From positions 1 to 64,000 of the forward strand of contig CACVAP010000039.1 of NCBI GenBank assembly GCA_902727895.1: DNA of 64,000 bases. Direction: 5' to 3'. The DNA comes from an uncultured Sulfurovum sp. (lineage in GTDB: Bacteria > Campylobacterota > Campylobacteria > Campylobacterales > Sulfurovaceae). The position numbers and the translations under genes are program-made. Numbering within the stretch: the first letter of the stretch is position 1; each line of letters opens with the position of its first letter. Positions 1-64,000 of the stretch are shown piece after piece. Under the pieces are notes generated by a model. That model searched no databases and was not told the DNA's origin. It saw nothing but the letters and a program-made list of their open reading frames with translations.

Positions 1-35
1 GTAATAAAAAGACCAACTTTAGCTTCTGTCTTCAT
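1..35 (-). CDS. 5' end of a gene running off the left edge (possible MCE/MlaD-like protein)
   Basis: An ATG on the minus strand (33-35) opens a frame that reads MKTEAKVGLFI before leaving the window. It starts only one base after the lptD stop codon, so it belongs to the purD-lptD transcription unit. A short charged N-terminus followed by VGLF and hydrophobic residues resembles the start of MCE/MlaD lipid-transport proteins, which would suit a neighbour of lptD. Eleven codons are too few for a firm call; a signal-anchor protein of another family is equally possible. Confidence 0.4.
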   Translation of the reverse strand, partial: MKTEAKVGLFI

Positions 36-36
36 C

Positions 37-2127
37 TTATCTTCCTTGTGAGGCAAATTCTTGTTCGACACTTTTAGAGATTCCACCAATTGGGTTTAAA
101 TTTAATTCAAAATAGACAACATTATTTCTGTACGAAGTATCAAAATTAGGAATTTGCTCCTGTCCTACAGAAAATTTAATACCCCAACATTTTTTCCGAT
201 GTTCCCAACCTAGATGCCATTGATAACTAAAGTTTTGAGCCATGTCGTAACTTCCATTAGCAAACCCTTGGTTATGCTCATTAAAGTTATAATAAACTTC
301 TCCATTTACAAAACTGGTTTCATCTCCATTAAGTAAAAAACCATTATTGTAAAAATGTGTCAGCATTATATCATAGTTGCTTTGATTATAAGTCAATGAC
401 GTTGCTACTGAAGAGAGTTCGCTTTGATCTAAAGAATAGAAAATATTTGAGTGTATATTTAAAGAATCTTTTGTATACCCCAGTTCATTGTTGATATTAC
501 CTTTTTTTAAAGTATTACTATCTGGATACTGTACAAATGCCAACCTTTGAAATAAATTCATATCTAAATCTTTATTATAATAATACTGACTAACTCCTGT
601 TGAAATACTCTCTTTTTGTGTTTGAGTAACAAATAAATCTTTCTGTTCTTCATTTAAATTTTCATAGGTAAGAGGATTCTCTTTTTCAAAACTAGGCTTT
701 ACATAGACAATAGATGGATGCAACGTATGCGTGTCTTCTCCATAACTTTTTAACAAATCCGAAGAGAGTTCCATTGTATGAAAGTTACGATAGTATCTAT
801 AATTTTTACTCTGTTGATTTAGATTTGAAAAGCTCACATTCGAGAGATATAAATTCTCAGACAACTTAAAATCTAAATAATCATTAAAAAATGAATTATA
901 ATAAGTGATTGGTAAATCAAACTCAGTTTGATGGGCCCTTGAACCTTTTACTCTGGTATAGTTATGTACTCTAGCATCAAAGGTATAAAATAAATTATCT
1001 TTTATAATAGAACTTAAAAAACGATGATAATGCAAGGTTGGTAGATCTTGTATTGTCTCTTTATTATCTTGTGTTGTTGTATCAATATAATATCTTCCAT
1101 AAAGTCCAAAGTAGTCATTGTCATCATAAACAAAAGCATTTAAACGAGATTCTATTAAATTTGACGCAACCAATCCAGAGGCAGATTCTTGTTGTAAGTT
1201 TAAGTATTCTAAATCATTTAGGTAAGTACTATTAACATAAACGCCACTTTTATACTTGTCCCAGTAATCTGACTCGGGAAGTATGTCTGTTGATTTATAT
1301 AAAAATTCAAAACCATAATGTTCTTTATTTAAATCATATTCATTGGTATAAGAGTCATTATTTTTAAAGTATCCAAGGGTAAAACTTCCATTTGAATGAT
1401 TTGAATCTACAAACCTAGCTGTTGCATGCGCACCATAACCTCTACTTGTACGAATTTGGGGGTTTAACTCTATATCAAAATTACTTTGAGGAGCATAATA
1501 AATAGGCTGTTGATAAGAAAAACCTTCTGTACTTGAAAACTTCATAGAAGGAAATAAGAGACCAGTTGTCCTTTTATTAACCGTAGGAAACGCAATGTAT
1601 GGAAAATAAAATATGGGTACATCGTAAAAAGAGAGTTTAGCCTCTGATAAAGTCATATATTCCTTATCTCTTCGGTAAGCTGCTTCAGCAAATTCTATCG
1701 TCCAATCAGGATCATTTTGATTACAAGAAGAAAGTACGGAATCCGTAATTGTATACGTCTCACCTTCTTTAACTGCTTTATTCGCCAATATCCAAAGATC
1801 TTCTTCTGTCGTTAAGAGTAACTCTTTAAAGTCGACAGACTTTGTAGAGGTGTCAATGGTTAACTCGTCTGAAAAAACTTTTGTTTTATCTCTACGAATC
1901 ATCTCTACACCACCAGAAAAAAGTAGCTTAGAGGCATTTTTATCATAAGTGGCTTTTTCTGCTTTCACCAAAGCACCATCATAAAGTAAAACAACATCTC
2001 CTGTAGCCACTAAATGATCATGGGTAGCTACAATACTCTTAGAAAAAACTTCTACCGTATCTTTCCCAGAAAGAAGTACTGAAAGAAGTACCATAGAAAA
2101 AAAAGATATTGAAAATGGCTTAAGCAT
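37..2127 (-). CDS. lptD: LPS-assembly outer-membrane protein LptD
   Basis: LptD is the beta-barrel that inserts lipopolysaccharide into the outer leaflet of the outer membrane, working with LptE and the periplasmic LptA bridge. The 696-aa protein starts with a signal peptide (about residues 1-20). An OstA/LptA-like beta-jellyroll follows (about 25-110, with ATGDVVLLYDG and a later VEMIRRDKTKVFSDEL stretch). The rest is a long barrel rich in alternating aromatic residues. Two cysteines (SSCNQND near residue 135 and KKCWGIKF near 660) could form the disulfide LptD needs. The ATG has a GGAGA ribosome site at 2131-2135 and begins 13 bp after purD, so the two are probably co-transcribed. Confidence 0.9.
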   Translation of the reverse strand: MLKPFSISFFSMVLLSVLLSGKDTVEVFSKSIVATHDHLVATGDVVLLYDGALVKAEKATYDKNASKLLFSGGVEMIRRDKTKVFSDELTIDTSTKSVDFKELLLTTEEDLWILANKAVKEGETYTITDSVLSSCNQNDPDWTIEFAEAAYRRDKEYMTLSEAKLSFYDVPIFYFPYIAFPTVNKRTTGLLFPSMKFSSTEGFSYQQPIYYAPQSNFDIELNPQIRTSRGYGAHATARFVDSNHSNGSFTLGYFKNNDSYTNEYDLNKEHYGFEFLYKSTDILPESDYWDKYKSGVYVNSTYLNDLEYLNLQQESASGLVASNLIESRLNAFVYDDNDYFGLYGRYYIDTTTQDNKETIQDLPTLHYHRFLSSIIKDNLFYTFDARVHNYTRVKGSRAHQTEFDLPITYYNSFFNDYLDFKLSENLYLSNVSFSNLNQQSKNYRYYRNFHTMELSSDLLKSYGEDTHTLHPSIVYVKPSFEKENPLTYENLNEEQKDLFVTQTQKESISTGVSQYYYNKDLDMNLFQRLAFVQYPDSNTLKKGNINNELGYTKDSLNIHSNIFYSLDQSELSSVATSLTYNQSNYDIMLTHFYNNGFLLNGDETSFVNGEVYYNFNEHNQGFANGSYDMAQNFSYQWHLGWEHRKKCWGIKFSVGQEQIPNFDTSYRNNVVYFELNLNPIGGISKSVEQEFASQGR

Positions 2128-2140
2128 CTATCTCCAAACG

Positions 2141-3418
2141 TTATTTATTTAAAACCTGATACGCAATATCTGTACGACATTGTTTTCCAGCGAAATGAAC
2201 TTGACCCACTAACATATAAGCACGTCTTTGTGCTTCGGCAATGGTATCACCCATTCCGACACAAACAAGTACACGTCCACCTGTTGCTAACAATTCTCCA
2301 CCTTCTCCACGAGTAACACCAGCATAAGAAATATGTGCATGTTCTTTAAAGATATCATCATGAACAATTTCATCTACAATAATCTCAGCAGGAACAGAAG
2401 ATTTATAAGGATAATCCTTAGAAGCCATGACCACACCTACAGCAAACTTATCATGAAACTCTATTTCTAAACTTTTAAGGTCATTGGTTGCCCCTTTATA
2501 GAACAAGTCTAAAACAGAAGATTTGATAAGAGGCATTAACTCTTCACATTCTGGATCACCAAAACGCACATTATATTCTAAGATAATTGGCTCACCATTA
2601 ACAACCATAACACCAATAAAAAGCACCCCTTTAAATGGCATGCCTTCAGCTTTCATTCCTTCTAATGTAGGAACAATTACACGTTCATCTAATTTTTTAT
2701 AAATCTCATCATTTACTAAAGGAGTTGGCGCATACGCACCCATTCCACCTGTGTTTGGACCTTCGTCATTGTTGTGTAATCTTTTATGATCTTGTGCAGC
2801 AGGAAGTACAACATAGTCTTCTCCATCACAAAGAGCAAAAACAGAAAGTTCATAACCATCTAAAAATTCTTCAACTACTATTGAAGTTCCAGCATCACCA
2901 AATGAATCACCAGAAAGCATTTCTCCAGCAGCTTTTTTTGCTTCATTATGGTTCTGAGCAATAATTACCCCTTTACCACCACAAAGACCATCTGCTTTTA
3001 CAACAATAGGTGCTTCAAGTGTCATAATAAACTTGTATGCTTCTTCAATAGAATCTGTCTCAATGTACTTAGCTGTAGGAACGTTATGACGTGCCAAAAA
3101 GTTCTTCATAAATATTTTAGAACCCTCAAGCTGTGCAGCTTGTGCAGAAGGACCAAAGATGTTTAATCCTCTTTCTTCAAAAAGGTCAACAACACCAGCT
3201 ACTAAAGGAGCTTCTGGACCTACAATAGTAAGTTCTACATTATTCGCTTCACAAAAGTCAGCCAATTCACCAAAGTCAGAAATATCTAAATTCGTTCCCA
3301 ACTCATCTGTTGCACCATTACCTGGAGCAAAATATAAACTATCTACTTTTTCGTCTTTTTGAAGTGCCATTCCAATAGAGTATTCACGTCCACCAGCACC
3401 AATTATTAATACATTCAC
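2141..3418 (-). CDS. purD: Phosphoribosylamine-glycine ligase (GAR synthetase)
   Basis: Catalyses the ATP-dependent joining of phosphoribosylamine and glycine in cytoplasmic purine synthesis. At 425 aa it has the normal family length. The N-terminal domain opens with MNVLIIGAGGREYS and contains FAPGNGAT. The ATP-grasp core carries VVKADGLCGGKGV, DHKRLHNNDEGPNTGGMGAYAP (split here as DHKR plus GPNTGGMGAYAP) and the metal-binding EYNVRFGDPE. A C-terminal domain ends with CRTDIAYQVL. It is the first gene of a minus-strand unit that continues into lptD. Confidence 0.97.
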   Translation of the reverse strand: MNVLIIGAGGREYSIGMALQKDEKVDSLYFAPGNGATDELGTNLDISDFGELADFCEANNVELTIVGPEAPLVAGVVDLFEERGLNIFGPSAQAAQLEGSKIFMKNFLARHNVPTAKYIETDSIEEAYKFIMTLEAPIVVKADGLCGGKGVIIAQNHNEAKKAAGEMLSGDSFGDAGTSIVVEEFLDGYELSVFALCDGEDYVVLPAAQDHKRLHNNDEGPNTGGMGAYAPTPLVNDEIYKKLDERVIVPTLEGMKAEGMPFKGVLFIGVMVVNGEPIILEYNVRFGDPECEELMPLIKSSVLDLFYKGATNDLKSLEIEFHDKFAVGVVMASKDYPYKSSVPAEIIVDEIVHDDIFKEHAHISYAGVTRGEGGELLATGGRVLVCVGMGDTIAEAQRRAYMLVGQVHFAGKQCRTDIAYQVLNK

Positions 3419-3488
3419 TACAACAATCTCCAGAATAAAATTTCGACATTATACACTAATGATTATTAGCTTCTAATATAGGAATTGC

Positions 3489-3509
3489 GTCGGCTAAAGC
3501 CGACCCTAC
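3489..3509 (-). repeat. REP-like palindrome with GTAG head (first of an inverted pair)
   Basis: On the minus strand this reads GTAG-GG-TCGGC-TTTA-GCCGA-C: a GTAG tetranucleotide followed by a perfect 6-bp stem (GTCGGC/GCCGAC, 3489-3504). A tetranucleotide head beside a short palindrome is the layout of REP elements mobilised by RAYT (TnpA-REP) transposases. No RAYT gene is present in this window, so the assignment rests on sequence form alone. Confidence 0.6.
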
Positions 3510-3540
3510 AAATTACAAATATTAAGAGAAGTTAAAAGCT

Positions 3541-3561
3541 GAAGGGTTGGCTTCAGCCAAC
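3541..3561 (+). repeat. REP-like palindrome with GAAG head (second of an inverted pair)
   Basis: Reads GAAG-GG-TTGGC-TTCA-GCCAA-C on the plus strand. It matches the minus-strand copy at 3489-3509 in 17 of 21 positions, and two of the four differences are compensatory (a C-G stem pair replaced by T-A). The heads of the two copies face each other across 31 bp, giving a BIME-like arrangement in the gap between purD and hemD. Confidence 0.6.
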
Positions 3562-3689
3562 ATAGATATTAGAAAATAAAATATTAAAAAAACACAAAGA
3601 AATGCAATATAAAAGAGGATATTTTGAAGATAGAAAATAGACAGTTTATACCAATACAAACAGTCTATAAAGTCCCGAACAGCCGTTCT

Positions 3690-3872
3690 GCATAGAAGCC
3701 GGCCCTAAAAAGCCAACGGTGTAGGAGAGAGTCATCTTTAGGGGACATCTTCTTGCTAGACTAAGCTAAGCTCAAACGAAGACACCCACACACCAATGAT
3801 CTACATGTCCCACAATAGATAATGTTGGACCACAAATAACAGTAGTCGAACCATTCAGGTTAAAATTAGTAT
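3690..3872 (-). ncRNA. Candidate structured RNA or decayed repeat downstream of hemD
   Basis: This is the only clearly non-AT-rich part of the 3419-3935 gap and has no credible ORF. Read on the minus strand, a possible -10 TATACT lies at 3866-3871. A local hairpin follows, pairing GTCC with GGAC around ACA/UGU. Next is a longer hairpin pairing GGGUGUCUUC with GAAGAUGUCC (10 bp including G-U pairs). At the distal end GAAC-GGCT-GTTC forms a small stem (3679-3690 region). The GGGCCGGCTT segment near 3696-3705 resembles the REP core at 3489-3509, so a decayed repeat is an alternative. A housekeeping RNA such as 6S RNA is possible but I cannot establish it. Confidence 0.25.
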
Positions 3873-3935
3873 AACAAAAATTTAGAAGAAAGTCACTATT
3901 TTTTCATACTTTTTACTAAAAAAATGGCTAAAAAG

Positions 3936-4613
3936 CTACAATAAATACCGTTCTTCTTCCAAATGTAATGCCTTTGCTATACACGCGTCAATGGACGGCT
4001 CATCTGCTACCAAATATGAACAGTTTTTTGGTAAATATTTTTTCGTTGTTTTTCCAATAATTATGGCTGTGTAACTCTCATTCCAGTCAAAACTTTTAAA
4101 GAAACATTTAATACTTGAAGGAGAAGTAAAAATAATAATGGCATTTTCAATAGGCTTTTGATCTCTTTTATAAGACAAACAATCCGTCTCATAAATAATC
4201 TCTTCAAAAAACAGAACTTCTTCATGACCATTATTTGATTTATGTTCCTCAATATAAACATTAATATCAAAAGCTGTTTTCTTAGGTCGTAAGTAGAATA
4301 TTCTTTTATCATAAAAATAGGTCAACAAATCTTTAGCGATGTCTTCACCATAATTTGACTTAGGCATATAAATAACTTTTCCACCTAAATCTTCTATGGT
4401 TTTTGTAGTAGATTTTCCAATGGCAATGCAAGGAAATTGTTTCCACTCATCACTAATGCTGTTCGTAGTAATGACAGCTTGTTTAGAAGTAAAAAGTAAG
4501 ATGTTTATAAAATCAAAGTTTATTGTTGAGACTAAAGTTTTAAAAGTGAGAACTGGAAGATGATTTAAACCTTCTTTAGCTGTAGGAGAAAGAAGGTAAA
4601 TTAACGAGGACAT
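3936..4613 (-). CDS. hemD: Uroporphyrinogen-III synthase
   Basis: Closes and inverts ring D of hydroxymethylbilane to give uroporphyrinogen III, the branch point of haem and sirohaem synthesis. The 225-aa protein has the two-lobed HemD pattern. Recognisable patches are ILLFTSKQAV near residue 38, IAIGKSTTKTIEDLG near 63, then IIFTSPSSIKCFF and a second IIIGKTTKKYL repeat near 185. Overall identity in HemD families is low and the call rests on these patches plus length. The start ATG lies 3 bp beyond the stop of the CDF exporter gene and has no clear ribosome site, suggesting translational coupling. Confidence 0.85.
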   Translation of the reverse strand: MSSLIYLLSPTAKEGLNHLPVLTFKTLVSTINFDFINILLFTSKQAVITTNSISDEWKQFPCIAIGKSTTKTIEDLGGKVIYMPKSNYGEDIAKDLLTYFYDKRIFYLRPKKTAFDINVYIEEHKSNNGHEEVLFFEEIIYETDCLSYKRDQKPIENAIIIFTSPSSIKCFFKSFDWNESYTAIIIGKTTKKYLPKNCSYLVADEPSIDACIAKALHLEEERYLL

Positions 4614-4616
4614 AAA

Positions 4617-5516
4617 CTAGTAACGCTTAGGAGCAAACTCATTATTAAAAAATTCATCATTATAGGGGTCGTAATGAGGAACAATCATCCAATCTTTTTT
4701 AGAATCTAATTCACGAATTTTTTCTTCAATATGGTCTGAGATTCTGTGTGCATCTAACAAATACATTTTTGGATGAAAAACCAAATGAAACTCTACAAAG
4801 TTTGTCGAACCATCTGTTCTGGTCTTTAACCAATGGTATGAAGTTACTTCTTCATCAGAATCTAAAATAGTATGAATCTCTTTTACAATCTCTTCATCTA
4901 AGGCTTTGTCTAAAAGTATTTCAATACCCTCAACTATAATTTCATAAGCAGAATAGATAATATAAATACCAATAGCAAATCCAAAAATGGCATCAACTAT
5001 TTCTAAACCTGTAAAGTAAACAATACCCAACGCTAATAAAACAGCTGAGTTTGCCCAAAGGTCTGTTTGGTAATGTAAGGCATCAGACTTTATCACCAAG
5101 TTGTCTGTTTTTTCTGCCACAGATAATAAGTAACGAACTAATGCAAAAGTAACCACTATAGATATAAGCATTACTATGATTGCAGGAGTTAACATGGTAG
5201 TTTCTTCTCCATGTATGGCTTTTTGAACAGCTTCATACATAATATAAAGCCCTGAAAAGGTAATAACCACCCCTTCTATAACAGCTGCAATGGCTTGTAC
5301 TTTTCCTTTTCCATACTGAAACTCATTGGTTGCTTTCTCTTCAGACTTTTTAATAGCAAAGAAATTAAAAATAGATATAAGTGTATCAAGTAATGAGTCA
5401 ATCGCTGAAGCCAAAACAGCTACAGAACCAGAAGCTATACCAATGACAAATTTAAGAAGTGTTAAACAAGTTGCGACAATAGATGCAACAATAGTGGCTT
5501 TTTTTTGTGGTGACAT
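4617..5516 (-). CDS. Cation diffusion facilitator (Zn/Fe/Cd exporter family)
   Basis: An inner-membrane antiporter of the CDF (FieF/ZitB) family that exports divalent metals in exchange for protons. The 299-aa length is typical. The transport site is visible as D-x3-D in helix 2 (SAIDSLLDT, about residues 37-45) and H-x3-D in helix 5 (ALHYQTDLW, about 147-155). Six membrane segments are followed by a cytoplasmic metal-sensing domain from about residue 205 with His and Asp residues (HLVFHPKMYLLDAH, VPHYDPYND). It lies between hemD and the MidA-like gene in one minus-strand unit; metal specificity cannot be read from sequence. Confidence 0.9.
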   Translation of the reverse strand: MSPQKKATIVASIVATCLTLLKFVIGIASGSVAVLASAIDSLLDTLISIFNFFAIKKSEEKATNEFQYGKGKVQAIAAVIEGVVITFSGLYIMYEAVQKAIHGEETTMLTPAIIVMLISIVVTFALVRYLLSVAEKTDNLVIKSDALHYQTDLWANSAVLLALGIVYFTGLEIVDAIFGFAIGIYIIYSAYEIIVEGIEILLDKALDEEIVKEIHTILDSDEEVTSYHWLKTRTDGSTNFVEFHLVFHPKMYLLDAHRISDHIEEKIRELDSKKDWMIVPHYDPYNDEFFNNEFAPKRY

Positions 5517-5528
5517 CCCTGCTCCTAA

Positions 5529-6515
5529 TTATTTTTTAAAGTGTACCATTTTAAACTTATCACCCATTATGGTTGGGGCAATAAGTGTTTTAATCTTGTC
5601 AGCTTCACGCACATAGTTTGATTGTGTTGCTTGTTTTGCAAACTTTTCAAGTATGTCTATAAGTCCAAAGCGTACCAATGCCCTAGCCTGTGTTTCATAC
5701 TTATCAAGTTCAAATCCAGCTTCTTCAAAAGCTTCTATGACATGCCCAAAGTTAACGTCGTAAGTAATGTCTGCCTTTTTAAAAGCTTCTTCAAGTTTTA
5801 GTTCTTCATCAAAAAGTGGAAAAGTTTTATGCTGTTCATAAACACGAATAGAAAAGTCATTTCGCACAAATTTCTCACCATAATCAAACGAAACAAAATC
5901 ACATTTTTTAATGCCTTTGCCCATGTGTAAAGCAAATTCTTCATAACCCACAGCTACTTCACCTTTAACCTGTCGATGCGTTGAGGCAAATGCTAACAGT
6001 TCCGTCTCTGCTTCTTTCCACTCCACAACATTCTCTGTCACAAAAGCTTGTTCTCCGTCTTTTATGAGTTCACAAGGAAAAGCATCAAATATCTCATTGG
6101 CAACTACAAAAGCATAGTCTACTTCAACTTCATCTATGTCAGAAAAGTGGCTAATCTCAATGTCTGAACCAAAACGCTCTTCAATGTACTTCAATTGTTC
6201 TTGTTGTACATGCTCTTGACGCTCAACAATCCCAAACTTCAAAGTTTGTACCAAAGTTGGGTCAAGTGTATAAAGCCACTGAATCATGTCACAAAGTAAA
6301 TACCCCTTATGCGCCCCAACCTCTATGAGCCAACCATCTCGTTTAAAAGATTCTTCTTGTATGAGTTTGTAAAAATGATTTGCAATACTCGCTCCAAAAA
6401 AAGAAGAAGTACTCACAGCTGTATAAAAATCACCCTCTTTACCAATGTCTTTAAAAGTTTTGTAATATCCCTCTTCTCCGTAAAGCCACTCATTCATGTA
6501 ATTACTAAATGTCAA
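5529..6515 (-). CDS. SAM-dependent methyltransferase, MidA/NDUFAF7 family (COG1565)
   Basis: Its mitochondrial relative NDUFAF7/MidA methylates an arginine of a complex I subunit during assembly; the bacterial substrate is unproven. The 328-aa protein begins with the family signature MTFSNYMNEWLYGEEGYY and GDFYTAVSTSSFFGASIA. The SAM-binding site is WLIEVGAHKGYLLCDM (about residues 80-95). YAFVVANEIFDAFPC (about 130-144) is the typical NE-xD/A-P region, and KKCDFVSFDYGE follows near 208. The bases between its start and the upstream TOPRIM gene number only 19, so the accessory pair upstream probably shares its transcript. Confidence 0.88.
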   Translation of the reverse strand: MTFSNYMNEWLYGEEGYYKTFKDIGKEGDFYTAVSTSSFFGASIANHFYKLIQEESFKRDGWLIEVGAHKGYLLCDMIQWLYTLDPTLVQTLKFGIVERQEHVQQEQLKYIEERFGSDIEISHFSDIDEVEVDYAFVVANEIFDAFPCELIKDGEQAFVTENVVEWKEAETELLAFASTHRQVKGEVAVGYEEFALHMGKGIKKCDFVSFDYGEKFVRNDFSIRVYEQHKTFPLFDEELKLEEAFKKADITYDVNFGHVIEAFEEAGFELDKYETQARALVRFGLIDILEKFAKQATQSNYVREADKIKTLIAPTIMGDKFKMVHFKK

Positions 6516-6534
6516 TTTTTTCCTTTTTTCTGCA

Positions 6535-7176
6535 CTAAATTTTTGCTGGTAAATTATTTATAAAAATTTGAAAACTACTATTTTTAGACACAATCTTCAT
6601 AAGCTCTTTATATTTTAAAAATGGTCGGCTTAATTTATCATAAGTAGTGTAGTTTTTAATTACTTTTATTTTTTTAGATTCTCTTTGTAAAGCTTCAAAA
6701 CATCCTGCTATCTTTTCACTTTTATTAGATTTATAAATAGGTAAAATCCAACACTCTAAAGAGTGAACTGAAATAGCAAAAATAATTTTTTCTTGACATT
6801 GTACATAAAACTCTTTTTTACTATCAATTTGGGTAACTAACCTTTCTCTAACTCTGTCAATAAGTTCTTCAGTAGAAAGGTTTTGTTGTAGTACACCAAA
6901 ATTAATATGTTCAGAAATATCGGTGTCTATTTGAATAATCACATATTCACTATTTAAAACATCATCTCGAAAACGTTTTTCACTTAAATATTCTACTAGC
7001 ATCTCCCAACCACCAAACTCACCCTCTTTTTGTTTTTGAGTTGTTATATCATAAGGAGGTTGCAGTGGTTGAATCTCTTCATCAAGGTCATCATAATCTT
7101 TATAAAATCCACACAAGATATTTTCAATAACAATTTGGTCGGTAATTCCTTCACAAGCTAAAGCAAATTTTGCCAT
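6535..7176 (-). CDS. TOPRIM-like protein paired with an AAA ATPase (DUF4276-like)
   Basis: A 213-aa protein of unknown substrate that looks like a small TOPRIM nuclease-type domain. CEGITDQ supplies the glutamate of TOPRIM motif 1 (E9) and YVIIQIDTDIS supplies the DxD of motif 2 (D84, D86). HSLECWILP (E141, W143) resembles the conserved late motif of DUF4276-like and RloB-like proteins. Its ATG overlaps the stop of the upstream ATPase by one base (TAATG), a sign of stoichiometric translation. In OLD, PARIS and related defence systems an ABC-class ATPase partners a TOPRIM domain, and this pair may act likewise; that is inference. Codons are more AT-rich than in the downstream methyltransferase gene. 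Confidence 0.7.
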   Translation of the reverse strand: MAKFALACEGITDQIVIENILCGFYKDYDDLDEEIQPLQPPYDITTQKQKEGEFGGWEMLVEYLSEKRFRDDVLNSEYVIIQIDTDISEHINFGVLQQNLSTEELIDRVRERLVTQIDSKKEFYVQCQEKIIFAISVHSLECWILPIYKSNKSEKIAGCFEALQRESKKIKVIKNYTTYDKLSRPFLKYKELMKIVSKNSSFQIFINNLPAKI

Positions 7177-8345
7177 TAAAAGCCTTTTGGTAAGCCACCT
7201 AAATAGCCTCGTATAAATGCTTCTGAAAGATGAAGAGGTTCATCATCTGAAGATTTTGGTTTATTTTCAACTGTTATCTCTTTCATTCGAGTATGACCTT
7301 TTTTATTTCGAGAAACTACAAAAAGTTTCTGCTCTTCATCATTCAAATCAATTCCATCTAAAATAGCAGGATTATGTGTAGTTAAAAATATCTGTTTATC
7401 ATATTTATGAGCTAATTCTGTAAGAATTTTCATCAATTTAGTACATAGTTTAGGGTTAAGGGAAGCATCAATATTATCTATAGCAAAAGCCTTTGGTGTC
7501 TCTTTTGCTACTATAAGCGTAATGTAAAACAAAATAAACAAAAAGCCCTCATTTGCACTTCTTTGAGTAAACTCTCTATATAAATATTTATCTTTGATAA
7601 TTACTTTATCTTCTTGCGAGGAAATATCAGTGGGTATGGTTATGTCTTCAAACCAATTAAAGAGTTTTAATGATTCAATAATGGTATTAATATAACTTTT
7701 ATTTTCGTAGTTATTTACTATTTTCAAAAGCTTTAAAAGACCTTCTCCATTAATTCCTAAAGGTTGAATTTGTCCTTCTTTTTCAAAAATTCTTAATGCT
7801 GTATTTTCAGGAGAATAAATAATGAAATTATTTAGGTATTGAAGAATTTTAAGACCTAATTGTTTAGAAAGAGTATCTTCACCTAATTTAAATACTTTAT
7901 ATAATCTTTCATCTAATGTTTCTGTTGATGAAAAATATTTATTATTTTTTAAAAAATCTAATGTTTCATTGTCAATATTTAAATCTACCTCAATATTTCT
8001 ATTCTGATCAAGTACTCTCCATTGTGAATAAGCCATATTATCATGTTGGAATTCGTAGTTTAAATTTTTGTTTTTTGAAAAAGAAGTTTTAATTAAAATA
8101 TTTTTATCCTTATTCTTTTCCTCAAAAGCACTCCTCATCAATTCAGGTTCAGGAACTCTAAGCCCACGAGAAACCAAAAACTCATTCGCCAACATATTAG
8201 ATTCACTAGCTGAAACAAAAACCAAAGCTTCAAGTAAATTACTTTTTCCCGAACCATTCTCTCCAATAAATAGGTTCACTCTTCCAACTTCTAACTCTAA
8301 GTCGTAGATGGATTTAAAATTTTGAATATGAATTTTTTCTATCAT
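7176..8345 (-). CDS. AAA/ABC-class ATPase (OLD-like, AAA_15/AAA_21 family)
   Basis: A 389-aa stand-alone ATPase of the SMC/ABC-like class found in OLD and other defence systems. The N-terminus IHIQNFKSIYDLELEVG precedes a Walker A motif GENGSGKS (residues 28-35). The insert region is long and poorly conserved. Near residue 262 RSANEGFLFILFY sits where an ABC signature belongs. AFAIDNIDASLNPKL (about 285) is the Walker B/D-loop segment, and IFLTTHNPAIL is the H-switch. There is no C-terminal nuclease domain, consistent with the nuclease-like function being in the next gene. An alternative is a housekeeping ATP-binding protein without a defence role. Confidence 0.85.
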   Translation of the reverse strand: MIEKIHIQNFKSIYDLELEVGRVNLFIGENGSGKSNLLEALVFVSASESNMLANEFLVSRGLRVPEPELMRSAFEEKNKDKNILIKTSFSKNKNLNYEFQHDNMAYSQWRVLDQNRNIEVDLNIDNETLDFLKNNKYFSSTETLDERLYKVFKLGEDTLSKQLGLKILQYLNNFIIYSPENTALRIFEKEGQIQPLGINGEGLLKLLKIVNNYENKSYINTIIESLKLFNWFEDITIPTDISSQEDKVIIKDKYLYREFTQRSANEGFLFILFYITLIVAKETPKAFAIDNIDASLNPKLCTKLMKILTELAHKYDKQIFLTTHNPAILDGIDLNDEEQKLFVVSRNKKGHTRMKEITVENKPKSSDDEPLHLSEAFIRGYLGGLPKGF

Positions 8346-8496
8346 TGAATTTTCACTTTTTATCTTATTTATTTAGGATTATAGCATAAAGATAAATACT
8401 CTATTATCATTGGAAAATCACTTCTAAAAGTAAACTACTATCAAAATTAAATATAAAATTATTAAATTAAAAATATATTTTAAATAAAAATTAAGT

Positions 8497-8502
8497 TATA
8501 AT
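8497..8502 (+). promoter_or_regulatory. Predicted -10 box of the FIST-SpoIIE operon
   Basis: TATAAT lies 28 bp before the GTG start of the FIST gene, within an A/T-rich upstream tract, the usual form of sigma-70 promoters in Campylobacterota. The leader would be about 20 nt and contains the GGAGG ribosome site (8521-8525). Confidence 0.55.
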
Positions 8503-8530
8503 AATCTTAACTTATTTATAGGAGGCAATT

Positions 8531-9658
8531 GTGCGAGTACAAGTTAATTTATATGAAAATGGGTCATGGAACAAAGAATTGGATGGCTCATTAGATTCAG
8601 CTAATACTTTAATTACCGTCTTTTCTAGCAGTGAATTTAAAAAAAATGAAATAGGTTTTAACGAACTTTGTAAAAAATTCCCAAATGCTATTATTACAGG
8701 TTGTTCTACAGGAGGTGAAATCTATAAAGAGGAACTTCATGATGGCAGCCTTTCCGTTTCCATAACAAAATTTGAAAAGACCAAAATTATAGCTAAGCAT
8801 ATCAAAATAGAGAACGAGAAAGAATCCTTTGACAGAGGATGCAACTTAGTAGAACAATTTGAACAAAAAGGCTTAAAGTCACTCTTCATCTTAAGCGATA
8901 GTATAACTGTAAATAGTTCAAGTTTAGTAGATGGATTTAACAGTGTTTTAAGTAGAAATGTTATTGTCACAGGAGGGATGGCAAGTGATTCTGGTAAATT
9001 TGAAAAAACATGGGTTTTTGTTGATAGAAAAGCAATGCCAAGCCATGTATCTGCCATAGGATTTTATGGTGACAACATTGAAATAAGCTACGCTTCAGAA
9101 GGAGGATGGAATCGTTATGGTCTTGAACGATTAGTCACCTCATCTGATAATAAGAATACCATATATACAGTAGATGACAAACCCATACTCAAACTCTATA
9201 AAGACTACATGGGTGAACATTCAAAAAACCTTCCAAGCTCTGCATTTCAATTTCCTATTTTGGTTATTGATGAAGAAGGAGACACCAAAGTTAGAGCTGT
9301 TTTCGCAGCTAATGAAGAAACACAATCAATTAGTGTTTACAGTGAAATTAAAGAAGGAAATAAAATAATTTTCCTAAAAGGAAGTCCACATTATATTATT
9401 GGAGGAGCCCAACAAGCTGCTCAAAACGTACAATATCCTCCAAATACTTCTGTATTAGCACTGGTCGTTAGCTGTGTAGGACGAAGAGCTGTTTTACAAG
9501 AGCAAACAGAAGATGAAGTAGAAATTATTGAAGAAGTTTTCAATGACAATGTATCCCAAGTTGGATTTTACTCGCATGGAGAACTCTCTCCACAAGCTTC
9601 TGGTAAATGTGGTCTTTTTAACCAAACAATGACACTTTCATTAATTTGGGAATCTTAA
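8531..9658 (+). CDS. FIST N- and C-domain sensory protein
   Basis: FIST proteins are cytoplasmic sensors thought to bind small ligands such as amino acids and to feed signal-transduction partners. The 375-aa protein has a FIST_N region (about residues 25-200: PNAIITGCSTGGEIYKEE, then VTGGMASDSGKF) and a FIST_C region (about 215-350: KPILKLYKDYMGEHSKNLPSSAFQFP, ending near SQVGFYSHGELSP). No output domain is attached. The next gene, 9 bp downstream, is a SpoIIE-type phosphatase, so output is presumably in trans. The GTG start is fixed by the strong GGAGG 5 bp upstream. Confidence 0.9.
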   Translation: MRVQVNLYENGSWNKELDGSLDSANTLITVFSSSEFKKNEIGFNELCKKFPNAIITGCSTGGEIYKEELHDGSLSVSITKFEKTKIIAKHIKIENEKESFDRGCNLVEQFEQKGLKSLFILSDSITVNSSSLVDGFNSVLSRNVIVTGGMASDSGKFEKTWVFVDRKAMPSHVSAIGFYGDNIEISYASEGGWNRYGLERLVTSSDNKNTIYTVDDKPILKLYKDYMGEHSKNLPSSAFQFPILVIDEEGDTKVRAVFAANEETQSISVYSEIKEGNKIIFLKGSPHYIIGGAQQAAQNVQYPPNTSVLALVVSCVGRRAVLQEQTEDEVEIIEEVFNDNVSQVGFYSHGELSPQASGKCGLFNQTMTLSLIWES

Positions 9659-9667
9659 AGAGATTAT

Positions 9668-10672
9668 ATGATGCTAAAAAATAAGTTACTAATCAGACAA
9701 CTTAAAAAAGCCAAAATCACTACCCTAGAAGATATTACTGAAGAAAATTTTGAAAAGCTTTTATCATTAATAGACCGAAGTTATACAAATTATGACGATG
9801 ATAGAAACCTCTATGAAAGTGTATCTGAAATAGCTTCTTCCGAGTTTCAAGCGTTAAATCAAGACTTAAAAGAAAAAGTAACTGAGTTAAAGAAGATCAA
9901 TAATACCATAAAAGACTCTATTGAATATGCATCATTAATGCAACAAGCCATTCTGCCTTCTCTTGATACTTTAGATACATTTTGTCAAGATAATTTTGTT
10001 TGTTGGATACCCAAAGATATTGTTGGGGGAGACATTTATTTAATTAATACTTTAGATAAGGATAGCGTATTAATCATGGTTATTGATGGTGCTGGACATG
10101 GTGTATCAGGTGGATTTTTAACCATGCTAGTTAAAGCTATTGAAGAACAGATTATTGCTAAGATTAAAGATAATACTCTAGCCCCTAGTCCAGCATTAAT
10201 CTTAGAATATTTTAATCATAACCTTAAAATGATGCTTCACCAAGATCAAGAGTCCAAATCAAATAGTGGCTTTGACGGTGGAATACTTTACTATAATAAA
10301 AAAACACATCTCTGTAGATATGCAGGAGCAAAAACTCCTCTATACATCATAAATGATAATGAATTAAAAATTATAAAATCAGATCGAAAAAGTGTCGGAT
10401 TTATACGAACAGATTGTAATCAAAAATATACAGAGTATGACATAAAGATAAAAAAAGATACCAAACTTTACCTAACAACAGATGGTATGTCCGATCAAGA
10501 GGGAGAGAATAATACACGATATGGTATAGAAAGGTTTAAAAATTTTATCTTAGAAAATCAAACTGTTACACTTAGTGAACAGTATGTACAACTTAAAAAA
10601 GACTTCATGAATTTCAAAGGTGACTTCGAACAGAGTGATGACATTACAATTATGGGATTAAGTTTTAAATAG
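9668..10672 (+). CDS. SpoIIE/PP2C-family serine/threonine phosphatase
   Basis: A probable metal-dependent protein phosphatase acting in a partner-switching or FIST-driven pathway. The 334-aa protein has a helical N-terminus and a coiled coil (about 55-90) ending in the signalling-helix motif IEYASLMQQAILPS. The PP2C core follows, with GGDIYLI (about 117), DGAGHGVSGGF (about 139), GFDGGILYY (about 198) and TTDGMSDQEGENN (about 270) carrying the metal-binding aspartates. It is co-transcribed with the FIST gene. Its last 8 bp overlap the end of the convergent HTH gene. No anti-sigma or STAS partner is nearby. Confidence 0.88.
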   Translation: MMLKNKLLIRQLKKAKITTLEDITEENFEKLLSLIDRSYTNYDDDRNLYESVSEIASSEFQALNQDLKEKVTELKKINNTIKDSIEYASLMQQAILPSLDTLDTFCQDNFVCWIPKDIVGGDIYLINTLDKDSVLIMVIDGAGHGVSGGFLTMLVKAIEEQIIAKIKDNTLAPSPALILEYFNHNLKMMLHQDQESKSNSGFDGGILYYNKKTHLCRYAGAKTPLYIINDNELKIIKSDRKSVGFIRTDCNQKYTEYDIKIKKDTKLYLTTDGMSDQEGENNTRYGIERFKNFILENQTVTLSEQYVQLKKDFMNFKGDFEQSDDITIMGLSFK

Positions 10673-11636
10673 AAACCCCAACATAAGACTCTCTAGGCTT
10701 TGAAAGTTTGTGCTGAAGAGACATACTAATATTATTTTTAAAAAGCTTTCCATAAAATGTTTTTTTATTTATTTCTTCATAACTCCACTCTAAACTTTTA
10801 TCATTTTGTATGGCACTTTTTAAAATACCCAGTATCTTTGTTGCATCATTTGGTGCTACATGAATAGGAGCTTCTTTTCCCGAAGTAAAATGCTTGTGCA
10901 ATCTTTCAACAATCGCTGTATTAGTTACTTCTATAAACACGGATTCAAGAGGTGCTTTAAAAAAGACAATTCCTGCTTTTATATTAATAGACGTATACAT
11001 CGTATCAAGTCCATATATTTTTTGTGAATATGAATCAAACAAATGAAGCTGTTTATTATAGTTTTCATCAAAGGTATCATGCATAAGGGAGAGTATTTTT
11101 ACTTTTTGCTCTTTAGTGTAGAAATTTCCTATGGGTGAAAAACAAAAGTTAAGCAATGTCTTGATGCTATACCATTCAGTCGTCTTAAATGAATAATGCA
11201 ACATCTTAGAAATTCGCTCTTGTTTAAAACCTTCTATCTGTTGTGCATCTTGTTTTTTATACACTTTAGGTACGGTAGTGTCTCTATACATAGACCCAGG
11301 AAACTGTGCATGAATAACCAATCGTTCTTTATCTTCATGCTTTAATATGTATTTTAATCCACCTAAATACCCTTCATCTATAAGGCGTATCTCTTCTTTA
11401 GGTACTGTTTTAATAAGTGTGGTAAATTCTTCTTTACACGATATATCCCATATATTCTCTGGATATCTAAAAAATGTTGATATGTGATTAAGCACCTCTT
11501 TAGAGGGATCTTTCTTTGTTGCACCATCTATCCATGAGGTAACAGTACGCCGATCTTTATTGATAATAGATGCAAACTTAGAGATACTAAGTTCCGAGCG
11601 TTTGAAGATTATAGTGATTTTATCAATAGTAGTCAT
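10665..11636 (-). CDS. HTH-containing protein, divergent from the prp operon (putative propionate regulator)
   Basis: I do not recognise the family. The N-terminal 60 residues look like an XRE/lambda-type helix-turn-helix: SISKFASIINKDRRTVTSWIDG, then PSKEVLNHISTFF. The remaining 260 residues show no known enzymatic motif and have no DUF955/IrrE or sigma-54 domain. The gene is divergent from prpE, and the shared 160-bp intergenic region carries four TGTAC boxes, one overlapping a possible -10 for this gene. That suggests a self-regulating controller of propionate use. ATG 11634-11636 is chosen because GGGAAA lies about 5 nt upstream; a TTG at 11646-11648 has no ribosome site. Confidence 0.6.
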   Translation of the reverse strand: MTTIDKITIIFKRSELSISKFASIINKDRRTVTSWIDGATKKDPSKEVLNHISTFFRYPENIWDISCKEEFTTLIKTVPKEEIRLIDEGYLGGLKYILKHEDKERLVIHAQFPGSMYRDTTVPKVYKKQDAQQIEGFKQERISKMLHYSFKTTEWYSIKTLLNFCFSPIGNFYTKEQKVKILSLMHDTFDENYNKQLHLFDSYSQKIYGLDTMYTSINIKAGIVFFKAPLESVFIEVTNTAIVERLHKHFTSGKEAPIHVAPNDATKILGILKSAIQNDKSLEWSYEEINKKTFYGKLFKNNISMSLQHKLSKPRESYVGVSI

Positions 11637-11672
11637 ATCGTTTCCCAATTTTTATAGCTTTATTAACAGTAT

Positions 11673-11738
11673 TGTACAGTTTTTGTACATAAAAAATAGA
11701 CTTGTATTAAAATTGTTTTTTTGTACGTATTTTTGTAC
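11673..11738. promoter_or_regulatory. Four TGTAC boxes in two pairs between the HTH gene and prpE
   Basis: TGTAC, mostly within TTTTGTAC, occurs at 11673-11677, 11684-11688, 11722-11726 and 11734-11738. Members of each pair are 11 and 12 bp apart, about one helical turn, so both boxes of a pair face the same side of the DNA. The right pair ends 24 bp before the prpE -10, in the -35 region. The leftmost box overlaps a minus-strand TACAAT that could be the -10 of the divergent HTH gene. This is the pattern of a dimeric repressor or activator site; the binding protein is inferred to be the neighbouring HTH protein. Confidence 0.55.
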
Positions 11739-11761
11739 CTAGCATTCTCTTCAATCTTGTG

Positions 11762-11767
11762 TATAAT
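11762..11767 (+). promoter_or_regulatory. Predicted -10 box of the prp operon
   Basis: TATAAT preceded by G (GTATAAT) lies 31 bp before the preferred prpE start. Transcription would begin near 11774, leaving a leader of about 24 nt with the AAGGAAAG ribosome site. Confidence 0.6.
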
Positions 11768-11797
11768 GAAAATTAGATTAAGATGAAGGAAAGAACT

Positions 11798-13708
11798 ATG
11801 GGTGAAATTTATGACAAAGTATATAAAGAATCAATAGACAATCCAGAGAAATTCTGGGCTGAGGCTTCAACAAAAGTACACTGGTATAACAAGTGGGATA
11901 GAGTACTAGACGTGGTTGATGGGCATTATCGTTGGTTTGTTGGTGGGACGATGAACACTTGTTACAATGCCGTTGACTTACACATAGAGAATGGACATGG
12001 TGATGATATTGCTATTATCTATGACTCACCTGTAACCAACACAAAAAAGACTTATACGTACAATGAATTACGTGATAGAGTAGCTAAAACAGCTGGGATG
12101 CTATCTTCTCATGGTGTGGTAAAAGGTAACAGAGTAATCATCTACATGCCGATGATTCCTGAAGCTGCCATCGCAATGTTAGCTTGTGCGAGAATCGGTG
12201 CGATTCATTCAGTCGTATTTGGTGGGTTTGCAGCACATGAATTGGCAACACGTATTGATGATGCTAGACCAAAAGTAGTCATGAGTGCAAGTTGTGGTGT
12301 AGAAGTTTCTAAAGTTATTAACTATAAACCTCTATTAGACGAAGCAATTGAGCAATCTACCTATAAACCTGTAAAATGTTTTATTCACCAAAGAGAAGAA
12401 GCTGTAGCAGACTTAGTAGAAGGTAGAGACTTTGATTGGGCAGAAGAAGAAGCTAAGTCAGAACTTGCTGCCTGTGTTCCTGTTGATGCGATTGATCCAC
12501 TTTATATCCTTTATACCTCAGGAACAACTGGTAAACCAAAAGGTGTTATTAGAAGTAATGGTGGACACTCTGTAGCCATGAAATGGTCTATGGACAACAT
12601 CTATAACGCTAGGGCTGGTGATGTTTTCTGGGCTGCAAGTGATGTTGGTTGGGTTGTTGGACACTCATACATTGTCTATGCACCACTTATGAATGGTTGT
12701 AGTACCATTATCTACGAAGGTAAACCTGTACGTACACCAGATGCTGGAGCATTTTGGAGAGTATGTGAAGAGTACAAAGTAAATGTACTTTTCTCTGCAC
12801 CTACAGCATTTAGAGCCATCCGTAAAGAAGACCCTGAGGCTGAGTTCCTTAAACAATACGACTTAAGCTCTGTAAAAAATATTTTCATGGCTGGTGAAAG
12901 ATGTGATACAGCAACTTACGAGTGGACTAAAAGTGTAACTGGTAAAGAAGTTATTGATCACTGGTGGCAAACTGAAACAGGTTGGGCTATTGCTGCAAAC
13001 CCTACGGGTCTTGACCCGATGACAGTTCATGCAGGAAGCCCTACTAAACCAATGCCAGGATTTAACCTTCAAGCACTGGATGCTGACGGTAAACAATGTG
13101 AACCAGGAGTACTAGGTAACCTTGTACTTAAATTACCATTACCACCAAGTTGTCTTATGGGAATTTGGGAAGATGAAGCAAGATACCAAAACTCATATCT
13201 TAAATTTTATGAAGGTTACTACCTTACTGGAGATTCAGGATACATCGACAAAGACGGTTATGTATGGGTAATGGGTCGTATGGACGGTGTCATTAATGTT
13301 GCTGGACATAGGCTCTCAACAGGGGAGATGGAAGAAATCGCAGGTACCCATCCAGATGTTGCTGAGGCTGCTGTTATTGGTGTGGATGATGAACTTAAAG
13401 GTGAATCACCTATGGGCTTTGTGGTACTTAAATCAGGTGCAAACAGAGACCATGCTGAAGTTGTCGCTGAGCTTGTTCAGTTAATACGTAAACAAATTGG
13501 ACCAGTAGCTGCCTTTAAGATAGCAACCGTTGTACAAAGACTACCAAAAACAAGAAGTGGTAAAATACTTAGAGGAACCATGCGAAGTATCGCAGATGGT
13601 AAAGAGTGGAATATGCCTTCAACCATAGAAGATGAAAGTGTACTACCAGAAATGACCGAAGCGATTAACGCTTTAGGATACCCAAAACCAAAAAACAAGG
13701 ACATATAA
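11798..13708 (+). CDS. prpE: Propionate-CoA ligase
   Basis: Activates propionate to propionyl-CoA through an acyl-adenylate, feeding the methylcitrate cycle. The 636-aa protein has the ANL-family motifs LYILYTSGTTGKPKG (about 240), the WWQTETGW substrate-pocket segment (about 395) and the C-terminal TRSGKILRG with the catalytic, acetylatable lysine. It could be confused with acetyl-CoA synthetase, but the prpBC-acnD-prpF neighbours and features such as FWAASDVGWVVGHSYIVYAPL favour PrpE. An upstream in-frame ATG at 11783 exists; the start at 11798 is preferred because AAGGAAAG sits just before it and MGEIYDKVYKESI aligns with known PrpE N-termini. Confidence 0.88.
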   Translation: MGEIYDKVYKESIDNPEKFWAEASTKVHWYNKWDRVLDVVDGHYRWFVGGTMNTCYNAVDLHIENGHGDDIAIIYDSPVTNTKKTYTYNELRDRVAKTAGMLSSHGVVKGNRVIIYMPMIPEAAIAMLACARIGAIHSVVFGGFAAHELATRIDDARPKVVMSASCGVEVSKVINYKPLLDEAIEQSTYKPVKCFIHQREEAVADLVEGRDFDWAEEEAKSELAACVPVDAIDPLYILYTSGTTGKPKGVIRSNGGHSVAMKWSMDNIYNARAGDVFWAASDVGWVVGHSYIVYAPLMNGCSTIIYEGKPVRTPDAGAFWRVCEEYKVNVLFSAPTAFRAIRKEDPEAEFLKQYDLSSVKNIFMAGERCDTATYEWTKSVTGKEVIDHWWQTETGWAIAANPTGLDPMTVHAGSPTKPMPGFNLQALDADGKQCEPGVLGNLVLKLPLPPSCLMGIWEDEARYQNSYLKFYEGYYLTGDSGYIDKDGYVWVMGRMDGVINVAGHRLSTGEMEEIAGTHPDVAEAAVIGVDDELKGESPMGFVVLKSGANRDHAEVVAELVQLIRKQIGPVAAFKIATVVQRLPKTRSGKILRGTMRSIADGKEWNMPSTIEDESVLPEMTEAINALGYPKPKNKDI

Positions 13709-13709
13709 T

Positions 13710-14582
13710 ATGAGCGCAGGAAGAAAATTTAGAGAAGCATTAAAAGAAAACGGACCATTACAAATCGTAGGTGTTATTAACGCATACTCAGCTATTCAAG
13801 CAGAAGCAACAGGAGCAAAAGCTCTTTACATTTCAGGTGCTGGTGTAGCAAATGCAAGTTACGGTTTACCAGATATTGGTATGACAATGTTAGAAGATGT
13901 ATGTATTGACATTAGAAGAATTACAGGTCGTTGTGATCTTCCATTACTTGTAGATGCAGATACTGGTTGGGGTGGAGCATTTAACATTTCTAGAACTGTT
14001 AAAGAGATGACAAAAGCAGGTGCTGCTGGATGTCACATAGAAGATCAAGTTGCACAAAAAAGATGTGGACATAGACCAAACAAAGAACTGGTAAGCATTG
14101 AAGAAATGTGTGACCGTATTAAAGCTGCAGTTTCTGGTAAAACAGACCCTGAGTTTGTTGTTATGGCACGTACTGACGCACATGCAAGTGAAGGTCAAGA
14201 AGCAGCATTAAAAAGAGCAAAAGCTTACGTAGAAGCTGGAGCTGACATGATTTTTGCTGAAGCAATTCACACACTTGAAGAGTACAAAGCATTTACAGCT
14301 GAAATCACTGTACCAGTACTTGCAAACATTACTGAATTTGGTGCAACACCAATGTTTACAAAAGATGAACTTGGTAGCGTAGGTATTGACATGGTTCTTT
14401 ACCCACTTTCAGGATTTAGAGCAATGAACAAAGCTGCACTTGATGTATTTAAATCAATTATTGATGAAGGTTCACAAGCAAGCACTTTACCAATTATGCA
14501 AACAAGAATGGAGCTTTACGATATGTTAGATTACCATTCATACGAAGAGAAGTTAGACGCACTTTTTGCAAAAAGTAAATAA
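13710..14582 (+). CDS. prpB: 2-Methylisocitrate lyase
   Basis: Splits 2-methylisocitrate to pyruvate and succinate, the last step of the methylcitrate cycle. The 290-aa protein has the isocitrate-lyase/PEP-mutase fold motifs: LYISGAGVANASYGLPD (about 33), LVDADTGWGG with metal-binding aspartates (about 81) and the catalytic KRCGHR loop (about 118). Its length matches PrpB and is far shorter than isocitrate lyase. It starts one base after the prpE stop, so the two are translationally linked. Confidence 0.95.
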   Translation: MSAGRKFREALKENGPLQIVGVINAYSAIQAEATGAKALYISGAGVANASYGLPDIGMTMLEDVCIDIRRITGRCDLPLLVDADTGWGGAFNISRTVKEMTKAGAAGCHIEDQVAQKRCGHRPNKELVSIEEMCDRIKAAVSGKTDPEFVVMARTDAHASEGQEAALKRAKAYVEAGADMIFAEAIHTLEEYKAFTAEITVPVLANITEFGATPMFTKDELGSVGIDMVLYPLSGFRAMNKAALDVFKSIIDEGSQASTLPIMQTRMELYDMLDYHSYEEKLDALFAKSK

Positions 14583-14594
14583 AAAGGATAAACG

Positions 14595-15749
14595 ATGAGT
14601 ACTGAAACAAAATCAGGATTTAAGCCTAAAAAATCTGTTGCCCTCTCAGGGGTAACAGCAGGAAACACTGCTCTTTGTACGGTTGGTAAAACAGGAAATG
14701 ATTTACACTACCGTGGCTATGATATTTTAGAATTTGCTACCAAAGCAGAGTTTGAAGAAATTGCACACCTTTTAATTCATGAAAAACTTCCAAACAAAGC
14801 TGAATTGGCTGTTTACAAAGAGAAATTAAAATCATACCGTGATATTCCACAAGGTGTTAAAAATGTTTTAGAACAACTTCCAAAAGATACCCACCCTATG
14901 GATGTTATGCGAACAGGTTGTTCAGCACTTGGATGTATTGAGCCTGAAGCACTTGACCATAACAAAGCTGATGCACAAGATCTTGTAGACAGACTTATGG
15001 CGTCATTTGGTTCTATTTTACTTTACTGGTACCACTTCTCACATAATGACAAGCGTATCGAACTTATGACAGATGATGACTCTATTGGTGGACATTTCTT
15101 ACACCTTCTTCATGGTGAAAAACCAAAAGAATCATGGATAAAAGCAATGCATGTTTCATTGATTCTTTATGCAGAGCATGAGTTTAATGCTTCTACTTTT
15201 GCAGCACGTGTTGTTGCTGGTACAGAATCAGACATGTATTCAGCTGTAACAGGTGCGATTGGTGCATTACGTGGACCTAAGCATGGTGGAGCAAACGAAG
15301 AAGCGTTTAGAATTCAACAACGTTACTCTTCAGCTGATGAAGCTGAATCAGACATCAAAGAACGTATGGCACGTAAAGAAATTGTTATTGGGTTTGGACA
15401 TCCTGTTTACACAACGTCTGATCCTAGAAACGTTGTGATTAAAGAGGTAGCAAGAGAACTTTCCCAAGAAAATGGAACACCATTAATGTATGATGTTGCT
15501 TCACGTCTTGAAGAGGTAATGTGGGATGCTAAGAAAATGTTTCCTAACCTTGACTGGTTCTCTGCTGTATCATACAACCAAATGGACGTACCAACGGACA
15601 TGTTTACACCACTGTTTATTATTTCACGTGTATCTGGTTGGGGTTCACATGTTATTGAGCAAAGAGAAGATGGTAAGATTATTCGTCCTTCGGCAGAATA
15701 TATAGGACCTGAAAACTTAGTATTTGTTCCATTAGAAGAAAGAGAATAA
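14595..15749 (+). CDS. prpC: 2-Methylcitrate synthase
   Basis: Condenses propionyl-CoA with oxaloacetate to 2-methylcitrate. The 384-aa protein belongs to the citrate synthase family. Catalytic-region motifs are [15 protein letters not shown] (about 225), [13 protein letters not shown] (about 265) and the aspartate-bearing [15 protein letters not shown] (about 318). The short length and [10 protein letters not shown] start are typical of PrpC rather than of the longer type II citrate synthases. It is 12 bp downstream of prpB with an AAGGATAAACG leader. Confidence 0.93.
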
Positions 15750-15751
15750 GA

Positions 15752-18343
15752 ATGATCGGTAAGAATTATTTAAAAAAACTTGAGGGTACAGACCTCGAGT
15801 TTTATGATGTAAAAATGGCTGTTGAAGAGATTAGTACTGGTTCATTTGAAAAACTAAACTATATTTCAAGAGTATTGGCAGAAAATTTACTTAGAAAGTG
15901 TCCCAGTGAAGATTTAGAAGATTCTCTTATTCAATTAATTGAAAAAAGAACTGACAAAGATTTCCCTTGGTATCCAAGTAGAGTTGTAACGCATGATATT
16001 CTTGGACTTACAGCACTGGTAGATTTAGCTGGTTTAAGAGAAGCAATTGCAGAAGAAGGTGGGGATCCTGAAAAGGTTAACCCTGTTGTTCCTACACAAT
16101 TAATTGTCGATCACTCTTTAGCAGTTGAGTGTGGTGGATCTGAGCCTGATGCATTCCAAAACAATAGAGATATTGAAGACAGAAGAAATGCAGACAGATT
16201 CCACTTTATTAACTGGACAAAAGAAGCATTTGACAATGTAGATGTTATTCCTCCAGGGAATGGTATTATGCACCAAATTAACTTAGAGAAAATGTCTCCT
16301 GTAGTTCATAGTATTGATGGAATTGCCTCTCCTGATACCTTGGTTGGAACAGATTCACATACCCCTCATGTTGATGCTCTTGGTGTTTATGCACTTGGTG
16401 TTGGTGGATTAGAAGCTGAAAATGTAATGCTTGGTAACCCTTCATTTATGAGAGTTCCTGAAACTGTTGGTGTTGAGATTGTAGGTGTTAGAGCTGAAGG
16501 TATTACGGCAACTGATATTGCCTTAGCAATGACATCATTTTTGAGAGAATCAAAAGTTATCTCTGCTTATTTAGAATTCAATGGTTCAGGTTTAGAGTAT
16601 TTAACTCTAGGTGATAGAGCTACCATTTCTAACATGACGCCTGAATATGGTGCATCTGCTGCTATGTTTAGTATTGATGATCATACTTTAGATTATTTAA
16701 CATTAACAGGACGTGAAAGCGCTCAGGTTAAATTGGTAGAAACGTATGCAAAAGCAAATGGTTTATGGGTTACAGATTTAGCAAATGCTACCTATACTAG
16801 AGAATTAACATTTGATTTATCAACTGTTTCAAGATCTTTAGCTGGTCCTTCTAAACCTCATCACCTAGTTCCAACTAGCACTTTAAAAGAAGAAGGTCTT
16901 ATTAAGAACTTTACTCTTGATGGTGATAAAATTCCAGATGGTGGAATTTTAATTGCAGCTATTACTTCATGTACGAATACTTCTAACCCAAGAAATGTTG
17001 TTGCTGCTGGACTATTGGCTAAAAAAGCGAATGAATTAGGATTAACAAGAAAACCATGGGTTAAGTCATCATTAGCACCAGGTTCTAAAGTTGTTGAAAC
17101 CTATTTAAAAGATGCAAATCTTCTTCCAGAACTTGAAAATCTAGGATTTGGTATTGTTGGTTTTGCTTGTACTACTTGTAATGGTATGTCAGGTGCATTA
17201 GATCCAAAAATTCAAAAAGAAGTGGTTGATAATGATATTTATTCAACAGCTGTATTATCTGGAAACAGAAACTTTGATGGTCGAATCCACCCTTATGTAA
17301 AAGAAGCATTTTTAGCATCACCTCCATTGGTTGTAGCCTATGCATTAGCAGGTACGATTAGATTTGATATTGAAACAGATTCTTTAGGGAATGACAAAGA
17401 TGGTAACCCAATTACATTAAAAGATTTATGGCCTACTGATGCTGAAATTGATAAAGTAGTTGCAGCATCTGTTAGACCTGAAATGTTTGATGAAATTTAT
17501 GATCCAATGTTTGCAAAAAGTGCTTTTGATGATGTTAAAATATCTCCATTTTATAACTGGAATAGACAGAGTACCTATATCAATAAACCACCATACTGGG
17601 AAGATGCATTTGTTGGTAAACCAGCACTTAAAAACATGCTTCCATTAGGTGTATTCCCTGATAACATTACAACGGATCACTTGTCTCCTTCAAATGCAAT
17701 TTTACCAACCTCTGCTGCTGGTGAGTATTGTCTTAAAATGGGTTTACCTCCTGAAGATTTAAACTCTTATGCAACGCATAGAGGGGATCACTATACAGCA
17801 CAACGTGCAACATTGGCAAATCCAAAACTATTTAATGAGATGGTTAAAGATGCTAATGGTGAAACTAAACAAGGTTCTTTAACTACGATTATGCCAGAAG
17901 GTAAAGAGTCTAGAATGTGGGAAGCTATTGAGACCTATATGGATAGAAAGCAACCACTTATCATTGTTGCTGGAACTAACTATGGTCAAGGATCGTCAAG
18001 AGACTGGGCTGCCAAAGGTGTTAGACTTGCAGGTGTAGAAGTTTTAGTTGCAGAATCAATTGAACGAATTCATAGAACCAACTTAGTTGGAATGGGTGTT
18101 TTACCATTACAATTTAAAGATGGAGATACAAGACATACGTATGGTATTGTTGGATCTGAATCTTATGAAGTTTCTGGAGAAATTATCGCTAGAGGTGATT
18201 TAAACGTAATCATGACAAGAGCTAATGGTGAAGTTGTAAATATTCCTGTTACTTGTAGATTGGATACTTCGGCTGAAGTTGAAGTTTATAACGCTGGTGG
18301 AATCTTACAAAAATTTGCTAAAGACTTTGTAGCAAACAAATAA
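15752..18343 (+). CDS. acnD: Fe/S-dependent 2-methylcitrate dehydratase AcnD
   Basis: Dehydrates 2-methylcitrate to 2-methyl-trans-aconitate with a 4Fe-4S cluster; PrpF then isomerises the product. The 863-aa length matches AcnD. Cluster cysteines are visible as AAITSCTNTSNP and GFACTTCNGMSG (about residues 408 and 474). The C-terminal swivel domain carries NYGQGSSRDWAAKG and is preceded by DNITTDHLSPSNAI. AcnD plus PrpF replaces the cofactor-free PrpD, which is absent here. It starts 2 bp after the prpC stop. Codon choice is richer in TTA/ATT than in prpE-prpC. Confidence 0.93.
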   Translation: MIGKNYLKKLEGTDLEFYDVKMAVEEISTGSFEKLNYISRVLAENLLRKCPSEDLEDSLIQLIEKRTDKDFPWYPSRVVTHDILGLTALVDLAGLREAIAEEGGDPEKVNPVVPTQLIVDHSLAVECGGSEPDAFQNNRDIEDRRNADRFHFINWTKEAFDNVDVIPPGNGIMHQINLEKMSPVVHSIDGIASPDTLVGTDSHTPHVDALGVYALGVGGLEAENVMLGNPSFMRVPETVGVEIVGVRAEGITATDIALAMTSFLRESKVISAYLEFNGSGLEYLTLGDRATISNMTPEYGASAAMFSIDDHTLDYLTLTGRESAQVKLVETYAKANGLWVTDLANATYTRELTFDLSTVSRSLAGPSKPHHLVPTSTLKEEGLIKNFTLDGDKIPDGGILIAAITSCTNTSNPRNVVAAGLLAKKANELGLTRKPWVKSSLAPGSKVVETYLKDANLLPELENLGFGIVGFACTTCNGMSGALDPKIQKEVVDNDIYSTAVLSGNRNFDGRIHPYVKEAFLASPPLVVAYALAGTIRFDIETDSLGNDKDGNPITLKDLWPTDAEIDKVVAASVRPEMFDEIYDPMFAKSAFDDVKISPFYNWNRQSTYINKPPYWEDAFVGKPALKNMLPLGVFPDNITTDHLSPSNAILPTSAAGEYCLKMGLPPEDLNSYATHRGDHYTAQRATLANPKLFNEMVKDANGETKQGSLTTIMPEGKESRMWEAIETYMDRKQPLIIVAGTNYGQGSSRDWAAKGVRLAGVEVLVAESIERIHRTNLVGMGVLPLQFKDGDTRHTYGIVGSESYEVSGEIIARGDLNVIMTRANGEVVNIPVTCRLDTSAEVEVYNAGGILQKFAKDFVANK

Positions 18344-18363
18344 TCATTACCATTTACAAAACG

Positions 18364-18425
18364 CTTTTAGGGCATTGCCCTAAAAGTATTTAAAAGAGAT
18401 TAATCAATTTCTTCTCAATACTTTT
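18364..18425 (+). promoter_or_regulatory. Two alternative hairpins between acnD and prpF
   Basis: CTTTTAGGGC-ATT-GCCCTAAAAG (18364-18386) is a perfect 10-bp hairpin with a 3-nt loop but no following T-tract. AAAAGTATT in its right flank (18382-18390) can instead pair with AATACTTTT at 18417-18425. The two structures share bases and exclude each other. This could be an RNA-stability element, a partial terminator or an attenuator that lowers prpF expression relative to acnD. Confidence 0.5.
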
Positions 18426-18450
18426 AAAATAAAAATTCAAGGAAAAAAAT

Positions 18451-19629
18451 ATGTCATATACCCCACAAATACAAATACCTGCTACCTACATGCGTGGTGG
18501 AACAAGCAAAGGTGTATTTTTTAATAAAACAGACATACCCGAAGCTATTTTAGCTGACCAAGCAAAGCTTGATAAGTTACTACTACGTGTTATTGGTAGT
18601 CCTGATCCTTACAATAAACAAATTGATGGATTAGGTAATGCTTCTTCAAGTACAAGTAAAACTGTTATGGTGAGTAAAAGTACAAAAGAAGACCATGACG
18701 TTGACTATGAGTTTGGACAAGTGGCTATTGACAGACCTTTTGTAGATTGGAGTGGTAACTGTGGTAACCTTACGGGAGCTGTAGGTTCATTTGCTATAAA
18801 AAGTGGTTTACTTGATGATGATCGATTAATCGAAGATGGAATCATAGAAGTACGTATTTGGCAAGTTAACATTCAAAAAACCATCATTGCTCATGTGCCT
18901 ATGGCAGGTGGTGTGGTTCGTGAAATGGGTGATTTTATTCTTGATGGTGTGGCATTTCCTGCTGCTGAAGTTAAAATAGAATTTGTATCTCCTATTGATC
19001 CTGATGAAACACTTTTCCCTACAGGAAACTTAGTAGATGATTTAGAAGTGCCAGGTGTTGGTACATTTAAAGCAACCATGATTACAGCTGGAATCCCTAC
19101 TATCTTTTTAAATGCAGAAGCTATTGATTATATTGGTACAGAACTTCAAGGTGACATCAACTCTGATGCTAAAGCCTTAGAAATGTTTGAAACCATTCGT
19201 GCTTACGGTGCTATTAAAATGGGTCTTATTACAGATTTGAAAGAAGCTGAAACCAGACAGCATACACCAAAAGTTGCTTTTGTAGCCAACTCAAAAAGCT
19301 ACACTTCTTCAAGTGGTGCTGAAGTAAATGCTGATGATATTGACCTAAATGTAAGAGCTTTATCTATGGGACAACTTCACCATGCGATGATGGGTACAGC
19401 TTCTGTAGCCATTGCCGTAGCAGCATGTATCCCCGGAACACTTGTCAGTGAAGCAGCTGGTGGAAGTGAACGTGAAAGTCTTGTCTTTGGACACCCCTCA
19501 GGTACACTAAGAGTTGGTGCAACTATCAACAAAGAAGGTGATGATTACATCATTGAAAAAGTAGGTATGAGTCGAAGTGCTCGAATTATTATGGAAGGGA
19601 AAGTTCATGTTCCTTCTGATACAGTATAA
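18451..19629 (+). CDS. prpF: 2-Methylaconitate cis-trans isomerase
   Basis: Converts the AcnD product 2-methyl-trans-aconitate to the cis isomer, which aconitase hydrates to 2-methylisocitrate. The 392-aa protein has the PrpF family start YMRGGTSKGVFF (about residue 12). Further signature blocks are IDGLGNASSSTSKTVMVS (about 58), DWSGNCGNLTGAVGSFAI (about 95) and a late GHPSGTLRVGATI (about 350). It is separated from acnD by 107 bp with hairpins but is on the same strand and followed by a strong terminator, so it closes the operon. Confidence 0.93.
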   Translation: MSYTPQIQIPATYMRGGTSKGVFFNKTDIPEAILADQAKLDKLLLRVIGSPDPYNKQIDGLGNASSSTSKTVMVSKSTKEDHDVDYEFGQVAIDRPFVDWSGNCGNLTGAVGSFAIKSGLLDDDRLIEDGIIEVRIWQVNIQKTIIAHVPMAGGVVREMGDFILDGVAFPAAEVKIEFVSPIDPDETLFPTGNLVDDLEVPGVGTFKATMITAGIPTIFLNAEAIDYIGTELQGDINSDAKALEMFETIRAYGAIKMGLITDLKEAETRQHTPKVAFVANSKSYTSSSGAEVNADDIDLNVRALSMGQLHHAMMGTASVAIAVAACIPGTLVSEAAGGSERESLVFGHPSGTLRVGATINKEGDDYIIEKVGMSRSARIIMEGKVHVPSDTV

Positions 19630-19652
19630 GACTTTTAAAGTAATTCTCTTTT

Positions 19653-19677
19653 CATTTCCACATCTAATGTGGAAATG
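19653..19677. terminator. Bidirectional terminator between prpF and the thioredoxin-like gene
   Basis: CATTTCCACAT-CTA-ATGTGGAAATG is a perfect 11-bp hairpin between two convergent genes. It follows the prpF stop by 24 bp and ends one base before the thioredoxin-like stop codon. T/A-rich flanks on each side suit both strands. Confidence 0.7.
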
Positions 19678-19678
19678 T

Positions 19679-20071
19679 CTATTCTTTAACCAATACTCCA
19701 TACTTTTCAAGCAATTCCATAATTTCTTCAGGTAATAAATAACCCTCATGTCGTCCTATCTCTTTTCCCTCTTCATTCCAAAAAACAGAAGTTGGTAATA
19801 CTTGAACATTTGAATTAATACCACCCAATATATCTTTGTCAGTGTTAATATAATAAATTGGTGTTTTAGGATATTTCTCTTTTATCTCTTTCAAATAAGG
19901 AGCCATGTGTTCACACCAAATACATTCTGTTTTCCCAAATTGAACCATTAAAGGTTTACCCTTAGGAATGTCAACAACATTTACTTTTGGAATATCTCCA
20001 AAGTCGTAAGCGAACGCTGATATACTGAGCAATAGAAGAAGTATTAATTTTTTACATCGCATCTGAAACAT
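19679..20071 (-). CDS. Periplasmic thioredoxin-like protein
   Basis: A secreted thiol-disulfide protein of SoxW/thioredoxin type. The 130-aa chain has a signal peptide (KKLILLLLLSISAFA) and one thioredoxin fold with active-site CIWCEHM (about residues 50-56, CxxC) and the cis-proline segment VLPTSVFW (about 91). Its start lies inside the 3' end of the upstream tolC-like gene (20-bp overlap), so translation is coupled. ATG at 20069-20071 is preferred, with AGGA about 11 nt upstream; a second ATG at 20060-20062 has no ribosome site. Confidence 0.82.
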   Translation of the reverse strand: MFQMRCKKLILLLLLSISAFAYDFGDIPKVNVVDIPKGKPLMVQFGKTECIWCEHMAPYLKEIKEKYPKTPIYYINTDKDILGGINSNVQVLPTSVFWNEEGKEIGRHEGYLLPEEIMELLEKYGVLVKE

Positions 20072-21269
20072 TTACATAAAGTCCTAAAAGTTCTAATTGG
20101 GCATCTATTTTATAGATTTCTTGATCAAGTTCACGTATTTGTACTGAATTGGCTACTATTTCTGTATCTAGAGCTGTTTGATCACCTAATACTTCCAAAT
20201 CTTGTGCTGTTACTAACATGCTTTCATAATGTGTTTTATCATCAATAGAAAGGGCAATTTTTTTGTCTATAATTTCTAAACGTTTTTGAGAGAGTTTAAA
20301 GTTATTGGCTAGCGTTTTTTTCTTCTCATTTAACGTTACTTTAGCATTTAAATATTCTATCTTAGAGTTTTGAATGTCATCAAAAGTATTAATGTTTATA
20401 GGTAATGTTACTTTAAGCCCATAATTAAAATATTCTCTATTTAAACTAGAGTTTGGTCCTGCAAAAAGTGGATTTAAATCTTCGTTCGTATAACGACCTG
20501 TTACAGAAACTTCAGGTAAATACTTACTTAGAGTCATAAATTTATTATTTTTTTTCTCTTCTACGCGTAAATTATCTCGTTGAAGTTCTAACTGTTCATC
20601 CATATAACGTGCTTGATCTATCATTCCAAAGTTTGGTAAGCTCAAAGCATAAGGGTCACTGTCACTCAAAAGAGAAAAATCATTTTCTAGTTTAGTAATA
20701 CTTAGCTCTAACTCTAACTTAGAAGTGATGTCTTGATTTCGTTTTAACATTGCTTGGTCATAAAGTGTTCTGTTACTTAAGCCCTCTTCATAACTCTCTT
20801 TTTGTATTACAATGTCTAAATTATCATTTTTAATACTAAGATCTAATTTTGCCAACTGATACTTTGACTGCTTAAGATTAAATAAAATAGTCAATGCCTG
20901 AGAAATAAGTTCTCGTTTTTGTAACTCTATTTCTAAAGCATTGGCTTTACCTAAAGCCTTAGCATATTTAATTGCCGACCAAATTCCACCCATCTTAAAG
21001 ACTGGCTGATCTACCGAAATAATAAATTGCTGTGTATCAATTGTCTCACCAAATTGTGTTGAATAATTTTTAGTGTATTGTAAGGTAACAGGGTTAATCC
21101 ATGAATTTTCCAACTGGCTACTCTGTACAGAGTTCTGCTCATTTTGGTACTTTAATAATTCACTTTTATCAGCAGAAAGAATATTACTCAGTTCACTTTC
21201 TGCTTGTAATGAAGCAAGAAAGAAACTAGATAGAAGAAATAGCTTTTTCAAAACGTTTGAACCCTTCAT
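20052..21269 (-). CDS. TolC-family outer-membrane protein (lone, partner unknown)
   Basis: A 405-aa outer-membrane factor. The signal peptide (LFLLSSFFLASLQA) precedes helical repeats typical of TolC (YAKALGKANALEIELQKRELISQALTILFNL-type helices). A second repeat has LPEVSVTGRY and YGLKVTLPINI beta-strands. No adaptor or inner-membrane pump is adjacent; its neighbours are argD and a thioredoxin, so partner and substrate are unknown. The ATG at 21267-21269 lies inside the argD coding region (44-bp overlap). A TTG 18 bp downstream would give a more ordinary signal peptide and remains an alternative start. Confidence 0.75.
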   Translation of the reverse strand: MKGSNVLKKLFLLSSFFLASLQAESELSNILSADKSELLKYQNEQNSVQSSQLENSWINPVTLQYTKNYSTQFGETIDTQQFIISVDQPVFKMGGIWSAIKYAKALGKANALEIELQKRELISQALTILFNLKQSKYQLAKLDLSIKNDNLDIVIQKESYEEGLSNRTLYDQAMLKRNQDITSKLELELSITKLENDFSLLSDSDPYALSLPNFGMIDQARYMDEQLELQRDNLRVEEKKNNKFMTLSKYLPEVSVTGRYTNEDLNPLFAGPNSSLNREYFNYGLKVTLPININTFDDIQNSKIEYLNAKVTLNEKKKTLANNFKLSQKRLEIIDKKIALSIDDKTHYESMLVTAQDLEVLGDQTALDTEIVANSVQIRELDQEIYKIDAQLELLGLYVNVSDAM

Positions 21270-22410
21270 CTATTTCAGATGTTGTAATGGTTAATGCAGG
21301 TAAAAAACGAACCGTATTTTTTCCAGCTGGAAGCACTATTAATTTGTTTTTCATACAGTTTGAAAGTACTGCTTTCATGGTATCAGCATCTTTAGCACGT
21401 AATCCTCTCATAAGTCCTAACCCTACTTCTTCTGTAAACAAGTTTGGGTATTTAACTGCCATCTCTTTTAGCTTTACTGTAAAGTAAGCCAATGTTTCAG
21501 TAAGTTGTCCTTCTTCATCTAAGTCAGATAAAACTTCAAGTACAGCCAAACCTGCTCTAGTACTCAAATAGTTACCACCAAAAGTCGAACCATGATCACC
21601 TGCAACTAAAACATCTTTATGTTTTGTCATAACAGCCCCAATAGGAACACCACCACCAAGACCTTTTGCCATGGTTACAATGTCTGGATCTATTTCATAC
21701 ATATTTGAAGCCAACATTTTACCAGTACGATAAATCCCTGTTTGAACCTCATCCACTATAAGTAAAATATCTTTTTCTTTAAGATGTTTCTCTAGCTTTT
21801 GAATCTCATCTTTATCGAAAGGTTGAACTCCACCCTCACCTTGCACCAACTCTATCATTACAGCTACAGTTTCATCATCTATATTTTCATAAACAGCTTC
21901 TAGCCCTTTCACATAGGAAAAACCATCTGGGTAAGGAGAAAAATTTGGAGTATGAAAAACTTCTTGTCCTGTTGCTTTTACTGTTGTAATGGTACGTCCA
22001 TGGAATGAATGCTCTAAAGTAATGACTTTATAACGCTTTTTTTCAAAGCGTGTTTCACCATATTTACGTGCAATTTTAATAGCACCTTCATTCGCTTCTG
22101 CTCCTGAATTTGCGAAGAAAATTGCCCCATCATAATTGGATAAAGTACAAATTTTCTCTGCTAGTTTTGCCTGTGGTTCAATAATCTGTAAATTTGAAAT
22201 ATGAATAATCTTTGCTGCTTGTTCTTGTATGGCTTTTACCAAAGTAGGATTGTTGTGTCCTACTGAGTTTACAGCAATACCTGATGCAAAGTCTATATAT
22301 TCTTCACCATTGTCTGTAAAAAGTGTTGAGCCCTCACCTTTTACAAAATTGGTGTAATTTCGGTTGTATGTTTGTAGCCCATACTGTTTATCTAGTTGTT
22401 CTAATGTCAT
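21226..22410 (-). CDS. argD: Acetylornithine aminotransferase
   Basis: PLP-dependent transamination of N-acetylglutamate semialdehyde in arginine synthesis, and often also of succinyl-diaminopimelate in lysine synthesis. The 394-aa class III aminotransferase shows ANSGAEANEGAIKIARKY (PLP phosphate region, about 100), HSFHGRT (about 138), LIVDEVQTGIYRTGK (PLP-binding aspartate, about 217) and the lysine-bearing TMAKGLGGGVPIGA (about 247). GSTFGGNYLS follows. Length and motifs are complete. It is upstream of, and overlaps, the tolC-like gene. Confidence 0.92.
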   Translation of the reverse strand: MTLEQLDKQYGLQTYNRNYTNFVKGEGSTLFTDNGEEYIDFASGIAVNSVGHNNPTLVKAIQEQAAKIIHISNLQIIEPQAKLAEKICTLSNYDGAIFFANSGAEANEGAIKIARKYGETRFEKKRYKVITLEHSFHGRTITTVKATGQEVFHTPNFSPYPDGFSYVKGLEAVYENIDDETVAVMIELVQGEGGVQPFDKDEIQKLEKHLKEKDILLIVDEVQTGIYRTGKMLASNMYEIDPDIVTMAKGLGGGVPIGAVMTKHKDVLVAGDHGSTFGGNYLSTRAGLAVLEVLSDLDEEGQLTETLAYFTVKLKEMAVKYPNLFTEEVGLGLMRGLRAKDADTMKAVLSNCMKNKLIVLPAGKNTVRFLPALTITTSEIDEGFKRFEKAISSI

Positions 22411-22450
22411 TATTTATTATGTCCTAAATTATATACTATGCTATCTTTTG

Positions 22451-22534
22451 CCTTCGACTTCGCTCAGGCAAGGATAACTCGGTGACTGAGCGTAGCCCAA
22501 GTAAATCTAAACTCGCTAGCTAAGCCTGTCGAAG
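22451..22534. repeat. Intergenic inverted-repeat element between argD and the HIT gene
   Basis: Nested arms: outer CTTCGAC (22452-22458) with GTCGAAG (22528-22534), and inner CGCTCAG (22461-22467) with CTGAGCG (22486-22492). The stretch is richer in G+C than its surroundings. Text of the form CTTCGACTTCGCTCAG...CTGAGCG...GTCGAAG resembles small dispersed palindromic elements seen between bacterial genes. It could also act as a terminator or RNA-processing hairpin for the HIT transcript. Only one copy is in this window. Confidence 0.5.
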
Positions 22535-22888
22535 CTACATATTTTTATGTGGTTCGTCTGTCATATGTCCAAAAGGTAGTTTTGCCCCACCCATTATGTG
22601 GAAATGTAAATGATACACTTCTTGTCCACCATCATCTCCATTATTAGTAATAAGTCTATAGCCTGTTTTATCTATCCCTAATAATGTTGTCACTTCCTGA
22701 ACAAAGGTGGTCATTCCAGCCATCATATCAGCACCAACATCCTGAAAACAATCAACATGCTTTTTAGGAATAACTAAAACATGAATCGGAGCTTTTGGAT
22801 GTAAGTCATGAAACGCAATAAAGTCGTCATTCTCCAAAACCTTATTACTAGGTATCTCATTATTTACTATTTTACAAAATATACACAT
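22535..22888 (-). CDS. HIT-family nucleotide hydrolase (HinT-like)
   Basis: A small cytoplasmic purine nucleoside phosphoramidase-type protein. The 117-aa chain opens with CIFCKIVNNEIPSNKV (a CxxC that may bind zinc) and contains the histidine triad HLHFHIMGG (about residues 94-102). KAPIHVLVIPKKH lies in the middle of the fold. Length is normal for HinT. The ATG is preceded by a weak AAGGAT-type site. The cellular substrate is unknown. Confidence 0.92.
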   Translation of the reverse strand: MCIFCKIVNNEIPSNKVLENDDFIAFHDLHPKAPIHVLVIPKKHVDCFQDVGADMMAGMTTFVQEVTTLLGIDKTGYRLITNNGDDGGQEVYHLHFHIMGGAKLPFGHMTDEPHKNM

Positions 22889-23004
22889 CTTTAATCCTTC
22901 ATTATTCTCTGTTATTTATTTTAAAAATTATAACACAATCAATCCCACTATTAGCATAGTTTAGATAAAATCCCACAAAATAAAATAATTGGATAGAGGT
23001 TATT

Positions 23005-23997
23005 TTGGAAACATTAGAAAACCAAATTAGCGATGCAAATTCGCTTGTTGAATTAGAAAAAGTTCGTATTGAACTTTTTGGTAAGAAAGGTGCATTAGCA
23101 AAGGAATTTTCCAAGCTTAAAGATGTACCTGGACCTGAAAAAAAAGCATTTGCTGAGGGTCTGAATAAAAATAAAGCAGCCCTGCAAAGTAGCTTTGACG
23201 AGCGTTACGAAACGCTTAAAAAAGAAGAGATTGAAAAGCTTTTAAAAGCAGAAGCCATTGATGTCTCTCTTTATGGTAACCTTGATGAAAAAGGTGCTTA
23301 CCATCCTGTTATGGCAACCATGGACAAAATTATTGATTATTTTGTAGCACTCAACTTCTCTATAGAAGATGGACCAAAAGTTGAAGATGACTTTCACAAT
23401 TTTGAGGCATTAAACTTGCCAAAAAACCACCCTGCTCGTGATATGCAAGATACATTCTTCTTTAAAGATGGAGCTGTTCTCAGAACACATACTTCACCTG
23501 TACAAATTAGAACCATGTTACAGCAAAAACCACCTATTCGTATGATTGCGCCAGGTGCTGTGTTTAGAAAAGATTATGATATTACCCATACACCGATGTT
23601 TCATCAAGTAGAAGGCTTAGTTGTTGAATCAAAAGGTGAAGTTAACTTTGCCAATTTAAAAGCTATTATGTCTGACTTCTTACACTATATGTTTGGTGAT
23701 GTTGAAGTACGTTTCAGACCCAGTTTCTTTCCGTTTACTGAACCATCATCTGAAGTCGATATTTCTTGTATCTTCTGTGAAGGAGAAGGATGTCGTGTAT
23801 GTTCACACACTGGTTGGCTAGAAGTACTGGGTTGTGGAATAGTTGACTCCAATGTTTTTGATGCTGTAGAATACAAAGATGTAAGTGGTTATGCCTTTGG
23901 TTTAGGGGTTGAAAGATTTGCCATGTTACTACACAAAGTTCCTGATCTTAGAATGCTATTTGAAGGTGACACACGTTTATTGGAGCAATTTAGATGA
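23005..23997 (+). CDS. pheS: Phenylalanyl-tRNA synthetase alpha subunit
   Basis: Catalytic subunit of the (alpha-beta)2 enzyme that charges tRNA-Phe. The 330-aa protein has an N-terminal coiled coil (1-90) and the class II core. Motif 2 region is [26 protein letters not shown] (cited here as [16 protein letters not shown]). [17 protein letters not shown] block follows, and [14 protein letters not shown]-type motif 3 appears as [11 protein letters not shown]. The TTG start is supported by GAGG 7 nt upstream and the usual N-terminal length. The gene overlaps pheT by 4 bp. Confidence 0.95.
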
Positions 23998-26330
23998 TAA
24001 TTACAAGAACTTGGTTAAATAACTTTTTAGATATCTCAGAAGTATCTGACGATACTCTTTACAAAACACTTAATGCAATTGGATTAGAAGTAGATAGTAT
24101 TACAACGCATACTATTCCAGAAAAAATTGTCGTAGGTAAAATACTTTCTTGTGAGAAGCATCCAGATGCTGACAAACTAAATGTTTGTCAAATTGAAACT
24201 AATATTGGTACAGTACGTCAAATAGTTTGTGGAGCAGCCAATGTTGTAAACGCAGAATATGTAGCTGTAGCAACCATTGGTGCCAAACTAAGTGAAGACT
24301 TTGAAATTAAGCATGCAAAACTTCGTGGTGTTGAATCTGAAGGCATGGTTTGTTCTTCTTCTGAACTTGGATTACCAGATATTGGTGATGGAATTATTAT
24401 TTTAGATGAGAGTATTGGTGAGCTTGTTGTAGGTAAAGAGTTAAATGATTACAAAAAACTTTCAGATACAGTTATAGAGATTGAGCTTACTGCTAACCGT
24501 GGTGACTGTCTTTCTGTCAATGGTGTTGCACGAGATCTTTCTGCAGCATTAAATATTCCTTTGAAAAAGTTTGACTATGAAAGTCAAAACCAAGAAAAAA
24601 TTGGTTTAGCAAGAGTTGCTAAACTGACTACTGAAGGTGAAATAAATGCTTCTTTAGAATATGTAATGGCAAGTATGGAGAGCTTACATACTTCTCTACT
24701 TTTCTCTTTACGTTTAGCATTTGTTAATGAGCTTCAATCAGACTCTTTAGCAAATATTTTAAAGTATATTACCCATACGACAGGTGTTATATTAAGAGCT
24801 TACGATGTTGGTCATATTGATTTAAACTCTGATGAGAAACTTCTAATCTCGGCTAAAAATGTTAATGATGTTGTACATATTTCTCTGGACGATAAATTAG
24901 GTGCACATTTAGGTATTCATCAAGAAGAAGAGTTAAAAGCAACAGAAAAGTCAACACAAATACTGTTCCAAGCTTCTTATATGAATCCCAACCTACTTGT
25001 AGATGTTGTGTCAGAACAAAAACTTGATACTGATGAACTTTACTATAACACTTCACGTGGTTCTGAGCCTAACTTATGTTTTGGTATTTCTTACCTAACC
25101 TACTTATTTGAAAACTACAATAACTCAAAACTTTTTGATGGTAGTATTTCTATCTCTCGTGAAGTGGAAGATAAAATCATTACTGTTTCAGCTGAAGAGA
25201 TTTGTCAAATTATAGGTAATGATATTCCTAAAATGGAAATCATTAATATTTTAAAGTCATTAGGGTTTAGTGTTCAAATGACAGCTGAAGAAAACTTTGG
25301 TGTTACCATTCCAGCTTATAGACATGATATTGAGAATATTCAAGATATTACAGAAGAAGTTGTACGTATAATTGGAATTGACAACATTGAAGCTAAAGCT
25401 TTAAAATTTGTTGAAAAAAATCGTACTAACGATAGTATGAAAAAGTATTATGCTAAAAAAGAATTACGTTCACGTGCTGTTGCTGCAGGATTTGATGAAA
25501 GTATGTCTTATGCATTTACCGACAGAGTACTTCTTGAAAAATATAATTTCCCTGTAGTTAATGAAGAACTGGATATTATTAATCCTATTACAGCTGACTT
25601 CAATACCCTTAGAACAACTGTTATTATAAATTTACTGCAAGCTGCTAACCGTAATGTAAACTATTCTAAAAAATCTACAGCACTTTTTGAAGTTGGAACT
25701 ATTTTCAATGAAAACCGTGAAGAAAAAGATATGTTAAGTCTTATCTATACAGGTCAAAAAGAGTCAGAAAATGTTTCAAATGCAGGAAAACCAACTAATA
25801 TTAACTTTGAAAGTTTTGTCAAAAAAGTTTCATCTGTAATTGGAAATTTTGAATTACGAACATCATTACAAATAAACAGTATTATTCATCCTTATCAGTC
25901 TGCTGACATTATCATCAATAATCAAACTTGTGGGTACTTAACAAAAGTACACCCAACAGTATCTGAAGATTTTGATTTAAAAGAGACTTTTGTTGCAGAA
26001 ATAGATTTTTCAGCCTTAGTACCAGAACATATTAATGCTAATCCTATTTCAAAGTTTCAAGGAGTCTATAAAGACTTAAGTTTTGTTATAGATAAAAACA
26101 CACCTTATAGTCAAGTATGTTTAACAACCAGAGCATTACAGCTTCCTTTACTTAAAAAGTTTTATGCTGTTGATGTTTATGAAGATGAATCACTGGGTGA
26201 TGAGAAAAGTTTATCATTACGTCTTTTCATACAATCATTAGATGACACTTTAAAAGATGAACAAATTGATGATACTGTTAGTGCTATTATTAATGAACTC
26301 GAAAGAGTATATGGAGCTAAACTTCGATGA
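23994..26330 (+). CDS. pheT: Phenylalanyl-tRNA synthetase beta subunit
   Basis: Non-catalytic partner of PheS, carrying tRNA-binding and editing domains. The 778-aa chain is full length. In order: [15 protein letters not shown] start, EMAP/tRNA-binding domain (about 40-150, [15 protein letters not shown]), [23 protein letters not shown]3/B4 editing region, B5 (about 395-465) and a class II-like fold. A C-terminal anticodon-binding FDX-ACB domain follows (from about 685, [14 protein letters not shown]). It overlaps pheS (ATGA) and aroA (ATGA), indicating coupled translation. Confidence 0.95.
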
Positions 26331-27616
26331 AATCTATAACCGTTTCAGCAGTAAAAAACACATTTTCTTTGGAATGTTCAGACATTGCACCTGACAAATC
26401 TATCTCTCATAGATGTGCAATGTTTTCTCTTCTCTCTGATAGACCCTCTAAAATTAAAAACTTTCTTTTAGGAGAAGATACCCTAGCTTCACTTTCTATT
26501 GCTGAACAACTTGGAGCTTCTGTAAAAAGAGATGGAGGAAATATTGAAATTACTCCTCCTTCAAAACTTACTGAACCTTCAAATATTTTAGACTGTGGAA
26601 ATGCTGGAACAGGTATGAGACTCTATGCTGGTTTACTTTCAGGCATTGAAGGTTCATTCGTTTTAACAGGTGATAAATATTTACGCTCACGTCCAATGAA
26701 TCGTGTTGCTATTCCATTGCGTAATATTGGTGCAAAAATTGATGGTAGAGAAAATGGAAACCTTGCTCCCCTAGCCATCAGAGGTGGTGATCTAAAATCA
26801 TTTAAATATGCTTCACCTATTGATTCTGCTCAAATAAAATCTGCTCTCATTTTAGCTGCACTTCAAGCAGATGAGACATCTTACTACAAAGAAGAGCTTC
26901 TCTCTCGTGACCACACAGAGAGAATGCTTTCGGGAATGGGTGCTAATGTTTCACTACAAGAGGATGGATGGATAAAAATTAATCCTCTAAAAGAACCATT
27001 AAAACCATTAAATATTACCGTACCAGCAGATCCATCAAGTGGATTCTTTTTTGCTGTGGCTGCTGCTATTATTCCCAATGCCTCAACTGTTATTAAAAAT
27101 GTAACACTAAACCCTACTAGAATAGAAGCTTATAAAATATTAGAAAAAATGGGTGCGAACATTACTTATGTTCAAAAAGAAAATATCTATGAACCAATTG
27201 GTGATATAGAAATTTCTTATAATGGTACACTCTCTCCTGTAACGGTAGAGAATAATATCGCATGGCTTATTGATGAACTCCCTGCCCTATCCATAGCTAT
27301 GTCTATGGCTAATGGGACCAGCTTAGTTAAAAATGCAAAAGAACTAAGAGTTAAAGAAAGTGATAGAATTACTACTGTACTTACAGGATTAAATGCTTGT
27401 GGAATTAAGACAGTAGAACATGAAGATGGTTATGAAGTTATCGGTGGGAAGATATCTTCTGCAACAATTAATAGCCATGGAGACCACCGAATAGCAATGA
27501 GCTTTGCTATTGCTGGATTAGTAAGTGAAATGAAGATAGAAGACACAGAATGTATTGATACTTCATTTCCTAACTTTTTTGATATACTAACTCAAATTAC
27601 ACATATTAAGGATTAA
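26327..27616 (+). CDS. aroA: 3-Phosphoshikimate 1-carboxyvinyltransferase (EPSP synthase)
   Basis: Joins shikimate-3-phosphate and PEP in aromatic amino-acid synthesis. The 429-aa protein has the conserved [15 protein letters not shown] (about 22), [12 protein letters not shown] (about 86), [15 protein letters not shown] (about 121) and late [12 protein letters not shown] (about 341) and [12 protein letters not shown] (about 385) segments. The ACGNAGTA/LGNAGTG type and KESDRI are intact, so the active site looks functional. Its ATG overlaps the pheT stop. Confidence 0.96.
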
Positions 27617-27620
27617 TATT

Positions 27621-28454
27621 ATGAAAATTGAACTAGCTTCAAGTTATGGCTTCTGTTATGGTGTAAAACGTGCCATTGAAATTGCTGAAGAGCATAAAGA
27701 TTCGTTTACTTATGGTCCACTTATCCATAATACAGATGAAATTAATCGTCTCAAAGATGGTTATAACATTGGCTTAATCGAAAAATTTGAAGAAATTGAA
27801 AATGACAGTACTGTAGTTATTCGTACCCATGGAATACCTAAAGACGAATTAACGCATTTAAAGAAACAAAAAAATAAAATTATTGATGCTACCTGTCCAT
27901 ACGTTACAACTCCTCAAAACATTGTTGAAAAAATGAGTACAGAGGGCTATTCAATCGTTATATTTGGAGATAAAGAACATCCAGAAATCAAAGGGGTTGT
28001 TTCTTATGCAACCAAACAAAATGATGCATTCATTGTTTTAGATCCAAAAGAACTAGCTACCTTACCTCTAAAAAGTAAAGTTGCTGTTGTCTCTCAAACA
28101 ACCAAAAAACCAGAAGATTTTGCCAAAGTTGTTTCAGCTCTCATCAAAACTCATAAAGAAGTACGTGTGTTCAATACCATTTGTAATGCAACTTTTGAAA
28201 ATCAAGATGCAGCTTCAGAACTGGCAAAAAAAGCTGATGTTATGATTGTTATAGGAGGGAAACATTCTTCTAATACAAAGATGCTTCATAGTATTTCACA
28301 ACAAGACTGTCCAGATAGTTATTTAATTGAGAATGAAACTGAATTAGATGCTCATTGGTTCAAGAATAAACAACTTTGTGGTATTTCAGCTGGGGCATCA
28401 ACACCTGACTGGATTGTCCAAAATGTTATCTCAAAAATAGAAAAAATTTCGTAA
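27621..28454 (+). CDS. ispH: 4-Hydroxy-3-methylbut-2-enyl diphosphate reductase
   Basis: Last step of the MEP pathway, producing IPP and DMAPP with a 4Fe-4S cluster. The 277-aa protein is the short bacterial form. The three cluster cysteines are visible in YGFCYGVKRAIE (about 12), DATCPYVTTPQ (about 93) and NTICNATFENQD (about 190). THGIPKDE and QTTKKPEDF are further family segments. It lies 4 bp after aroA, in the order found in other Campylobacterota. Confidence 0.96.
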   Translation: MKIELASSYGFCYGVKRAIEIAEEHKDSFTYGPLIHNTDEINRLKDGYNIGLIEKFEEIENDSTVVIRTHGIPKDELTHLKKQKNKIIDATCPYVTTPQNIVEKMSTEGYSIVIFGDKEHPEIKGVVSYATKQNDAFIVLDPKELATLPLKSKVAVVSQTTKKPEDFAKVVSALIKTHKEVRVFNTICNATFENQDAASELAKKADVMIVIGGKHSSNTKMLHSISQQDCPDSYLIENETELDAHWFKNKQLCGISAGASTPDWIVQNVISKIEKIS

Positions 28455-28473
28455 ATCTTCAATATTTATCCCT

Positions 28474-28508
28474 ATAACACTATTTAAGATAAAATTAAAT
28501 AGTGTTAT
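28474..28508 (+). terminator. Hairpin between ispH and rpsA
   Basis: ATAACACTATTTAA (28474-28487) pairs with TTAAATAGTGTTAT (28495-28508) in a perfect 14-bp stem with a GATAAAA loop. It follows the ispH stop by 20 bp. There is no long T-run after it, so it may be a weak terminator or a 3'-end stabiliser separating the pheST-aroA-ispH unit from rpsA. Confidence 0.55.
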
Positions 28509-28576
28509 CCTTACCAACTTAACTCCTCTAAAACACCTTATTTATTTATTTTCATATTGTATTAAATATAAAAGAG

Positions 28577-28582
28577 TATAAT
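28577..28582 (+). promoter_or_regulatory. Predicted -10 box of rpsA
   Basis: TATAAT in a GAGTATAATAGCG context, 36 bp before the rpsA ATG and after the hairpin that follows ispH. A separate promoter would fit the need for high ribosomal-protein expression. Confidence 0.6.
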
Positions 28583-28617
28583 AGCGCAAAATTAGGCACA
28601 AGCAAGGATTAGTAAGC

Positions 28618-30282
28618 ATGAAATTCGAAGATATCGAAATAGAAGACGTAGATTTTGGAGCGATGCTCGAGGAGTCGTTCAAAAAGTCAGACACGAAAAG
28701 TGATTTAGTAGATGGTATTATTGTTAAGATAGTTGAAGAAGACAATCAAGTAATTATTGATATAGGTCGTAAAAACGAAGCATTAATGTCATTGGATCAA
28801 ATTAGAGATGAAGATGGAGAGATTTTCTTTAAAGAAGGTGAAACAATTCAAGTTGTTATTACTGGACAAAGAGGAGAAAGACCAAGCGTATCGTACGAAT
28901 TAGCAGAGCAAAGAGCTGCACTTGCTGAATTTATTGAAGAATATGATGAAGAACAAGAGTACGTTGTTGAAGGTACTATTACTAAGAAAAATAAAGGTGG
29001 ATTCGTTGTTGATGTTTCTGGTTTAGAATTCTTTATGCCAAGAACACTTTCTTACATCTCTTACAAAGTTGACCCAATTGGTAAGCAAGTTAAAGCACTT
29101 ATTGTTAAAGTTGACAAAGAAAAGAACTCAGTAGTTGTTTCTAGAAAAGCACTTATCGAACGTGAAAAAGCTGAAACACAAGAAATTGTTGACAGATTAT
29201 TAGAAAACAGAGCTGTAGTAGTTGGAACTGTTAAGAAAATTACTTCTTATGGTATGTTTGTAGATGTTGGTGGTATGGATGGTCTAGTTCATTATTCACA
29301 AATTTCTCACAAAGGTCCAGTTAACCCATCTAAATACTACAAAGAAGATGATGAAGTTAATGTTATTGCTATTGACTATGATAAAAAGAAAAGACACCTT
29401 TCTCTTTCTATTAAAGAAGCAAACCTTGATCCATGGAAAGATATTGACAACACATTAAGAGCTGGAGATACAGTAGCAGTTACTGTTTCTAACATTGAGC
29501 CTTATGGTGCATTTGTTGATTTAGGTGAAGACTTAGAAGCGTTTTTACATGTATCTGAACTTTCTTGGGAAAAGAATGTTAAACATCCAAAAGATCATAT
29601 TGAAATTGATCAAGTTATTGATGTTGAAATTATCGAAATTGATAAACAACAAAGAAGACTTAGAGTTTCAAGAAAAACATTATTACCAAAACCAATTGAT
29701 CAATTTGCATCAGCAAATAGAGTTGGCGATATAATTACTGGTACAGTTTCATCTGTAACAGACTTTGGTGCATTTGTTAAAATTGGTGCAGTAGAAGGTC
29801 TTTTACATAATCAAGAATTATCTTGGGAAAAAGCAGAATCAGCAAAAGAAACATATAAGTCTGGTGATGAAGTTGAAGTTAAAATTATTAAAATTGACAG
29901 AGATCAAGGTAAAGTTTCTTTAAGTATTAAAGCAATGCAAGAATCTCCAGTTGCTGCTTTTGCAAAAACTCATAAAAATGGTGATATTGTAGAAGGTACA
30001 GTTAAAGACAAAAAAGACTTTGGAATTTTTGTTTCTATTGAAGCTGGTGTTGATGCATTAATTAGACTTGATGATTTAGATCCACTTAAAGAAGACGAGA
30101 TTGAAAAAGGTCAAGTAATTCGAGCTGTAATTTCTTTCATTGATGCAAAGTCTGATAGAATTAGAGTTTCTGTAAGAAGACTTGAACGTCAAGAAGAACG
30201 TGAAGCACTAGATAAACTTAATTCAGAACAAGATGATAGCATGACTCTTGGTGATGCTTTTGGCGATTTTAAAAGAAAGTAG
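28618..30282 (+). CDS. rpsA: 30S ribosomal protein S1
   Basis: Binds mRNA on the 30S subunit and helps initiation on leaders with weak ribosome sites. The 554-aa protein is built of six S1/OB repeats. Clear repeats include VVGTVKKITSYGMFVDVGGMDGLVH, VTVSNIEPYGAFVDLGEDLEAFLH and ITGTVSSVTDFGAFVKIGAVEGLLH (each cited in part: GMFVDVG, GAFVDLG, GAFVKIG). A lysine-rich KKDFGIFVSIEAG starts the last repeat near residue 465. AAGGATTAGTAAGC precedes the ATG. Synteny ispH-rpsA-serA is typical of this phylum. Confidence 0.95.
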   Translation: MKFEDIEIEDVDFGAMLEESFKKSDTKSDLVDGIIVKIVEEDNQVIIDIGRKNEALMSLDQIRDEDGEIFFKEGETIQVVITGQRGERPSVSYELAEQRAALAEFIEEYDEEQEYVVEGTITKKNKGGFVVDVSGLEFFMPRTLSYISYKVDPIGKQVKALIVKVDKEKNSVVVSRKALIEREKAETQEIVDRLLENRAVVVGTVKKITSYGMFVDVGGMDGLVHYSQISHKGPVNPSKYYKEDDEVNVIAIDYDKKKRHLSLSIKEANLDPWKDIDNTLRAGDTVAVTVSNIEPYGAFVDLGEDLEAFLHVSELSWEKNVKHPKDHIEIDQVIDVEIIEIDKQQRRLRVSRKTLLPKPIDQFASANRVGDIITGTVSSVTDFGAFVKIGAVEGLLHNQELSWEKAESAKETYKSGDEVEVKIIKIDRDQGKVSLSIKAMQESPVAAFAKTHKNGDIVEGTVKDKKDFGIFVSIEAGVDALIRLDDLDPLKEDEIEKGQVIRAVISFIDAKSDRIRVSVRRLERQEEREALDKLNSEQDDSMTLGDAFGDFKRK

Positions 30283-30294
30283 GAATTGACAAAT

Positions 30295-31884
30295 ATGTCT
30301 AAGATTACTGTTGTAGTTTGTGATCATATCCACCAAAAAGGTCTGGATATTCTCGCAAATGATGCTGATATAAACCTAATTAATGCTGCAGATGAGCCTA
30401 AAGACAAGCTCATCTCTGAAATTATTCCTCTTGCTGATGTAGCAATTACTCGTTCTTCTACTGATGTTGATCAAGCTTTTCTAGACAACGCACTTAAGGT
30501 TAAGTCTGTTGTTCGTGCTGGTGTTGGTGTTGATAATGTAGACATAGAAGGTTGTAGTAAAAAAGGTATCGTTGTAATGAACGTACCAACAGCTAATACT
30601 ATTGCAGCTGTAGAACTTACTATGGCACATATGCTTTCTTGTGTACGTCAATTCCCTTATGCTCACAATAATCTTAAAGTAGATAGAGTATGGAGAAGAC
30701 AAGACTGGTATGGTACTGAACTTAAAGATAAAAAGTTAGGTGTTATTGGTTTTGGAAATATTGGTTCACGTGTAGGAAAAAGAGCAAAGGCATTCGAAAT
30801 GAATGTTATAGCTTATGACCCATACATAGACCCAAGAAAAGCAACTGATGTTGATATTTCTTATACAAAAAACTTTGAAGATATTTTAGCATGTGATATT
30901 ATTACCATTCACACGCCAAAAAACAAAGAAACATTAGGAATGATTGACAAAGCAGAAATAGCAAAAATGAAAGATGGTGTGGTTCTAATTAACTGTGCAA
31001 GAGGTGGTCTTTTAAATGAAGATGCTTTACTTGAAGGATTAACTTCTGGTAAGATTCACATGGCTGGAATTGATGTTTTTAACAAAGAACCAGCAACTGA
31101 TCACCCTCTGCTTGACTTAGACAATGTTACTGTTACTCCTCACTTGGGTGCTAATACCAAGGAGTCTCAACAAAATATTGCTATTCAAGCTGCAGAAAAT
31201 GCTATTCAGGCTGCTAAATCTATTGCCTATCCTAATGCATTGAATTTACCTATTAAAGAAAGTGAATTACCTGATTTTTTACGTCCATACCTTGAACTTA
31301 TTCAAAAAATGGGGAACATTGCAGCGCAAGCTACGCGTTCTAAAGTTAAAAGTATCAAAATCACTACTAAAGGTGATGTCTCTGAATACCTTGATTCATT
31401 AAGTACCTTTGCAACAGTGGGTCTTTTGAGTGAGTCACTAGAAGACCAAGTAAACTATGTTAATGCTGAGTTTGTAGCTGAAGACAGAAATATGAAAATT
31501 ATTAAAGAAACAGCTATAAACAACTCTGGTCTTACTAATAAAGTAAGCATCAAAGTTTCTACTGATAATGGTGACTTCTTTATTGCTGGAACTGTATTTG
31601 GAGAAAGCAATCTACGTATTATGGACATTGATGGATATAAACTAGACCTTGAACCAAAAGGAAATCTAATTTTATTTAGAAACACTGATGTTCCTGGTGT
31701 TATTGGTAATGTAGGACGAATTGTTTCATCACATGGGCTTAATATTGCTGACTTTAGATTAGGTAGAGACAATCAGTCTCATGCCCTAGCAGTTGTTAAT
31801 GTAGATGAAAATGTTACCAAAGAAGTTATTGATGAACTTTCAAAATTGGAAGCCTGCATTAGCGTAAATCACGTTAGTATTTAA
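30295..31884 (+). CDS. serA: D-3-phosphoglycerate dehydrogenase
   Basis: Oxidises 3-phosphoglycerate in the first step of serine synthesis. The 529-aa long form has a substrate/NAD domain pair with VIGFGNIGSRVGKRAKAF (Rossmann motif, about residue 148), NCARGGLLNEDAL (about 230) and PHLGANTKESQ (about 283). An intervening domain and a C-terminal ACT domain follow (about 455-529, DVPGVIGNVGRIVSSHGLNIA cited as VPGVIGNVGRI). ATG 30295 is chosen because AGGA lies 10 nt upstream; an in-frame TTG at 30286 sits almost on that site. Confidence 0.95.
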   Translation: MSKITVVVCDHIHQKGLDILANDADINLINAADEPKDKLISEIIPLADVAITRSSTDVDQAFLDNALKVKSVVRAGVGVDNVDIEGCSKKGIVVMNVPTANTIAAVELTMAHMLSCVRQFPYAHNNLKVDRVWRRQDWYGTELKDKKLGVIGFGNIGSRVGKRAKAFEMNVIAYDPYIDPRKATDVDISYTKNFEDILACDIITIHTPKNKETLGMIDKAEIAKMKDGVVLINCARGGLLNEDALLEGLTSGKIHMAGIDVFNKEPATDHPLLDLDNVTVTPHLGANTKESQQNIAIQAAENAIQAAKSIAYPNALNLPIKESELPDFLRPYLELIQKMGNIAAQATRSKVKSIKITTKGDVSEYLDSLSTFATVGLLSESLEDQVNYVNAEFVAEDRNMKIIKETAINNSGLTNKVSIKVSTDNGDFFIAGTVFGESNLRIMDIDGYKLDLEPKGNLILFRNTDVPGVIGNVGRIVSSHGLNIADFRLGRDNQSHALAVVNVDENVTKEVIDELSKLEACISVNHVSI

Positions 31885-31906
31885 TAATTTATCATAACCT
31901 CAAAAC

Positions 31907-31926
31907 TTCCCTCTTTCTTGAGGGAA
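31907..31926 (+). terminator. Terminator-like hairpin after serA
   Basis: TTCCCTC-TTTCTT-GAGGGAA, a 7-bp stem 22 bp after the serA stop, flanked by A/T-rich sequence. The following bases are not a T-run, so termination may be partial or Rho-assisted. Confidence 0.5.
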
Positions 31927-32047
31927 ACTACATGTAACACTTTTATCACTTCTACCTCTTTTCATCAATTTAAATTATCATCTTACATAAATAAAGTTAT
32001 ACTAACTCATAAATAAAAAGCGACTTTTTTAAATTCAATTTAGATTA

Positions 32048-32084
32048 ATAATTTTTAATTATCATTGTAATAATTAAAAATTAT
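32048..32084. promoter_or_regulatory. 15-bp perfect inverted repeat upstream of the RND efflux operon
   Basis: ATAATTTTTAATTAT (32048-32062) and ATAATTAAAAATTAT (32070-32084) flank a CATTGTA loop. The repeat ends two bases before the AAGGA ribosome site of the tolC-like gene. The central ATTATCATTGTAATAAT also resembles an A/T-rich Fur-type site. It may be an operator for a TetR- or Fur-like repressor, or a leader hairpin that gates translation; no regulator gene is adjacent. Confidence 0.5.
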
Positions 32085-32095
32085 AAAGGATTAAC

Positions 32096-33466
32096 ATGTT
32101 CGTATACCATTTCCGATACATTCTTTTGACTTTACTACTCAGTCTCTCTTCTATTGCAGAGGAGTTAAAAAATCTTTCTTTAGACAATGCTTTAACGATT
32201 ATGCAAGAAAACAACCTTGAACTTAAAATTTCAAACTTTGATGAACAAATGCGACAATATGAAGTAAATGTAGCTAAAGGTCATAACTATGGTAAATTAG
32301 ATGCAAAAATCCAAGCATTACGTTCGAATGATGCAGGAAATATCTTTGGATTTAAACTGAAAAGTCGAGAAGCAACTTTTGGAGATTTTGGTTTTTCTGA
32401 ATTTGACATGTCTGGACAGACAAATCCACTTCCAGTAGCACCTCAAGAACTCAATTATCCAGATTCACGAAATCACTTTCAAACAACCATTACCTACATG
32501 CTACCACTTTATACTGGTGGGAAACTGGAACAATACGGAAAAATAACCAAAGCCCTTCAACGAATGAGCCAATTGGACAGTTCAAAAGTACTCAACGAGA
32601 AAGTTTACCAAACAACTAAAACTTTTTATGATATTTCTCTTATTGACCAATATATTAATAACTTGTCTAACATCCTATCAAATATTGACACCCTTCAAAA
32701 TATTGTTTCTAGTATGAAAGAGGAAGGCTTTGCTAAAGAGATTGATGAGCTTGAAGTAGAAACACGGCGAGCAGAAGCTTCTAGTATGCTCACTCAGGCA
32801 AACTACAATAAAGAGTTAGCCTATCAATACCTCTCATTCCTACTTAATAAAAATGTGCTTTCAATTCAAGCACTTGATAATGTTGCTTCAATGCCTACAA
32901 TTAATATCAATGAGTTTCTTAAAAATAATTTAGATATTCAAAAAGCAGAACTTGGATTGAAAATTACAGATATGGCAGTTGAAGCAGAAGAAGCTAATTT
33001 TCTTCCAACGGTCGGAGCCTTTGGTGAATATGTTTCCTCTGATGACAAAGCTTTTAATGATTTTATAGACAAAGACTTCTATACCGTTGGGGTACAACTT
33101 GAGTGGAATCTCTATAATGGAAATATAGATAAAAATAACTTAGCAAAAGCCAAAGTTCAAAATATGAAAGTTAAAGAACAAGTAGAGTTAACACAAAAAG
33201 GTATTGGTTTAAAAATTGCCAAATTACAGACTGAGGCTAATAGTAAAGCAGCTGAGATTACAAGTCTTGAAACACAATTTTCTTTTGCTTCTAAAGTATA
33301 TGAAAATTATCAAGAACGTTATAAAGAAGGGATTACATCAATTTCTGATGTACTTATTAAACAATCAAAGGAGTTAGAAGTTTTATTAAAACTTTTAACA
33401 GCTAAAAACGATAGAAATGCAAAAGTTTTTGAACTTAGAAGCATACTTAACAAAGGAAACAAATAA
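32096..33466 (+). CDS. TolC-family outer-membrane efflux protein
   Basis: Outer-membrane channel of a tripartite RND pump. The 456-aa protein has a signal peptide (YILLTLLLSLSSIAEE), two OEP repeats and long helices. LDKDFYTVGVQLEWNLYNGN-type strands are visible as YTVGVQLEWNLYNG near residue 335, and YQERYKEGITSISDVLIKQ near the C-terminus is the usual TolC helix. It heads the operon; its stop overlaps the adaptor start (TAATG). Confidence 0.9.
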   Translation: MFVYHFRYILLTLLLSLSSIAEELKNLSLDNALTIMQENNLELKISNFDEQMRQYEVNVAKGHNYGKLDAKIQALRSNDAGNIFGFKLKSREATFGDFGFSEFDMSGQTNPLPVAPQELNYPDSRNHFQTTITYMLPLYTGGKLEQYGKITKALQRMSQLDSSKVLNEKVYQTTKTFYDISLIDQYINNLSNILSNIDTLQNIVSSMKEEGFAKEIDELEVETRRAEASSMLTQANYNKELAYQYLSFLLNKNVLSIQALDNVASMPTININEFLKNNLDIQKAELGLKITDMAVEAEEANFLPTVGAFGEYVSSDDKAFNDFIDKDFYTVGVQLEWNLYNGNIDKNNLAKAKVQNMKVKEQVELTQKGIGLKIAKLQTEANSKAAEITSLETQFSFASKVYENYQERYKEGITSISDVLIKQSKELEVLLKLLTAKNDRNAKVFELRSILNKGNK

Positions 33467-34257
33467 TGAAACTCTTTATGATTATCCTATTGGGACTAAA
33501 TACTTTACATGCTATTAATCTTGAACTTTCAGGTGCAGTGATTTCAGACAATCAAAAAATCATTACCAGTAGATATATGGGAATTGTTACACAAATGCAT
33601 GTTACTGAAGGTGACATTGTCAAAAAAGGTCAAATACTCTATGAAATTGACTCCAAAGAGATTGACTCCAAGAAAGAGCAAGTAAACCTAGCCATCTCAC
33701 AGGCACAACTAGCACTACAGATGAATAAGAATCAATACTCAAACCTCATAGTAAATCTTGGACGATATAAAAGGCTTTTTGGTAAAGGTATGGTTTCAAA
33801 ATACGAACTAGAAAATCTGGAATTAGGTGCAAAAAATATGAAAGATATGGTAAAAATTGCTTCAAAGCAAGTTGCACAAGCAAAAGCAATGAAAAAAGAA
33901 GTACTAAATCAGTATAATTATCTTAAACTAAAAGCACCTAATGCTGGTGTCATTATTGCAAGAAAACTTTCTGTGGGAGAAATGGCAATACCAGGTATGC
34001 CTGGAGTCATATTAACAGACCTTTCAAAGCTTAGTATTGTGGTAGAAATATCTGAAAATGATATTAAGTTTATGGAACTGGGAAAAATTATTAAAGTAGA
34101 AGTACCTTCTACTGGCTTCAATAGTACAGGTACTATTTATTCAATTATTCCAAGTTCAAACCCAATGACACACAAATTTAAAATGAAAATTGAATTTGAT
34201 TCTAAAGACAAATCAATTTATCCAGGCATGTATGCAAAAGTACACATTAAAGGTTAA
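33466..34257 (+). CDS. RND efflux periplasmic adaptor (membrane fusion protein)
   Basis: Links the RND permease to the TolC channel. The 263-aa protein is short for the family. It has a signal sequence (1-16), a biotinyl-lipoyl half-motif (VTQMHVTEGDIVKKGQILYEID, cited as TEGDIVKKGQILYEID, about 45), a helical hairpin (65-140) and the returning lipoyl half LKAPNAGVIIARKLSVGE (about 150). A beta-barrel domain follows. The membrane-proximal domain appears minimal. It sits between the tolC-like gene and the permease genes with a 2-bp gap, so it clearly belongs to this pump. Confidence 0.88.
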   Translation: MKLFMIILLGLNTLHAINLELSGAVISDNQKIITSRYMGIVTQMHVTEGDIVKKGQILYEIDSKEIDSKKEQVNLAISQAQLALQMNKNQYSNLIVNLGRYKRLFGKGMVSKYELENLELGAKNMKDMVKIASKQVAQAKAMKKEVLNQYNYLKLKAPNAGVIIARKLSVGEMAIPGMPGVILTDLSKLSIVVEISENDIKFMELGKIIKVEVPSTGFNSTGTIYSIIPSSNPMTHKFKMKIEFDSKDKSIYPGMYAKVHIKG

Positions 34258-34259
34258 AA

Positions 34260-35960
34260 ATGGGAAAAACAACAACGGAACCTTACGTCATTAAAGATGT
34301 TGCAGGTAAATTAGGTCAAGGGTTTTTACGGAATCCTTTAACAGCAGTATTAGGAATTGTCATTCTTGCACTTGGTTGGATAGCCCTTTCAACCATGCCA
34401 AGAGAAGAAGATCCTCAAATTGCTATTTCAGGTGGTGGAATCATGGTTGTTATGCCTGGTGCGACCCCTCTTGAAATTGAAAACATCATTTCTAAACCAC
34501 TTGAAAAGAAACTCCGTGAAGTACAAGGGATTCAACATGTTTATAGTACTTCTATGGACAGTGTTGGTATTGTAAATGTCATGTATTACATTGGTGAGAA
34601 TCGAGAAGATTCTAACCTAAAACTTTATGATAAAATCATGCAAAATATGGACATGATGCCAGAGGGTGTACATCAACCACTTGTTAAACCTTTTGATATT
34701 GATATTGATGTACCTATTATTACCGTAGCCCTTTACCAAAATGAGAGTTCAAGACTCTCTTTAGTTGAATTCAATGAAGAACTGAGAAAGTTAAAACATA
34801 AAATAAATGGTATTGATAATGTTGCTAAAACAACCCTACATGGTTCACATAAAGAGCAATTTAACATAGAAGTTGATGTTAATAAACTCTCTGCTTACCA
34901 CTTATCAATGGGACAAATTGTTACAGCTTTAAAACAACTGGCTGTTAATGTACCCGATATTAAAGGAAGAACAAAAGGTAATAAACTCGTGTTTTTTGGT
35001 GTTTCAAATGCCATTACTAGTATTAAAGATATTGAAGGAGTAAGGGTAACTTCATACAGGGATTCGCCTGTTTATCTACGTGATGTTGCTCAAGTAGTAC
35101 AAGGCATTGATAAACAAAACTTTCAAGATGTTGAGTTAATCTTTAGACCTAATAATGACACTTCACAAGCATTAAGTAAAAATATTTCACAAGTCACCCT
35201 TTCTGTCTCAAAATTAGCTGGAACCAATGCTGTTTTTGTAGCACAAGACGTTATGAAGCTTATTGAAGAACAAAAACCACATTTTGAAAAACTTGGTATT
35301 GAGTATCGTAAAACAAGAGATTATGGTGAAAGAGCAAATGCTGCTGTTGATGAATTAATGCACCACTTGGTTATTACCATTATTATTATTGCTATTATGC
35401 TTGTATTTGCTTTAGGTTGGAGAGAATCCCTTATTGTTACTTTCTCTGTTCCAGCTATTTTGGCCATTACACTTTTCATTGCCTATATCACTGGTCAAAC
35501 CATGAATAGGATTACCCTATTTGCCTTCTTGCTCTCACTGGGCTTACTTGTTGATGCTGCTATTATCGTTATTGAAAATATTCACCGTCATTTACATAGT
35601 CCAGGTGTTGAAGACAAAGAGATGGGTGCATTACTGGTTGAAGCAACAGATGAAGTTGGAGGACCAACTAACATTGCAACCTTAGCTATTATTATGACCA
35701 TGGTTCCTATGGCATTTGTAGGAGGAATGATGGGTTCATTTATGAAGCCAATTCCATACAATGTACCTGTAGCACTTTTTGCATCACTTATTGTTGCATA
35801 TATTTTTACTCCTTACCTAAGCCTGAAACTTTTAAAAAAGCCTGAACATCCTGAAAACAATGATTTAGAACATAATCCTTATGGGATATGTGAAATATGT
35901 TCGGGAAGTCATCATACACATGAACATCATGAGAATACAGCAACAAAAGAGGAGAAATAG
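34260..35960 (+). CDS. RND efflux permease, N-terminal half
   Basis: First half of an AcrB/CusA-type proton-driven exporter. The 566 residues contain TM1 (about 25-45), the periplasmic porter region (MPGATPLEIENIISKPLEKKL near 78, cited as ATPLEIENIISKPLEKKL) and TM2-TM6 (about 365-525). The proton-relay region is LLVDAAIIVIENIHRH. It ends with a polar tail bearing CEIC and HHTHEHH. The stop is a TAG followed directly by the ATG of the second half in the same frame, so one codon change would fuse the two. GAGGAG at 35949-35954 gives the downstream half its own ribosome site. Confidence 0.88.
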   Translation: MGKTTTEPYVIKDVAGKLGQGFLRNPLTAVLGIVILALGWIALSTMPREEDPQIAISGGGIMVVMPGATPLEIENIISKPLEKKLREVQGIQHVYSTSMDSVGIVNVMYYIGENREDSNLKLYDKIMQNMDMMPEGVHQPLVKPFDIDIDVPIITVALYQNESSRLSLVEFNEELRKLKHKINGIDNVAKTTLHGSHKEQFNIEVDVNKLSAYHLSMGQIVTALKQLAVNVPDIKGRTKGNKLVFFGVSNAITSIKDIEGVRVTSYRDSPVYLRDVAQVVQGIDKQNFQDVELIFRPNNDTSQALSKNISQVTLSVSKLAGTNAVFVAQDVMKLIEEQKPHFEKLGIEYRKTRDYGERANAAVDELMHHLVITIIIIAIMLVFALGWRESLIVTFSVPAILAITLFIAYITGQTMNRITLFAFLLSLGLLVDAAIIVIENIHRHLHSPGVEDKEMGALLVEATDEVGGPTNIATLAIIMTMVPMAFVGGMMGSFMKPIPYNVPVALFASLIVAYIFTPYLSLKLLKKPEHPENNDLEHNPYGICEICSGSHHTHEHHENTATKEEK

Positions 35961-37769
35961 ATGCAAAGACTTGAAAGCTTTATCTATTGGATTTTAAAAA
36001 GTGAATTTAGAAAAAAAATGGTTATTCTTTTAACCATAGCAGCATTTTTTGCATCATTACTCATGTTCCCTCTAGGAGGAGTACTTGCTAGAATGTTACC
36101 AGGGAAAAGTGCAACGACTTACTCTATTTATGTAGATACTCCTACAGGAAGTTCTATTCAACAAACAAAAAAAGTAACTGGATGTGTTAGTAATATTTTA
36201 AGAGATGAAGAAGAAATACTTGACATCTCAATTTTTTATGCACAAGGAATTCCTTTAGATTATGCTGGTCTAGTAAAAGGTTCTCTTATGAAAAGAACGG
36301 AGAATGTAGCTGAAATATCTGTCAACTTAACTCCTACCAGTGCTAGAGAGGAGGCATCATTTTTAATGATAAGTCGTTTACGACCTGTGATACAAGAAAC
36401 TTGCCAAAATCTAATTCCTGGATCAGTTATCAAATTTGTTGAGCAACCATCTGGTCCTCCAACTTTAGCACAGATTGTAGTAGAAGTTCATGGTGAAAAT
36501 ATTCCTAGAACTAGAAAACTTGCTGTTGAAGTAGCTGATATTTTAACCAATACAAAAGACTTAGTAGATATAGATATCATGGCTGATGATATCTATGAGA
36601 AGTATCAACTTATTCCAAATATTGAAAAAATTGCACTTGCTAAACTAAGTATTGAACAGGTAAATAATATATTATACCTAGCTTTTGAAGGTATGGTAAT
36701 TGCTACTAAGAACTCAGAGAATCGTTCTCTTCAGATTCCTATCTTCTTAGGATTAAGTGATAAAACAAAACGTCTTAAAGATGATAGCTATAATGCAATT
36801 CGTTCAAAACTAACGTCGTTGACATTGATGAATCAGCAAGGGCTTATGATACCATTAACAGAAGTAGTAAAAATCATAAAAGTCAACTCTCATCCAACAA
36901 TTATGCATAAAGATTTAAAACGTATGATTAACGTTATTGCTGAAACAGATAATGTTTCTCAAGTTTATCCTTTACTAGAAGCAAGAGCTACAATGGAAGA
37001 AAAGTTTTCTGACAAGTACATAGTTTCTTCTGCCCCAATCTCTACATATATGTTTGACCTTGAGTTAGAACATAAAAGAACTGGAGAAAAATTCTTATTA
37101 CGTTGGGATGGAGAAATGAAAGTAACCTTGGACACATTTAGGGACTTAGGTGCTGCCTTTATTGCTGCCCTTGTACTGATTTTCTTCCTATTGGTTATCT
37201 ATTATAAGAGTTTTGCATTAAGTGCTATTATCTTAGGTGGTTCATTCCTTTCACTAATAGGTGTTATCATAGGACATTGGGTTGCAGATCTTGTTACAAC
37301 ACAGACTTTTTTCCTAACGGCTACTTCGCTTATTGGATTTATTGCACTCATGGGTATTAGTTCAAGAAACTCATTACTACTTATTGACTATGCAATGGGT
37401 CTTATTAAAGATCAAGGGATGGAAAGAAAACGCGCAATTGCCTTAGCTTCTGCTACAAGAGCCATACCTATCTTCTTAACAGCCGTTGCTATTATTTTGG
37501 GGTCAGCATTGCTTGCTGGTGATCCAATCTTTGGTGGACTTGGTGTTGCGCTTATATCAGGTACAGTAGCAGCTGTGTTTGTATCATTACTCTTTGTACC
37601 TGTACTTATGGACAATACAGATGCTATGATGCCTGATGACTTTGTAAAGCCTCCAAAAGAACCTAGTAAATTCTTTGCAAGTTTAGGAACTATGTTAGAT
37701 TCTATAATAAGTAAAATTAAAAACTTTGTTCTGGGTTACCTAGAAAAGAAAAAAGAAGATAAAAAGTAG
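35961..37769 (+). CDS. RND efflux permease, C-terminal half
   Basis: Second half of the same exporter (602 aa). It starts with TM7 (MVILLTIAAFFASLLMFPLGG, cited as ILLTIAAFFASLLMF, about residues 20-40). A second periplasmic porter domain follows (about 45-390, YSIYVDTPTGSSIQQTKKV-like start), then TM8-TM12. LMGISSRNSLLLIDYAMG (about 475) is the usual TM10 segment. Together the halves total 1168 residues, longer than AcrB (about 1050). Natural splitting at the TM6-TM7 loop would keep all functional parts. Substrate is unknown; the His/Cys tail of the first half hints at metals. Confidence 0.88.
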   Translation: MQRLESFIYWILKSEFRKKMVILLTIAAFFASLLMFPLGGVLARMLPGKSATTYSIYVDTPTGSSIQQTKKVTGCVSNILRDEEEILDISIFYAQGIPLDYAGLVKGSLMKRTENVAEISVNLTPTSAREEASFLMISRLRPVIQETCQNLIPGSVIKFVEQPSGPPTLAQIVVEVHGENIPRTRKLAVEVADILTNTKDLVDIDIMADDIYEKYQLIPNIEKIALAKLSIEQVNNILYLAFEGMVIATKNSENRSLQIPIFLGLSDKTKRLKDDSYNAIRSKLTSLTLMNQQGLMIPLTEVVKIIKVNSHPTIMHKDLKRMINVIAETDNVSQVYPLLEARATMEEKFSDKYIVSSAPISTYMFDLELEHKRTGEKFLLRWDGEMKVTLDTFRDLGAAFIAALVLIFFLLVIYYKSFALSAIILGGSFLSLIGVIIGHWVADLVTTQTFFLTATSLIGFIALMGISSRNSLLLIDYAMGLIKDQGMERKRAIALASATRAIPIFLTAVAIILGSALLAGDPIFGGLGVALISGTVAAVFVSLLFVPVLMDNTDAMMPDDFVKPPKEPSKFFASLGTMLDSIISKIKNFVLGYLEKKKEDKK

Positions 37770-37799
37770 CTTACCCTACTTTTCCCCATAGAGAGAATT

Positions 37800-37828
37800 A
37801 GAGATCTAGAATATTTTTCTAGATCTCT
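37800..37828. terminator. Bidirectional terminator between the RND operon and the HD-domain gene
   Basis: AGAGATCTAGAA (37800-37811) pairs with TTCTAGATCTCT (37817-37828), a perfect 12-bp stem with a TATTT loop between convergent genes. Confidence 0.7.
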
Positions 37829-37842
37829 CAATAGTTACCCCC

Positions 37843-39498
37843 CTACAAAAATACTTTAAACAAAATTTCTTTTAATTCCTTTTTCATTGCTTCTGTCAAG
37901 CTCTTTTTATTTGTAAATATATAAAATGGAACGGTATTAGACCGAGAAGTTATCAAACGTTTTCTAAGTGTTGAAACTTCATCAATCTTAATACTCTTCT
38001 CTCCATCATAAAGTAAAAAGTTTTTGTCTATACCAATAGAAAGAGAAACGATTGAATAGGCAAAGAAATCATTATCTTTATTGTTTCTCTCAAGAAAATT
38101 ATTTAATAATTTTGCCAATCGTTTCTCTTTTCTCTCTGAGACTTTACCAAATTTTTCTCTAAATATATAGCGTTCTTCTTCACTTAATTCTAAGAGCTTA
38201 TAAAATTCTGAAAGGTTTTTCCATTTGGCTTTAAAAAGCTTCTTTCCAAAAAGTATGTCTTCAAATGCAGTCAAATAATACCGTTCTTGATAAGTTAAAG
38301 AGAGTTGATATTTTATTTTGAAATACTCTTTTTTAAACAATGAAATGAGCCAATTTTCATCCAATTGAGAAATAATATCTAACTGTTTGACCTTGTCTTT
38401 TTCGTTAGAAAATTTCCACATCATCGCAATACTTTGATATATTTTTTTATCTTTCGGAGAAACAGAAAGATATTCTTTTGCTAAATGCGTAATGATTTTT
38501 TCTAATAAGGTATCTAAGCGTGAAATATTATGCGTAAAAAATACTTTTTTATATAAATTAAAACGACTCTCTAATAAATGCTCAATATCAGCTAAACTGG
38601 ATGTCATAAATGAAAGTTTGAATTTATTATCTTCTTTAATTAAGATTGATTCTCGCGTTACTCTTAAAAAGTCAGCAGAAGTTGAAATATATCCTGAGGC
38701 TAATAAATCTCTGTTAATGTAGTCAATTCTATCAGCATCAACAGGAGATGCAACATAATCATGTAGAGTTTTATAAGAAAAGTTATCGTTCTCTATATTG
38801 TTTAAAATATTTTTAACAATTATATAATAAAGCTCTACCACGTCCTTATTATTCTCATTACTCTCTAACAACTCATGTTTAAATAACATTTCAAGATAGC
38901 TGTAACCTACGCTTTCATGAAGTACAAGTTTAGAGTTATCTGTAATATTCTCATAAAATTTTAAAAAACTTTTTTCTTCTTTATTAGGTGTTTTGACTTT
39001 TTTTACAGACATATATAATCTCTTCAATGCATACTCTGTCTGATGTGAAAAAGGTAAATGTCCAACGTCATGTAAAAGTCCAGCTAAACGTAGAGCTTGG
39101 AGTAATATTAAATAAGTAACTTCATATTTTTTGTCTAAAGAAAAGGAAAAACCTAAAAGTGTCTTGTCATATATGTCTAAAGTACTTAAATTTATATTTA
39201 AATTATTATTTTTTAAAATGCTTTTTATTTCTAATTTAGAATTTTTTAAAAAATCTCTACGTGTTTTATCTGAACTATTAATTAAAGAATTTTTGAACAT
39301 ATGTGATGAGACGTGCATCGTACCTAAAGAGTGAATATAACGTTTTGTAGATATAGAAGGAAAAGCAAAGTAAGCTAAGGCATTCTGAGAGACAAAAAGT
39401 AGACGATTAACAATTTTACTTTTTAAAAATTTTTCTTCAAATTTACTGTACGGTATATGCCCATAAACCGTGTCATTGACTATATTATTTTGTTTCAT
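37843..39498 (-). CDS. HD-superfamily phosphohydrolase (dNTPase/SAMHD1-like, COG1078)
   Basis: Probable metal-dependent nucleotide hydrolase, possibly acting on dNTPs. The 551-aa protein has the HD ligands in RYIHSLGTMHVS (about residue 53), GLLHDVGHLPFSH (about 143) and SPVDADRIDYINRD (about 255). An FPSISTKRYIHS lead-in typical of COG1078 precedes them. The C-terminal 250 residues are lysine-rich and not recognisable. AGGAAG precedes the ATG. It is monocistronic and convergent with the RND operon. A role in nucleotide balance or phage defence is possible but not shown by context. Confidence 0.82.
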   Translation of the reverse strand: MKQNNIVNDTVYGHIPYSKFEEKFLKSKIVNRLLFVSQNALAYFAFPSISTKRYIHSLGTMHVSSHMFKNSLINSSDKTRRDFLKNSKLEIKSILKNNNLNINLSTLDIYDKTLLGFSFSLDKKYEVTYLILLQALRLAGLLHDVGHLPFSHQTEYALKRLYMSVKKVKTPNKEEKSFLKFYENITDNSKLVLHESVGYSYLEMLFKHELLESNENNKDVVELYYIIVKNILNNIENDNFSYKTLHDYVASPVDADRIDYINRDLLASGYISTSADFLRVTRESILIKEDNKFKLSFMTSSLADIEHLLESRFNLYKKVFFTHNISRLDTLLEKIITHLAKEYLSVSPKDKKIYQSIAMMWKFSNEKDKVKQLDIISQLDENWLISLFKKEYFKIKYQLSLTYQERYYLTAFEDILFGKKLFKAKWKNLSEFYKLLELSEEERYIFREKFGKVSERKEKRLAKLLNNFLERNNKDNDFFAYSIVSLSIGIDKNFLLYDGEKSIKIDEVSTLRKRLITSRSNTVPFYIFTNKKSLTEAMKKELKEILFKVFL

Positions 39499-39698
39499 AA
39501 ACTTCCTATTCTGTGTTAATATGTTCTATATTATATTAAATATTTCTTAGTCTTAATAAGCTGTACTTGTCTATAAATAAAAGCTGAAATTATATATAAA
39601 TTAAAAGCTAAGCGAATGTAACATATTACTTCTCTTTATCTCCCAATATAAAACAATTTCATTACCATTTAAGTTACTGTAGATTAGAATTTAATGTG

Positions 39699-39704
39699 TA
39701 TAAT
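39699..39704 (+). promoter_or_regulatory. Predicted -10 box of the A2-type oxidase operon
   Basis: TATAAT in a GTGTATAATGTCAAC context. It is the last good -10 before the sco gene and would start the transcript near 39711, giving a leader of about 54 nt to the preferred TTG start. Confidence 0.5.
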
Positions 39705-39764
39705 GTCAACACTATTTATTAGTGTAGCATAATGGCTAAAGAACAACGTGAACTGGAGGGTAAA

Positions 39765-40571
39765 TTGAAAAAAATCGTAATGCTTGTATTACTATCACTA
39801 TCAACATTATTACAAGCTAACAGTCTTGGATTAAATGAAAAACTGGGGACTATGGTTCCACTTGACTTGACATTTATTGATGAGACTGGAAAAAGTAGAA
39901 CTTTAAAAGACTACATGGACGGGAAACCAACCATAATTTCTCTAAACTATTTTCGTTGTGCAGGTATCTGTACTCCACAACTAGAAGATATGGCTCAAAT
40001 GCTAAGTACACTTGACTTAGCAGAAAACATAGACTACAAAGCACTTACTATCTCATTTGATGAGACAGAAACCCCACCACTTGCAGCAGCAAAACGTCAC
40101 ACGCATCTTACTTCAATGGGTAGACAATATGTACCTGATGCTTGGCACTTCATTCTTTCTGAAAACAACTCATCTGCAAGACTTGCTGATCTCGTTGGTT
40201 TTTCCTATGAAAAAACTGTTAACCCAACATCTGGTGTAGTAGACTGGATTCACCCAGCCGTACTAATCATGTTGTCTCCAGAAGGAAAAGTAACACGTTA
40301 CCTTAATGGTATCGAACAACTTCCTTTTGATGTAAAAATGGCACTCATGGAAGCTGGTGAAGGTAAAGTAGGACCAACCATAGCAAAAAATTTACTTTTT
40401 TGTTTTGCATACGATCCTAAAGCAAAAACCTATATTTTCAAATGGGAAAAAATAGCAGCAACGATTATGTTTGCAATTATGTTCTTATTTTTCATCTATC
40501 TTGTAAAAACAAGTAAGAGAAATGACAACAGAGAAGATTATGACAATCATTTAAACAAAGGAGACAACTAA
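39765..40571 (+). CDS. SCO1/SenC-family copper chaperone for cytochrome oxidase
   Basis: Membrane-anchored thioredoxin-like protein that delivers copper to the CuA centre of subunit II. CuA ligand motif FRCAGICTPQL (CxxxCP) and the distal histidine in DWIHPAVLIM are present. An N-terminal signal peptide (KKIVMLVLLSLSTLLQA) and a C-terminal TM (about 225-250) anchor it. TTG at 39765 is preferred (268 aa): GGAGGG lies 5 nt upstream and the signal peptide then begins properly. An in-frame ATG at 39732 has no ribosome site. It leads the oxidase operon and ends one base before ctaD. Confidence 0.88.
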   Translation: MKKIVMLVLLSLSTLLQANSLGLNEKLGTMVPLDLTFIDETGKSRTLKDYMDGKPTIISLNYFRCAGICTPQLEDMAQMLSTLDLAENIDYKALTISFDETETPPLAAAKRHTHLTSMGRQYVPDAWHFILSENNSSARLADLVGFSYEKTVNPTSGVVDWIHPAVLIMLSPEGKVTRYLNGIEQLPFDVKMALMEAGEGKVGPTIAKNLLFCFAYDPKAKTYIFKWEKIAATIMFAIMFLFFIYLVKTSKRNDNREDYDNHLNKGDN

Positions 40572-42227
40572 ATGAGTAAAACTTATTTTGACGAAACACA
40601 CTGTGCCATTGGGCACCCGAAAAGTAAATTCATGCAGTGGATGCTTACCGTAGACCATAAAAGAATTGGTATTATGTATGCAGCTGTAATGTTTTTCTAC
40701 TTCTTCATAGCTGTTGCTACAGCTTTTATGATGCGTTTAGAACTATTCGCACCAGGTGGACAATTTATGGATGGGGACACATTTAATCAGGCATTTACAC
40801 TTCATGGTGTAATTATGATTTTCCTGTTTATTGTCCCAGGAATTCCTGCGATATTTGGTAACATTGTAATGCCATTGATGATTGGTGCAAAAGATGTATC
40901 TTTCCCAAGACTTAACTGGTTCACATTCTGGTTATATGTTGTTGGTACAGTTGTTGCTATGTCATCACTATTTACTGATGCAGGTTTCGCCGATACAGGT
41001 TGGACTTTCTATGCACCATATTCAATTAACACCAGTACAAATGTAATCTTTACACTTGTTGCAGCGTTTATTCTTGGTATGGCTTCAATTCTTACAGGAC
41101 TTAACTTCCTAGTAACAATTCATAGACTTAGAGCACCAGGTATGGATTTTTGGAAAATGCCATTATTTGTATGGGGTATCTACGCAACAGCATGGATTCA
41201 ACTTCTTGCAACACCAGTAGTTGGAATTACACTGATTCTAGCAATTATGGAAAAATACTTCGGTATTGGTATCTTTGATCCAGCTAAAGGTGGAGATCCA
41301 GTATTATTTGAACACCTATTCTGGATTTATTCTCACCCAGCTGTTTATTTAATGATTCTTCCAGCATTTGGTATTATGTCTGAAATTATTCCTGTATTCT
41401 CAAGAAGAGAAATCTTTGGATATAGAGCGATTGCTATTTCATCAGCATCAATTGCTGGTATTGGTTACTTAGTATGGGGTCACCACCTTTATACATCAGG
41501 TATGGCAGATACAGCTAAAGTTATTTTCTCATTCTTAACATTCTTTGTTGCTATTCCTACTGGTATTAAATTCTATGACTGGATTGCAACAATGTACAAA
41601 GGTAAAGTTATTCTTTCTACACCAATGTTATGGGCTTTAGGAACAATTATTACCTTTACAATTGGTGGACTTACAGGTGTTACCATTGCAATGATTGGTG
41701 TTGATATTCACCTTCAAGATACTTACTACACAGTTGCTCACTTCCATTACGCAATGCTAGGTGGAGTTGTATTCTTACTATTTGCTGGTATGCACTACTG
41801 GTTCCCACTTGTTACAGGTAAAATGTATGATGAGAAACATGGAAAGATTTCTTTCTATATTCAATTTGTAGGATTTAACCTTTTATGGTTCCCAATGTTT
41901 ATCGCTGGTTACTACGGTATGCCAAGACGTTACTTTGATTACTTACCAGAATTTCAAATTTATCACCAATTATCATTTTTTGGTGCTGTTATCTTTATTT
42001 CTGGTCTTGTTTATATGTTTGTAGTATTCTACAAAGGTTGGACTAAAGGTAAACCAGCTGGAACAAACCCATGGAATGCAACAACTTTAGAGTGGCATTT
42101 ACCATCATCACCACCACCATTAGAGAACCATTCAAAAGTTCCTTATGTTGACTTTAATCCATATGAGTATCATCATGGACACCCAGTAGTTAAATTTAAT
42201 TACGAAACTATGCAAAGGATAGATTAA
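40572..42227 (+). CDS. ctaD: Haem-copper oxidase subunit I (A2 type)
   Basis: Catalytic subunit that reduces oxygen and pumps protons. The 551-aa protein has 12 predicted TM segments. Haem/copper ligands are in FTLHGVIMIF (low-spin haem His), IYSHPAVYLMIL (CuB His with the cross-linked Tyr), WGHHLYTSGM (two CuB His) and TVAHFHYAM (high- and low-spin haem His). The YSHPxVY motif, with A in place of the glutamate of HPEVY, marks an A2-type enzyme. Its TAATG overlaps the subunit III start. Confidence 0.95.
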   Translation: MSKTYFDETHCAIGHPKSKFMQWMLTVDHKRIGIMYAAVMFFYFFIAVATAFMMRLELFAPGGQFMDGDTFNQAFTLHGVIMIFLFIVPGIPAIFGNIVMPLMIGAKDVSFPRLNWFTFWLYVVGTVVAMSSLFTDAGFADTGWTFYAPYSINTSTNVIFTLVAAFILGMASILTGLNFLVTIHRLRAPGMDFWKMPLFVWGIYATAWIQLLATPVVGITLILAIMEKYFGIGIFDPAKGGDPVLFEHLFWIYSHPAVYLMILPAFGIMSEIIPVFSRREIFGYRAIAISSASIAGIGYLVWGHHLYTSGMADTAKVIFSFLTFFVAIPTGIKFYDWIATMYKGKVILSTPMLWALGTIITFTIGGLTGVTIAMIGVDIHLQDTYYTVAHFHYAMLGGVVFLLFAGMHYWFPLVTGKMYDEKHGKISFYIQFVGFNLLWFPMFIAGYYGMPRRYFDYLPEFQIYHQLSFFGAVIFISGLVYMFVVFYKGWTKGKPAGTNPWNATTLEWHLPSSPPPLENHSKVPYVDFNPYEYHHGHPVVKFNYETMQRID

Positions 42228-42916
42228 TGTCAGGTCCATACGTACCAGAAATCGCGACGGATCGCGATGGGAACCAACATGAAGTTCAAGGTTGGCAAGA
42301 TGACTTTTACGGTGGGAAACTAGGTTTCTGGCTGTTTATGTTTACAGAAGTATTAATGTTTGGTGCTATGTTTATGGCACTTGCATACTATAATACTTTA
42401 CACCCACAAGATTTTTTAGATGCTTCTGCATCTTTAAATAGATTACTTGGTGGAGTTAATACCGTTGTACTACTGATATCTGCACTAACTATGGGTCTTG
42501 GTCTACTTAACATGCGAGTAGGTAAAGTTAAAGAAGCAAAACTAATGATTTGGGCTACTATTATTTTAGCAGCAGCATTCTTAGTAATTAAAGGTTTTGA
42601 GTGGAGAGCTGAGTACAATCATGGTATTTTCTTAATGCATGATCAAATGCTTCCAGGATCTTCATTACCATTTGGACAAAAGTTATTTTTTGGACTTTAC
42701 TTTACAATGACGGGACTTCATGGTTTCCACATTATTATAGGTATTGGTCTAATGATTTGGTTACTTAAAAGAATTAACGCTGAAAAAGTAAGACCAGATC
42801 ACCATATTTTACATTGGAATATCGCGCTATATTGGGACATCGTACACCTTATTTGGGTATTTGTATTTCCTTACTACTACATGATCGGTGCAGGAGGAGT
42901 TACAGGTGGACACTAA
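42227..42916 (+). CDS. ctaE: Haem-copper oxidase subunit III
   Basis: Integral membrane subunit without metal centres that stabilises subunit I. The 229-aa protein has about five to six TM helices and the CtaE segments KLGFWLFMFTEVLMFGAMF (about 28), GLHGFHIIIGIGLMIWL (about 165) and a final HWNIALYWDIVHLIWVFVF. Length is close to the short bacterial form. The gene starts within the ctaD stop and ends overlapping the subunit IV gene. Confidence 0.93.
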   Translation: MSGPYVPEIATDRDGNQHEVQGWQDDFYGGKLGFWLFMFTEVLMFGAMFMALAYYNTLHPQDFLDASASLNRLLGGVNTVVLLISALTMGLGLLNMRVGKVKEAKLMIWATIILAAAFLVIKGFEWRAEYNHGIFLMHDQMLPGSSLPFGQKLFFGLYFTMTGLHGFHIIIGIGLMIWLLKRINAEKVRPDHHILHWNIALYWDIVHLIWVFVFPYYYMIGAGGVTGGH

Positions 42917-43283
42917 TACTATAGACTACGCAAAAGAAAGATCAGGGTACTACAAAATACTTGTAGGACTCTTACTATTAACGGCCGTAACATTTATACA
43001 GCCCCATATGTTTATGACAGAATCAACATTCATGGCACAAATGCTTATTGCAGTTGTTAAAGGTTGGTTAATTTTAATGTTTTATATGCACCTAAAAGGG
43101 GAAACACTTATCATCTGGATGACAGGTTTCTCACTATTTATTGTATTTACATTTTTCGCAATCGTAATTGGTGTTGATGTTCAAAAATTCCAATTTCAAG
43201 ATGAGAGTCACATTACATCTTCAGCAACACCAATAGCTGAAGTAGGTAAAGAATCTGCTCCATCAGCACATTCTGCACAATAA
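42906..43283 (+). CDS. Cytochrome oxidase subunit IV-family protein
   Basis: Small accessory membrane subunit, 125 aa, with three hydrophobic helices (ILVGLLLLTAVTFIQPHMF, LIAVVKGWLILMFYMHLKGE and a third, about residues 20-100). WLILMFYMHLK is the conserved patch of the prokaryotic COX4 family. The GTG at 42906 is chosen because AGGAGG lies 8 nt upstream; a GTG at 42888 would lie on top of that site. It overlaps the end of ctaE by 11 bp. Confidence 0.85.
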   Translation: MDTNTIDYAKERSGYYKILVGLLLLTAVTFIQPHMFMTESTFMAQMLIAVVKGWLILMFYMHLKGETLIIWMTGFSLFIVFTFFAIVIGVDVQKFQFQDESHITSSATPIAEVGKESAPSAHSAQ

Positions 43284-43292
43284 GGAGGCAAT

Positions 43293-44291
43293 ATGGATGT
43301 TAACAACACAGTAGAGGGTTTAAACTTAAATGGTTTCAACTCAATGGCAGCAACCTTTGCTAATGATGTAGACCAAGCGTTTTGGATAAACTTTTGGATT
43401 TCAATCGTACTAGGTTTATCAGTACTAGTTCCAATGTTTTACTTTGCTTGGAAATATAGAGAAAGTAATGTTAAAGATGAAGATATCGAGAACATTACAC
43501 ACAACACAAAACTAGAAATTGCTTGGACTTTAATTCCAACATTACTAATGATGGTTCTTTTCTACTATGGTTATACTTCTATGAAATCTCTAAGAACTAT
43601 GCCAGCAGAATCAGAGAGTATCGTAGTTCATGTTGAAGGTTCTAAATGGAAATGGAAATATGAATACCCAGCTAACAAATCTGGACATGTTCATAAAGTC
43701 ACTTCTGTATACGACAAAGAACTTGGTGATGTAAAAAGAGGTCTTTATGTACCTGTTGGAACAAATGTGATTTTAAAAATGACTGCACCACTTAATGATG
43801 TTATTCACGCATACTTTGTACCTGCTTTCCGTATGAAAGAAGATGTTGTACCAGGTCGTACGACAAAACAATGGTTCAAATCTGATGTAGTTGGTGAATA
43901 TGTAGTAGAATGTGCTGAGTACTGTGGTACAGCTCATGCTTATATGTACTCTAAAATTATTGTTATGGAACAAGCAGATTACGATGCATGGTTCGAAAGT
44001 GAAGCTAAATCACCATTTGAAGATGCTAATGCAGCACCTATTTCAAAAGGTCAATCACTTTACGAAGACAATGGTTGTGCTGGATGTCACTCAATTGACT
44101 CAGATACAACACTTGTAGGTCCAGGACTTAAAGGTATTGGGGCAAAACATGATGCAGCTTATTTAAAAGATGCTCTTAAAGATCCAAATAAAGATGTACC
44201 TGCTGGATTCTTCCCTGGTGTTATGCCACCATATGCACTTCCAGATGCAGATCTAGATGAACTTGTTAAATATATGCAAGATTCTAAATAA
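43293..44291 (+). CDS. Cytochrome oxidase subunit II with fused C-terminal cytochrome c
   Basis: Accepts electrons from cytochrome c through CuA and a covalently bound haem (caa3-like layout). The 332-aa chain has two N-terminal TM helices, then a cupredoxin domain with CAEYCGTAHAYM (CuA ligands, about 205) and the HAYFVPAFRMKED segment. A class I cytochrome c domain follows from about 245, with GCAGCHSID (CxxCH) and PGVMPPYALPD for the Met ligand. GGAGG 6 nt upstream supports the ATG. It is the last structural subunit in the operon. Confidence 0.94.
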   Translation: MDVNNTVEGLNLNGFNSMAATFANDVDQAFWINFWISIVLGLSVLVPMFYFAWKYRESNVKDEDIENITHNTKLEIAWTLIPTLLMMVLFYYGYTSMKSLRTMPAESESIVVHVEGSKWKWKYEYPANKSGHVHKVTSVYDKELGDVKRGLYVPVGTNVILKMTAPLNDVIHAYFVPAFRMKEDVVPGRTTKQWFKSDVVGEYVVECAEYCGTAHAYMYSKIIVMEQADYDAWFESEAKSPFEDANAAPISKGQSLYEDNGCAGCHSIDSDTTLVGPGLKGIGAKHDAAYLKDALKDPNKDVPAGFFPGVMPPYALPDADLDELVKYMQDSK

Positions 44292-44320
44292 AAAGTCTTT
44301 TCAATGATAAAAGACTTTTT
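44290..44320 (+). terminator. Terminator-like hairpin overlapping the cyoE start codon
   Basis: AAAAAGTCTTTT (44290-44301) pairs with AAAAGACTTTTT (44309-44320), a perfect 12-bp stem with loop CAATGAT. It begins in the subunit II stop codon and is followed by TATT. The loop contains the ATG of cyoE. It may terminate most transcripts after the oxidase genes and, in read-through transcripts, hide the cyoE start region. Confidence 0.6.
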
Positions 44321-45167
44321 TATTGTTACTAAATTCGTTCTCTCTTTTGCGATAAGTTTATCTGCACTCTTTGCCTACATAATGGCAAAGGGAGATGTGG
44401 GAATGGATATGTTATTAGCAGCCTTCGCTGTACTTCTTGTAGCTATGGGTGTTTCGACACTCAATCAGGTGCAAGAGTACAAAGAAGACTCTAAAATGGA
44501 ACGTACGAAAAACCGTCCTATTGCTGCTGGACGTATGACGCCCCTAACTGGATACATCATCTCTGCTGTTTTAGTTGTTCTTTCTATGATTCTGATTTAC
44601 AGTCTTTTAGGTTTAACAGGTGTTAATATTTTTGCCTTTTCCTTTATTTGGTACAATGCAATGTATACACCTCTTAAAAAGAAATCAGCTTTAGCCGTAG
44701 TACCTGGTGCTATTTTAGGAGTTATACCCCCTGCAATTGGATGGTTAGTCGCAGGAAACTCCCTTATGGAGTTGGAATTTATTGCCTTAGCACTTTATTT
44801 CTTTATCTGGCAAGTACCTCACTTTTGGTTACTTGTAATGCTATTTCATGGTGATTACAAAGATGGTGGTTATCCAACTGCCATGCGTCTATTTGGTCAA
44901 GCTAGCTTACAAAGACTTACCTTTGTATGGCTCATCTTCACCATTCAAGCAGGAGTATTCTTAGTTTCTATTTTTGAACCCGTTATGGTCTCAATTATAC
45001 TAAGTGTTTTTGTTGGAATATTCGCTTTTGTTTCATCTCTAGAACTACTTAAAGAAAAGTTTGAATTGAAAAATGCCCGTTCAGTATTCTGGAAAATTAA
45101 TGCTTCTTTTTTAGCAATTATAATTATCCTAAGTATTGATGAGTATATTAAACATCAAATCTCTTAA
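44304..45167 (+). CDS. cyoE: Protohaem IX farnesyltransferase (haem O synthase)
   Basis: Farnesylates haem B to haem O for the oxidase. The 287-aa UbiA-family membrane protein has about nine TM helices. The prenyl-diphosphate site reads NQVQEYKEDSKMERTKNRP (about 51-69): the first aspartate of the usual N-x3-D-x3-D is a glutamate, while the second is kept. FFIWQVPHFWLLVMLFHGDY (about 162) is the second conserved loop, with the metal-site aspartate kept as D in FHGDY. No haem A synthase gene is in the window. The ATG has no ribosome site and lies in a hairpin loop. Confidence 0.9.
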   Translation: MIKDFFIVTKFVLSFAISLSALFAYIMAKGDVGMDMLLAAFAVLLVAMGVSTLNQVQEYKEDSKMERTKNRPIAAGRMTPLTGYIISAVLVVLSMILIYSLLGLTGVNIFAFSFIWYNAMYTPLKKKSALAVVPGAILGVIPPAIGWLVAGNSLMELEFIALALYFFIWQVPHFWLLVMLFHGDYKDGGYPTAMRLFGQASLQRLTFVWLIFTIQAGVFLVSIFEPVMVSIILSVFVGIFAFVSSLELLKEKFELKNARSVFWKINASFLAIIIILSIDEYIKHQIS

Positions 45168-45181
45168 ATAAGTATTTTTAG

Positions 45182-45209
45182 CTATTCCTATATAATTTTA
45201 TAGGAATAG
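45182..45209 (+). terminator. Hairpin after cyoE
   Basis: CTATTCCTATA (45182-45192) and TATAGGAATAG (45199-45209), an 11-bp perfect stem with loop TAATTT, 14 bp after the cyoE stop. No long T-run follows. Confidence 0.55.
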
Positions 45210-45282
45210 TCTAATACACTTCTATAATCACTAAACTTAGCCATTATAAAAGTCTATTACAGATACTTAAGGAAATACAACT

Positions 45283-45831
45283 ATGTCAACAGACAATAAT
45301 TCAACAGAACCAGAAGAGATTTACTCTCTTGAAACCATACTTACAACCCTCACAACAGTTAAGAATAATGTAGCAAAAAAGAGACTTATATCTGACCAAG
45401 AACCTATTGGAGGTATCAGTGTTAAGTGGGTAATTACTTTCCTAATCTCACTTCCTATTATGCTCTATGCAGGTATTTTTAACCCTGTCATGTTTGAAAT
45501 GCTTGGTATTGCGCAAGCTATTATCTTCTTTGTAGTATTTTTATCAATGGTTATTATTCTTGCCATTGCTACTGTATTTATCAATAATAATAAGGTTCTC
45601 CGACAAATCACACCCTCTTGGAATAAATATTTTGAAGGTGTTGACTTAAAACTAGCACTAGCCTCAGCAGGAACTCCTTATACAGATTTCTTTAAACACT
45701 ACAATATTGCACTTAATGAAGGTCTAACAGGTAAAGCATTGGAAGAAAGACTACAACAAGGTTTCGCCACAATGGAAGAAGAAAACAAATCACTCATGGA
45801 TGCCATGAGAAGAAATGACAACAAAAGATAA
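45283..45831 (+). CDS. Membrane protein of unknown function
   Basis: I do not recognise this 182-aa protein. Two adjacent hydrophobic helices (about 48-66 WVITFLISLPIMLYAG and 75-103 AQAIIFFVVFLSMVIILAIATVF) are flanked by an acidic, polar N-terminus and a charged C-terminal helix ending EEENKSLMDAMRRNDNKR. It has no cysteine or metal motif. AAGGAAATACAACT precedes the ATG. It leads a three-gene unit with an Hcp-like protein and a 65-aa membrane protein after the oxidase operon, so a respiratory link is possible but only by location. Confidence 0.65.
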   Translation: MSTDNNSTEPEEIYSLETILTTLTTVKNNVAKKRLISDQEPIGGISVKWVITFLISLPIMLYAGIFNPVMFEMLGIAQAIIFFVVFLSMVIILAIATVFINNNKVLRQITPSWNKYFEGVDLKLALASAGTPYTDFFKHYNIALNEGLTGKALEERLQQGFATMEEENKSLMDAMRRNDNKR

Positions 45832-45834
45832 TCA

Positions 45835-46449
45835 ATGAAAAAAATACTATTAACACTCATTCCCTTTCTAACCCTTAGTCTTTCAGCATCTGATACTGCT
45901 CTCTTAAAACAAAAATGTGCTAATAATGATTCAGCTGCTTGTTACGAAGTTGGCTTACCTCTAACGCAAGGTGAGAATGCAAAAGTACAAGACATATTAG
46001 ATGAAGGTATGTCCTACATGCGTAAAGCATGTCACAATGGAGAAGACAGAGCCTGTGATATTTTAGGAGCACAATACTTCAAAAACAAAAACTATGCCTA
46101 TGCCCAAAAGTTTTTAACCAAATCATGTAACCGTGGCAAAAAAACTGCTTGTGAATCACTGGGTGTTATCTTCAGAGATGGACATGACACAAAACAAGAC
46201 GATGTAAAAGCAAGAGAATTTTTCACCAAAGCATGTGAATTGAAAAGTGGTGATGCATGTTATAACGTTGCTATTATGTATCGTGGTGGATTTGGTGTTG
46301 AAAAAAGTAGAACCGAAGAAAAATCGTTTTATAATAAAGCTTGTGATGCTGGATTAGTCGCTGGTTGCGACAGATATACTGAACTTGATAATCAAGACAA
46401 AGGTATTGAAACAGGTATCCTAGCAACAATTAAAGGATGGTTTAAATAA
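45835..46449 (+). CDS. Secreted Sel1-repeat cysteine-rich protein (Hcp-like)
   Basis: A 204-aa periplasmic or secreted repeat protein. After a signal peptide (KKILLTLIPFLTLSLSA) come five Sel1-like repeats, each with a C-x7-C pair (for example CANNDSAAC, CHNGEDRAC, CNRGKKTAC, CELKSGDAC, CDAGLVAGC) that forms an intrarepeat disulfide in Helicobacter Hcp proteins. Hcp proteins bind peptidoglycan-like or protein ligands; some were reported as weak beta-lactamases. It starts 3 bp after the preceding gene stop. Confidence 0.85.
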   Translation: MKKILLTLIPFLTLSLSASDTALLKQKCANNDSAACYEVGLPLTQGENAKVQDILDEGMSYMRKACHNGEDRACDILGAQYFKNKNYAYAQKFLTKSCNRGKKTACESLGVIFRDGHDTKQDDVKAREFFTKACELKSGDACYNVAIMYRGGFGVEKSRTEEKSFYNKACDAGLVAGCDRYTELDNQDKGIETGILATIKGWFK

Positions 46450-46450
46450 A

Positions 46451-46648
46451 ATGTCTCTATATGTATTACTTCCCCTAGCATTCGCGTTCATGGTCTTCTT
46501 TGTAGGTGGTTATGTTTTTATGATGTTAGGTATCATGAGAGCTGATCAGAACGCTGTAGAATCACGTAAGAAACAAGGTTACAATGATGACATTGTTCCT
46601 AAGAAAATAGTCGTAGATAAAGAAGAGAAAAAAACTACAGAAGTATAA
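46451..46648 (+). CDS. Small membrane protein (65 aa)
   Basis: One N-terminal hydrophobic helix (residues 3-28, LYVLLPLAFAFMVFFVGGYVF) and a lysine-rich cytoplasmic tail. It has no recognised family. The ATG lies one base after the stop of the Hcp-like gene, so the two are translationally coupled. The topology resembles small oxidase-associated peptides, but no specific motif supports that. Confidence 0.55.
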   Translation: MSLYVLLPLAFAFMVFFVGGYVFMMLGIMRADQNAVESRKKQGYNDDIVPKKIVVDKEEKKTTEV

Positions 46649-46660
46649 TACTCTTCTGTA
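46636..46660 (+). terminator. Hairpin over the 3' end of the 65-aa gene
   Basis: TACAGAAG (46636-46643) and CTTCTGTA (46653-46660) form an 8-bp stem that spans the stop codon. It is followed by A-rich sequence, so its strength as a terminator is uncertain. Confidence 0.45.
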
Positions 46661-46739
46661 AAAGAAAAGTATTGTACTTTATACGCTATAATTTATTGGC
46701 GTACTTCATAAATGTGTTCTAATCTTCCCTCCCCTATTT

Positions 46740-47282
46740 TTATTTTACTAACGCAGAGATTGCTTTAAAATTTGGACTTTTTGAATTGATTGTTAATTCA
46801 AACAATAAAGACTCATAAGTTGTGGGAATAACACCAGCTTGAATGAGTCTTTCAATTGCCATGGTTGTACTATACTGTACTCTTGAACTAACACAATCTG
46901 TCACAAGTACAGGTTGAAAACCTTCTTCTAATAAGTCTAAACAAGTTTGTAAAACACAAACATGTGCTTCAATTCCAGCAACTATAACAAATTTTTTATT
47001 TGCTTTTTTAATAGCTTCTAATGTAGGTTCATTTGCACAACAGGAAAATGTTGTTTTTTCAAAATGTGGATCAGAGTCCACCAGCTCTCTTAACGCAGGA
47101 ATAGTTTCTCCTATACCTTTCTTATATTGTTCATTTACAATAAAAGGTACTTCATGAATTCTTAAACCTTTAATCAGTGTCACAAGATTTCTTTCAAGTA
47201 CCTCTTTATTAAGCATATGAGGAAATAATCTCTCTTGCACATCCACTAAACAAAACAGTGTATCTTCAACTTTTATTTTCAT
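46740..47282 (-). CDS. Isochorismatase-like cysteine hydrolase
   Basis: A 180-aa member of the isochorismatase/nicotinamidase fold, closest in layout to YcaC-type hydrolases. The catalytic triad is visible: aspartate in LVDVQERLF (about 12), lysine in EQYKKG (about 53) and cysteine in GIEAHVCVLQT (about 110) after the cis-peptide region. EETIPALR-like and STTMAIERLIQAGV segments complete the fold. Substrate is unknown. It is transcribed alone and separated from hemN by 149 bp. Confidence 0.85.
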   Translation of the reverse strand: MKIKVEDTLFCLVDVQERLFPHMLNKEVLERNLVTLIKGLRIHEVPFIVNEQYKKGIGETIPALRELVDSDPHFEKTTFSCCANEPTLEAIKKANKKFVIVAGIEAHVCVLQTCLDLLEEGFQPVLVTDCVSSRVQYSTTMAIERLIQAGVIPTTYESLLFELTINSKSPNFKAISALVK

Positions 47283-47411
47283 TTAAATTCCTTATTTATA
47301 TGCTTTATCATACTGTATAATTAATTAAGATTTATAAAAAATGATATTTAAAAGATATATTACTTAAAAGTGAATAGTTACTAAAGAATAAAAAAGGAAG
47401 AAGTAGTCAAG

Positions 47412-47432
47412 AAGAGACTAAAATAGTCTCTT
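47412..47432 (-). terminator. Terminator hairpin of hemN
   Basis: AAGAGACTA-TTT-TAGTCTCTT on the minus strand, a 9-bp stem whose first base is the last base of the hemN stop codon. A short CTTGAC sequence follows instead of a clear T-run. Confidence 0.55.
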
Positions 47433-48808
47433 TAAATCGTCATAGAAAAAATTCGGCTTTCTGGATTACTCCCTACTAAACGTAAATCGAATGCCATACA
47501 AACATTACGTACAAACATACGACTTGACTCTTTTACGACTAATTTATCTTCATAAACTTCAATCAGTCCATCATCTTTCATTTCATTTAAACGTTCTAAA
47601 ATTTCATCTATATTATTTAATTTCATAGAATCATCTGCCCATGAAGTTTCAAGGTTACACATAAGATTTAAGATATGTTGTCTAACTACTAAATCTTCTT
47701 CTGTCAATAAATGACCTCTAAAAATAGGTAGTTTTCCTTCATTAACTCTTGCAACATAATCTTCAACACGTTTTTCATTTTGAGCAAAGGCATACCAAGA
47801 ATCAGAAATAGAAGACATTCCCAGACCAATCATTAGTTTAGTTTTTCCAGCTGTGTAACCCATAAAGTTTCTGTGGAGTTTTTTCTCTACCATTGCTTTA
47901 TGCATTTTATCGGTAGGTAAAGCAAAGTGATCCATACCTATCTCTTCATACCCAGCTTCAAAAAAGAGTTTTTTTCCAAGTTCATACAGTTCACGTTTGT
48001 ATTCATCTTTAGGTAAGTCATTTTCATCAAATCCTCGTTGCCCTACTCCTTTGATCCAAGGTACATGTGCGTAAGAATAGTAAGCAATTCTGTCAGGTCT
48101 TAGTTTGATGGTATTGGCAATGGTTGTTTTTATATTTTCTTTATTTTGATGAGGCAAACCAAAAATAATATCATGAGAAATAGACTCATATCCTATCTCT
48201 TTAGAAAGTCCATGAATACGTGAAACTGTTTCATAGGTTTGAATACGATTAATCGCCTGTTGAACCGTTGGGTCATAATCTTGAATTCCAAAAGAGGTAC
48301 GGGTAAACCCTAAGTCAAAGAGTGTTTGTAACTGCTCTTTCGTTGTGTCATTAGGGTGGGCTTCAAAAGAAAAGTCAAACACTTCATGACGTGTTGCTTC
48401 TTTAAAAATACCATCAATCATTCTTCTTAAGTTATTAGCAGAGAAAAAAGTAGGTGTTCCCCCACCTAAGTGAATTTCTCTTATGGATGGTTTGTCATCT
48501 AGTAAATCAACATAGAGTTTCCACTCTTTTAAAACCGTATCAATGTATTCATCTTCCACTGAATGTCTTTTTGTAATATGTTTATGACAAGCACAAAAAG
48601 TACAAAGATTTTCACAATAGGGTAAATGTATATAAAGGCTTATTCCTTCTTCGGTATTACTTTCATTAAAAGAATGTTTAATAGAAGCTGTCCAATTCTC
48701 TTTTGAAATCCCCTCTGTATCCCAAAATGGTACTGTTGGATATGAAGTATATCGTGGTCCAGGTATATTATATTTTTGAATCAAAGATGAGTTATTCAAA
48801 TGCTTCAT
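47432..48808 (-). CDS. hemN: Oxygen-independent coproporphyrinogen III oxidase
   Basis: Radical-SAM enzyme that decarboxylates coproporphyrinogen III to protoporphyrinogen IX without oxygen. The 458-aa length is that of true HemN rather than the shorter HemW. The cluster motif is YCENLCTFCACHK (CxxxCxxC, about residues 62-70). SYPTVPFW at the start, EIHLGGGTPTFF (about 112), SFEAHPND and YYSYAHVPWIKG-like substrate segments agree with HemN. AAGGAAAAT precedes the ATG. An FNR-like palindrome 54-67 bp upstream of the start codon suggests anaerobic control. Confidence 0.93.
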   Translation of the reverse strand: MKHLNNSSLIQKYNIPGPRYTSYPTVPFWDTEGISKENWTASIKHSFNESNTEEGISLYIHLPYCENLCTFCACHKHITKRHSVEDEYIDTVLKEWKLYVDLLDDKPSIREIHLGGGTPTFFSANNLRRMIDGIFKEATRHEVFDFSFEAHPNDTTKEQLQTLFDLGFTRTSFGIQDYDPTVQQAINRIQTYETVSRIHGLSKEIGYESISHDIIFGLPHQNKENIKTTIANTIKLRPDRIAYYSYAHVPWIKGVGQRGFDENDLPKDEYKRELYELGKKLFFEAGYEEIGMDHFALPTDKMHKAMVEKKLHRNFMGYTAGKTKLMIGLGMSSISDSWYAFAQNEKRVEDYVARVNEGKLPIFRGHLLTEEDLVVRQHILNLMCNLETSWADDSMKLNNIDEILERLNEMKDDGLIEVYEDKLVVKESSRMFVRNVCMAFDLRLVGSNPESRIFSMTI

Positions 48809-48861
48809 TATTTTCCTTAGTTATAATTATTATAATATTAGCCAAAAAGTATTTAATTTTA

Positions 48862-48875
48862 ATGACTTGGGTCAA
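48862..48875 (-). promoter_or_regulatory. FNR-like binding site upstream of hemN
   Basis: ATGAC-TTGG-GTCAA on the plus strand (on the minus strand TTGAC-CCAA-GTCAT), matching the FNR/Crp-type consensus TTGAT-N4-ATCAA in spacing and in most half-site bases. It lies about 60 bp upstream of the hemN start codon, a place suited to activation. The regulator encoded at 49028-49669 is the likely partner. Confidence 0.55.
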
Positions 48876-49027
48876 CTTTTCTTCTTTTACTTTAGTATAT
48901 AATACTTCCATGAAAGATATGAGGTCATAACCATTCACCTTAAAGATTTGTTTCATTCATTATTTAAGTACCTCTCTGTAAATCGTTGTTGTTTTTCAAT
49001 AACTTAAATAATATTACTCATGTCTTT

Positions 49028-49669
49028 CTAAATTTCTAACAACGTCTTCAACTTATCATTATCTAAAAGTAAATTTTTCTTATCTATTATTTCTAATTTT
49101 CTTAATTTACCTAAGATTCTAGAAAGTGTTTCTGGTGCCATATTTAAAAAGTTAGCTATGTCTTTGTTTTTAGCACTTTGAAAATAAAGAGGATTTTCTT
49201 CAATAAAAGAACATACCTTTGTCATTGCATCATAAATCATATTACGATTTATTACTAATTCTAATTGTTTTATCTTTACAGTCATAGATTTCATAAGCTG
49301 AAAAGAAAAGCGTGCATTAGATTTTATAAGGTTAGAGAACTTATCTCTATCTATAAGTAAAACTTCAACCTCGTCACGTGTAGCTATGGCTGTGGCAGGA
49401 AAGTTAATACCTTCTAAAGAGGGCATTTCTGCAATGAACGCTGGTTCTCTAAAATAATGCATAACTATTTCATGCCCTTTTAGATCTGTTTTAAAAACTT
49501 TTAAATGTCCTTTTAACAATAAATAAAAATATTTTGGCTCTTCACCCTCATAAAACAAAATGTTATCATTTGAAAGTTTCTTTAATGTACTAATCTCAGC
49601 AAAACGTTCTATCTCAACATCATCAAATACTTTAAATAAGTCTAATTCTCGGAGTTTCTCTGTAATCAT
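49028..49669 (-). CDS. Crp/Fnr-family transcription regulator
   Basis: A 213-aa regulator with an N-terminal cyclic-nucleotide-binding fold (about 10-125: ILFYEGEEPKYFYLLLKGHLKVFK), a dimer helix and a C-terminal winged helix. The recognition helix APETLSRILGKL (about 175) keeps the E--SR residues that read TTGAT half-sites. There is no cysteine cluster (only one Cys, near residue 152), so it is not an Fe-S FNR; DNR/NNR-like nitric-oxide or redox sensing is possible. It lies between hemN and ccoNOQP with FNR-like sites nearby. Confidence 0.88.
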   Translation of the reverse strand: MITEKLRELDLFKVFDDVEIERFAEISTLKKLSNDNILFYEGEEPKYFYLLLKGHLKVFKTDLKGHEIVMHYFREPAFIAEMPSLEGINFPATAIATRDEVEVLLIDRDKFSNLIKSNARFSFQLMKSMTVKIKQLELVINRNMIYDAMTKVCSFIEENPLYFQSAKNKDIANFLNMAPETLSRILGKLRKLEIIDKKNLLLDNDKLKTLLEI

Positions 49670-50169
49670 GGCAGAATTATAACGAACTATATATTCATAT
49701 ATGTCAAAGAATTAGCCTCACATTTAGATTAGAACTTAAATAAGTAAATTATACTGCCTTGATTTAGGTCAATTTTTTACTAAAAACATAAGGTTATAAT
49801 CATTCTAAAACTCATTTTTAAAAAAATAAATTATCATAACTAATTATAATAATAATATATTACTCATAAATAAAATATACTTGAAAACTTACTTAAATTC
49901 AACTAAATAAGTAATATTTATATTTATACTAAAAACTTTTAAATCCCTAAATATAGTTAATTAGGAGTAATATTATCTGATTTAAATGTGAAAAATACAC
50001 TTTTTGTCCGTATAAATTAATTAGTCTATAAAAATAAAAACTTTTGATGGAGTATTAAGTATTTTATAAAAATAATCTATTATACTTATAACTGTAGGCT
50101 ATATTATTATGATTATAACTTTTTCTTAATCATAGTATTACAGCTAGATTTTTCTTAAGGAGGTAATGT
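49670..50169. other. 500-bp AT-rich intergenic region between the Crp/Fnr gene and ccoN
   Basis: No ORF of note. It contains one FNR-like palindrome (49759-49772), several A/T-rich -10-like sequences between 50030 and 50100, an ATGATTA/TAATCAT inverted repeat (50109-50115 and 50127-50133) and the AAGGAGG ribosome site of ccoN at 50157-50163. The ccoN promoter is probably in the last 150 bp, but I cannot fix it. A small RNA in this long gap cannot be excluded. Confidence 0.5.
49759..49772. promoter_or_regulatory. FNR-like binding site between the Crp/Fnr gene and ccoN
   Basis: TTGAT-TTAG-GTCAA, nine of ten half-site bases of TTGAT-N4-ATCAA. It is about 90 bp upstream of the regulator start codon and about 400 bp upstream of ccoN, so autoregulation of the regulator is the simpler reading, with long-range control of ccoN less likely. 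Confidence 0.65.
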
Positions 50170-51636
50170 ATGCAATCAAATGCAGCATTAGAATATGACT
50201 ACACTGTCGCGAAACTGTTTACCTATGTAACAATTTTGTTTGGCTTTTTAGGTATGTTGGTGGGGACAATTCTCGCACTACAATTAGCATTCCCTGAATT
50301 AAACTACCTTATTGGTGAATATGGTACATTTTCAAGGCTTAGACCTATTCATACCAATACGGTAATTTTTGGGTTTACGGTATCTGGAGTATTTGCTACT
50401 TGGTATTACTTTGCACAAAGAGTGCTAAAAGTATCTATGGCAGAATCAAGATTTTTAATGATTATGGGTAAAGTTCACTTTTGGGTTTACTTTATAGGAG
50501 CATTAATAGCAACAATCACACTTGTTTTTGGTATATCTGCTGGTAAAGAGTATGCTCAATACGAATGGTGGGTTGATATTGTAATCGTAATCATTTGGAT
50601 TATGTGGGGTGTTAACATTTTTGGAATGATTGGTATCAGAAGAGAAAAAGCGCTTTACGTTTCTATCTGGTATTACTTAGCATGTTTCCTTGGTATTGCT
50701 ATGCTTTACCTTTTCAACAACATGTCAATTCCAACTTATTTTGCAACTGAAGGTTTAGGTTCTATTCACCATTCAGTATCAATGTATTCGGGTACAAATG
50801 ATGCACTTGTTCAGTGGTGGTATGGTCATAATGCTGTTGCATTTGGATTTACAGTACCAATTGTTGGTATGATTTATTACTTCCTTCCAAAAGAATCTGG
50901 TCAGGCTATTTATTCTTATAAATTGTCATTACTTTCTTTCTGGGGACTAATGTTTGTTTACCTTTGGGCTGGTTCTCACCACCTTTTATGGTCAACTGTT
51001 CCAGATTGGATGCAGACTATGGGTTCAGCTTTCTCTATTGTTCTTATTTTACCATCATGGGGTTCAGCGATTAACATGCTTCTTACAATGAAGGGTGAGT
51101 GGAATCAATTGGCAGAAAATCCATTAATTAAATTTATGGTTATTGCGTCAACATTCTATATGTTATCAACTATTGAAGGTCCTATTCAAGCGATCAAATC
51201 AGTTAATGCAATTGCGCACTTTACTGACTGGATTCCGGGACACGTTCACGATGGTGTACTTGGTTGGGTTGTGTTCATGATTATGGCATCACTTTTCCAC
51301 ATGACTCCACGTATGTTTAAAAGAGAAATTTACTCTAAAAAATTAATGGGTATTCAATTCTGGATGCAAACTACAGCCGTAGTACTTTACTTCACATCTA
51401 TGTGGATTGCAGGTATTACACAAGGTATGATGTGGAGAGCTGTTGATGAATATGGTAACTTAGTGTACAGCTTTATTGATACTGTAACTGTACTTCACCC
51501 ATATTACGTAATTAGAGGTGTTTCAGGTGTGTTATATACAGCAGGATTTATTCTGTTTGCATTCAACATCTACAAAACTATAACTGCTGGTCGAAAACTT
51601 ACTGAAGAACCACAGTTTAGAACACCTATGGCATAA
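50170..51636 (+). CDS. ccoN: cbb3-type cytochrome oxidase subunit I
   Basis: Catalytic subunit of the high-affinity C-type haem-copper oxidase. The 488-aa protein has about 12 TM helices. Metal ligands appear in RPIHTNTVIFGF (low-spin haem His), WWYGHNAVAFGF (CuB His), GSHHLLWSTVPDW (two CuB His) and the IPGHVHDGVLGW segment (haem His pair and tyrosine neighbourhood). AAGGAGG precedes the ATG. It leads the ccoNOQP operon. Confidence 0.96.
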   Translation: MQSNAALEYDYTVAKLFTYVTILFGFLGMLVGTILALQLAFPELNYLIGEYGTFSRLRPIHTNTVIFGFTVSGVFATWYYFAQRVLKVSMAESRFLMIMGKVHFWVYFIGALIATITLVFGISAGKEYAQYEWWVDIVIVIIWIMWGVNIFGMIGIRREKALYVSIWYYLACFLGIAMLYLFNNMSIPTYFATEGLGSIHHSVSMYSGTNDALVQWWYGHNAVAFGFTVPIVGMIYYFLPKESGQAIYSYKLSLLSFWGLMFVYLWAGSHHLLWSTVPDWMQTMGSAFSIVLILPSWGSAINMLLTMKGEWNQLAENPLIKFMVIASTFYMLSTIEGPIQAIKSVNAIAHFTDWIPGHVHDGVLGWVVFMIMASLFHMTPRMFKREIYSKKLMGIQFWMQTTAVVLYFTSMWIAGITQGMMWRAVDEYGNLVYSFIDTVTVLHPYYVIRGVSGVLYTAGFILFAFNIYKTITAGRKLTEEPQFRTPMA

Positions 51637-51649
51637 GGAGGTAGAAGTT

Positions 51650-52318
51650 ATGTTTTTTCATTGGTTAGAAAAGAATCCATTTTATTTTGCTTTGATGATA
51701 TCTGTTGTTATCTCATTTGCAGGATTACTTGAAATTGTTCCAAACTTTGCACAGGCTGCTCGTCCATTATCGACAGAGAAGCCTAAGACTGTATTGGAAT
51801 TAGCAGGGAAAAATCTTTATGTGAAAGACAACTGTATTGCTTGTCACTCACAAATGATTCGTCCATTTAAATCTGAAACAGACCGTTATGGTAAATACTC
51901 ACTTTCTGGTGAGTATGCTTACGATAGACCTTTCCTTTGGGGTTCTAAAAGAACAGGTCCAGACTTACACCGTGTAGGTAACTACCGTACAACTGACTGG
52001 CATGAAAATCACATGCGAGATCCAAAAGCGATGGTTCCTGGTTCAATTATGCCAGCCTACAAACATATGTTTACAAATGTAGCTGACATAGAATCTGCTT
52101 ATGCAGAAGCCGTAACCGTTAAAAATGCATTCTTTACTCCTTATGGTCCTGAATTTAAAAGAACCAGAGCAGCATGGGAAGCTCATCGTCCAAAGGTTAT
52201 AGCTGATGCTAAAAAAATTGCTGATGATATGAAAGACGAAGATGTTAAAAAAGCAGTAGCGAATGGTGAAGTACCAGAAATCGTTGCAATGATTGCTTAT
52301 CTTAACAGCTTAAAATAA
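51650..52318 (+). CDS. ccoO: cbb3-type cytochrome oxidase subunit II (mono-haem cytochrome c)
   Basis: Membrane-anchored mono-haem c subunit that passes electrons to CcoN. The 222-aa chain has an N-terminal anchor (about 12-30), a haem motif CIACHSQMIRPF (about 63) and the Met ligand region PGSIMPAYKHMF (about 140). The length fits CcoO. GGAGGTAGAAGTT precedes the ATG, 13 bp after ccoN. Confidence 0.95.
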   Translation: MFFHWLEKNPFYFALMISVVISFAGLLEIVPNFAQAARPLSTEKPKTVLELAGKNLYVKDNCIACHSQMIRPFKSETDRYGKYSLSGEYAYDRPFLWGSKRTGPDLHRVGNYRTTDWHENHMRDPKAMVPGSIMPAYKHMFTNVADIESAYAEAVTVKNAFFTPYGPEFKRTRAAWEAHRPKVIADAKKIADDMKDEDVKKAVANGEVPEIVAMIAYLNSLK

Positions 52319-52328
52319 GGAGAAAGAA

Positions 52329-52550
52329 ATGGACATTCAGAATATACAAGGTTATGGGATGTTCTTCTTGACCATTTTTTTAACAGTGATTTTGTATTGG
52401 TATATTCTATACCTTTACAGATCAGAAAAAAAAGGTGAGCGAGATTTTGAAAAGTATGGAAGGATTGCACTCGATGATAATATCGACAGTCCTCTAGTAG
52501 AAGATAAGATCGCTTCCGAAAGAGACAATACAAAGGAGCAAAATAAATGA
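52329..52550 (+). CDS. ccoQ: cbb3-type cytochrome oxidase subunit CcoQ
   Basis: A 73-aa single-helix subunit that stabilises the complex. The helix (about 10-31, GMFFLTIFLTVILYWYILYLY) is followed by YRSEKKGERDFEKYGRIALDD, the usual CcoQ tail (cited as KKGERDFEKYGRIALDD). It lies between ccoO and ccoP and its stop overlaps the ccoP ATG by 4 bp. Confidence 0.88.
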   Translation: MDIQNIQGYGMFFLTIFLTVILYWYILYLYRSEKKGERDFEKYGRIALDDNIDSPLVEDKIASERDNTKEQNK

Positions 52551-53434
52551 ATGCATTAACAATAAAAGCATTAGGATTTGCTGCAATACTTATCATTGCA
52601 ACAATTTATGTTGTAATGAGTATGGACATTGACTTAACAGACAGAGTTAATGCCATTACTATGGGTGGGGCAATAGCAATTGCTGTAATTACAGCTGGGG
52701 TTTCAGTTAAGTACATTAACCAAATGAAAACAGACACAGCGACTGGTGATCTTATGGATGACAACTGGGATGGAATTGGTGAAAGAACCAATGAATTACC
52801 ATCTGGTTGGGCATATACATTCTTAGCTGTATTCTTTTGGTCAATGTGGTATGGACTTATTGGGTATCCAGTAGATCAGTACAGTCAAATTGGTGAATAT
52901 AATGAAGAAGTTTTAGAACATAAAGCTACTTATGAGAAAAAATATGAAAATGCAAGTCCAGAAGTATTAACAAGTATGGGTAAATCACTTTACTTTGTAC
53001 AGTGTGCGCCATGTCATGGTAATACAGGTGATGGACTTTCAGGTAAAGCACAAGACTTAACTAAAAGAATGTCTAAAGCACAAATTTTAGATGTTATTAA
53101 AAATGGTTCAAACCAATTAAAGTATCCAATGGGTATGATGCCTCCAGGTATGGCTTCAGGTCAAGATGCTGAAGACATTGCAACCTATATTGCTGGTGGA
53201 TTAAAAGGTGAAGCTCCTGCATCATATGCAGCATGTACATCATGTCACGGTGCTGACTCAAAAGGTAACGCTGGAATGTCTCCTGACCTTACAGGTTATG
53301 ATAACACGCTTGTTAGTCACACTTTACAAAATGGTAAAAAAGGTATAATTGGTGCAATGCCTTCATTTAAAACTATGATTACACCTATTCAAGAAAAAGC
53401 ATTGGCTGCTTACATTCAGTCAATAGCACAATAA
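52547..53434 (+). CDS. ccoP: cbb3-type cytochrome oxidase subunit III (di-haem cytochrome c)
   Basis: Di-haem electron-entry subunit. The 295-aa protein has two N-terminal helices (about 5-25 and 33-52), a helix near 88-105 in the WAYTFLAVFFWSMWYGLIGYP segment (cited as TFLAVFFWSMWYGL) and two haem sites, CAPCHGNTGDG (about 155) and CTSCHGADSKG (about 230). Met ligands lie in GMMPPGM and GAMPSF. An extra N-terminal hydrophobic stretch compared with minimal CcoP is typical for this phylum. Confidence 0.95.
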   Translation: MNALTIKALGFAAILIIATIYVVMSMDIDLTDRVNAITMGGAIAIAVITAGVSVKYINQMKTDTATGDLMDDNWDGIGERTNELPSGWAYTFLAVFFWSMWYGLIGYPVDQYSQIGEYNEEVLEHKATYEKKYENASPEVLTSMGKSLYFVQCAPCHGNTGDGLSGKAQDLTKRMSKAQILDVIKNGSNQLKYPMGMMPPGMASGQDAEDIATYIAGGLKGEAPASYAACTSCHGADSKGNAGMSPDLTGYDNTLVSHTLQNGKKGIIGAMPSFKTMITPIQEKALAAYIQSIAQ

Positions 53435-53444
53435 GGAGTCTAAT

Positions 53445-53690
53445 ATGGCAGAAAATACAAAAAGAAGCATTTGGAGTATTCATGGTCTTCCAGGAATGCT
53501 TATTGCTGTAGTCCTGTTGATTGGTGTATTAATTTTCCTTCAACTGGCTGTTGTGGTAACTTATCGTTATGGAGCAGTCGCTCCTTATGATGAAGCACCA
53601 ATTAGAGATATAAATAATGTTAAAATGATTGCTGATTTAGAACAACAGAATCAATTTGCTTTTCAAACTCCAAAGTCTGAAAAAGAATAA
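53445..53690 (+). CDS. DUF4006-family membrane protein
   Basis: An 81-aa protein with one helix (about 17-38, GMLIAVVLLIGVLIFLQLAVV) and a C-terminal polar tail. The start NTKRSIWSIHGLPGML is the signature of DUF4006, a family seen right after ccoP in Campylobacterota. It is preceded by GGAGTCTAAT. A part in cbb3 assembly or stability is inferred from its constant position. Confidence 0.8.
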   Translation: MAENTKRSIWSIHGLPGMLIAVVLLIGVLIFLQLAVVVTYRYGAVAPYDEAPIRDINNVKMIADLEQQNQFAFQTPKSEKE

Positions 53691-53700
53691 AGGATAAACT

Positions 53701-53802
53701 ATGATTAAATACATGGACAAAATCTTAATCGCTTGTATGGTAGGGTCAGCTATTGTAGCTGTTTACCTATCAATGTCACAACACCTTCTTTACGTTGGTT
53801 AA
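53701..53802 (+). CDS. 33-aa single-helix protein of the cco operon
   Basis: ATG at 53701 with AAAGGATAAACT just upstream opens a 33-codon frame, MIKYMDKILIACMVGSAIVA and then VYLSMSQHLLYVG. It is one membrane helix with short ends. It lies 10 bp after the DUF4006 gene and its stop is followed within 1 bp by the next ATG, filling an otherwise empty slot in the operon. Position, ribosome site and hydrophobicity argue for a real small subunit or assembly peptide; no family is recognised. Confidence 0.6.
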   Translation: MIKYMDKILIACMVGSAIVAVYLSMSQHLLYVG

Positions 53803-53803
53803 T

Positions 53804-54430
53804 ATGCTAGGCATATTTAAATCTAGAAAAGCGATACTTCTCGCTTTTCTTCTTCCCCTTCTTCTAAATGCCTCTTCTTTTGTACTCAAAGATGACACTT
53901 TAAAACCTGAAGCCATTGAACTCATAGATAAAATGGGAAATGAATTATTGACTAAAACAATGATTAACGCTTATGTTGTAACAACAAATGAAGCATTTCC
54001 TGTTGGATTTAATTTGGTTCAACACTCAGAAATATATCATCCAAAAATGACAGCACCTTATGTTCTCTATATCTTTGCACCCAATGCACTTATTACAGAA
54101 AAAAGTGAATCTACAGGACGTGTAGGCATTATCCCTTCAGCAGAAGAGGTAACTGAACTTTATGACTATTCTGATGTACGAGATGCTGGATTAAATGTTA
54201 TTACTGTAAAAGATAAAAACACTAAAGAAGACAAAGAGAACATTGGCGTGGTTCAAGCTTATTCTGAACTTGCAGATAACATAGCAGATGCTAAAAATGT
54301 TGAAATGGAAACGACCATCCCAAATGACACCAGAATGATTATTTCTGTTCTACGTGTTATTCTTGTTATTGGTCTTATCTTAGTTACATGGATTTATGTA
54401 GTACGTCCAATTTTCATGAGGAAAAAATAA
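53804..54430 (+). CDS. Membrane-anchored periplasmic protein of the cco operon, unknown function
   Basis: A 208-aa protein with a signal peptide (residues 8-25, AILLAFLLPLLLNASS) and a C-terminal TM helix (about 180-203, VLRVILVIGLILVTWIYVV). The periplasmic part (IDKMGNELLTKTMINAYVVT, YHPKMTAPYVLYIFAPN) recalls TPM-type domains but lacks a firm motif. ATG 53804 is preferred over an in-frame TTG at 53795, which overlaps the 33-aa gene. Its stop overlaps the fixH ATG (TAATG). Probably a cbb3 accessory factor by position. Confidence 0.65.
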   Translation: MLGIFKSRKAILLAFLLPLLLNASSFVLKDDTLKPEAIELIDKMGNELLTKTMINAYVVTTNEAFPVGFNLVQHSEIYHPKMTAPYVLYIFAPNALITEKSESTGRVGIIPSAEEVTELYDYSDVRDAGLNVITVKDKNTKEDKENIGVVQAYSELADNIADAKNVEMETTIPNDTRMIISVLRVILVIGLILVTWIYVVRPIFMRKK

Positions 54431-54984
54431 TGACGAAAAAAAATCAAAATCGGTTTTGGTTCTTGTTTGTAATGGGAATTCTTGGTTTTGGAATTTCTAT
54501 GGTTATATGGACAGTTAAACAAGCTGTTTCAATACCTGTGCATGAGTCTAACAACTACATGTTAAAGTACCAAATGGCTGACATGAATATCAATGAGATC
54601 ATGGAGTTAGACGCAAAATTCAAAGCTAAGTACAGCATAAAAATTGAAGGTACTGAACTTCTAACCTTAGAAGATGATGCACAAAATACCAATGCAAAAC
54701 GCGCTCAAACTACGCCTATCAAATTAACTTCTGGTTCAAATAGTTTTACTTACTCAATTATGCAAGAACAAACAAATGTGGAAAATGCAAAAGTAACTTT
54801 TCTATTAACTCGACCACATAGTAGATATGATGATCATTTAGAAGAAAATATTAAATATCAAGATAATCACTACAAAACAACAGCTGTAGAACTTAATAAA
54901 AAAGGTCGATACACTTTACAATTAAAAGTCGAAATTGATGGACTAATTGGGTACATTGAAACACCAGCATATCTAATTAAATAG
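54430..54984 (+). CDS. FixH-like cbb3 oxidase accessory protein
   Basis: FixH/CcoH proteins aid cbb3 assembly together with the CcoI copper pump. The 184-aa protein has an N-terminal TM (about 8-30, FWFLFVMGILGFGISMVIWTV), a short juxtamembrane HESNNYMLKYQMADMNINEI segment (cited as HESNNYMLKYQMADMN) and a periplasmic Ig-like domain with FLLTRPHSRYDD and GRYTLQLKVEIDG, typical of FixH. ATG 54430 is chosen because GAGGAAAAAATA precedes it; a longer frame from 54388 overlaps the upstream gene and has no site. Confidence 0.8.
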   Translation: MTKKNQNRFWFLFVMGILGFGISMVIWTVKQAVSIPVHESNNYMLKYQMADMNINEIMELDAKFKAKYSIKIEGTELLTLEDDAQNTNAKRAQTTPIKLTSGSNSFTYSIMQEQTNVENAKVTFLLTRPHSRYDDHLEENIKYQDNHYKTTAVELNKKGRYTLQLKVEIDGLIGYIETPAYLIK

Positions 54985-55032
54985 GACTAATTTACTCCTA
55001 TTTGACACAGTTATATTTATTAATATAACTGT
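54979..55032 (+). terminator. Tandem hairpins after the cco operon
   Basis: AAATAGGA (54979-54986) pairs with TCCTATTT (54996-55003) around the fixH stop. ACAGTTATAT (55007-55016) pairs with ATATAACTGT (55023-55032) just after it. Two consecutive stems, both followed by T/A-rich sequence, probably end the cco transcript before the SQR promoter. Confidence 0.6.
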
Positions 55033-55133
55033 ATTTAATCAATAAAAGTTACTATTTTCCTCCTTATTACAAAAAACTTCCCATAATTATAAGATTTTCT
55101 TACAAATTAACGTTATCTTTACTCTTATAAAAC

Positions 55134-55139
55134 TATAAT
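55134..55139 (+). promoter_or_regulatory. Predicted -10 box of the SQR-like gene
   Basis: TATAAT at 31 bp before the ATG, in an A/T-rich region following the cco terminators, with AAGGATAGCTT as ribosome site. A second TATAAT lies 9 bp further downstream, so the exact start is uncertain. Confidence 0.5.
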
Positions 55140-55169
55140 TTATAATAATATTAATTAAAAGGATAGCTT

Positions 55170-56642
55170 ATGGCAAAACTAGTAATCATGGGTGGTGGTG
55201 TTGCAGGACATACCACTGCAACATTTGCAAAAAAGTGGTTAGGTAACGGTCACGAAGTAGTGGTTGTAACTCCCAATTCACAATGGAACTGGATTCCCTC
55301 TAACATTTGGGTAGGTGTTGGACAAATGGAAAAATCAGAGGTTACTTTCCCATTGGCTCCAGTTTATGAAAAAGCTGGAATTGTTTACAAGCAAGCACTA
55401 GCGACTACTATTCATCCAGAAGGTAGAGAAGGTGATGATACACCATTCATCGTTATTAAGTCTACGGAAGAAGGTGCTAATGGTGAGACAGAAGAACTTA
55501 CTTATGATTACCTTGTTAATGCAACAGGACCAAAACTAAACTTTGATGCAACACCAGGACTTGGAAATGGTCAAGGTCAAATGGGAGATAAAACTGTTTC
55601 TGTTTGTACAGCTGAACATGCTGTTCATGCAAACGAAGAGTTAACTAAAGTTTTTGAAAAAGCAAAAGCTGGTGAAAGACAAAAAATTCTTGTAGGAACA
55701 GGTCATGGTACTTGTACTTGTCAAGGTGCTGCTTTTGAATACATCTTTAACATTGAACACGAAGCTAAAAAAGCTGGTGTAAGAGATATGTTAGACATCA
55801 AATGGATCTCAAATGAAGCATTCTTAGGTGACTTTGGTATGGGTGGATTACACATGAAAGTTGGTGGATACACTGTAAGTTCTAAAATCTTCGCTGAATC
55901 ACTGTATGCAGAAAGAGATGTTGAGTGGATTATTGGGGCGCATACTTCTAAAGTAGAAGAGGGAAAAATTGAGTATGAACTACTTGATGGCACAATGCAT
56001 GAAGAAGAGTTTGACTTTGCAATGCTTATTCCTCCTTTCTCTGGTGTTGGATTCAAAGCTTATGCAAAAGATGGTGCAGACATTACTGACAAACTTTTCA
56101 TGCCAAATGGATTTATGATAGTAGATGCAAAATACGATGCTGGTGCATACGAAAACTGGAAAGCATCTGACTGGCCTGAGACTTACCAAAACCCAAGTTT
56201 TGGAAACATCTTTGCAGCTGGTATTGCTTTTGCTCCTCCACATCTTATTTCTAAACCAATGACTTCTCCAAATGGAACAGCCATTAACCCTACTCCACCT
56301 AGAACAGGTATGCCTGCTGGAATCATCGGAAAAGCTGTTGCACACTCTGTTTGTGATATGATTAAAAAAGGTGATGATGTAGAGCTTCATAAAGCTTCTA
56401 TGGCTGAAATGGGTGCTGCTTGTGTTGCTTCTGCTGGTAAAGGTGTACTTAATGGTACTGCTGCAGCAATGACTGTTTACCCTGTTGTACCTGACTTTGA
56501 AAAATACCCAGGAACAGGACGTGACACAAAGTATACCTTTGGTGAGATTGGTCTTGCTGGACACTGGATTAAACATATTTTACACCACATGTTTATTTGG
56601 AAAGCAAAACTTAAGCCAGGTTGGACTTTAATTCCAGAATAA
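55170..56642 (+). CDS. Sulfide:quinone oxidoreductase-like flavoprotein
   Basis: Probable membrane-surface FAD enzyme oxidising sulfide (or a related thiol) and passing electrons to quinone. The 490-aa protein starts with the dinucleotide motif VIMGGGVAGHTTATFAKK. Redox cysteines are likely in SVCTAEHAV (about 149), GTGHGTCTCQGAAFEY (about 179-181, an unusual CTC) and GAACVASAGKG (about 415). FGNIFAAGIAFAPP (about 350) is the second FAD segment. HWIKHILHHMFIWKAKLKPGW is a C-terminal amphipathic membrane-binding helix (cited as HWIKHILHHMFIWKAK). The SQR subtype is not certain. Confidence 0.8.
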   Translation: MAKLVIMGGGVAGHTTATFAKKWLGNGHEVVVVTPNSQWNWIPSNIWVGVGQMEKSEVTFPLAPVYEKAGIVYKQALATTIHPEGREGDDTPFIVIKSTEEGANGETEELTYDYLVNATGPKLNFDATPGLGNGQGQMGDKTVSVCTAEHAVHANEELTKVFEKAKAGERQKILVGTGHGTCTCQGAAFEYIFNIEHEAKKAGVRDMLDIKWISNEAFLGDFGMGGLHMKVGGYTVSSKIFAESLYAERDVEWIIGAHTSKVEEGKIEYELLDGTMHEEEFDFAMLIPPFSGVGFKAYAKDGADITDKLFMPNGFMIVDAKYDAGAYENWKASDWPETYQNPSFGNIFAAGIAFAPPHLISKPMTSPNGTAINPTPPRTGMPAGIIGKAVAHSVCDMIKKGDDVELHKASMAEMGAACVASAGKGVLNGTAAAMTVYPVVPDFEKYPGTGRDTKYTFGEIGLAGHWIKHILHHMFIWKAKLKPGWTLIPE

Positions 56643-56686
56643 GCTCGAAACAATTCAAAAAACTAAAAAGAAACAAGGAGAACACA

Positions 56687-56848
56687 ATGGTAAAAGAAGA
56701 ATTAAACTTTGCAAAAAGCGATGACTTTAACTTAACAATGCTTCCAGGAAAATTTGCAAAAGCAATGAGAACCTGTAAAATCTGGCAACTCTTTAGATTT
56801 ATGGTAATTAACGTAAAGATGTTAATTGTCGTTTCTAAAAGTCACTAA
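56687..56848 (+). CDS. 53-aa protein between SQR and the pseudo-deformylase gene
   Basis: ATG at 56687 with AAGGAGAACACA directly upstream opens a 53-codon frame starting MVKEELNFAKSDDFNLTMLP. It is basic and amphipathic with a single cysteine (MRTCKIWQLFRF) and a short hydrophobic C-terminal stretch (FMVINVKMLIVV). The strong ribosome site, 44 bp after the SQR stop, argues for a true gene. No family is recognised; a small SQR partner or membrane anchor is possible. Confidence 0.6.
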   Translation: MVKEELNFAKSDDFNLTMLPGKFAKAMRTCKIWQLFRFMVINVKMLIVVSKSH

Positions 56849-56862
56849 GCCCTTTAGTAACT

Positions 56863-57666
56863 TTGATACAAGAGATCATAACCTATCCAGCCCAAACAGA
56901 TTTTGGGTTTGGAGGGACAGTACGTCACTTTGACGAGACACTAACCCAACTACTCACTGACCTAAAAGACACCATCACAGCAAACAACTTAGAAGGTCTT
57001 TCAGCTTATCAGATTAGCTCGCCCTTAACCGTAATGGTTGTAAAAAAAGACAATGAGTTTATTGAGATTATTAACCCTACTATCTTTACAAAAGAAGGTA
57101 AACTTCATCCTACTGAATCAACAGCCTACTTTCCAAATCTTACAGCAACAACAACACGTGCGCAAAAGATTAAAGTAATGTATGAAGACAGAGAAGGACA
57201 ACAGCAGTTCTTAACGGCTGAAGATGACTTAGCCATTCTTATTCAGAGAAAAATGGATTATCTTTTAGGTTCAACTTTCTTAGCCAGAATGTCAATCGAA
57301 GAAAAAGAACTTTTTGAAAATAAATTAACACAAAATACTAATAACATAACACTAGAATCATGCCCAACAAACTTAGTAGGTGACAAGCTTTTAAAAGGTA
57401 TTAAATATGGAGTTATTGGAGGAGTTATAGCACTTGGTACAAGTTTTTTCTTAGAAGGTTCTGCTTTAAACTTATTGAAGACTTTAGAGTATTCCCTACT
57501 AGCCATATTACTTCTAGCTACGGTAACTTACTTTTTCTACGCTCAATATGAAGGTAAAAAGTACAATCATTGTACCTCATGTCAGATAGCCAATGTCGCT
57601 GCTATGACACTTATTAAAACCATTCATATTATTGGTCTTTTTTTGTTGATTTACTTTTTACTATAA
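56863..57666 (+). CDS. Catalytically dead peptide-deformylase homologue fused to membrane helices
   Basis: Residues 1-143 follow the peptide deformylase (PDF) pattern: IQEIITYPAQ start, motif 1 LEGLSAYQIS (Gln50 kept), INPTIF, then motif 2 TESTAYFPN where EGCLS-P is expected, and motif 3 IQRKMDYLLGSTFLARM where QHE-DHL-G is expected. The metal ligands Cys, His and His are replaced by Thr87, Arg129 and Tyr133, and the catalytic Glu by Lys130. From about 170 to 267 are three hydrophobic segments plus a CTSC pair (about 237). TTG 56863 is the only plausible start, with a weak ribosome site. It is probably in the SQR operon. Confidence 0.7.
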   Translation: MIQEIITYPAQTDFGFGGTVRHFDETLTQLLTDLKDTITANNLEGLSAYQISSPLTVMVVKKDNEFIEIINPTIFTKEGKLHPTESTAYFPNLTATTTRAQKIKVMYEDREGQQQFLTAEDDLAILIQRKMDYLLGSTFLARMSIEEKELFENKLTQNTNNITLESCPTNLVGDKLLKGIKYGVIGGVIALGTSFFLEGSALNLLKTLEYSLLAILLLATVTYFFYAQYEGKKYNHCTSCQIANVAAMTLIKTIHIIGLFLLIYFLL

Positions 57667-57716
57667 AACGTTCAATAACCGAAATCAGCTTTAAAGCTAA
57701 CGCACCTTGAAACTGC

Positions 57717-57908
57717 TTATCGGTTCATTGACTTAGGACAAACCATATACCCATTCTTTAACACTTTACATCCCATATTACTAGCGTACTTCTGTAACTT
57801 ATCTATTTTTATACCTTCTTTTTTTAGCGTTACTGAAGAACTTTGAGTACTATTGGCACATCCATTAAAAATAAGAGCGAAGATAAAAACAAGAAAAACA
57901 TTAAACAT
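57717..57908 (-). CDS. Small lipoprotein (63 aa)
   Basis: MFNVFLVFIFALIFNGCANS shows a signal peptide with a lipobox-like end (FNGC), so the mature protein would be lipid-anchored at Cys17. The mature part has two more cysteines (MGCKVLKNGYMVC) likely to form a disulfide. No family is recognised. AAAGGTTTGTT precedes the ATG. Its stop lies inside an imperfect AACCGA/TCGGTT stem (57677-57725) shared with the end of the convergent gene. Confidence 0.65.
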   Translation of the reverse strand: MFNVFLVFIFALIFNGCANSTQSSSVTLKKEGIKIDKLQKYASNMGCKVLKNGYMVCPKSMNR

Positions 57909-58133
57909 AACAAACCTTTTTTAAAACTTAAAATATAGTTTTTTTAATACTTAAACTTAAATATTTAAAAAACTTAACATATTTTAAGCCTTAAATGTGT
58001 AATTTGCGTGGAAAAGTAGAGTTATAAGTATAAGTTTAAATAAATTATAAAATTAAAAATAAAAGATATTATAAAAAATACAAGATAAAACATCTTAATC
58101 ATAACTTTATAATATATATAAACAAAAATAGTT

Positions 58134-58355
58134 TTATTTTTCTTTTTGCTCTCTCTTCTTAGCTATCATCTCTTCTTGTTTCGCCTCTTTATCTGCTGCT
58201 GCTTTTAAATCATCTGGTGAATCAAAAAGCATTCCATCCATCATCTTTTTTTGATCATCAAAGTTTCCTTTTTTTGCTGATGCCACAAAGATTGTAATAA
58301 GTGTAAATGTTACCACTACCCCAACGATTAACTCTAACTGTAATACTTCATTCAT
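58134..58355 (-). CDS. ccoS: cbb3-type cytochrome oxidase assembly protein CcoS
   Basis: A 73-aa single-helix protein required for cofactor insertion into cbb3 oxidase. The helix (about 7-25, LELIVGVVVTFTLITIFVA) is followed by the family signature KKGNFDDQKKMMDGMLFD, here in the form GNFDDQ...MLFDSPDDL. The C-terminal tail is highly charged and longer than usual. It lies 26 bp downstream of ccoI on the same strand. Confidence 0.92.
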   Translation of the reverse strand: MNEVLQLELIVGVVVTFTLITIFVASAKKGNFDDQKKMMDGMLFDSPDDLKAAADKEAKQEEMIAKKREQKEK

Positions 58356-58381
58356 CTATTTTTTCCTTTACTTTTTAATGT

Positions 58382-60775
58382 TTACTTTTCATTTTTGATT
58401 CGCATGGAGTTCCCTACTACAAGCAGTGAACTTAAACTCATGGAGAGTGCTGCGACCAATGGCATAACATATCCTGCAATTGCCAATGGAATCGTTAAAA
58501 CATTGTAAACCAATGATATCATCAAATTTTGTTTAATAAACTTATAGGTACGACCTGAGATATTAAATGAATCCTTCACCCCTCTTAAAGAGTTATTCAT
58601 CACCACCACATCGGACATAGCAAGTGCCACATCAGCCCCTGAACCCATGGCAATGGCGATGTCAGCATGGGAAAGGGCTAAAGTGTCATTAATCCCATCA
58701 CCCACCATAACCACCGTTTCACCTTCATTTTTCAGTTTTTTAATTAACTCAGCTTTATCTATGGGTGACATTTCAAACATTACCTCATCTATACCTGCTT
58801 CACTTGCAACACGTCGAGCAACTTTTTCATGGTCACCTGTCGCCATGATAATTTTAATCTTATTAGATTGACAGTAGTCCACTAACTCAGCAACATCTTC
58901 TTTAATGCTATCTTCGAGTTCAAACGTAGCCAGTAATACATTATCAATGGCAAAATGATAAATAGTATACTCACTTGGCTCCACAGCGATATTTTGCGAT
59001 TGCATTAACTTAGCATTACCACCCAAAAGCTTTTTCTCTTGATAATAGGCTTCAATCCCTTGGGCTGAGATTTGTTCTATGTTCAAGAGTTCTTTATTGT
59101 CTATATCAATATGTTCTTGTAGCAGATGATTTTTAATCGCCCTACTCACAGGATGAGTGGAAGCATCTACCAACGCAAACAACAAGGCAAGGTTTTCAAC
59201 ACTTAAAACTTGACTTTGATGTTTAACAGTTAAGTCTCCCTTGGTAATGGTTCCTGTTTTATCCACAACAACAGCCGTAGCATTCGCAAAAGTCTCAATA
59301 AACTTTGCCTCTTTAAAGAGTAAACCTTTCTCTGTCGCCCATGAAATCCCTACCAAAGAAGCAATGGGTGTTGCCAAAGCCAAAGCACAAGGACAAGCAA
59401 TAACAATCACCGAGATGGTAATAATCAATGAAGTCTCAAAGTCACTAGAATAGAAATACCAGCCCACAAAAGTCATGAGTGCCAACAAAATAATGGTTAA
59501 AGAGAAGTGTTTAGAGAGTTTATTGGTCGTCTCTTCGATCTTAGGTTTAGAGGCTAAAGAGTCTTCTAAAAGATTCATCATGGTACTTAAAGTTGAATTG
59601 GCATAGTTCTTGGTGGCTTCATAACGCATGACCATACCATTGTTAATGGTTCCAGAAAAGACAAGGTCACCTTTTTGTTTTTCAACAGGCAAAGACTCTC
59701 CACTTAAAGAACTCTCATCAAAAGTAGCCAACTCTACAATGGACTTTCCATCAACCGAAGCTTTTTCACCATTTTTAACCTCTATAATGTCCCCTACTTC
59801 TATCTGATCCAACATCACAACTGATTTTCCACCCTCTCTAACCACAGTGGCTTCAAGTGGAATTTGATTTTTAATCTTGTCCATACTGTCCATGGCAGAC
59901 TTTTTCCCTAAGACTTCCAAATACTTCCCAACTAAGACAAACATAATAATCATAGCAACAGAGTCAAAATAACTTTGTCCTTCTGCTCCAAATAAAATGG
60001 TTAAAGAATATAGGTAAGTAAGTGTAGCCCCTCCAGAAACCAGTAAGTCCATGTTGATGATTTTATTTTTCAAACCAAAGAATGCGCCTTTAAAGAAGAC
60101 TTTTCCTGAATAAAACAGCACCATGGTCGCAAAAATAAACTCCACCACATGAATCATGTGTAAAACTTCAGGATCCATCCCTGAAAAATATCCAGCATAC
60201 TTAGCCACACCAATCATCATAATGTTCATGGTACCAAATATAGCAACCCCAACACGGGTGATGTAATCCCGTTTTGCTTCAACCGACTTTTCACTCGCCT
60301 CATTATGATCATAAGGGTAGGCGTTATACCCTACAGAGCGAATCTTATCAATAATACTCGAAAGTTTTACAACGTCTTCATCCCAAATAACTTTGGCTTT
60401 GTTATTTGAAAAGTTAATACTGGCTTCTAAGACCCCTTCTGTTTGGTTAATAACTTTTTCATTTAACCAAACACAAGCTGCACAGTGAATTCCTTCTATA
60501 ACTAAATCCACTCTTGAGAAGCCATTTTCATCTGTTTTAATGTAACGCTGTTTAAAACTCTCTAAGTCAAAGTTACCCGTATCATTTTGACTTTCTATAG
60601 GAGGGGCTATGGTGGCATTACGCATTTTGTCATAAAAATCATCTAACCCATCTTCTTTTAAGAGATGGTAAACACCTTGACATCCATTACAACAAAAATA
60701 AAGTTCTGGTTCCTCTGTTATCATCACAGACTTATCAAATTCTAGTTGGCAATGTGAACATTTTACATTAGACAA
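58382..60775 (-). CDS. ccoI: Copper-transporting P1B-type ATPase (CcoI-like)
   Basis: Exports copper for cbb3 oxidase assembly. The 797-aa protein begins with a zinc-finger-like pair CSHCQLEF and FCCNGCQGVYHLL (DUF2318/FixI-type), then an HMA-like domain with GIHCAACVWL (about 93). Eight TM helices follow with the ion site ACPCALALATP (about 450). The P-domain has DKTGTITKG (about 505), the N-domain has THPVSRAI and the hinge is MVGDGINDTLALSHADIAIAMG (cited as GDGINDTLALS). CcoI rather than a detoxifying pump is inferred from the N-terminal CxxC region and the ccoS and ccoG neighbours. Confidence 0.92.
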   Translation of the reverse strand: MSNVKCSHCQLEFDKSVMITEEPELYFCCNGCQGVYHLLKEDGLDDFYDKMRNATIAPPIESQNDTGNFDLESFKQRYIKTDENGFSRVDLVIEGIHCAACVWLNEKVINQTEGVLEASINFSNNKAKVIWDEDVVKLSSIIDKIRSVGYNAYPYDHNEASEKSVEAKRDYITRVGVAIFGTMNIMMIGVAKYAGYFSGMDPEVLHMIHVVEFIFATMVLFYSGKVFFKGAFFGLKNKIINMDLLVSGGATLTYLYSLTILFGAEGQSYFDSVAMIIMFVLVGKYLEVLGKKSAMDSMDKIKNQIPLEATVVREGGKSVVMLDQIEVGDIIEVKNGEKASVDGKSIVELATFDESSLSGESLPVEKQKGDLVFSGTINNGMVMRYEATKNYANSTLSTMMNLLEDSLASKPKIEETTNKLSKHFSLTIILLALMTFVGWYFYSSDFETSLIITISVIVIACPCALALATPIASLVGISWATEKGLLFKEAKFIETFANATAVVVDKTGTITKGDLTVKHQSQVLSVENLALLFALVDASTHPVSRAIKNHLLQEHIDIDNKELLNIEQISAQGIEAYYQEKKLLGGNAKLMQSQNIAVEPSEYTIYHFAIDNVLLATFELEDSIKEDVAELVDYCQSNKIKIIMATGDHEKVARRVASEAGIDEVMFEMSPIDKAELIKKLKNEGETVVMVGDGINDTLALSHADIAIAMGSGADVALAMSDVVVMNNSLRGVKDSFNISGRTYKFIKQNLMISLVYNVLTIPLAIAGYVMPLVAALSMSLSSLLVVGNSMRIKNEK

Positions 60776-60851
60776 ATCAATCTCCTTTAATAATTTTAAA
60801 TTATGTTAATTATAATTTAAAGATATAAGTGAAACTATAGCTCTTTTTGTC

Positions 60852-60857
60852 TATAAT
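60852..60857 (+). promoter_or_regulatory. Predicted -10 box of ccoG
   Basis: TATAAT in GTCTATAATCTAAAT, 33 bp upstream of the GTG start, inside the 114-bp divergent region between ccoI and ccoG. No FNR-like palindrome was seen in this region. Confidence 0.5.
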
Positions 60858-60889
60858 CTAAATAATTATAGCAAAATAAAGGATGAAGC

Positions 60890-62347
60890 GTGGAAAATCA
60901 AGAACTTCAAAATGAAGAAACTGAACAACAGAATGCTCAAGCTACAAAAATAAAAAAAGAAAAGCCTAAAAAGCTCGAACCAAAACTCCCCTTTAGAATT
61001 AAACGTTATTACGTATACATATTAATAACCATATTCTCATTGAGTTTACCATTTATTACTTTTGGTGGAAACCATATTTTTCTACTCTCTTTTGACAAAC
61101 AACAACTACACCTAATGGGTACGTTATTTGACATGCAAGAGCTTTACATGATGCCATTTGTACTAATGTTACTCTTTATTGGTATTTTTGCAGCTACCTC
61201 TGTTGGTGGTCGTGTGTTTTGTGGTTGGGCTTGTCCTCAAACCATCTTTAGAGTTATCTACCGTGACCTTATAGAAACAAAACTCCTTGGTATGAGAAAG
61301 AAAATCTCTAACAAGCAAAAAGAACCAGACTATACAACTAAAGAGAATGCAAGTAAACGTCTTCTTGCTATTTTAATTTGGACAACCTTAGCATTTATAG
61401 CTGCTGCGAACTTTACATGGTTCTTTGTACCACCTGAAGACTTTTTTAACTACATCATGTCACCTGATGAACACCCTGTTCTTATGGGTCTGATTCTTGG
61501 AATTGTTGCATTCCTTGTTTATGATGTTGTGTTCTTAAAAGAAGACTGGTGTGCATACATCTGTCCTTATTCTCGTATACAGTCTGTTCTTTACGATGAA
61601 AATACACTTCAAGCCATTTACAACCCAGTAAGAGGTGGTAAGATTTATGATGAGAAAAAAGAGAAGTTGGTCTTTAAACAAAAAGATTTAGCTGAAGAAG
61701 AAAACGAATGTACAACTTGTGAAAAATGTGTAACGGTTTGTCCAACACATATTGACATTAGAAAAGGTTTACAACTAGAATGTATTAACTGTTTAGAATG
61801 TGTTGATGCCTGTACTACCGTTATGGGTAAACTGGGTAAAGACTCTCTTGTTAAATGGTCAAGTAATGCCACAGCTTATGAGGGTAAAGAAACGAAGATG
61901 TTAAGACCAGTTAGTTATATGTATGCTGGTGCTTTAGCGCTTATTGTTGCCATGCTGATTATAATGAGTGGTGAAAAAGAATACATGATTTTAGACATTA
62001 ACAAAGGTAATAGACTCTATAAAGTAGAAAATACAACCGTAAGTAATGACTACCTAATGTTCTTTAAAAACACTGAACCAAACAACCATACCTATAAGAT
62101 GGAAGTAGTTGGACAGTATGCTGGTAAAATCGAAATTAAAAGATTTAAACAAGCAAGCGTAAAATCTGGACAAGGTACAAAAGAAGTATTGATTCTTTCT
62201 ACAACTAAAAACCTAAGTAAAGATGCAAGTAAAGATTCTGTGTTAAAAGTGCAACTTAATGCCTACTCAACAACTGAACCTGAACGTGTAAAATTACTCA
62301 AAGAACTCTCGTTTATCTATCCTAGTGAAGCGAAGCTAAAACAATAA
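60890..62347 (+). CDS. ccoG: cbb3 oxidase accessory ferredoxin-type protein CcoG (RdxA/FixG)
   Basis: Membrane-bound Fe-S protein that reduces Cu(II) for cbb3 assembly. The 485-aa protein has about five TM helices, an N-terminal FCGWACPQTIFR segment (about 108) and a double ferredoxin motif CTTCEKCVTVCP and CINCLECVDACT (about 275-310). A C-terminal Ig-like FixG domain follows from about 365. The GTG start is preceded by AAAGGATGAAGC. It is divergent from ccoI-ccoS. Confidence 0.93.
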   Translation: MENQELQNEETEQQNAQATKIKKEKPKKLEPKLPFRIKRYYVYILITIFSLSLPFITFGGNHIFLLSFDKQQLHLMGTLFDMQELYMMPFVLMLLFIGIFAATSVGGRVFCGWACPQTIFRVIYRDLIETKLLGMRKKISNKQKEPDYTTKENASKRLLAILIWTTLAFIAAANFTWFFVPPEDFFNYIMSPDEHPVLMGLILGIVAFLVYDVVFLKEDWCAYICPYSRIQSVLYDENTLQAIYNPVRGGKIYDEKKEKLVFKQKDLAEEENECTTCEKCVTVCPTHIDIRKGLQLECINCLECVDACTTVMGKLGKDSLVKWSSNATAYEGKETKMLRPVSYMYAGALALIVAMLIIMSGEKEYMILDINKGNRLYKVENTTVSNDYLMFFKNTEPNNHTYKMEVVGQYAGKIEIKRFKQASVKSGQGTKEVLILSTTKNLSKDASKDSVLKVQLNAYSTTEPERVKLLKELSFIYPSEAKLKQ

Positions 62348-62368
62348 TCTTTGTAATTTCTTAAATTT

Positions 62369-62408
62369 AAGATATAATATTAGTATGAAAAATCTAATAT
62401 TATATCTT
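62369..62408. promoter_or_regulatory. 15-bp perfect inverted repeat around the NlpC/P60 start codon
   Basis: AAGATATAATATTAG (62369-62383) pairs with CTAATATTATATCTT (62394-62408). The 10-nt loop contains the ATG at 62385-62387. TATAAT at 62373-62378 is also a good -10 box and would start transcription at or near the ATG. The same -10 occurs on the minus strand in the other arm. No ribosome site precedes the ATG. It may drive a leaderless mRNA, bind a regulator, or both. Confidence 0.6.
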
Positions 62409-63038
62409 ATCATCTGTACCTCTTTTTCTCTTGCAACTTCCAATAACAATATTTTTATCATTAAAGACAAAGATGGAAAAGTACTTAAAGGTAAACGTAT
62501 CACCCACAACAAAAACTACGACAAACTCCTTGCTGAACAAGCAGCACTCTTAAAAGAACTCGCACGTAACAAACTTTTAGCTGAACAAAACAGTATCCTC
62601 AATGACTTAGACAAACTCGAAAGTAAACGTAGTAACCTAGCCAAATCTGCTATAGACTATAACAAAGAAAATATTTTAACCAATGCTAAAAAGCACTTAG
62701 GTGGTAAGTATGTTTGGGGTGGAACTCACCCTAAAGGTTTTGACTGTTCAGGATACATGCAATACATCTATAAAAAAGAGGGTGTAAGTATTCCACGTAC
62801 AGCCAATGCACAGTCAAAAGTAGGAAAAGAAGTAAGCCGTTTCAGTCTTAAAAAAGGTGACCTACTTTTCTTTTTAACTGATAAATCAAGAAATATGCCT
62901 GTAACTCATGTAGGTATGTACATTGGCGATGGAAACTTTATTCATGCTGCTTCCAAAAAGAAGGGTATTATTATTACCTCACTTGATGACAGTAGATACA
63001 GTTTATTATTTGTAAAGGCAACGAGAGTTATTAAATAA
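62385..63038 (+). CDS. NlpC/P60-family cell-wall endopeptidase
   Basis: A secreted cysteine peptidase cutting peptidoglycan stem peptides. The 217-aa protein has a signal peptide (LILYLIICTSFSLATS), a short coiled region (about 40-90, KLLAEQAALLKELARNKLL) and the catalytic domain from about 100. Catalytic residues are GFDCSGYMQYIY (Cys), VTHVGMYIGDGNFIHA (His and third residue). Motif KGDLLFF precedes them. It follows ccoG by 37 bp but has its own unusual start region. Confidence 0.88.
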   Translation: MKNLILYLIICTSFSLATSNNNIFIIKDKDGKVLKGKRITHNKNYDKLLAEQAALLKELARNKLLAEQNSILNDLDKLESKRSNLAKSAIDYNKENILTNAKKHLGGKYVWGGTHPKGFDCSGYMQYIYKKEGVSIPRTANAQSKVGKEVSRFSLKKGDLLFFLTDKSRNMPVTHVGMYIGDGNFIHAASKKKGIIITSLDDSRYSLLFVKATRVIK

Positions 63039-63084
63039 TATCAAATAAAAACGATATAATTCTGCTCAAATTTAAAGGACAAAT

Positions 63085-63558
63085 ATGAAACTAAAAAACA
63101 TTGTAGTACTTAGCTTACTTCTCTCTGTATTAAGCTTTGCACAGGAAAGTAATACTTCTAAAGAAGTAGACGTAAAAAAACAAACAGTTGTATTTGACTG
63201 TTCAAGTGGAGATACAAAGTTTATAGCTTCAAGACTGTGGTTAATTGACATTACCCTTCAAGAGTACATAGATAAAAAGATTCCTTATGATGCAGTACTT
63301 ACCATTCACTCAGGATGTACCAGCATTGTTTCAACAAAAGTACCTAAAGAAGATAAAGCTATGGCGAAAGTAGCAAAGATGCTTAACAAAATATCAAAGC
63401 ATGAAAACTTATCCATTGAAGCATGTCAAATTGCTGTTGATAGATTTAAGATTAAGCATGATGACTTATATCCATTTATGAAACTTGTGCCTAACTCAAT
63501 TACAAGAGTAATTGCCCTTCAGAATGATGGTTATGCTTTCATACCATTTTCTAAATAG
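63085..63558 (+). CDS. Periplasmic DsrE/DsrF-family protein
   Basis: A 157-aa secreted protein with a signal peptide (KKNIVVLSLLLSVLSFAQ-like, cleavage near residue 20) and one DsrE-like domain. LVPNSITRVIALQNDGYAFI near the C-terminus (cited as VPNSITRVIALQNDGYAFI) and LSIEACQIAVDRFKI match DsrE proteins, which carry a sulfur-relay or peptide-binding fold. Three cysteines (FDCSSGD, SGCTSIV, EACQIA) could bind sulfur. Family members outside DsrEFH are of unknown function. It lies 46 bp after the NlpC gene with AAAGGACAAAT before the ATG. Confidence 0.75.
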   Translation: MKLKNIVVLSLLLSVLSFAQESNTSKEVDVKKQTVVFDCSSGDTKFIASRLWLIDITLQEYIDKKIPYDAVLTIHSGCTSIVSTKVPKEDKAMAKVAKMLNKISKHENLSIEACQIAVDRFKIKHDDLYPFMKLVPNSITRVIALQNDGYAFIPFSK

Positions 63559-63570
63559 ACCTTAGAAAAA

Positions 63571-63596
63571 AGTCTAGTAAGTTAAATTACTAGACT
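63571..63596. terminator. Bidirectional terminator between the DsrE-like gene and ddl
   Basis: AGTCTAGTAA (63571-63580) pairs with TTACTAGACT (63587-63596), a perfect 10-bp stem with loop GTTAAA. The run of A before it (63565-63570) is a T-run for the minus-strand gene, making it a good intrinsic terminator for ddl. Confidence 0.75.
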
Positions 63597-63603
63597 AACT
63601 CCC

Positions 63604-64000
63604 TTATACTTTTCCACCCTTAGCAGACTGAATAGAATTAATGTATGAATAATCTATCTTGATTCTATGCTCTTTAGGTAACGTGTTAATTAAACGCTCT
63701 ACCATTCCTTCAAAGTCTTCAAACAGATAATTTCCCATAGATCCAGGAATAGGATTAATCTCATTTAACAATACTTCGCCATCGACTACGAAGAAATCAC
63801 ATCTGATGATAGAACCTTCAAAGATACTTGCATAAACTTTTTTGAACGCTTCTTGAATGTCTGTTTTAAGCTCAGCCGAAATATCAGCATCCCCTACTTT
63901 TCCATCACGTGAGAAGTCAAGGTATTTTTTTTCAAAGTCTAAAAACTCTTCTTTATTTGGCTCTTCAACAATAGAAAGTTCAAATTCAGAAGTTTTACAC
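63604..64000 (-). CDS. ddl: D-alanine-D-alanine ligase (3' part)
   Basis: ATP-dependent ligase making the D-Ala-D-Ala dipeptide for peptidoglycan. Only the C-terminal 131 residues are in the window. IIRCDFFVVDGEVLLNEINP and IPGSMGNYLF (about 75-105 of the fragment) are the ATP-grasp metal-binding part and the typical late Ddl motif. The gene continues beyond the right edge. Confidence 0.9.
   Translation of the reverse strand, partial: CKTSEFELSIVEEPNKEEFLDFEKKYLDFSRDGKVGDADISAELKTDIQEAFKKVYASIFEGSIIRCDFFVVDGEVLLNEINPIPGSMGNYLFEDFEGMVERLINTLPKEHRIKIDYSYINSIQSAKGGKV

Follow-up and report, generated by a model that had tools for sequence, protein, structure and literature searches.

The gene lying divergent to the prp operon in the DNA of an uncultured Sulfurovum sp. 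very probably encodes a dedicated local regulator of that operon. As judged from its sequence, the protein belongs to an undescribed family and would act through TGTAC boxes in the gap between the two. The stretch of 64,000 nucleotides that was analysed is called the window here. The regulator gene (10665..11636, minus strand) is an open reading frame (ORF) of 323 aa from the ATG at 11636, and an alternative start, TTG at 11648, would give 327 aa. To the right of the gap, the operon order on the plus strand is prpE-prpB-prpC-acnD-prpF. The assignment of prpE (propionate--CoA ligase, 11798..13708) is based on its ORF and family-model scores; propionate--CoA ligase models gave the top scores, yet these were below the cut-offs of the models. 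The scores were above the cut-offs for prpB (methylisocitrate lyase, 13710..14582, TIGR02317), prpC (2-methylcitrate synthase, 14595..15749, NF009006), acnD (the Fe/S-dependent dehydratase of the methylcitrate cycle, 15752..18343, TIGR02333) and prpF (2-methylaconitate isomerase, 18451..19629, TIGR02334). The prpE ORF as called starts at ATG 11783, and ATG 11798 is its Met 6. The start is probably ATG 11798, and it was placed there because an AAGGAA ribosome site lies upstream and the homologs start at this position. Therefore, the regulator-prpE gap spans 11637-11797 (161 bp). The ORF, the gap limits and the neighbours agree with the initial annotation, in which a divergent 323-aa HTH protein shared this gap with prpE. 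The usual propionate regulators had been described there as absent, and this was also borne out. The sigma-54 PrpR domain (PF06506, PrpR_N) was detected in none of 10 genomes (the window's own and nine related ones) with a positive E. coli control, and the regulator-prp island contains no GntR gene.

The coupling of the regulator to the prp genes extends over several families. At 69 of 70 loci, prpE or prpB is the divergent neighbour of the regulator, and the remaining locus is truncated by the end of its contig. Among 398 Campylobacterales genomes, 69 carry the regulator with prpB, one carries it with a fragmentary prpB, 10 have prpB alone, and 318 have neither. The pairing is kept when acnD and prpF are swapped for prpD, and also when the first gene of the operon changes between prpE and prpB, the latter being first in Arcobacteraceae. 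The 10 genomes with prpB alone indicate that the regulator is not required for the pathway. Some Helicobacter and a single Arcobacteraceae genus are among the carriers of prp operons without the regulator (L210-L216); at L213, prpB has transporter-like ORFs on its divergent side. Conversely, three Helicobacter loci (L141, L146 and L154) have the regulator, and the flanks retrieved around it contain no prp genes. The regulator may have been either relocated or retargeted there.

In the window's genome, the regulator, the prp operon and a small thioredoxin-like gene form a stretch of ~9.4 kb (10674..20058) that is missing in the nearest relative. In the sister species G123, the flanks align up to 10673 and from 20059, with about 14 bases between them, and the two flanking genes that were compared share 91-92% identity with those of this species. 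Since the flanks are joined at the empty site, the regulator and the operon can be regarded as one 9.4-kb block. Of 150 sampled genomes of the window's family, the window's own is the only one with the regulator and the only one with prpF. A gain of the block in the window's genome is the preferred explanation; loss in the sisters is less likely because the block is rare in the family. Contamination of the contig was considered, as the genome is a MAG with 4% contamination, and was rejected for this contig because the flanking genes share 91-92% identity with genomes of the same genus. Two genes, for a FIST-domain sensor and then a SpoIIE-type phosphatase (8531-10672, plus strand), are convergent with the regulator gene and overlap its stop; the pair is kept in the nearest relative and missing at the same site in two others. 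Further left, an AAA_21 ATPase and DUF4276-like pair (6535-8345, minus strand) matches the candidate defence system PDC-M31A/B, and three same-genus relatives do not have this stretch of ~1.9 kb at the corresponding site.

The gap contains four TGTAC boxes, and their positions and the pair spacings of 11 and 12 bp in the initial annotation were confirmed. The outer pair consists of two TGTACA boxes at 11673..11678 and 11684..11689, 11 bp apart and located at -101 and -90 from the inferred prpE start site. The inner pair, both on the plus strand, consists of box 3 (TGTACG, TGTAC at 11722..11726, -52), which most relatives do not have, and box 4 (TGTACC, TGTAC at 11734..11738, -40 to -36), whose position is the best conserved across relatives. 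The successive spacings across the gap are thus 11, 38 and 12 bp. Dinucleotide-preserving shuffles of the 162-base region contained 0.30 sites on average, and none of 20,000 reached four; a box pair 11 bp apart appeared in 1 of 20,000. Over the whole window, TGTAC is mildly over-represented (157 observed against 122 expected). Therefore, single boxes are uninformative, and it is the cluster and its conservation that count. The boxes had also been placed at the two promoters. The outer pair overlaps, through box 1, a putative TACAAT -10 of the regulator's own promoter (11671..11676, minus strand), and box 4 lies at -40 to -36 of the prp promoter, for which a putative TATAAT -10 was recognised at 11762..11767 (plus strand). 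Both promoters were read from consensus, and the -35 element that was supposed to adjoin the inner pair has no good counterpart; a promoter scan found no sigma-70 -35/-10 pair at the prp promoter.

The boxes are conserved together with the regulator. TGTAC/GTACA sites are present in 60 of 60 gaps whose regulator homologs are more than 50% identical, and the gaps other than that of the window hold 166 sites against 22 expected. The box at -40/-41 from the prp -10 anchor is found in 10 of 11 near relatives and in 11 of 11 members of a second clade, with further box positions near -71, -89 to -91, -100, -109 and -118 to -121. The 11-bp pair is kept in all eleven near sequences. A box pair overlapping a TACAAT-type -10 on the minus strand also occurs in many Arcobacteraceae gaps, and the -40 box of this group is often degenerate (TATACA) or missing. 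The box spacing fits a period of ~10.1 bp, with 1 of 2,086 random sets equally good and a weaker fit at 10.5 bp; this helical phasing is only supporting evidence because the clusters were grouped by eye, the period was freely fitted and the sequences are related. It had been stated in advance that loss of the boxes in relatives keeping the gene pair would speak against the proposal. Such loss is seen among the more distant loci, where 8 of 9 below 50% identity (Campylobacter and Helicobacter) retain the pair and not the exact TGTACA, and it is not seen in the 60 gaps above 50% identity, which all keep TGTAC. Several Campylobacter and Helicobacter loci have TGTTCA-like boxes instead, and the HTH motif KDRRT is invariant in 93 homologs.

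The relatives that retain the HTH protein without the boxes, together with the mild enrichment of TGTAC over the window, could mean that the boxes serve another, perhaps global, regulator and that the HTH protein is a passenger. This reading is very improbable. Seven prp promoters without the regulator were compared, and TGTACA is present in one and missing in six, against 60 of 60 gaps with TGTAC where the regulator is present. Furthermore, the full TGTACAN5TGTACA doublets inspected elsewhere (in G474, G234 and G495) lie inside ORFs, as does one partial pair of the window's own genome. Therefore, no wider regulon was found. Two features of a local prp regulator, linkage to the prp genes and conserved operator-like sites, were observed. 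The proposal that an unrecognised HTH protein acts on the TGTAC boxes as the local prp controller is strongly supported by synteny, co-occurrence, fixed box positions and the empty site in the sister species.

The regulator and 50 aligned relatives have no convincing sequence family match in Pfam, NCBIfam or the PDB. A PDB sequence search with the regulator returned a designed peptide as the sole match, and a Pfam ORC4_C match (E 0.022) was dismissed as chance. Clear homologs in the 398 Campylobacterales genomes number 70 including the window's own, and the other 69 are 42-70% identical to it. One genome per species was scanned for 84,980 species; an alignment-based search gave 81 relatives, and a single-sequence search of GTDB contigs gave none. 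The 80 of these 81 that were listed belong to Sulfurospirillum, Arcobacter and its kin, Campylobacter (including C. coli), Helicobacter and MAGs. Plasmid and phage collections contained no homologs, and the window's own genome has a single copy. In the regulator tree, the window's protein falls among Sulfurospirillum-type sequences. A distant paralog at another locus (L072:3545-4570; 29% identity, HHalign probability 98.8) has a poorly conserved HTH; it occurs in a different taxonomic family of Campylobacterales and is remote from prp genes. As no family model reaches the regulator, its proposed status as a new, hitherto undescribed family is supported. For A. butzleri, C. coli, H. bizzozeronii and Sulfurospirillum, the pathway genes are covered in the literature, and no passage found there names a regulator; an earlier description elsewhere is possible.

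For the understanding of the domain architecture, AlphaFold2 models were used (pLDDT 86.6 for the whole protein; pLDDT 89.9 and pTM 0.88 for residues 78-323). The model has an XRE-type HTH at residues ~1-70, an alpha/beta domain resembling the phospholipase D (PLD) superfamily at ~78-270, and then C-terminal helices. The N-terminal region aligns with lambda/XRE-type HTHs such as SinR, P22 c2 and DdrO (Z about 7-8), and the best Pfam HTH_3 E value of 0.0015 is sub-threshold. The PLD-type fold was recovered with both models. When the Foldseek candidates of the C-terminal domain were re-ranked by VIA-align, essentially every one of the 50 rows was a PLD-superfamily chain (vaccinia F13 Z 9.6, NucT 9.5, TrmBL2 9.3, SauUSI 9.2 and TrmB 8.4). 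The best VIA Z is 9.7, and such values exceed what the tool regards as common by a modest margin only. It is the uniformity of this list that supports the assignment to the PLD superfamily. Plain Foldseek with the whole model placed TrmBL2 alone below 1e-3 and gave no significant match with the isolated C-terminal domain; aminotransferase matches of the isolated domain (TM about 0.17) were discarded as noise. The predicted N-terminal fold is in line with the XRE-like HTH of the initial description; the PLD-superfamily fold predicted for the 260-aa C-terminal region, described there as unrecognised, had been missed. Most PLD folds are enzymes, and the domain might be a nuclease or phosphodiesterase; it might also be an oligomerisation module only, as TrmBL2 has no counterpart of TrmB's sugar-binding subdomain (PMC4877046). 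Either function without a sensor role is improbable. The HxKx4D catalytic motif of phospholipase D (HKD) enzymes is present in 0 of 93 homologs, which argues against an enzyme. About fifty positions show conservation of 97% or more in these homologs, and many of these are polar or basic residues of the second domain. The many invariant polar residues (R118, D119, R141, E154, N192, K195, D201, K227, E236 and H259) suggest a binding pocket.

Several known regulators resemble parts of this protein. In the archaeal TrmB and TrmBL2, a PLD-superfamily-type fold (VIA Z 7.9-9.3, with predicted models) that likewise does not contain HxKx4D comes after the DNA-binding domain. However, the regulator is bacterial, has an XRE-type HTH and is 8-16% identical to them. 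TrmB differs in its extended winged HTH and in an additional subdomain that binds sugar (PMC4877046); a Pfam search with 51 members of the regulator family gave no TrmB match, and an extended winged HTH of the TrmB type was not found. The PrpR of Mycobacterium tuberculosis (MtPrpR; ScfR/RamB type, 486 aa), an activator of methylcitrate genes (PMC6765138), also has an N-terminal HTH and a large second region. In contrast, the regulator has 323 aa and a second domain predicted to be PLD-like, and the DUF955/IrrE-like and DUF2083 domains of ScfR gave no Pfam match in 51 members and no PDB sequence match. The C-X2-C-X4-C iron-sulphur motif of MtPrpR (PMC6765138) is absent from the 93 homologs. MtPrpR is also missing from the fold-match lists, and this carries no weight against kinship. 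The HTH fold of XRE/Cro-C1 regulators (SinR, P22 c2) matches residues 1-70, and the attached domain differs. The sigma-54 PrpR of Salmonella and E. coli is likewise a divergent local prp regulator. However, it belongs to a different protein family, and the prp promoter of the window has a putative sigma-70-type -10. By the features tested, the regulator resembles TrmB in one domain fold only and lies outside the MtPrpR and sigma-54 PrpR families.

As a mechanism, dimers or higher oligomers of the regulator would bind the palindromic TGTACA boxes via the HTH. The box at about -40 would recruit RNA polymerase to the adjacent prp promoter, whose -10 is perfect and which lacks a real -35, and repression of the regulator gene would come from the outer pair, which overlaps the putative -10 of that gene. 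Activation of prp is fairly probable. Campylobacterota promoters generally have weak -35 elements, and the absent -35 is therefore only a mild argument for activation. The same regulator could instead be a repressor of prp that occupies the boxes near -40 and those farther upstream and is released by a metabolite. Many XRE proteins are repressors, polymerase can also be blocked from a site beside the -35, a repression loop could form between the helically spaced boxes of the two promoters, and one Sulfurospirillum-type clade has boxes at -6 and +6. We consider repression rather unlikely, since the prp promoter has no recognisable -35 and the boxes of most clades reach upstream to about -121 and do not cover -10/+1, which fits activation better.

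In the preferred reading, the non-catalytic PLD-like domain would bind a pathway metabolite, which would switch the DNA-binding state. This ligand may most simply be 2-methylcitrate, a tentative choice made because it is the product of PrpC in all operon variants and has been suggested to be the co-activator of Corynebacterium glutamicum PrpR (PMC6765138). Propionyl-CoA is nearly as likely. A signal of propionyl-CoA or another short acyl-CoA, as in mycobacterial PrpR, is conceivable since MtPrpR, a prp activator with an HTH and a novel domain, binds CoA derivatives (PMC6765138). However, no sequence or motif link between the regulator and MtPrpR was found, and 2-methylcitrate is equally common to all operon variants; an acyl-CoA signal is therefore somewhat doubtful.

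Propionate-pathway genes are found in many Campylobacterales, and they set C. coli apart from C. jejuni (PMC4219013). The regulator family is a very probable local controller of these genes, and it also occurs in cultured groups (Arcobacteraceae and Sulfurospirillum). It combines a clear operator-like array with a predicted XRE-plus-PLD-fold architecture that matches no known family. Tentatively, it may represent a separate solution to methylcitrate control, in which an XRE HTH joined to a degenerate PLD-fold sensor of 2-methylcitrate or 2-methylisocitrate would assemble on helically spaced TGTACA boxes and turn prp on and its own gene off. Within Campylobacterales, C. coli and enterohepatic Helicobacter included, this system may have spread together with the operon through both inheritance and transfer. 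The regulator is also a candidate part for a propionate/2-methylcitrate biosensor.

Follow-up and report, generated by a model that had tools for sequence, protein, structure and literature searches.

A sulfide:quinone reductase, a 53-aa protein, and a membrane-fused deformylase-like pseudo-enzyme form a recurrent gene unit in Campylobacterota

A unit of three genes, encoding a sulfide:quinone reductase (SQR), a 53-aa protein, and a membrane-fused protein related to peptide deformylase (PDF; here psiPDF), was found in an uncultured Sulfurovum sp., and both this arrangement and the altered catalytic motif of psiPDF recurred phylum-wide in Campylobacterota, far beyond chance. The finding is real and more than an isolated oddity, and it is apparently undescribed; no description of the 53-aa protein or psiPDF was found in the open literature searched (subscription papers were outside the scope of the search). 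The 53-aa protein, not psiPDF, was the near-obligate partner of SQR and represents the larger surprise of the two.

The unit occupied positions 55170–57666 of the window, i.e., the whole 64,000-nucleotide stretch of DNA that was analysed, with all features on the + strand. The genes for SQR (490 aa; 55170..56642), the basic 53-aa protein (s53; 56687..56848), and psiPDF (267 aa; 56863..57666) were separated by gaps of 44 and 14 bases, respectively, and a scan of the unit detected no terminator-like site between them. The gene positions and same-strand order given in the first-pass annotation were confirmed by an ORF check, and its length for the small protein was also correct: the automatic ORF begins upstream at TTG 56621, and ATG 56687 has a Shine-Dalgarno-like AAGGAG ahead of it (56674..56680, give or take a base or two), with homologues in relatives and dN/dS also supporting this gene. 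The unit sits within an apparent cbb3 oxidase cluster (51650–54984 and 58134–62347), with CcoO/Q/P-like genes and a FixH/YtkA-like gene upstream and CcoS, copper ATPase, and CcoG-like genes downstream. The oxidase genes were considered as conserved neighbours of the unit and rejected, as this placement was not kept in relatives.

The first gene is identified as an SQR by homology to solved SQRs, its flavin motif, and three cysteines. Its best PDB match in a phmmer search was the Aquifex aeolicus SQR (3hyv_A; E 2.3e-36, residues 4–442), and the Aquifex and Acidithiobacillus SQRs were the closest solved structures. Cys146, Cys184, and Cys418 occupied the positions of the three Aquifex SQR cysteines, and the GxGxxG flavin motif and the Pfam domain Pyr_redox_2 were present; no signal peptide was seen in the window SQR. 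The enzyme is probably a type IV SQR (SqrD), an assignment that follows the published description of Epsilonproteobacteria rather than tree placement: type IV is reported to be general in sulfur-oxidising members of this group, type I is unreported there, and type IV has no reported TAT motif (PMC4584964). Most of the SQR-positive relatives carried homologues with 60–96% identity, and the value dropped to ~51–53% in a small number of distant families. Several genomes had an additional SQR paralogue, further diverged and paired with a 53-aa-like gene of its own (L135, L136, L137, L131, and L052), and the one at L131 was followed by genes resembling respiratory-dehydrogenase membrane and iron-sulfur subunits.

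psiPDF is a genuine PDF homologue, as indicated by both Pfam and the predicted fold. The protein, whose TTG start is common to three of the four nearest relatives, matched PF01327 (E 7e-26, 91.1 bits, cut-off 22.8) over a PDF domain of approximately residues 1–157; against NCBIfam TIGR00079 it scored 68.3 bits, under the 103.95 cut-off for true deformylases. In an AlphaFold2 model built from a 27-sequence alignment (mean pLDDT 82.8), the PDF fold was followed by three helices, and the top Foldseek matches were all PDFs (4az4, E 1.4e-10, TM 0.73 by target), which settled in its favour the point that the first-pass annotation had set beforehand as decisive for a dead deformylase domain. Gln50 of motif 1 was retained, while EGCLS was changed to ESTAY, with Thr replacing the metal-binding Cys at codon 87 (57121..57123), and QHExDH was changed to QRKMDY at codons 128–133 (57244..57261). 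Aligned to the E. coli enzyme, Cys90, His132, Glu133, and His136 thus corresponded to Thr87, Arg129, Lys130, and Tyr133, respectively. The earlier claim that the catalytic groups were lost holds beyond the window, since HExxH was found in none of the 109 aligned homologues, QRKxDY being the commonest form; Cys occurred at position 87 in four homologues and His at position 129 in three, and the full ligand set never occurred. The dN/dS of psiPDF was 0.07–0.17, which argues for selection rather than decay. On the family-wide loss of catalytic residues together with purifying selection, psiPDF is classed as a selected pseudo-enzyme, its inactivity itself being deduced from these residues. A canonical PDF with intact motifs was encoded elsewhere in the same genome, so that the paralogue was free for another role. 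Databases still label psiPDF 'peptide deformylase'. On the Sulfurovum mangrovi plasmid NZ_CP087125 (L144:5868-6683), the psiPDF frame was disturbed from about residue 54 to residue 90, through sequencing error or decay, and the annotation splits it into two 'peptide deformylase' genes.

The linkage was surveyed in a GTDB scan with one genome per species. Of the 170 relatives found, the best 80 were retained; all of these were Campylobacterota, and they spanned Sulfurovum, Nitratifractor, Sulfurimonas, Sulfuricurvum, Arcobacteraceae, and others. Of these 80, 78 had enough upstream sequence to be informative, and 68 of the 78 showed the order SQR, 53-aa gene, psiPDF; in one of the remainder the 53-aa gene lay at the end of a contig, and the other nine were unlinked. 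Gaps within the unit were short across relatives, and only these three genes were common to most loci, the wider neighbours being variable. With a PDF fold, no HExxH homologue, and conserved linkage to SQR, the description of psiPDF as a catalytically dead, membrane-bound, SQR-associated pseudo-enzyme therefore stands. The nine unlinked loci and some second psiPDF copies lay away from SQR in other neighbourhoods. Three unlinked copies from Sulfuricurvum and Sulfurimonas (L095, L110, and L112) were located near a conserved MerR-type regulator gene.

Presence and absence were also counted in 149 related genomes, which partly overlap the GTDB loci and whose counts are not phylogenetically independent; psiPDF was present in 67, SQR in 103, and both in 66, giving co-occurrence counts of 66/1/37/45 for psiPDF and SQR (Fisher p 3e-14) and of 100/3/2/44 for SQR and the 53-aa gene (Fisher p 1e-31). 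The single psiPDF genome lacking SQR (G014) retained the 53-aa gene, and a transposase-like ORF just upstream of that gene accounts for the absence of an adjoining SQR. In six genomes (G043, G060, G068, G075, G113, and G128), psiPDF and SQR were both present on different contigs, which suggests a partner that acts in trans. The 53-aa gene accompanied and adjoined SQR in 100 of the 103 SQR genomes, including those lacking psiPDF, and usually lay 15–150 bases downstream. The first-pass annotation was therefore right about the association of psiPDF with SQR and missed the near-obligate partner role of the 53-aa protein. On an SQR tree, linked psiPDF was clustered (7 changes vs 22.8 with shuffled labels, 0/500 as low), where 'no psiPDF' denotes the lack of linkage at that locus and the counts share ancestry; this pattern fits an ancient acquisition followed by several losses or relocations. 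An apparent SQR-53aa gene fusion in G049 was rejected, as it reflected an NNNN assembly gap.

The pairing of SQR with the 53-aa protein also spans phyla, because two closely related SQRs, on plasmids of Candidatus Thiodictyon syntrophicum (Gammaproteobacteria) and Marivivens (Alphaproteobacteria), were each directly followed by a 53-aa homologue annotated as hypothetical (L145:5573-5731 and L146:5486-5644, respectively). No psiPDF was found beside these two pairs. Among 72,556 plasmids, 53-aa matches occurred only on three SQR-bearing plasmids, apart from one chance match. The protein is basic (10 K/R/H vs 4 D/E), had no Pfam match, and showed a dN/dS of 0.05–0.13. Its N-termini were not conserved across homologues, and its C-terminal half was strongly conserved (MRTCxIWQFIRFxxINIKMxxVVxKSH), with Arg, Lys, and Asn within a hydrophobic stretch and moderate hydrophobic moments; it probably forms an in-plane or membrane-embedded helix, judging by its sequence. 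The 53-aa protein is best read as a small membrane subunit belonging to the window's SQR type.

We tentatively favour, at slightly less than even confidence, a single sulfide-oxidation module in which psiPDF is a membrane accessory of SQR and the 53-aa protein. SQR would oxidise sulfide and reduce quinone, and SQRs of this type would consistently be joined in the membrane by the small 53-aa protein, as a subunit or as an anchor. psiPDF would be a Campylobacterota-specific third component, in which a PDF fold has been repurposed without metal binding or cutting of the formyl group; held in the membrane by its three helices, it may help, from within the membrane, to assemble, stabilise, or regulate the complex of SQR and the 53-aa protein. 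It would be optional, since SQR can work without psiPDF in view of the 37 of 103 SQR-positive genomes that lack it, some of them fragmentary assemblies. This proposal is based on homology, the predicted fold, a catalytic site that is lost in every homologue, selection, gene order, and co-occurrence, and we infer from it physical association, topology, a role for the thiols, the loss of activity itself, and the direction in which SQR is affected. In an artificial SQR/53-aa/psiPDF fusion (the natural-frame read-through of L064, with stops as Gly), no confident contacts were predicted (pTM 0.54), and the 53-aa region of the same chain had a pLDDT of ~30–50, an outcome that weighs neither for nor against contact. 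A more far-reaching version, which we regard as unlikely, is that this SQR type forms the core of an undescribed membrane complex with a cross-phyla 53-aa subunit and a psiPDF whose CxxC transfers sulfane sulfur or electrons.

The membrane part of psiPDF bears on its possible function. As claimed in the first-pass annotation, three membrane helices (residues 172–194, 199–233, and 241–266; 57376..57660) and a CxxC had been gained according to the model and sequence. The motif (C237, C240; 57571..57582), at the start of the third helix, is followed by Gln241, and both CxxC and Gln241 were present in all 110 alignment rows. The invariance of CxxC in the GTDB loci is biased, because the scan was seeded with a narrower alignment (A2) whose patterns include CxxC; the unbiased test is given by the 27 homologues found by BLAST, a search not based on CxxC, all of which contained it. 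From the positive-inside rule, the site is predicted to face the cytoplasm, and at the membrane surface it is probably a thiol site, redox-active or sulfane-sulfur-handling, as far as the sequence indicates. The most interesting rival reading, although an improbable one, makes psiPDF a thiol relay whose surface CxxC takes sulfane sulfur (persulfide or polysulfide) from SQR or exchanges electrons with quinone. The invariant CxxC, its predicted position at the third helix, and the strict association with a sulfide enzyme argue for it, and the charged former active site (Arg129, Lys130, and Lys61) could bind anionic sulfur species. E. coli PDF binds hydrosulfide in 4az4 and 4al2, presumably on the metal; this is only a lead, because the metal site of psiPDF is gone. 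DsbB and VKOR have CxxC sites next to quinone that face the periplasm, whereas that of psiPDF is predicted to be cytoplasmic, and psiPDF showed no Pfam sequence similarity to either family. Metal binding by the two cysteines is equally possible.

It is comparably doubtful that psiPDF has an unrelated membrane function and travels with sqr merely as an old operon neighbour. The varied genes beside unlinked copies and the absence of psiPDF from 37 SQR-positive genomes are in line with such a history; however, in none of the 149 genomes did psiPDF occur where SQR and the 53-aa gene were both missing, adjacency aside.

We also considered, and find quite unlikely, that the old peptide-binding groove of psiPDF recognises ribosomes or formylated N-termini at the membrane and so guides the 53-aa protein or SQR during co-translational insertion. 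E. coli PDF acts at the ribosome, and we counted this in its favour together with the retained fold, Gln50 in 101 of 110 rows, and the added membrane anchor. Against it, the metal, the general base, and several substrate-contact positions are altered, and the 53-aa N-termini lack conservation. Specifically, psiPDF was changed relative to E. coli PDF at Gly43, Ile44, Gly89, and Arg97, which we take to be contacts to the substrate backbone; with the metal site also changed, the earlier suggestion that psiPDF binds formyl-methionine peptides is weak and without support from the alignment, while the scaffolding or regulation proposed alongside it is possible. That psiPDF is still a deformylase or another hydrolase with a rebuilt site seems very improbable: its PF01327 match exceeds the cut-off and motif changes in type 3 PDFs do not always abolish activity (PMC12690207), but the family as a whole lacks the catalytic Glu and all three metal ligands, no member has the full set, and the genome encodes a canonical PDF.

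The accessory module favoured here, if true, would matter because sulfide enters respiration through SQR, an enzyme usually regarded as monotopic and made of a single subunit. A companion found next to almost all copies of one SQR type, together with a phylum-specific pseudo-enzyme, would alter the ways of expressing, purifying, and assaying SQR, and could have consequences for its location and for the destination of the sulfur product. psiPDF clearly illustrates the conversion of a housekeeping hydrolase into a membrane pseudo-enzyme, and the unit suggests that accessory components of bacterial sulfide oxidation have been overlooked in sulfur-oxidising Campylobacterota.

Compared with known systems, the window SQR shares the flavin motif and all three cysteines with described type I and type IV SQRs (Aquifex aeolicus 3hyv; type IV), and differs in having the gene of a conserved 53-aa partner, and often psiPDF, downstream of its own. 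As a small protein, probably of the membrane, that is linked with a respiratory enzyme, the 53-aa protein resembles TorE/NapE, for which better anchorage and multimerisation of membrane components are reported (PMC6134056); the enzyme is a different one. With type 1 PDFs (PF01327; E. coli Def and H. pylori Def, 2ew5), psiPDF shares the fold, the motif 1 Gln, the conserved Glu of motif 2, and Gln/Asp/Gly of motif 3, and the C-terminal helix region of the H. pylori enzyme is alignable to it; unlike them, it lacks the Cys/His/His ligands and the catalytic Glu and carries three membrane helices and a CxxC. The terms 'Campylobacterota' and 'transmembrane' are both absent from the main text of a PDF survey (PMC12690207), which describes type 3 PDFs as weak or inactive accessory forms of Gram-positives and trypanosomes whose motif changes are not always fatal to activity. 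Like psiPDF, these are extra altered-motif paralogues beside a canonical enzyme; by that description they are changed in motifs I and II, whereas psiPDF has lost motifs II and III and is fused to a membrane domain.
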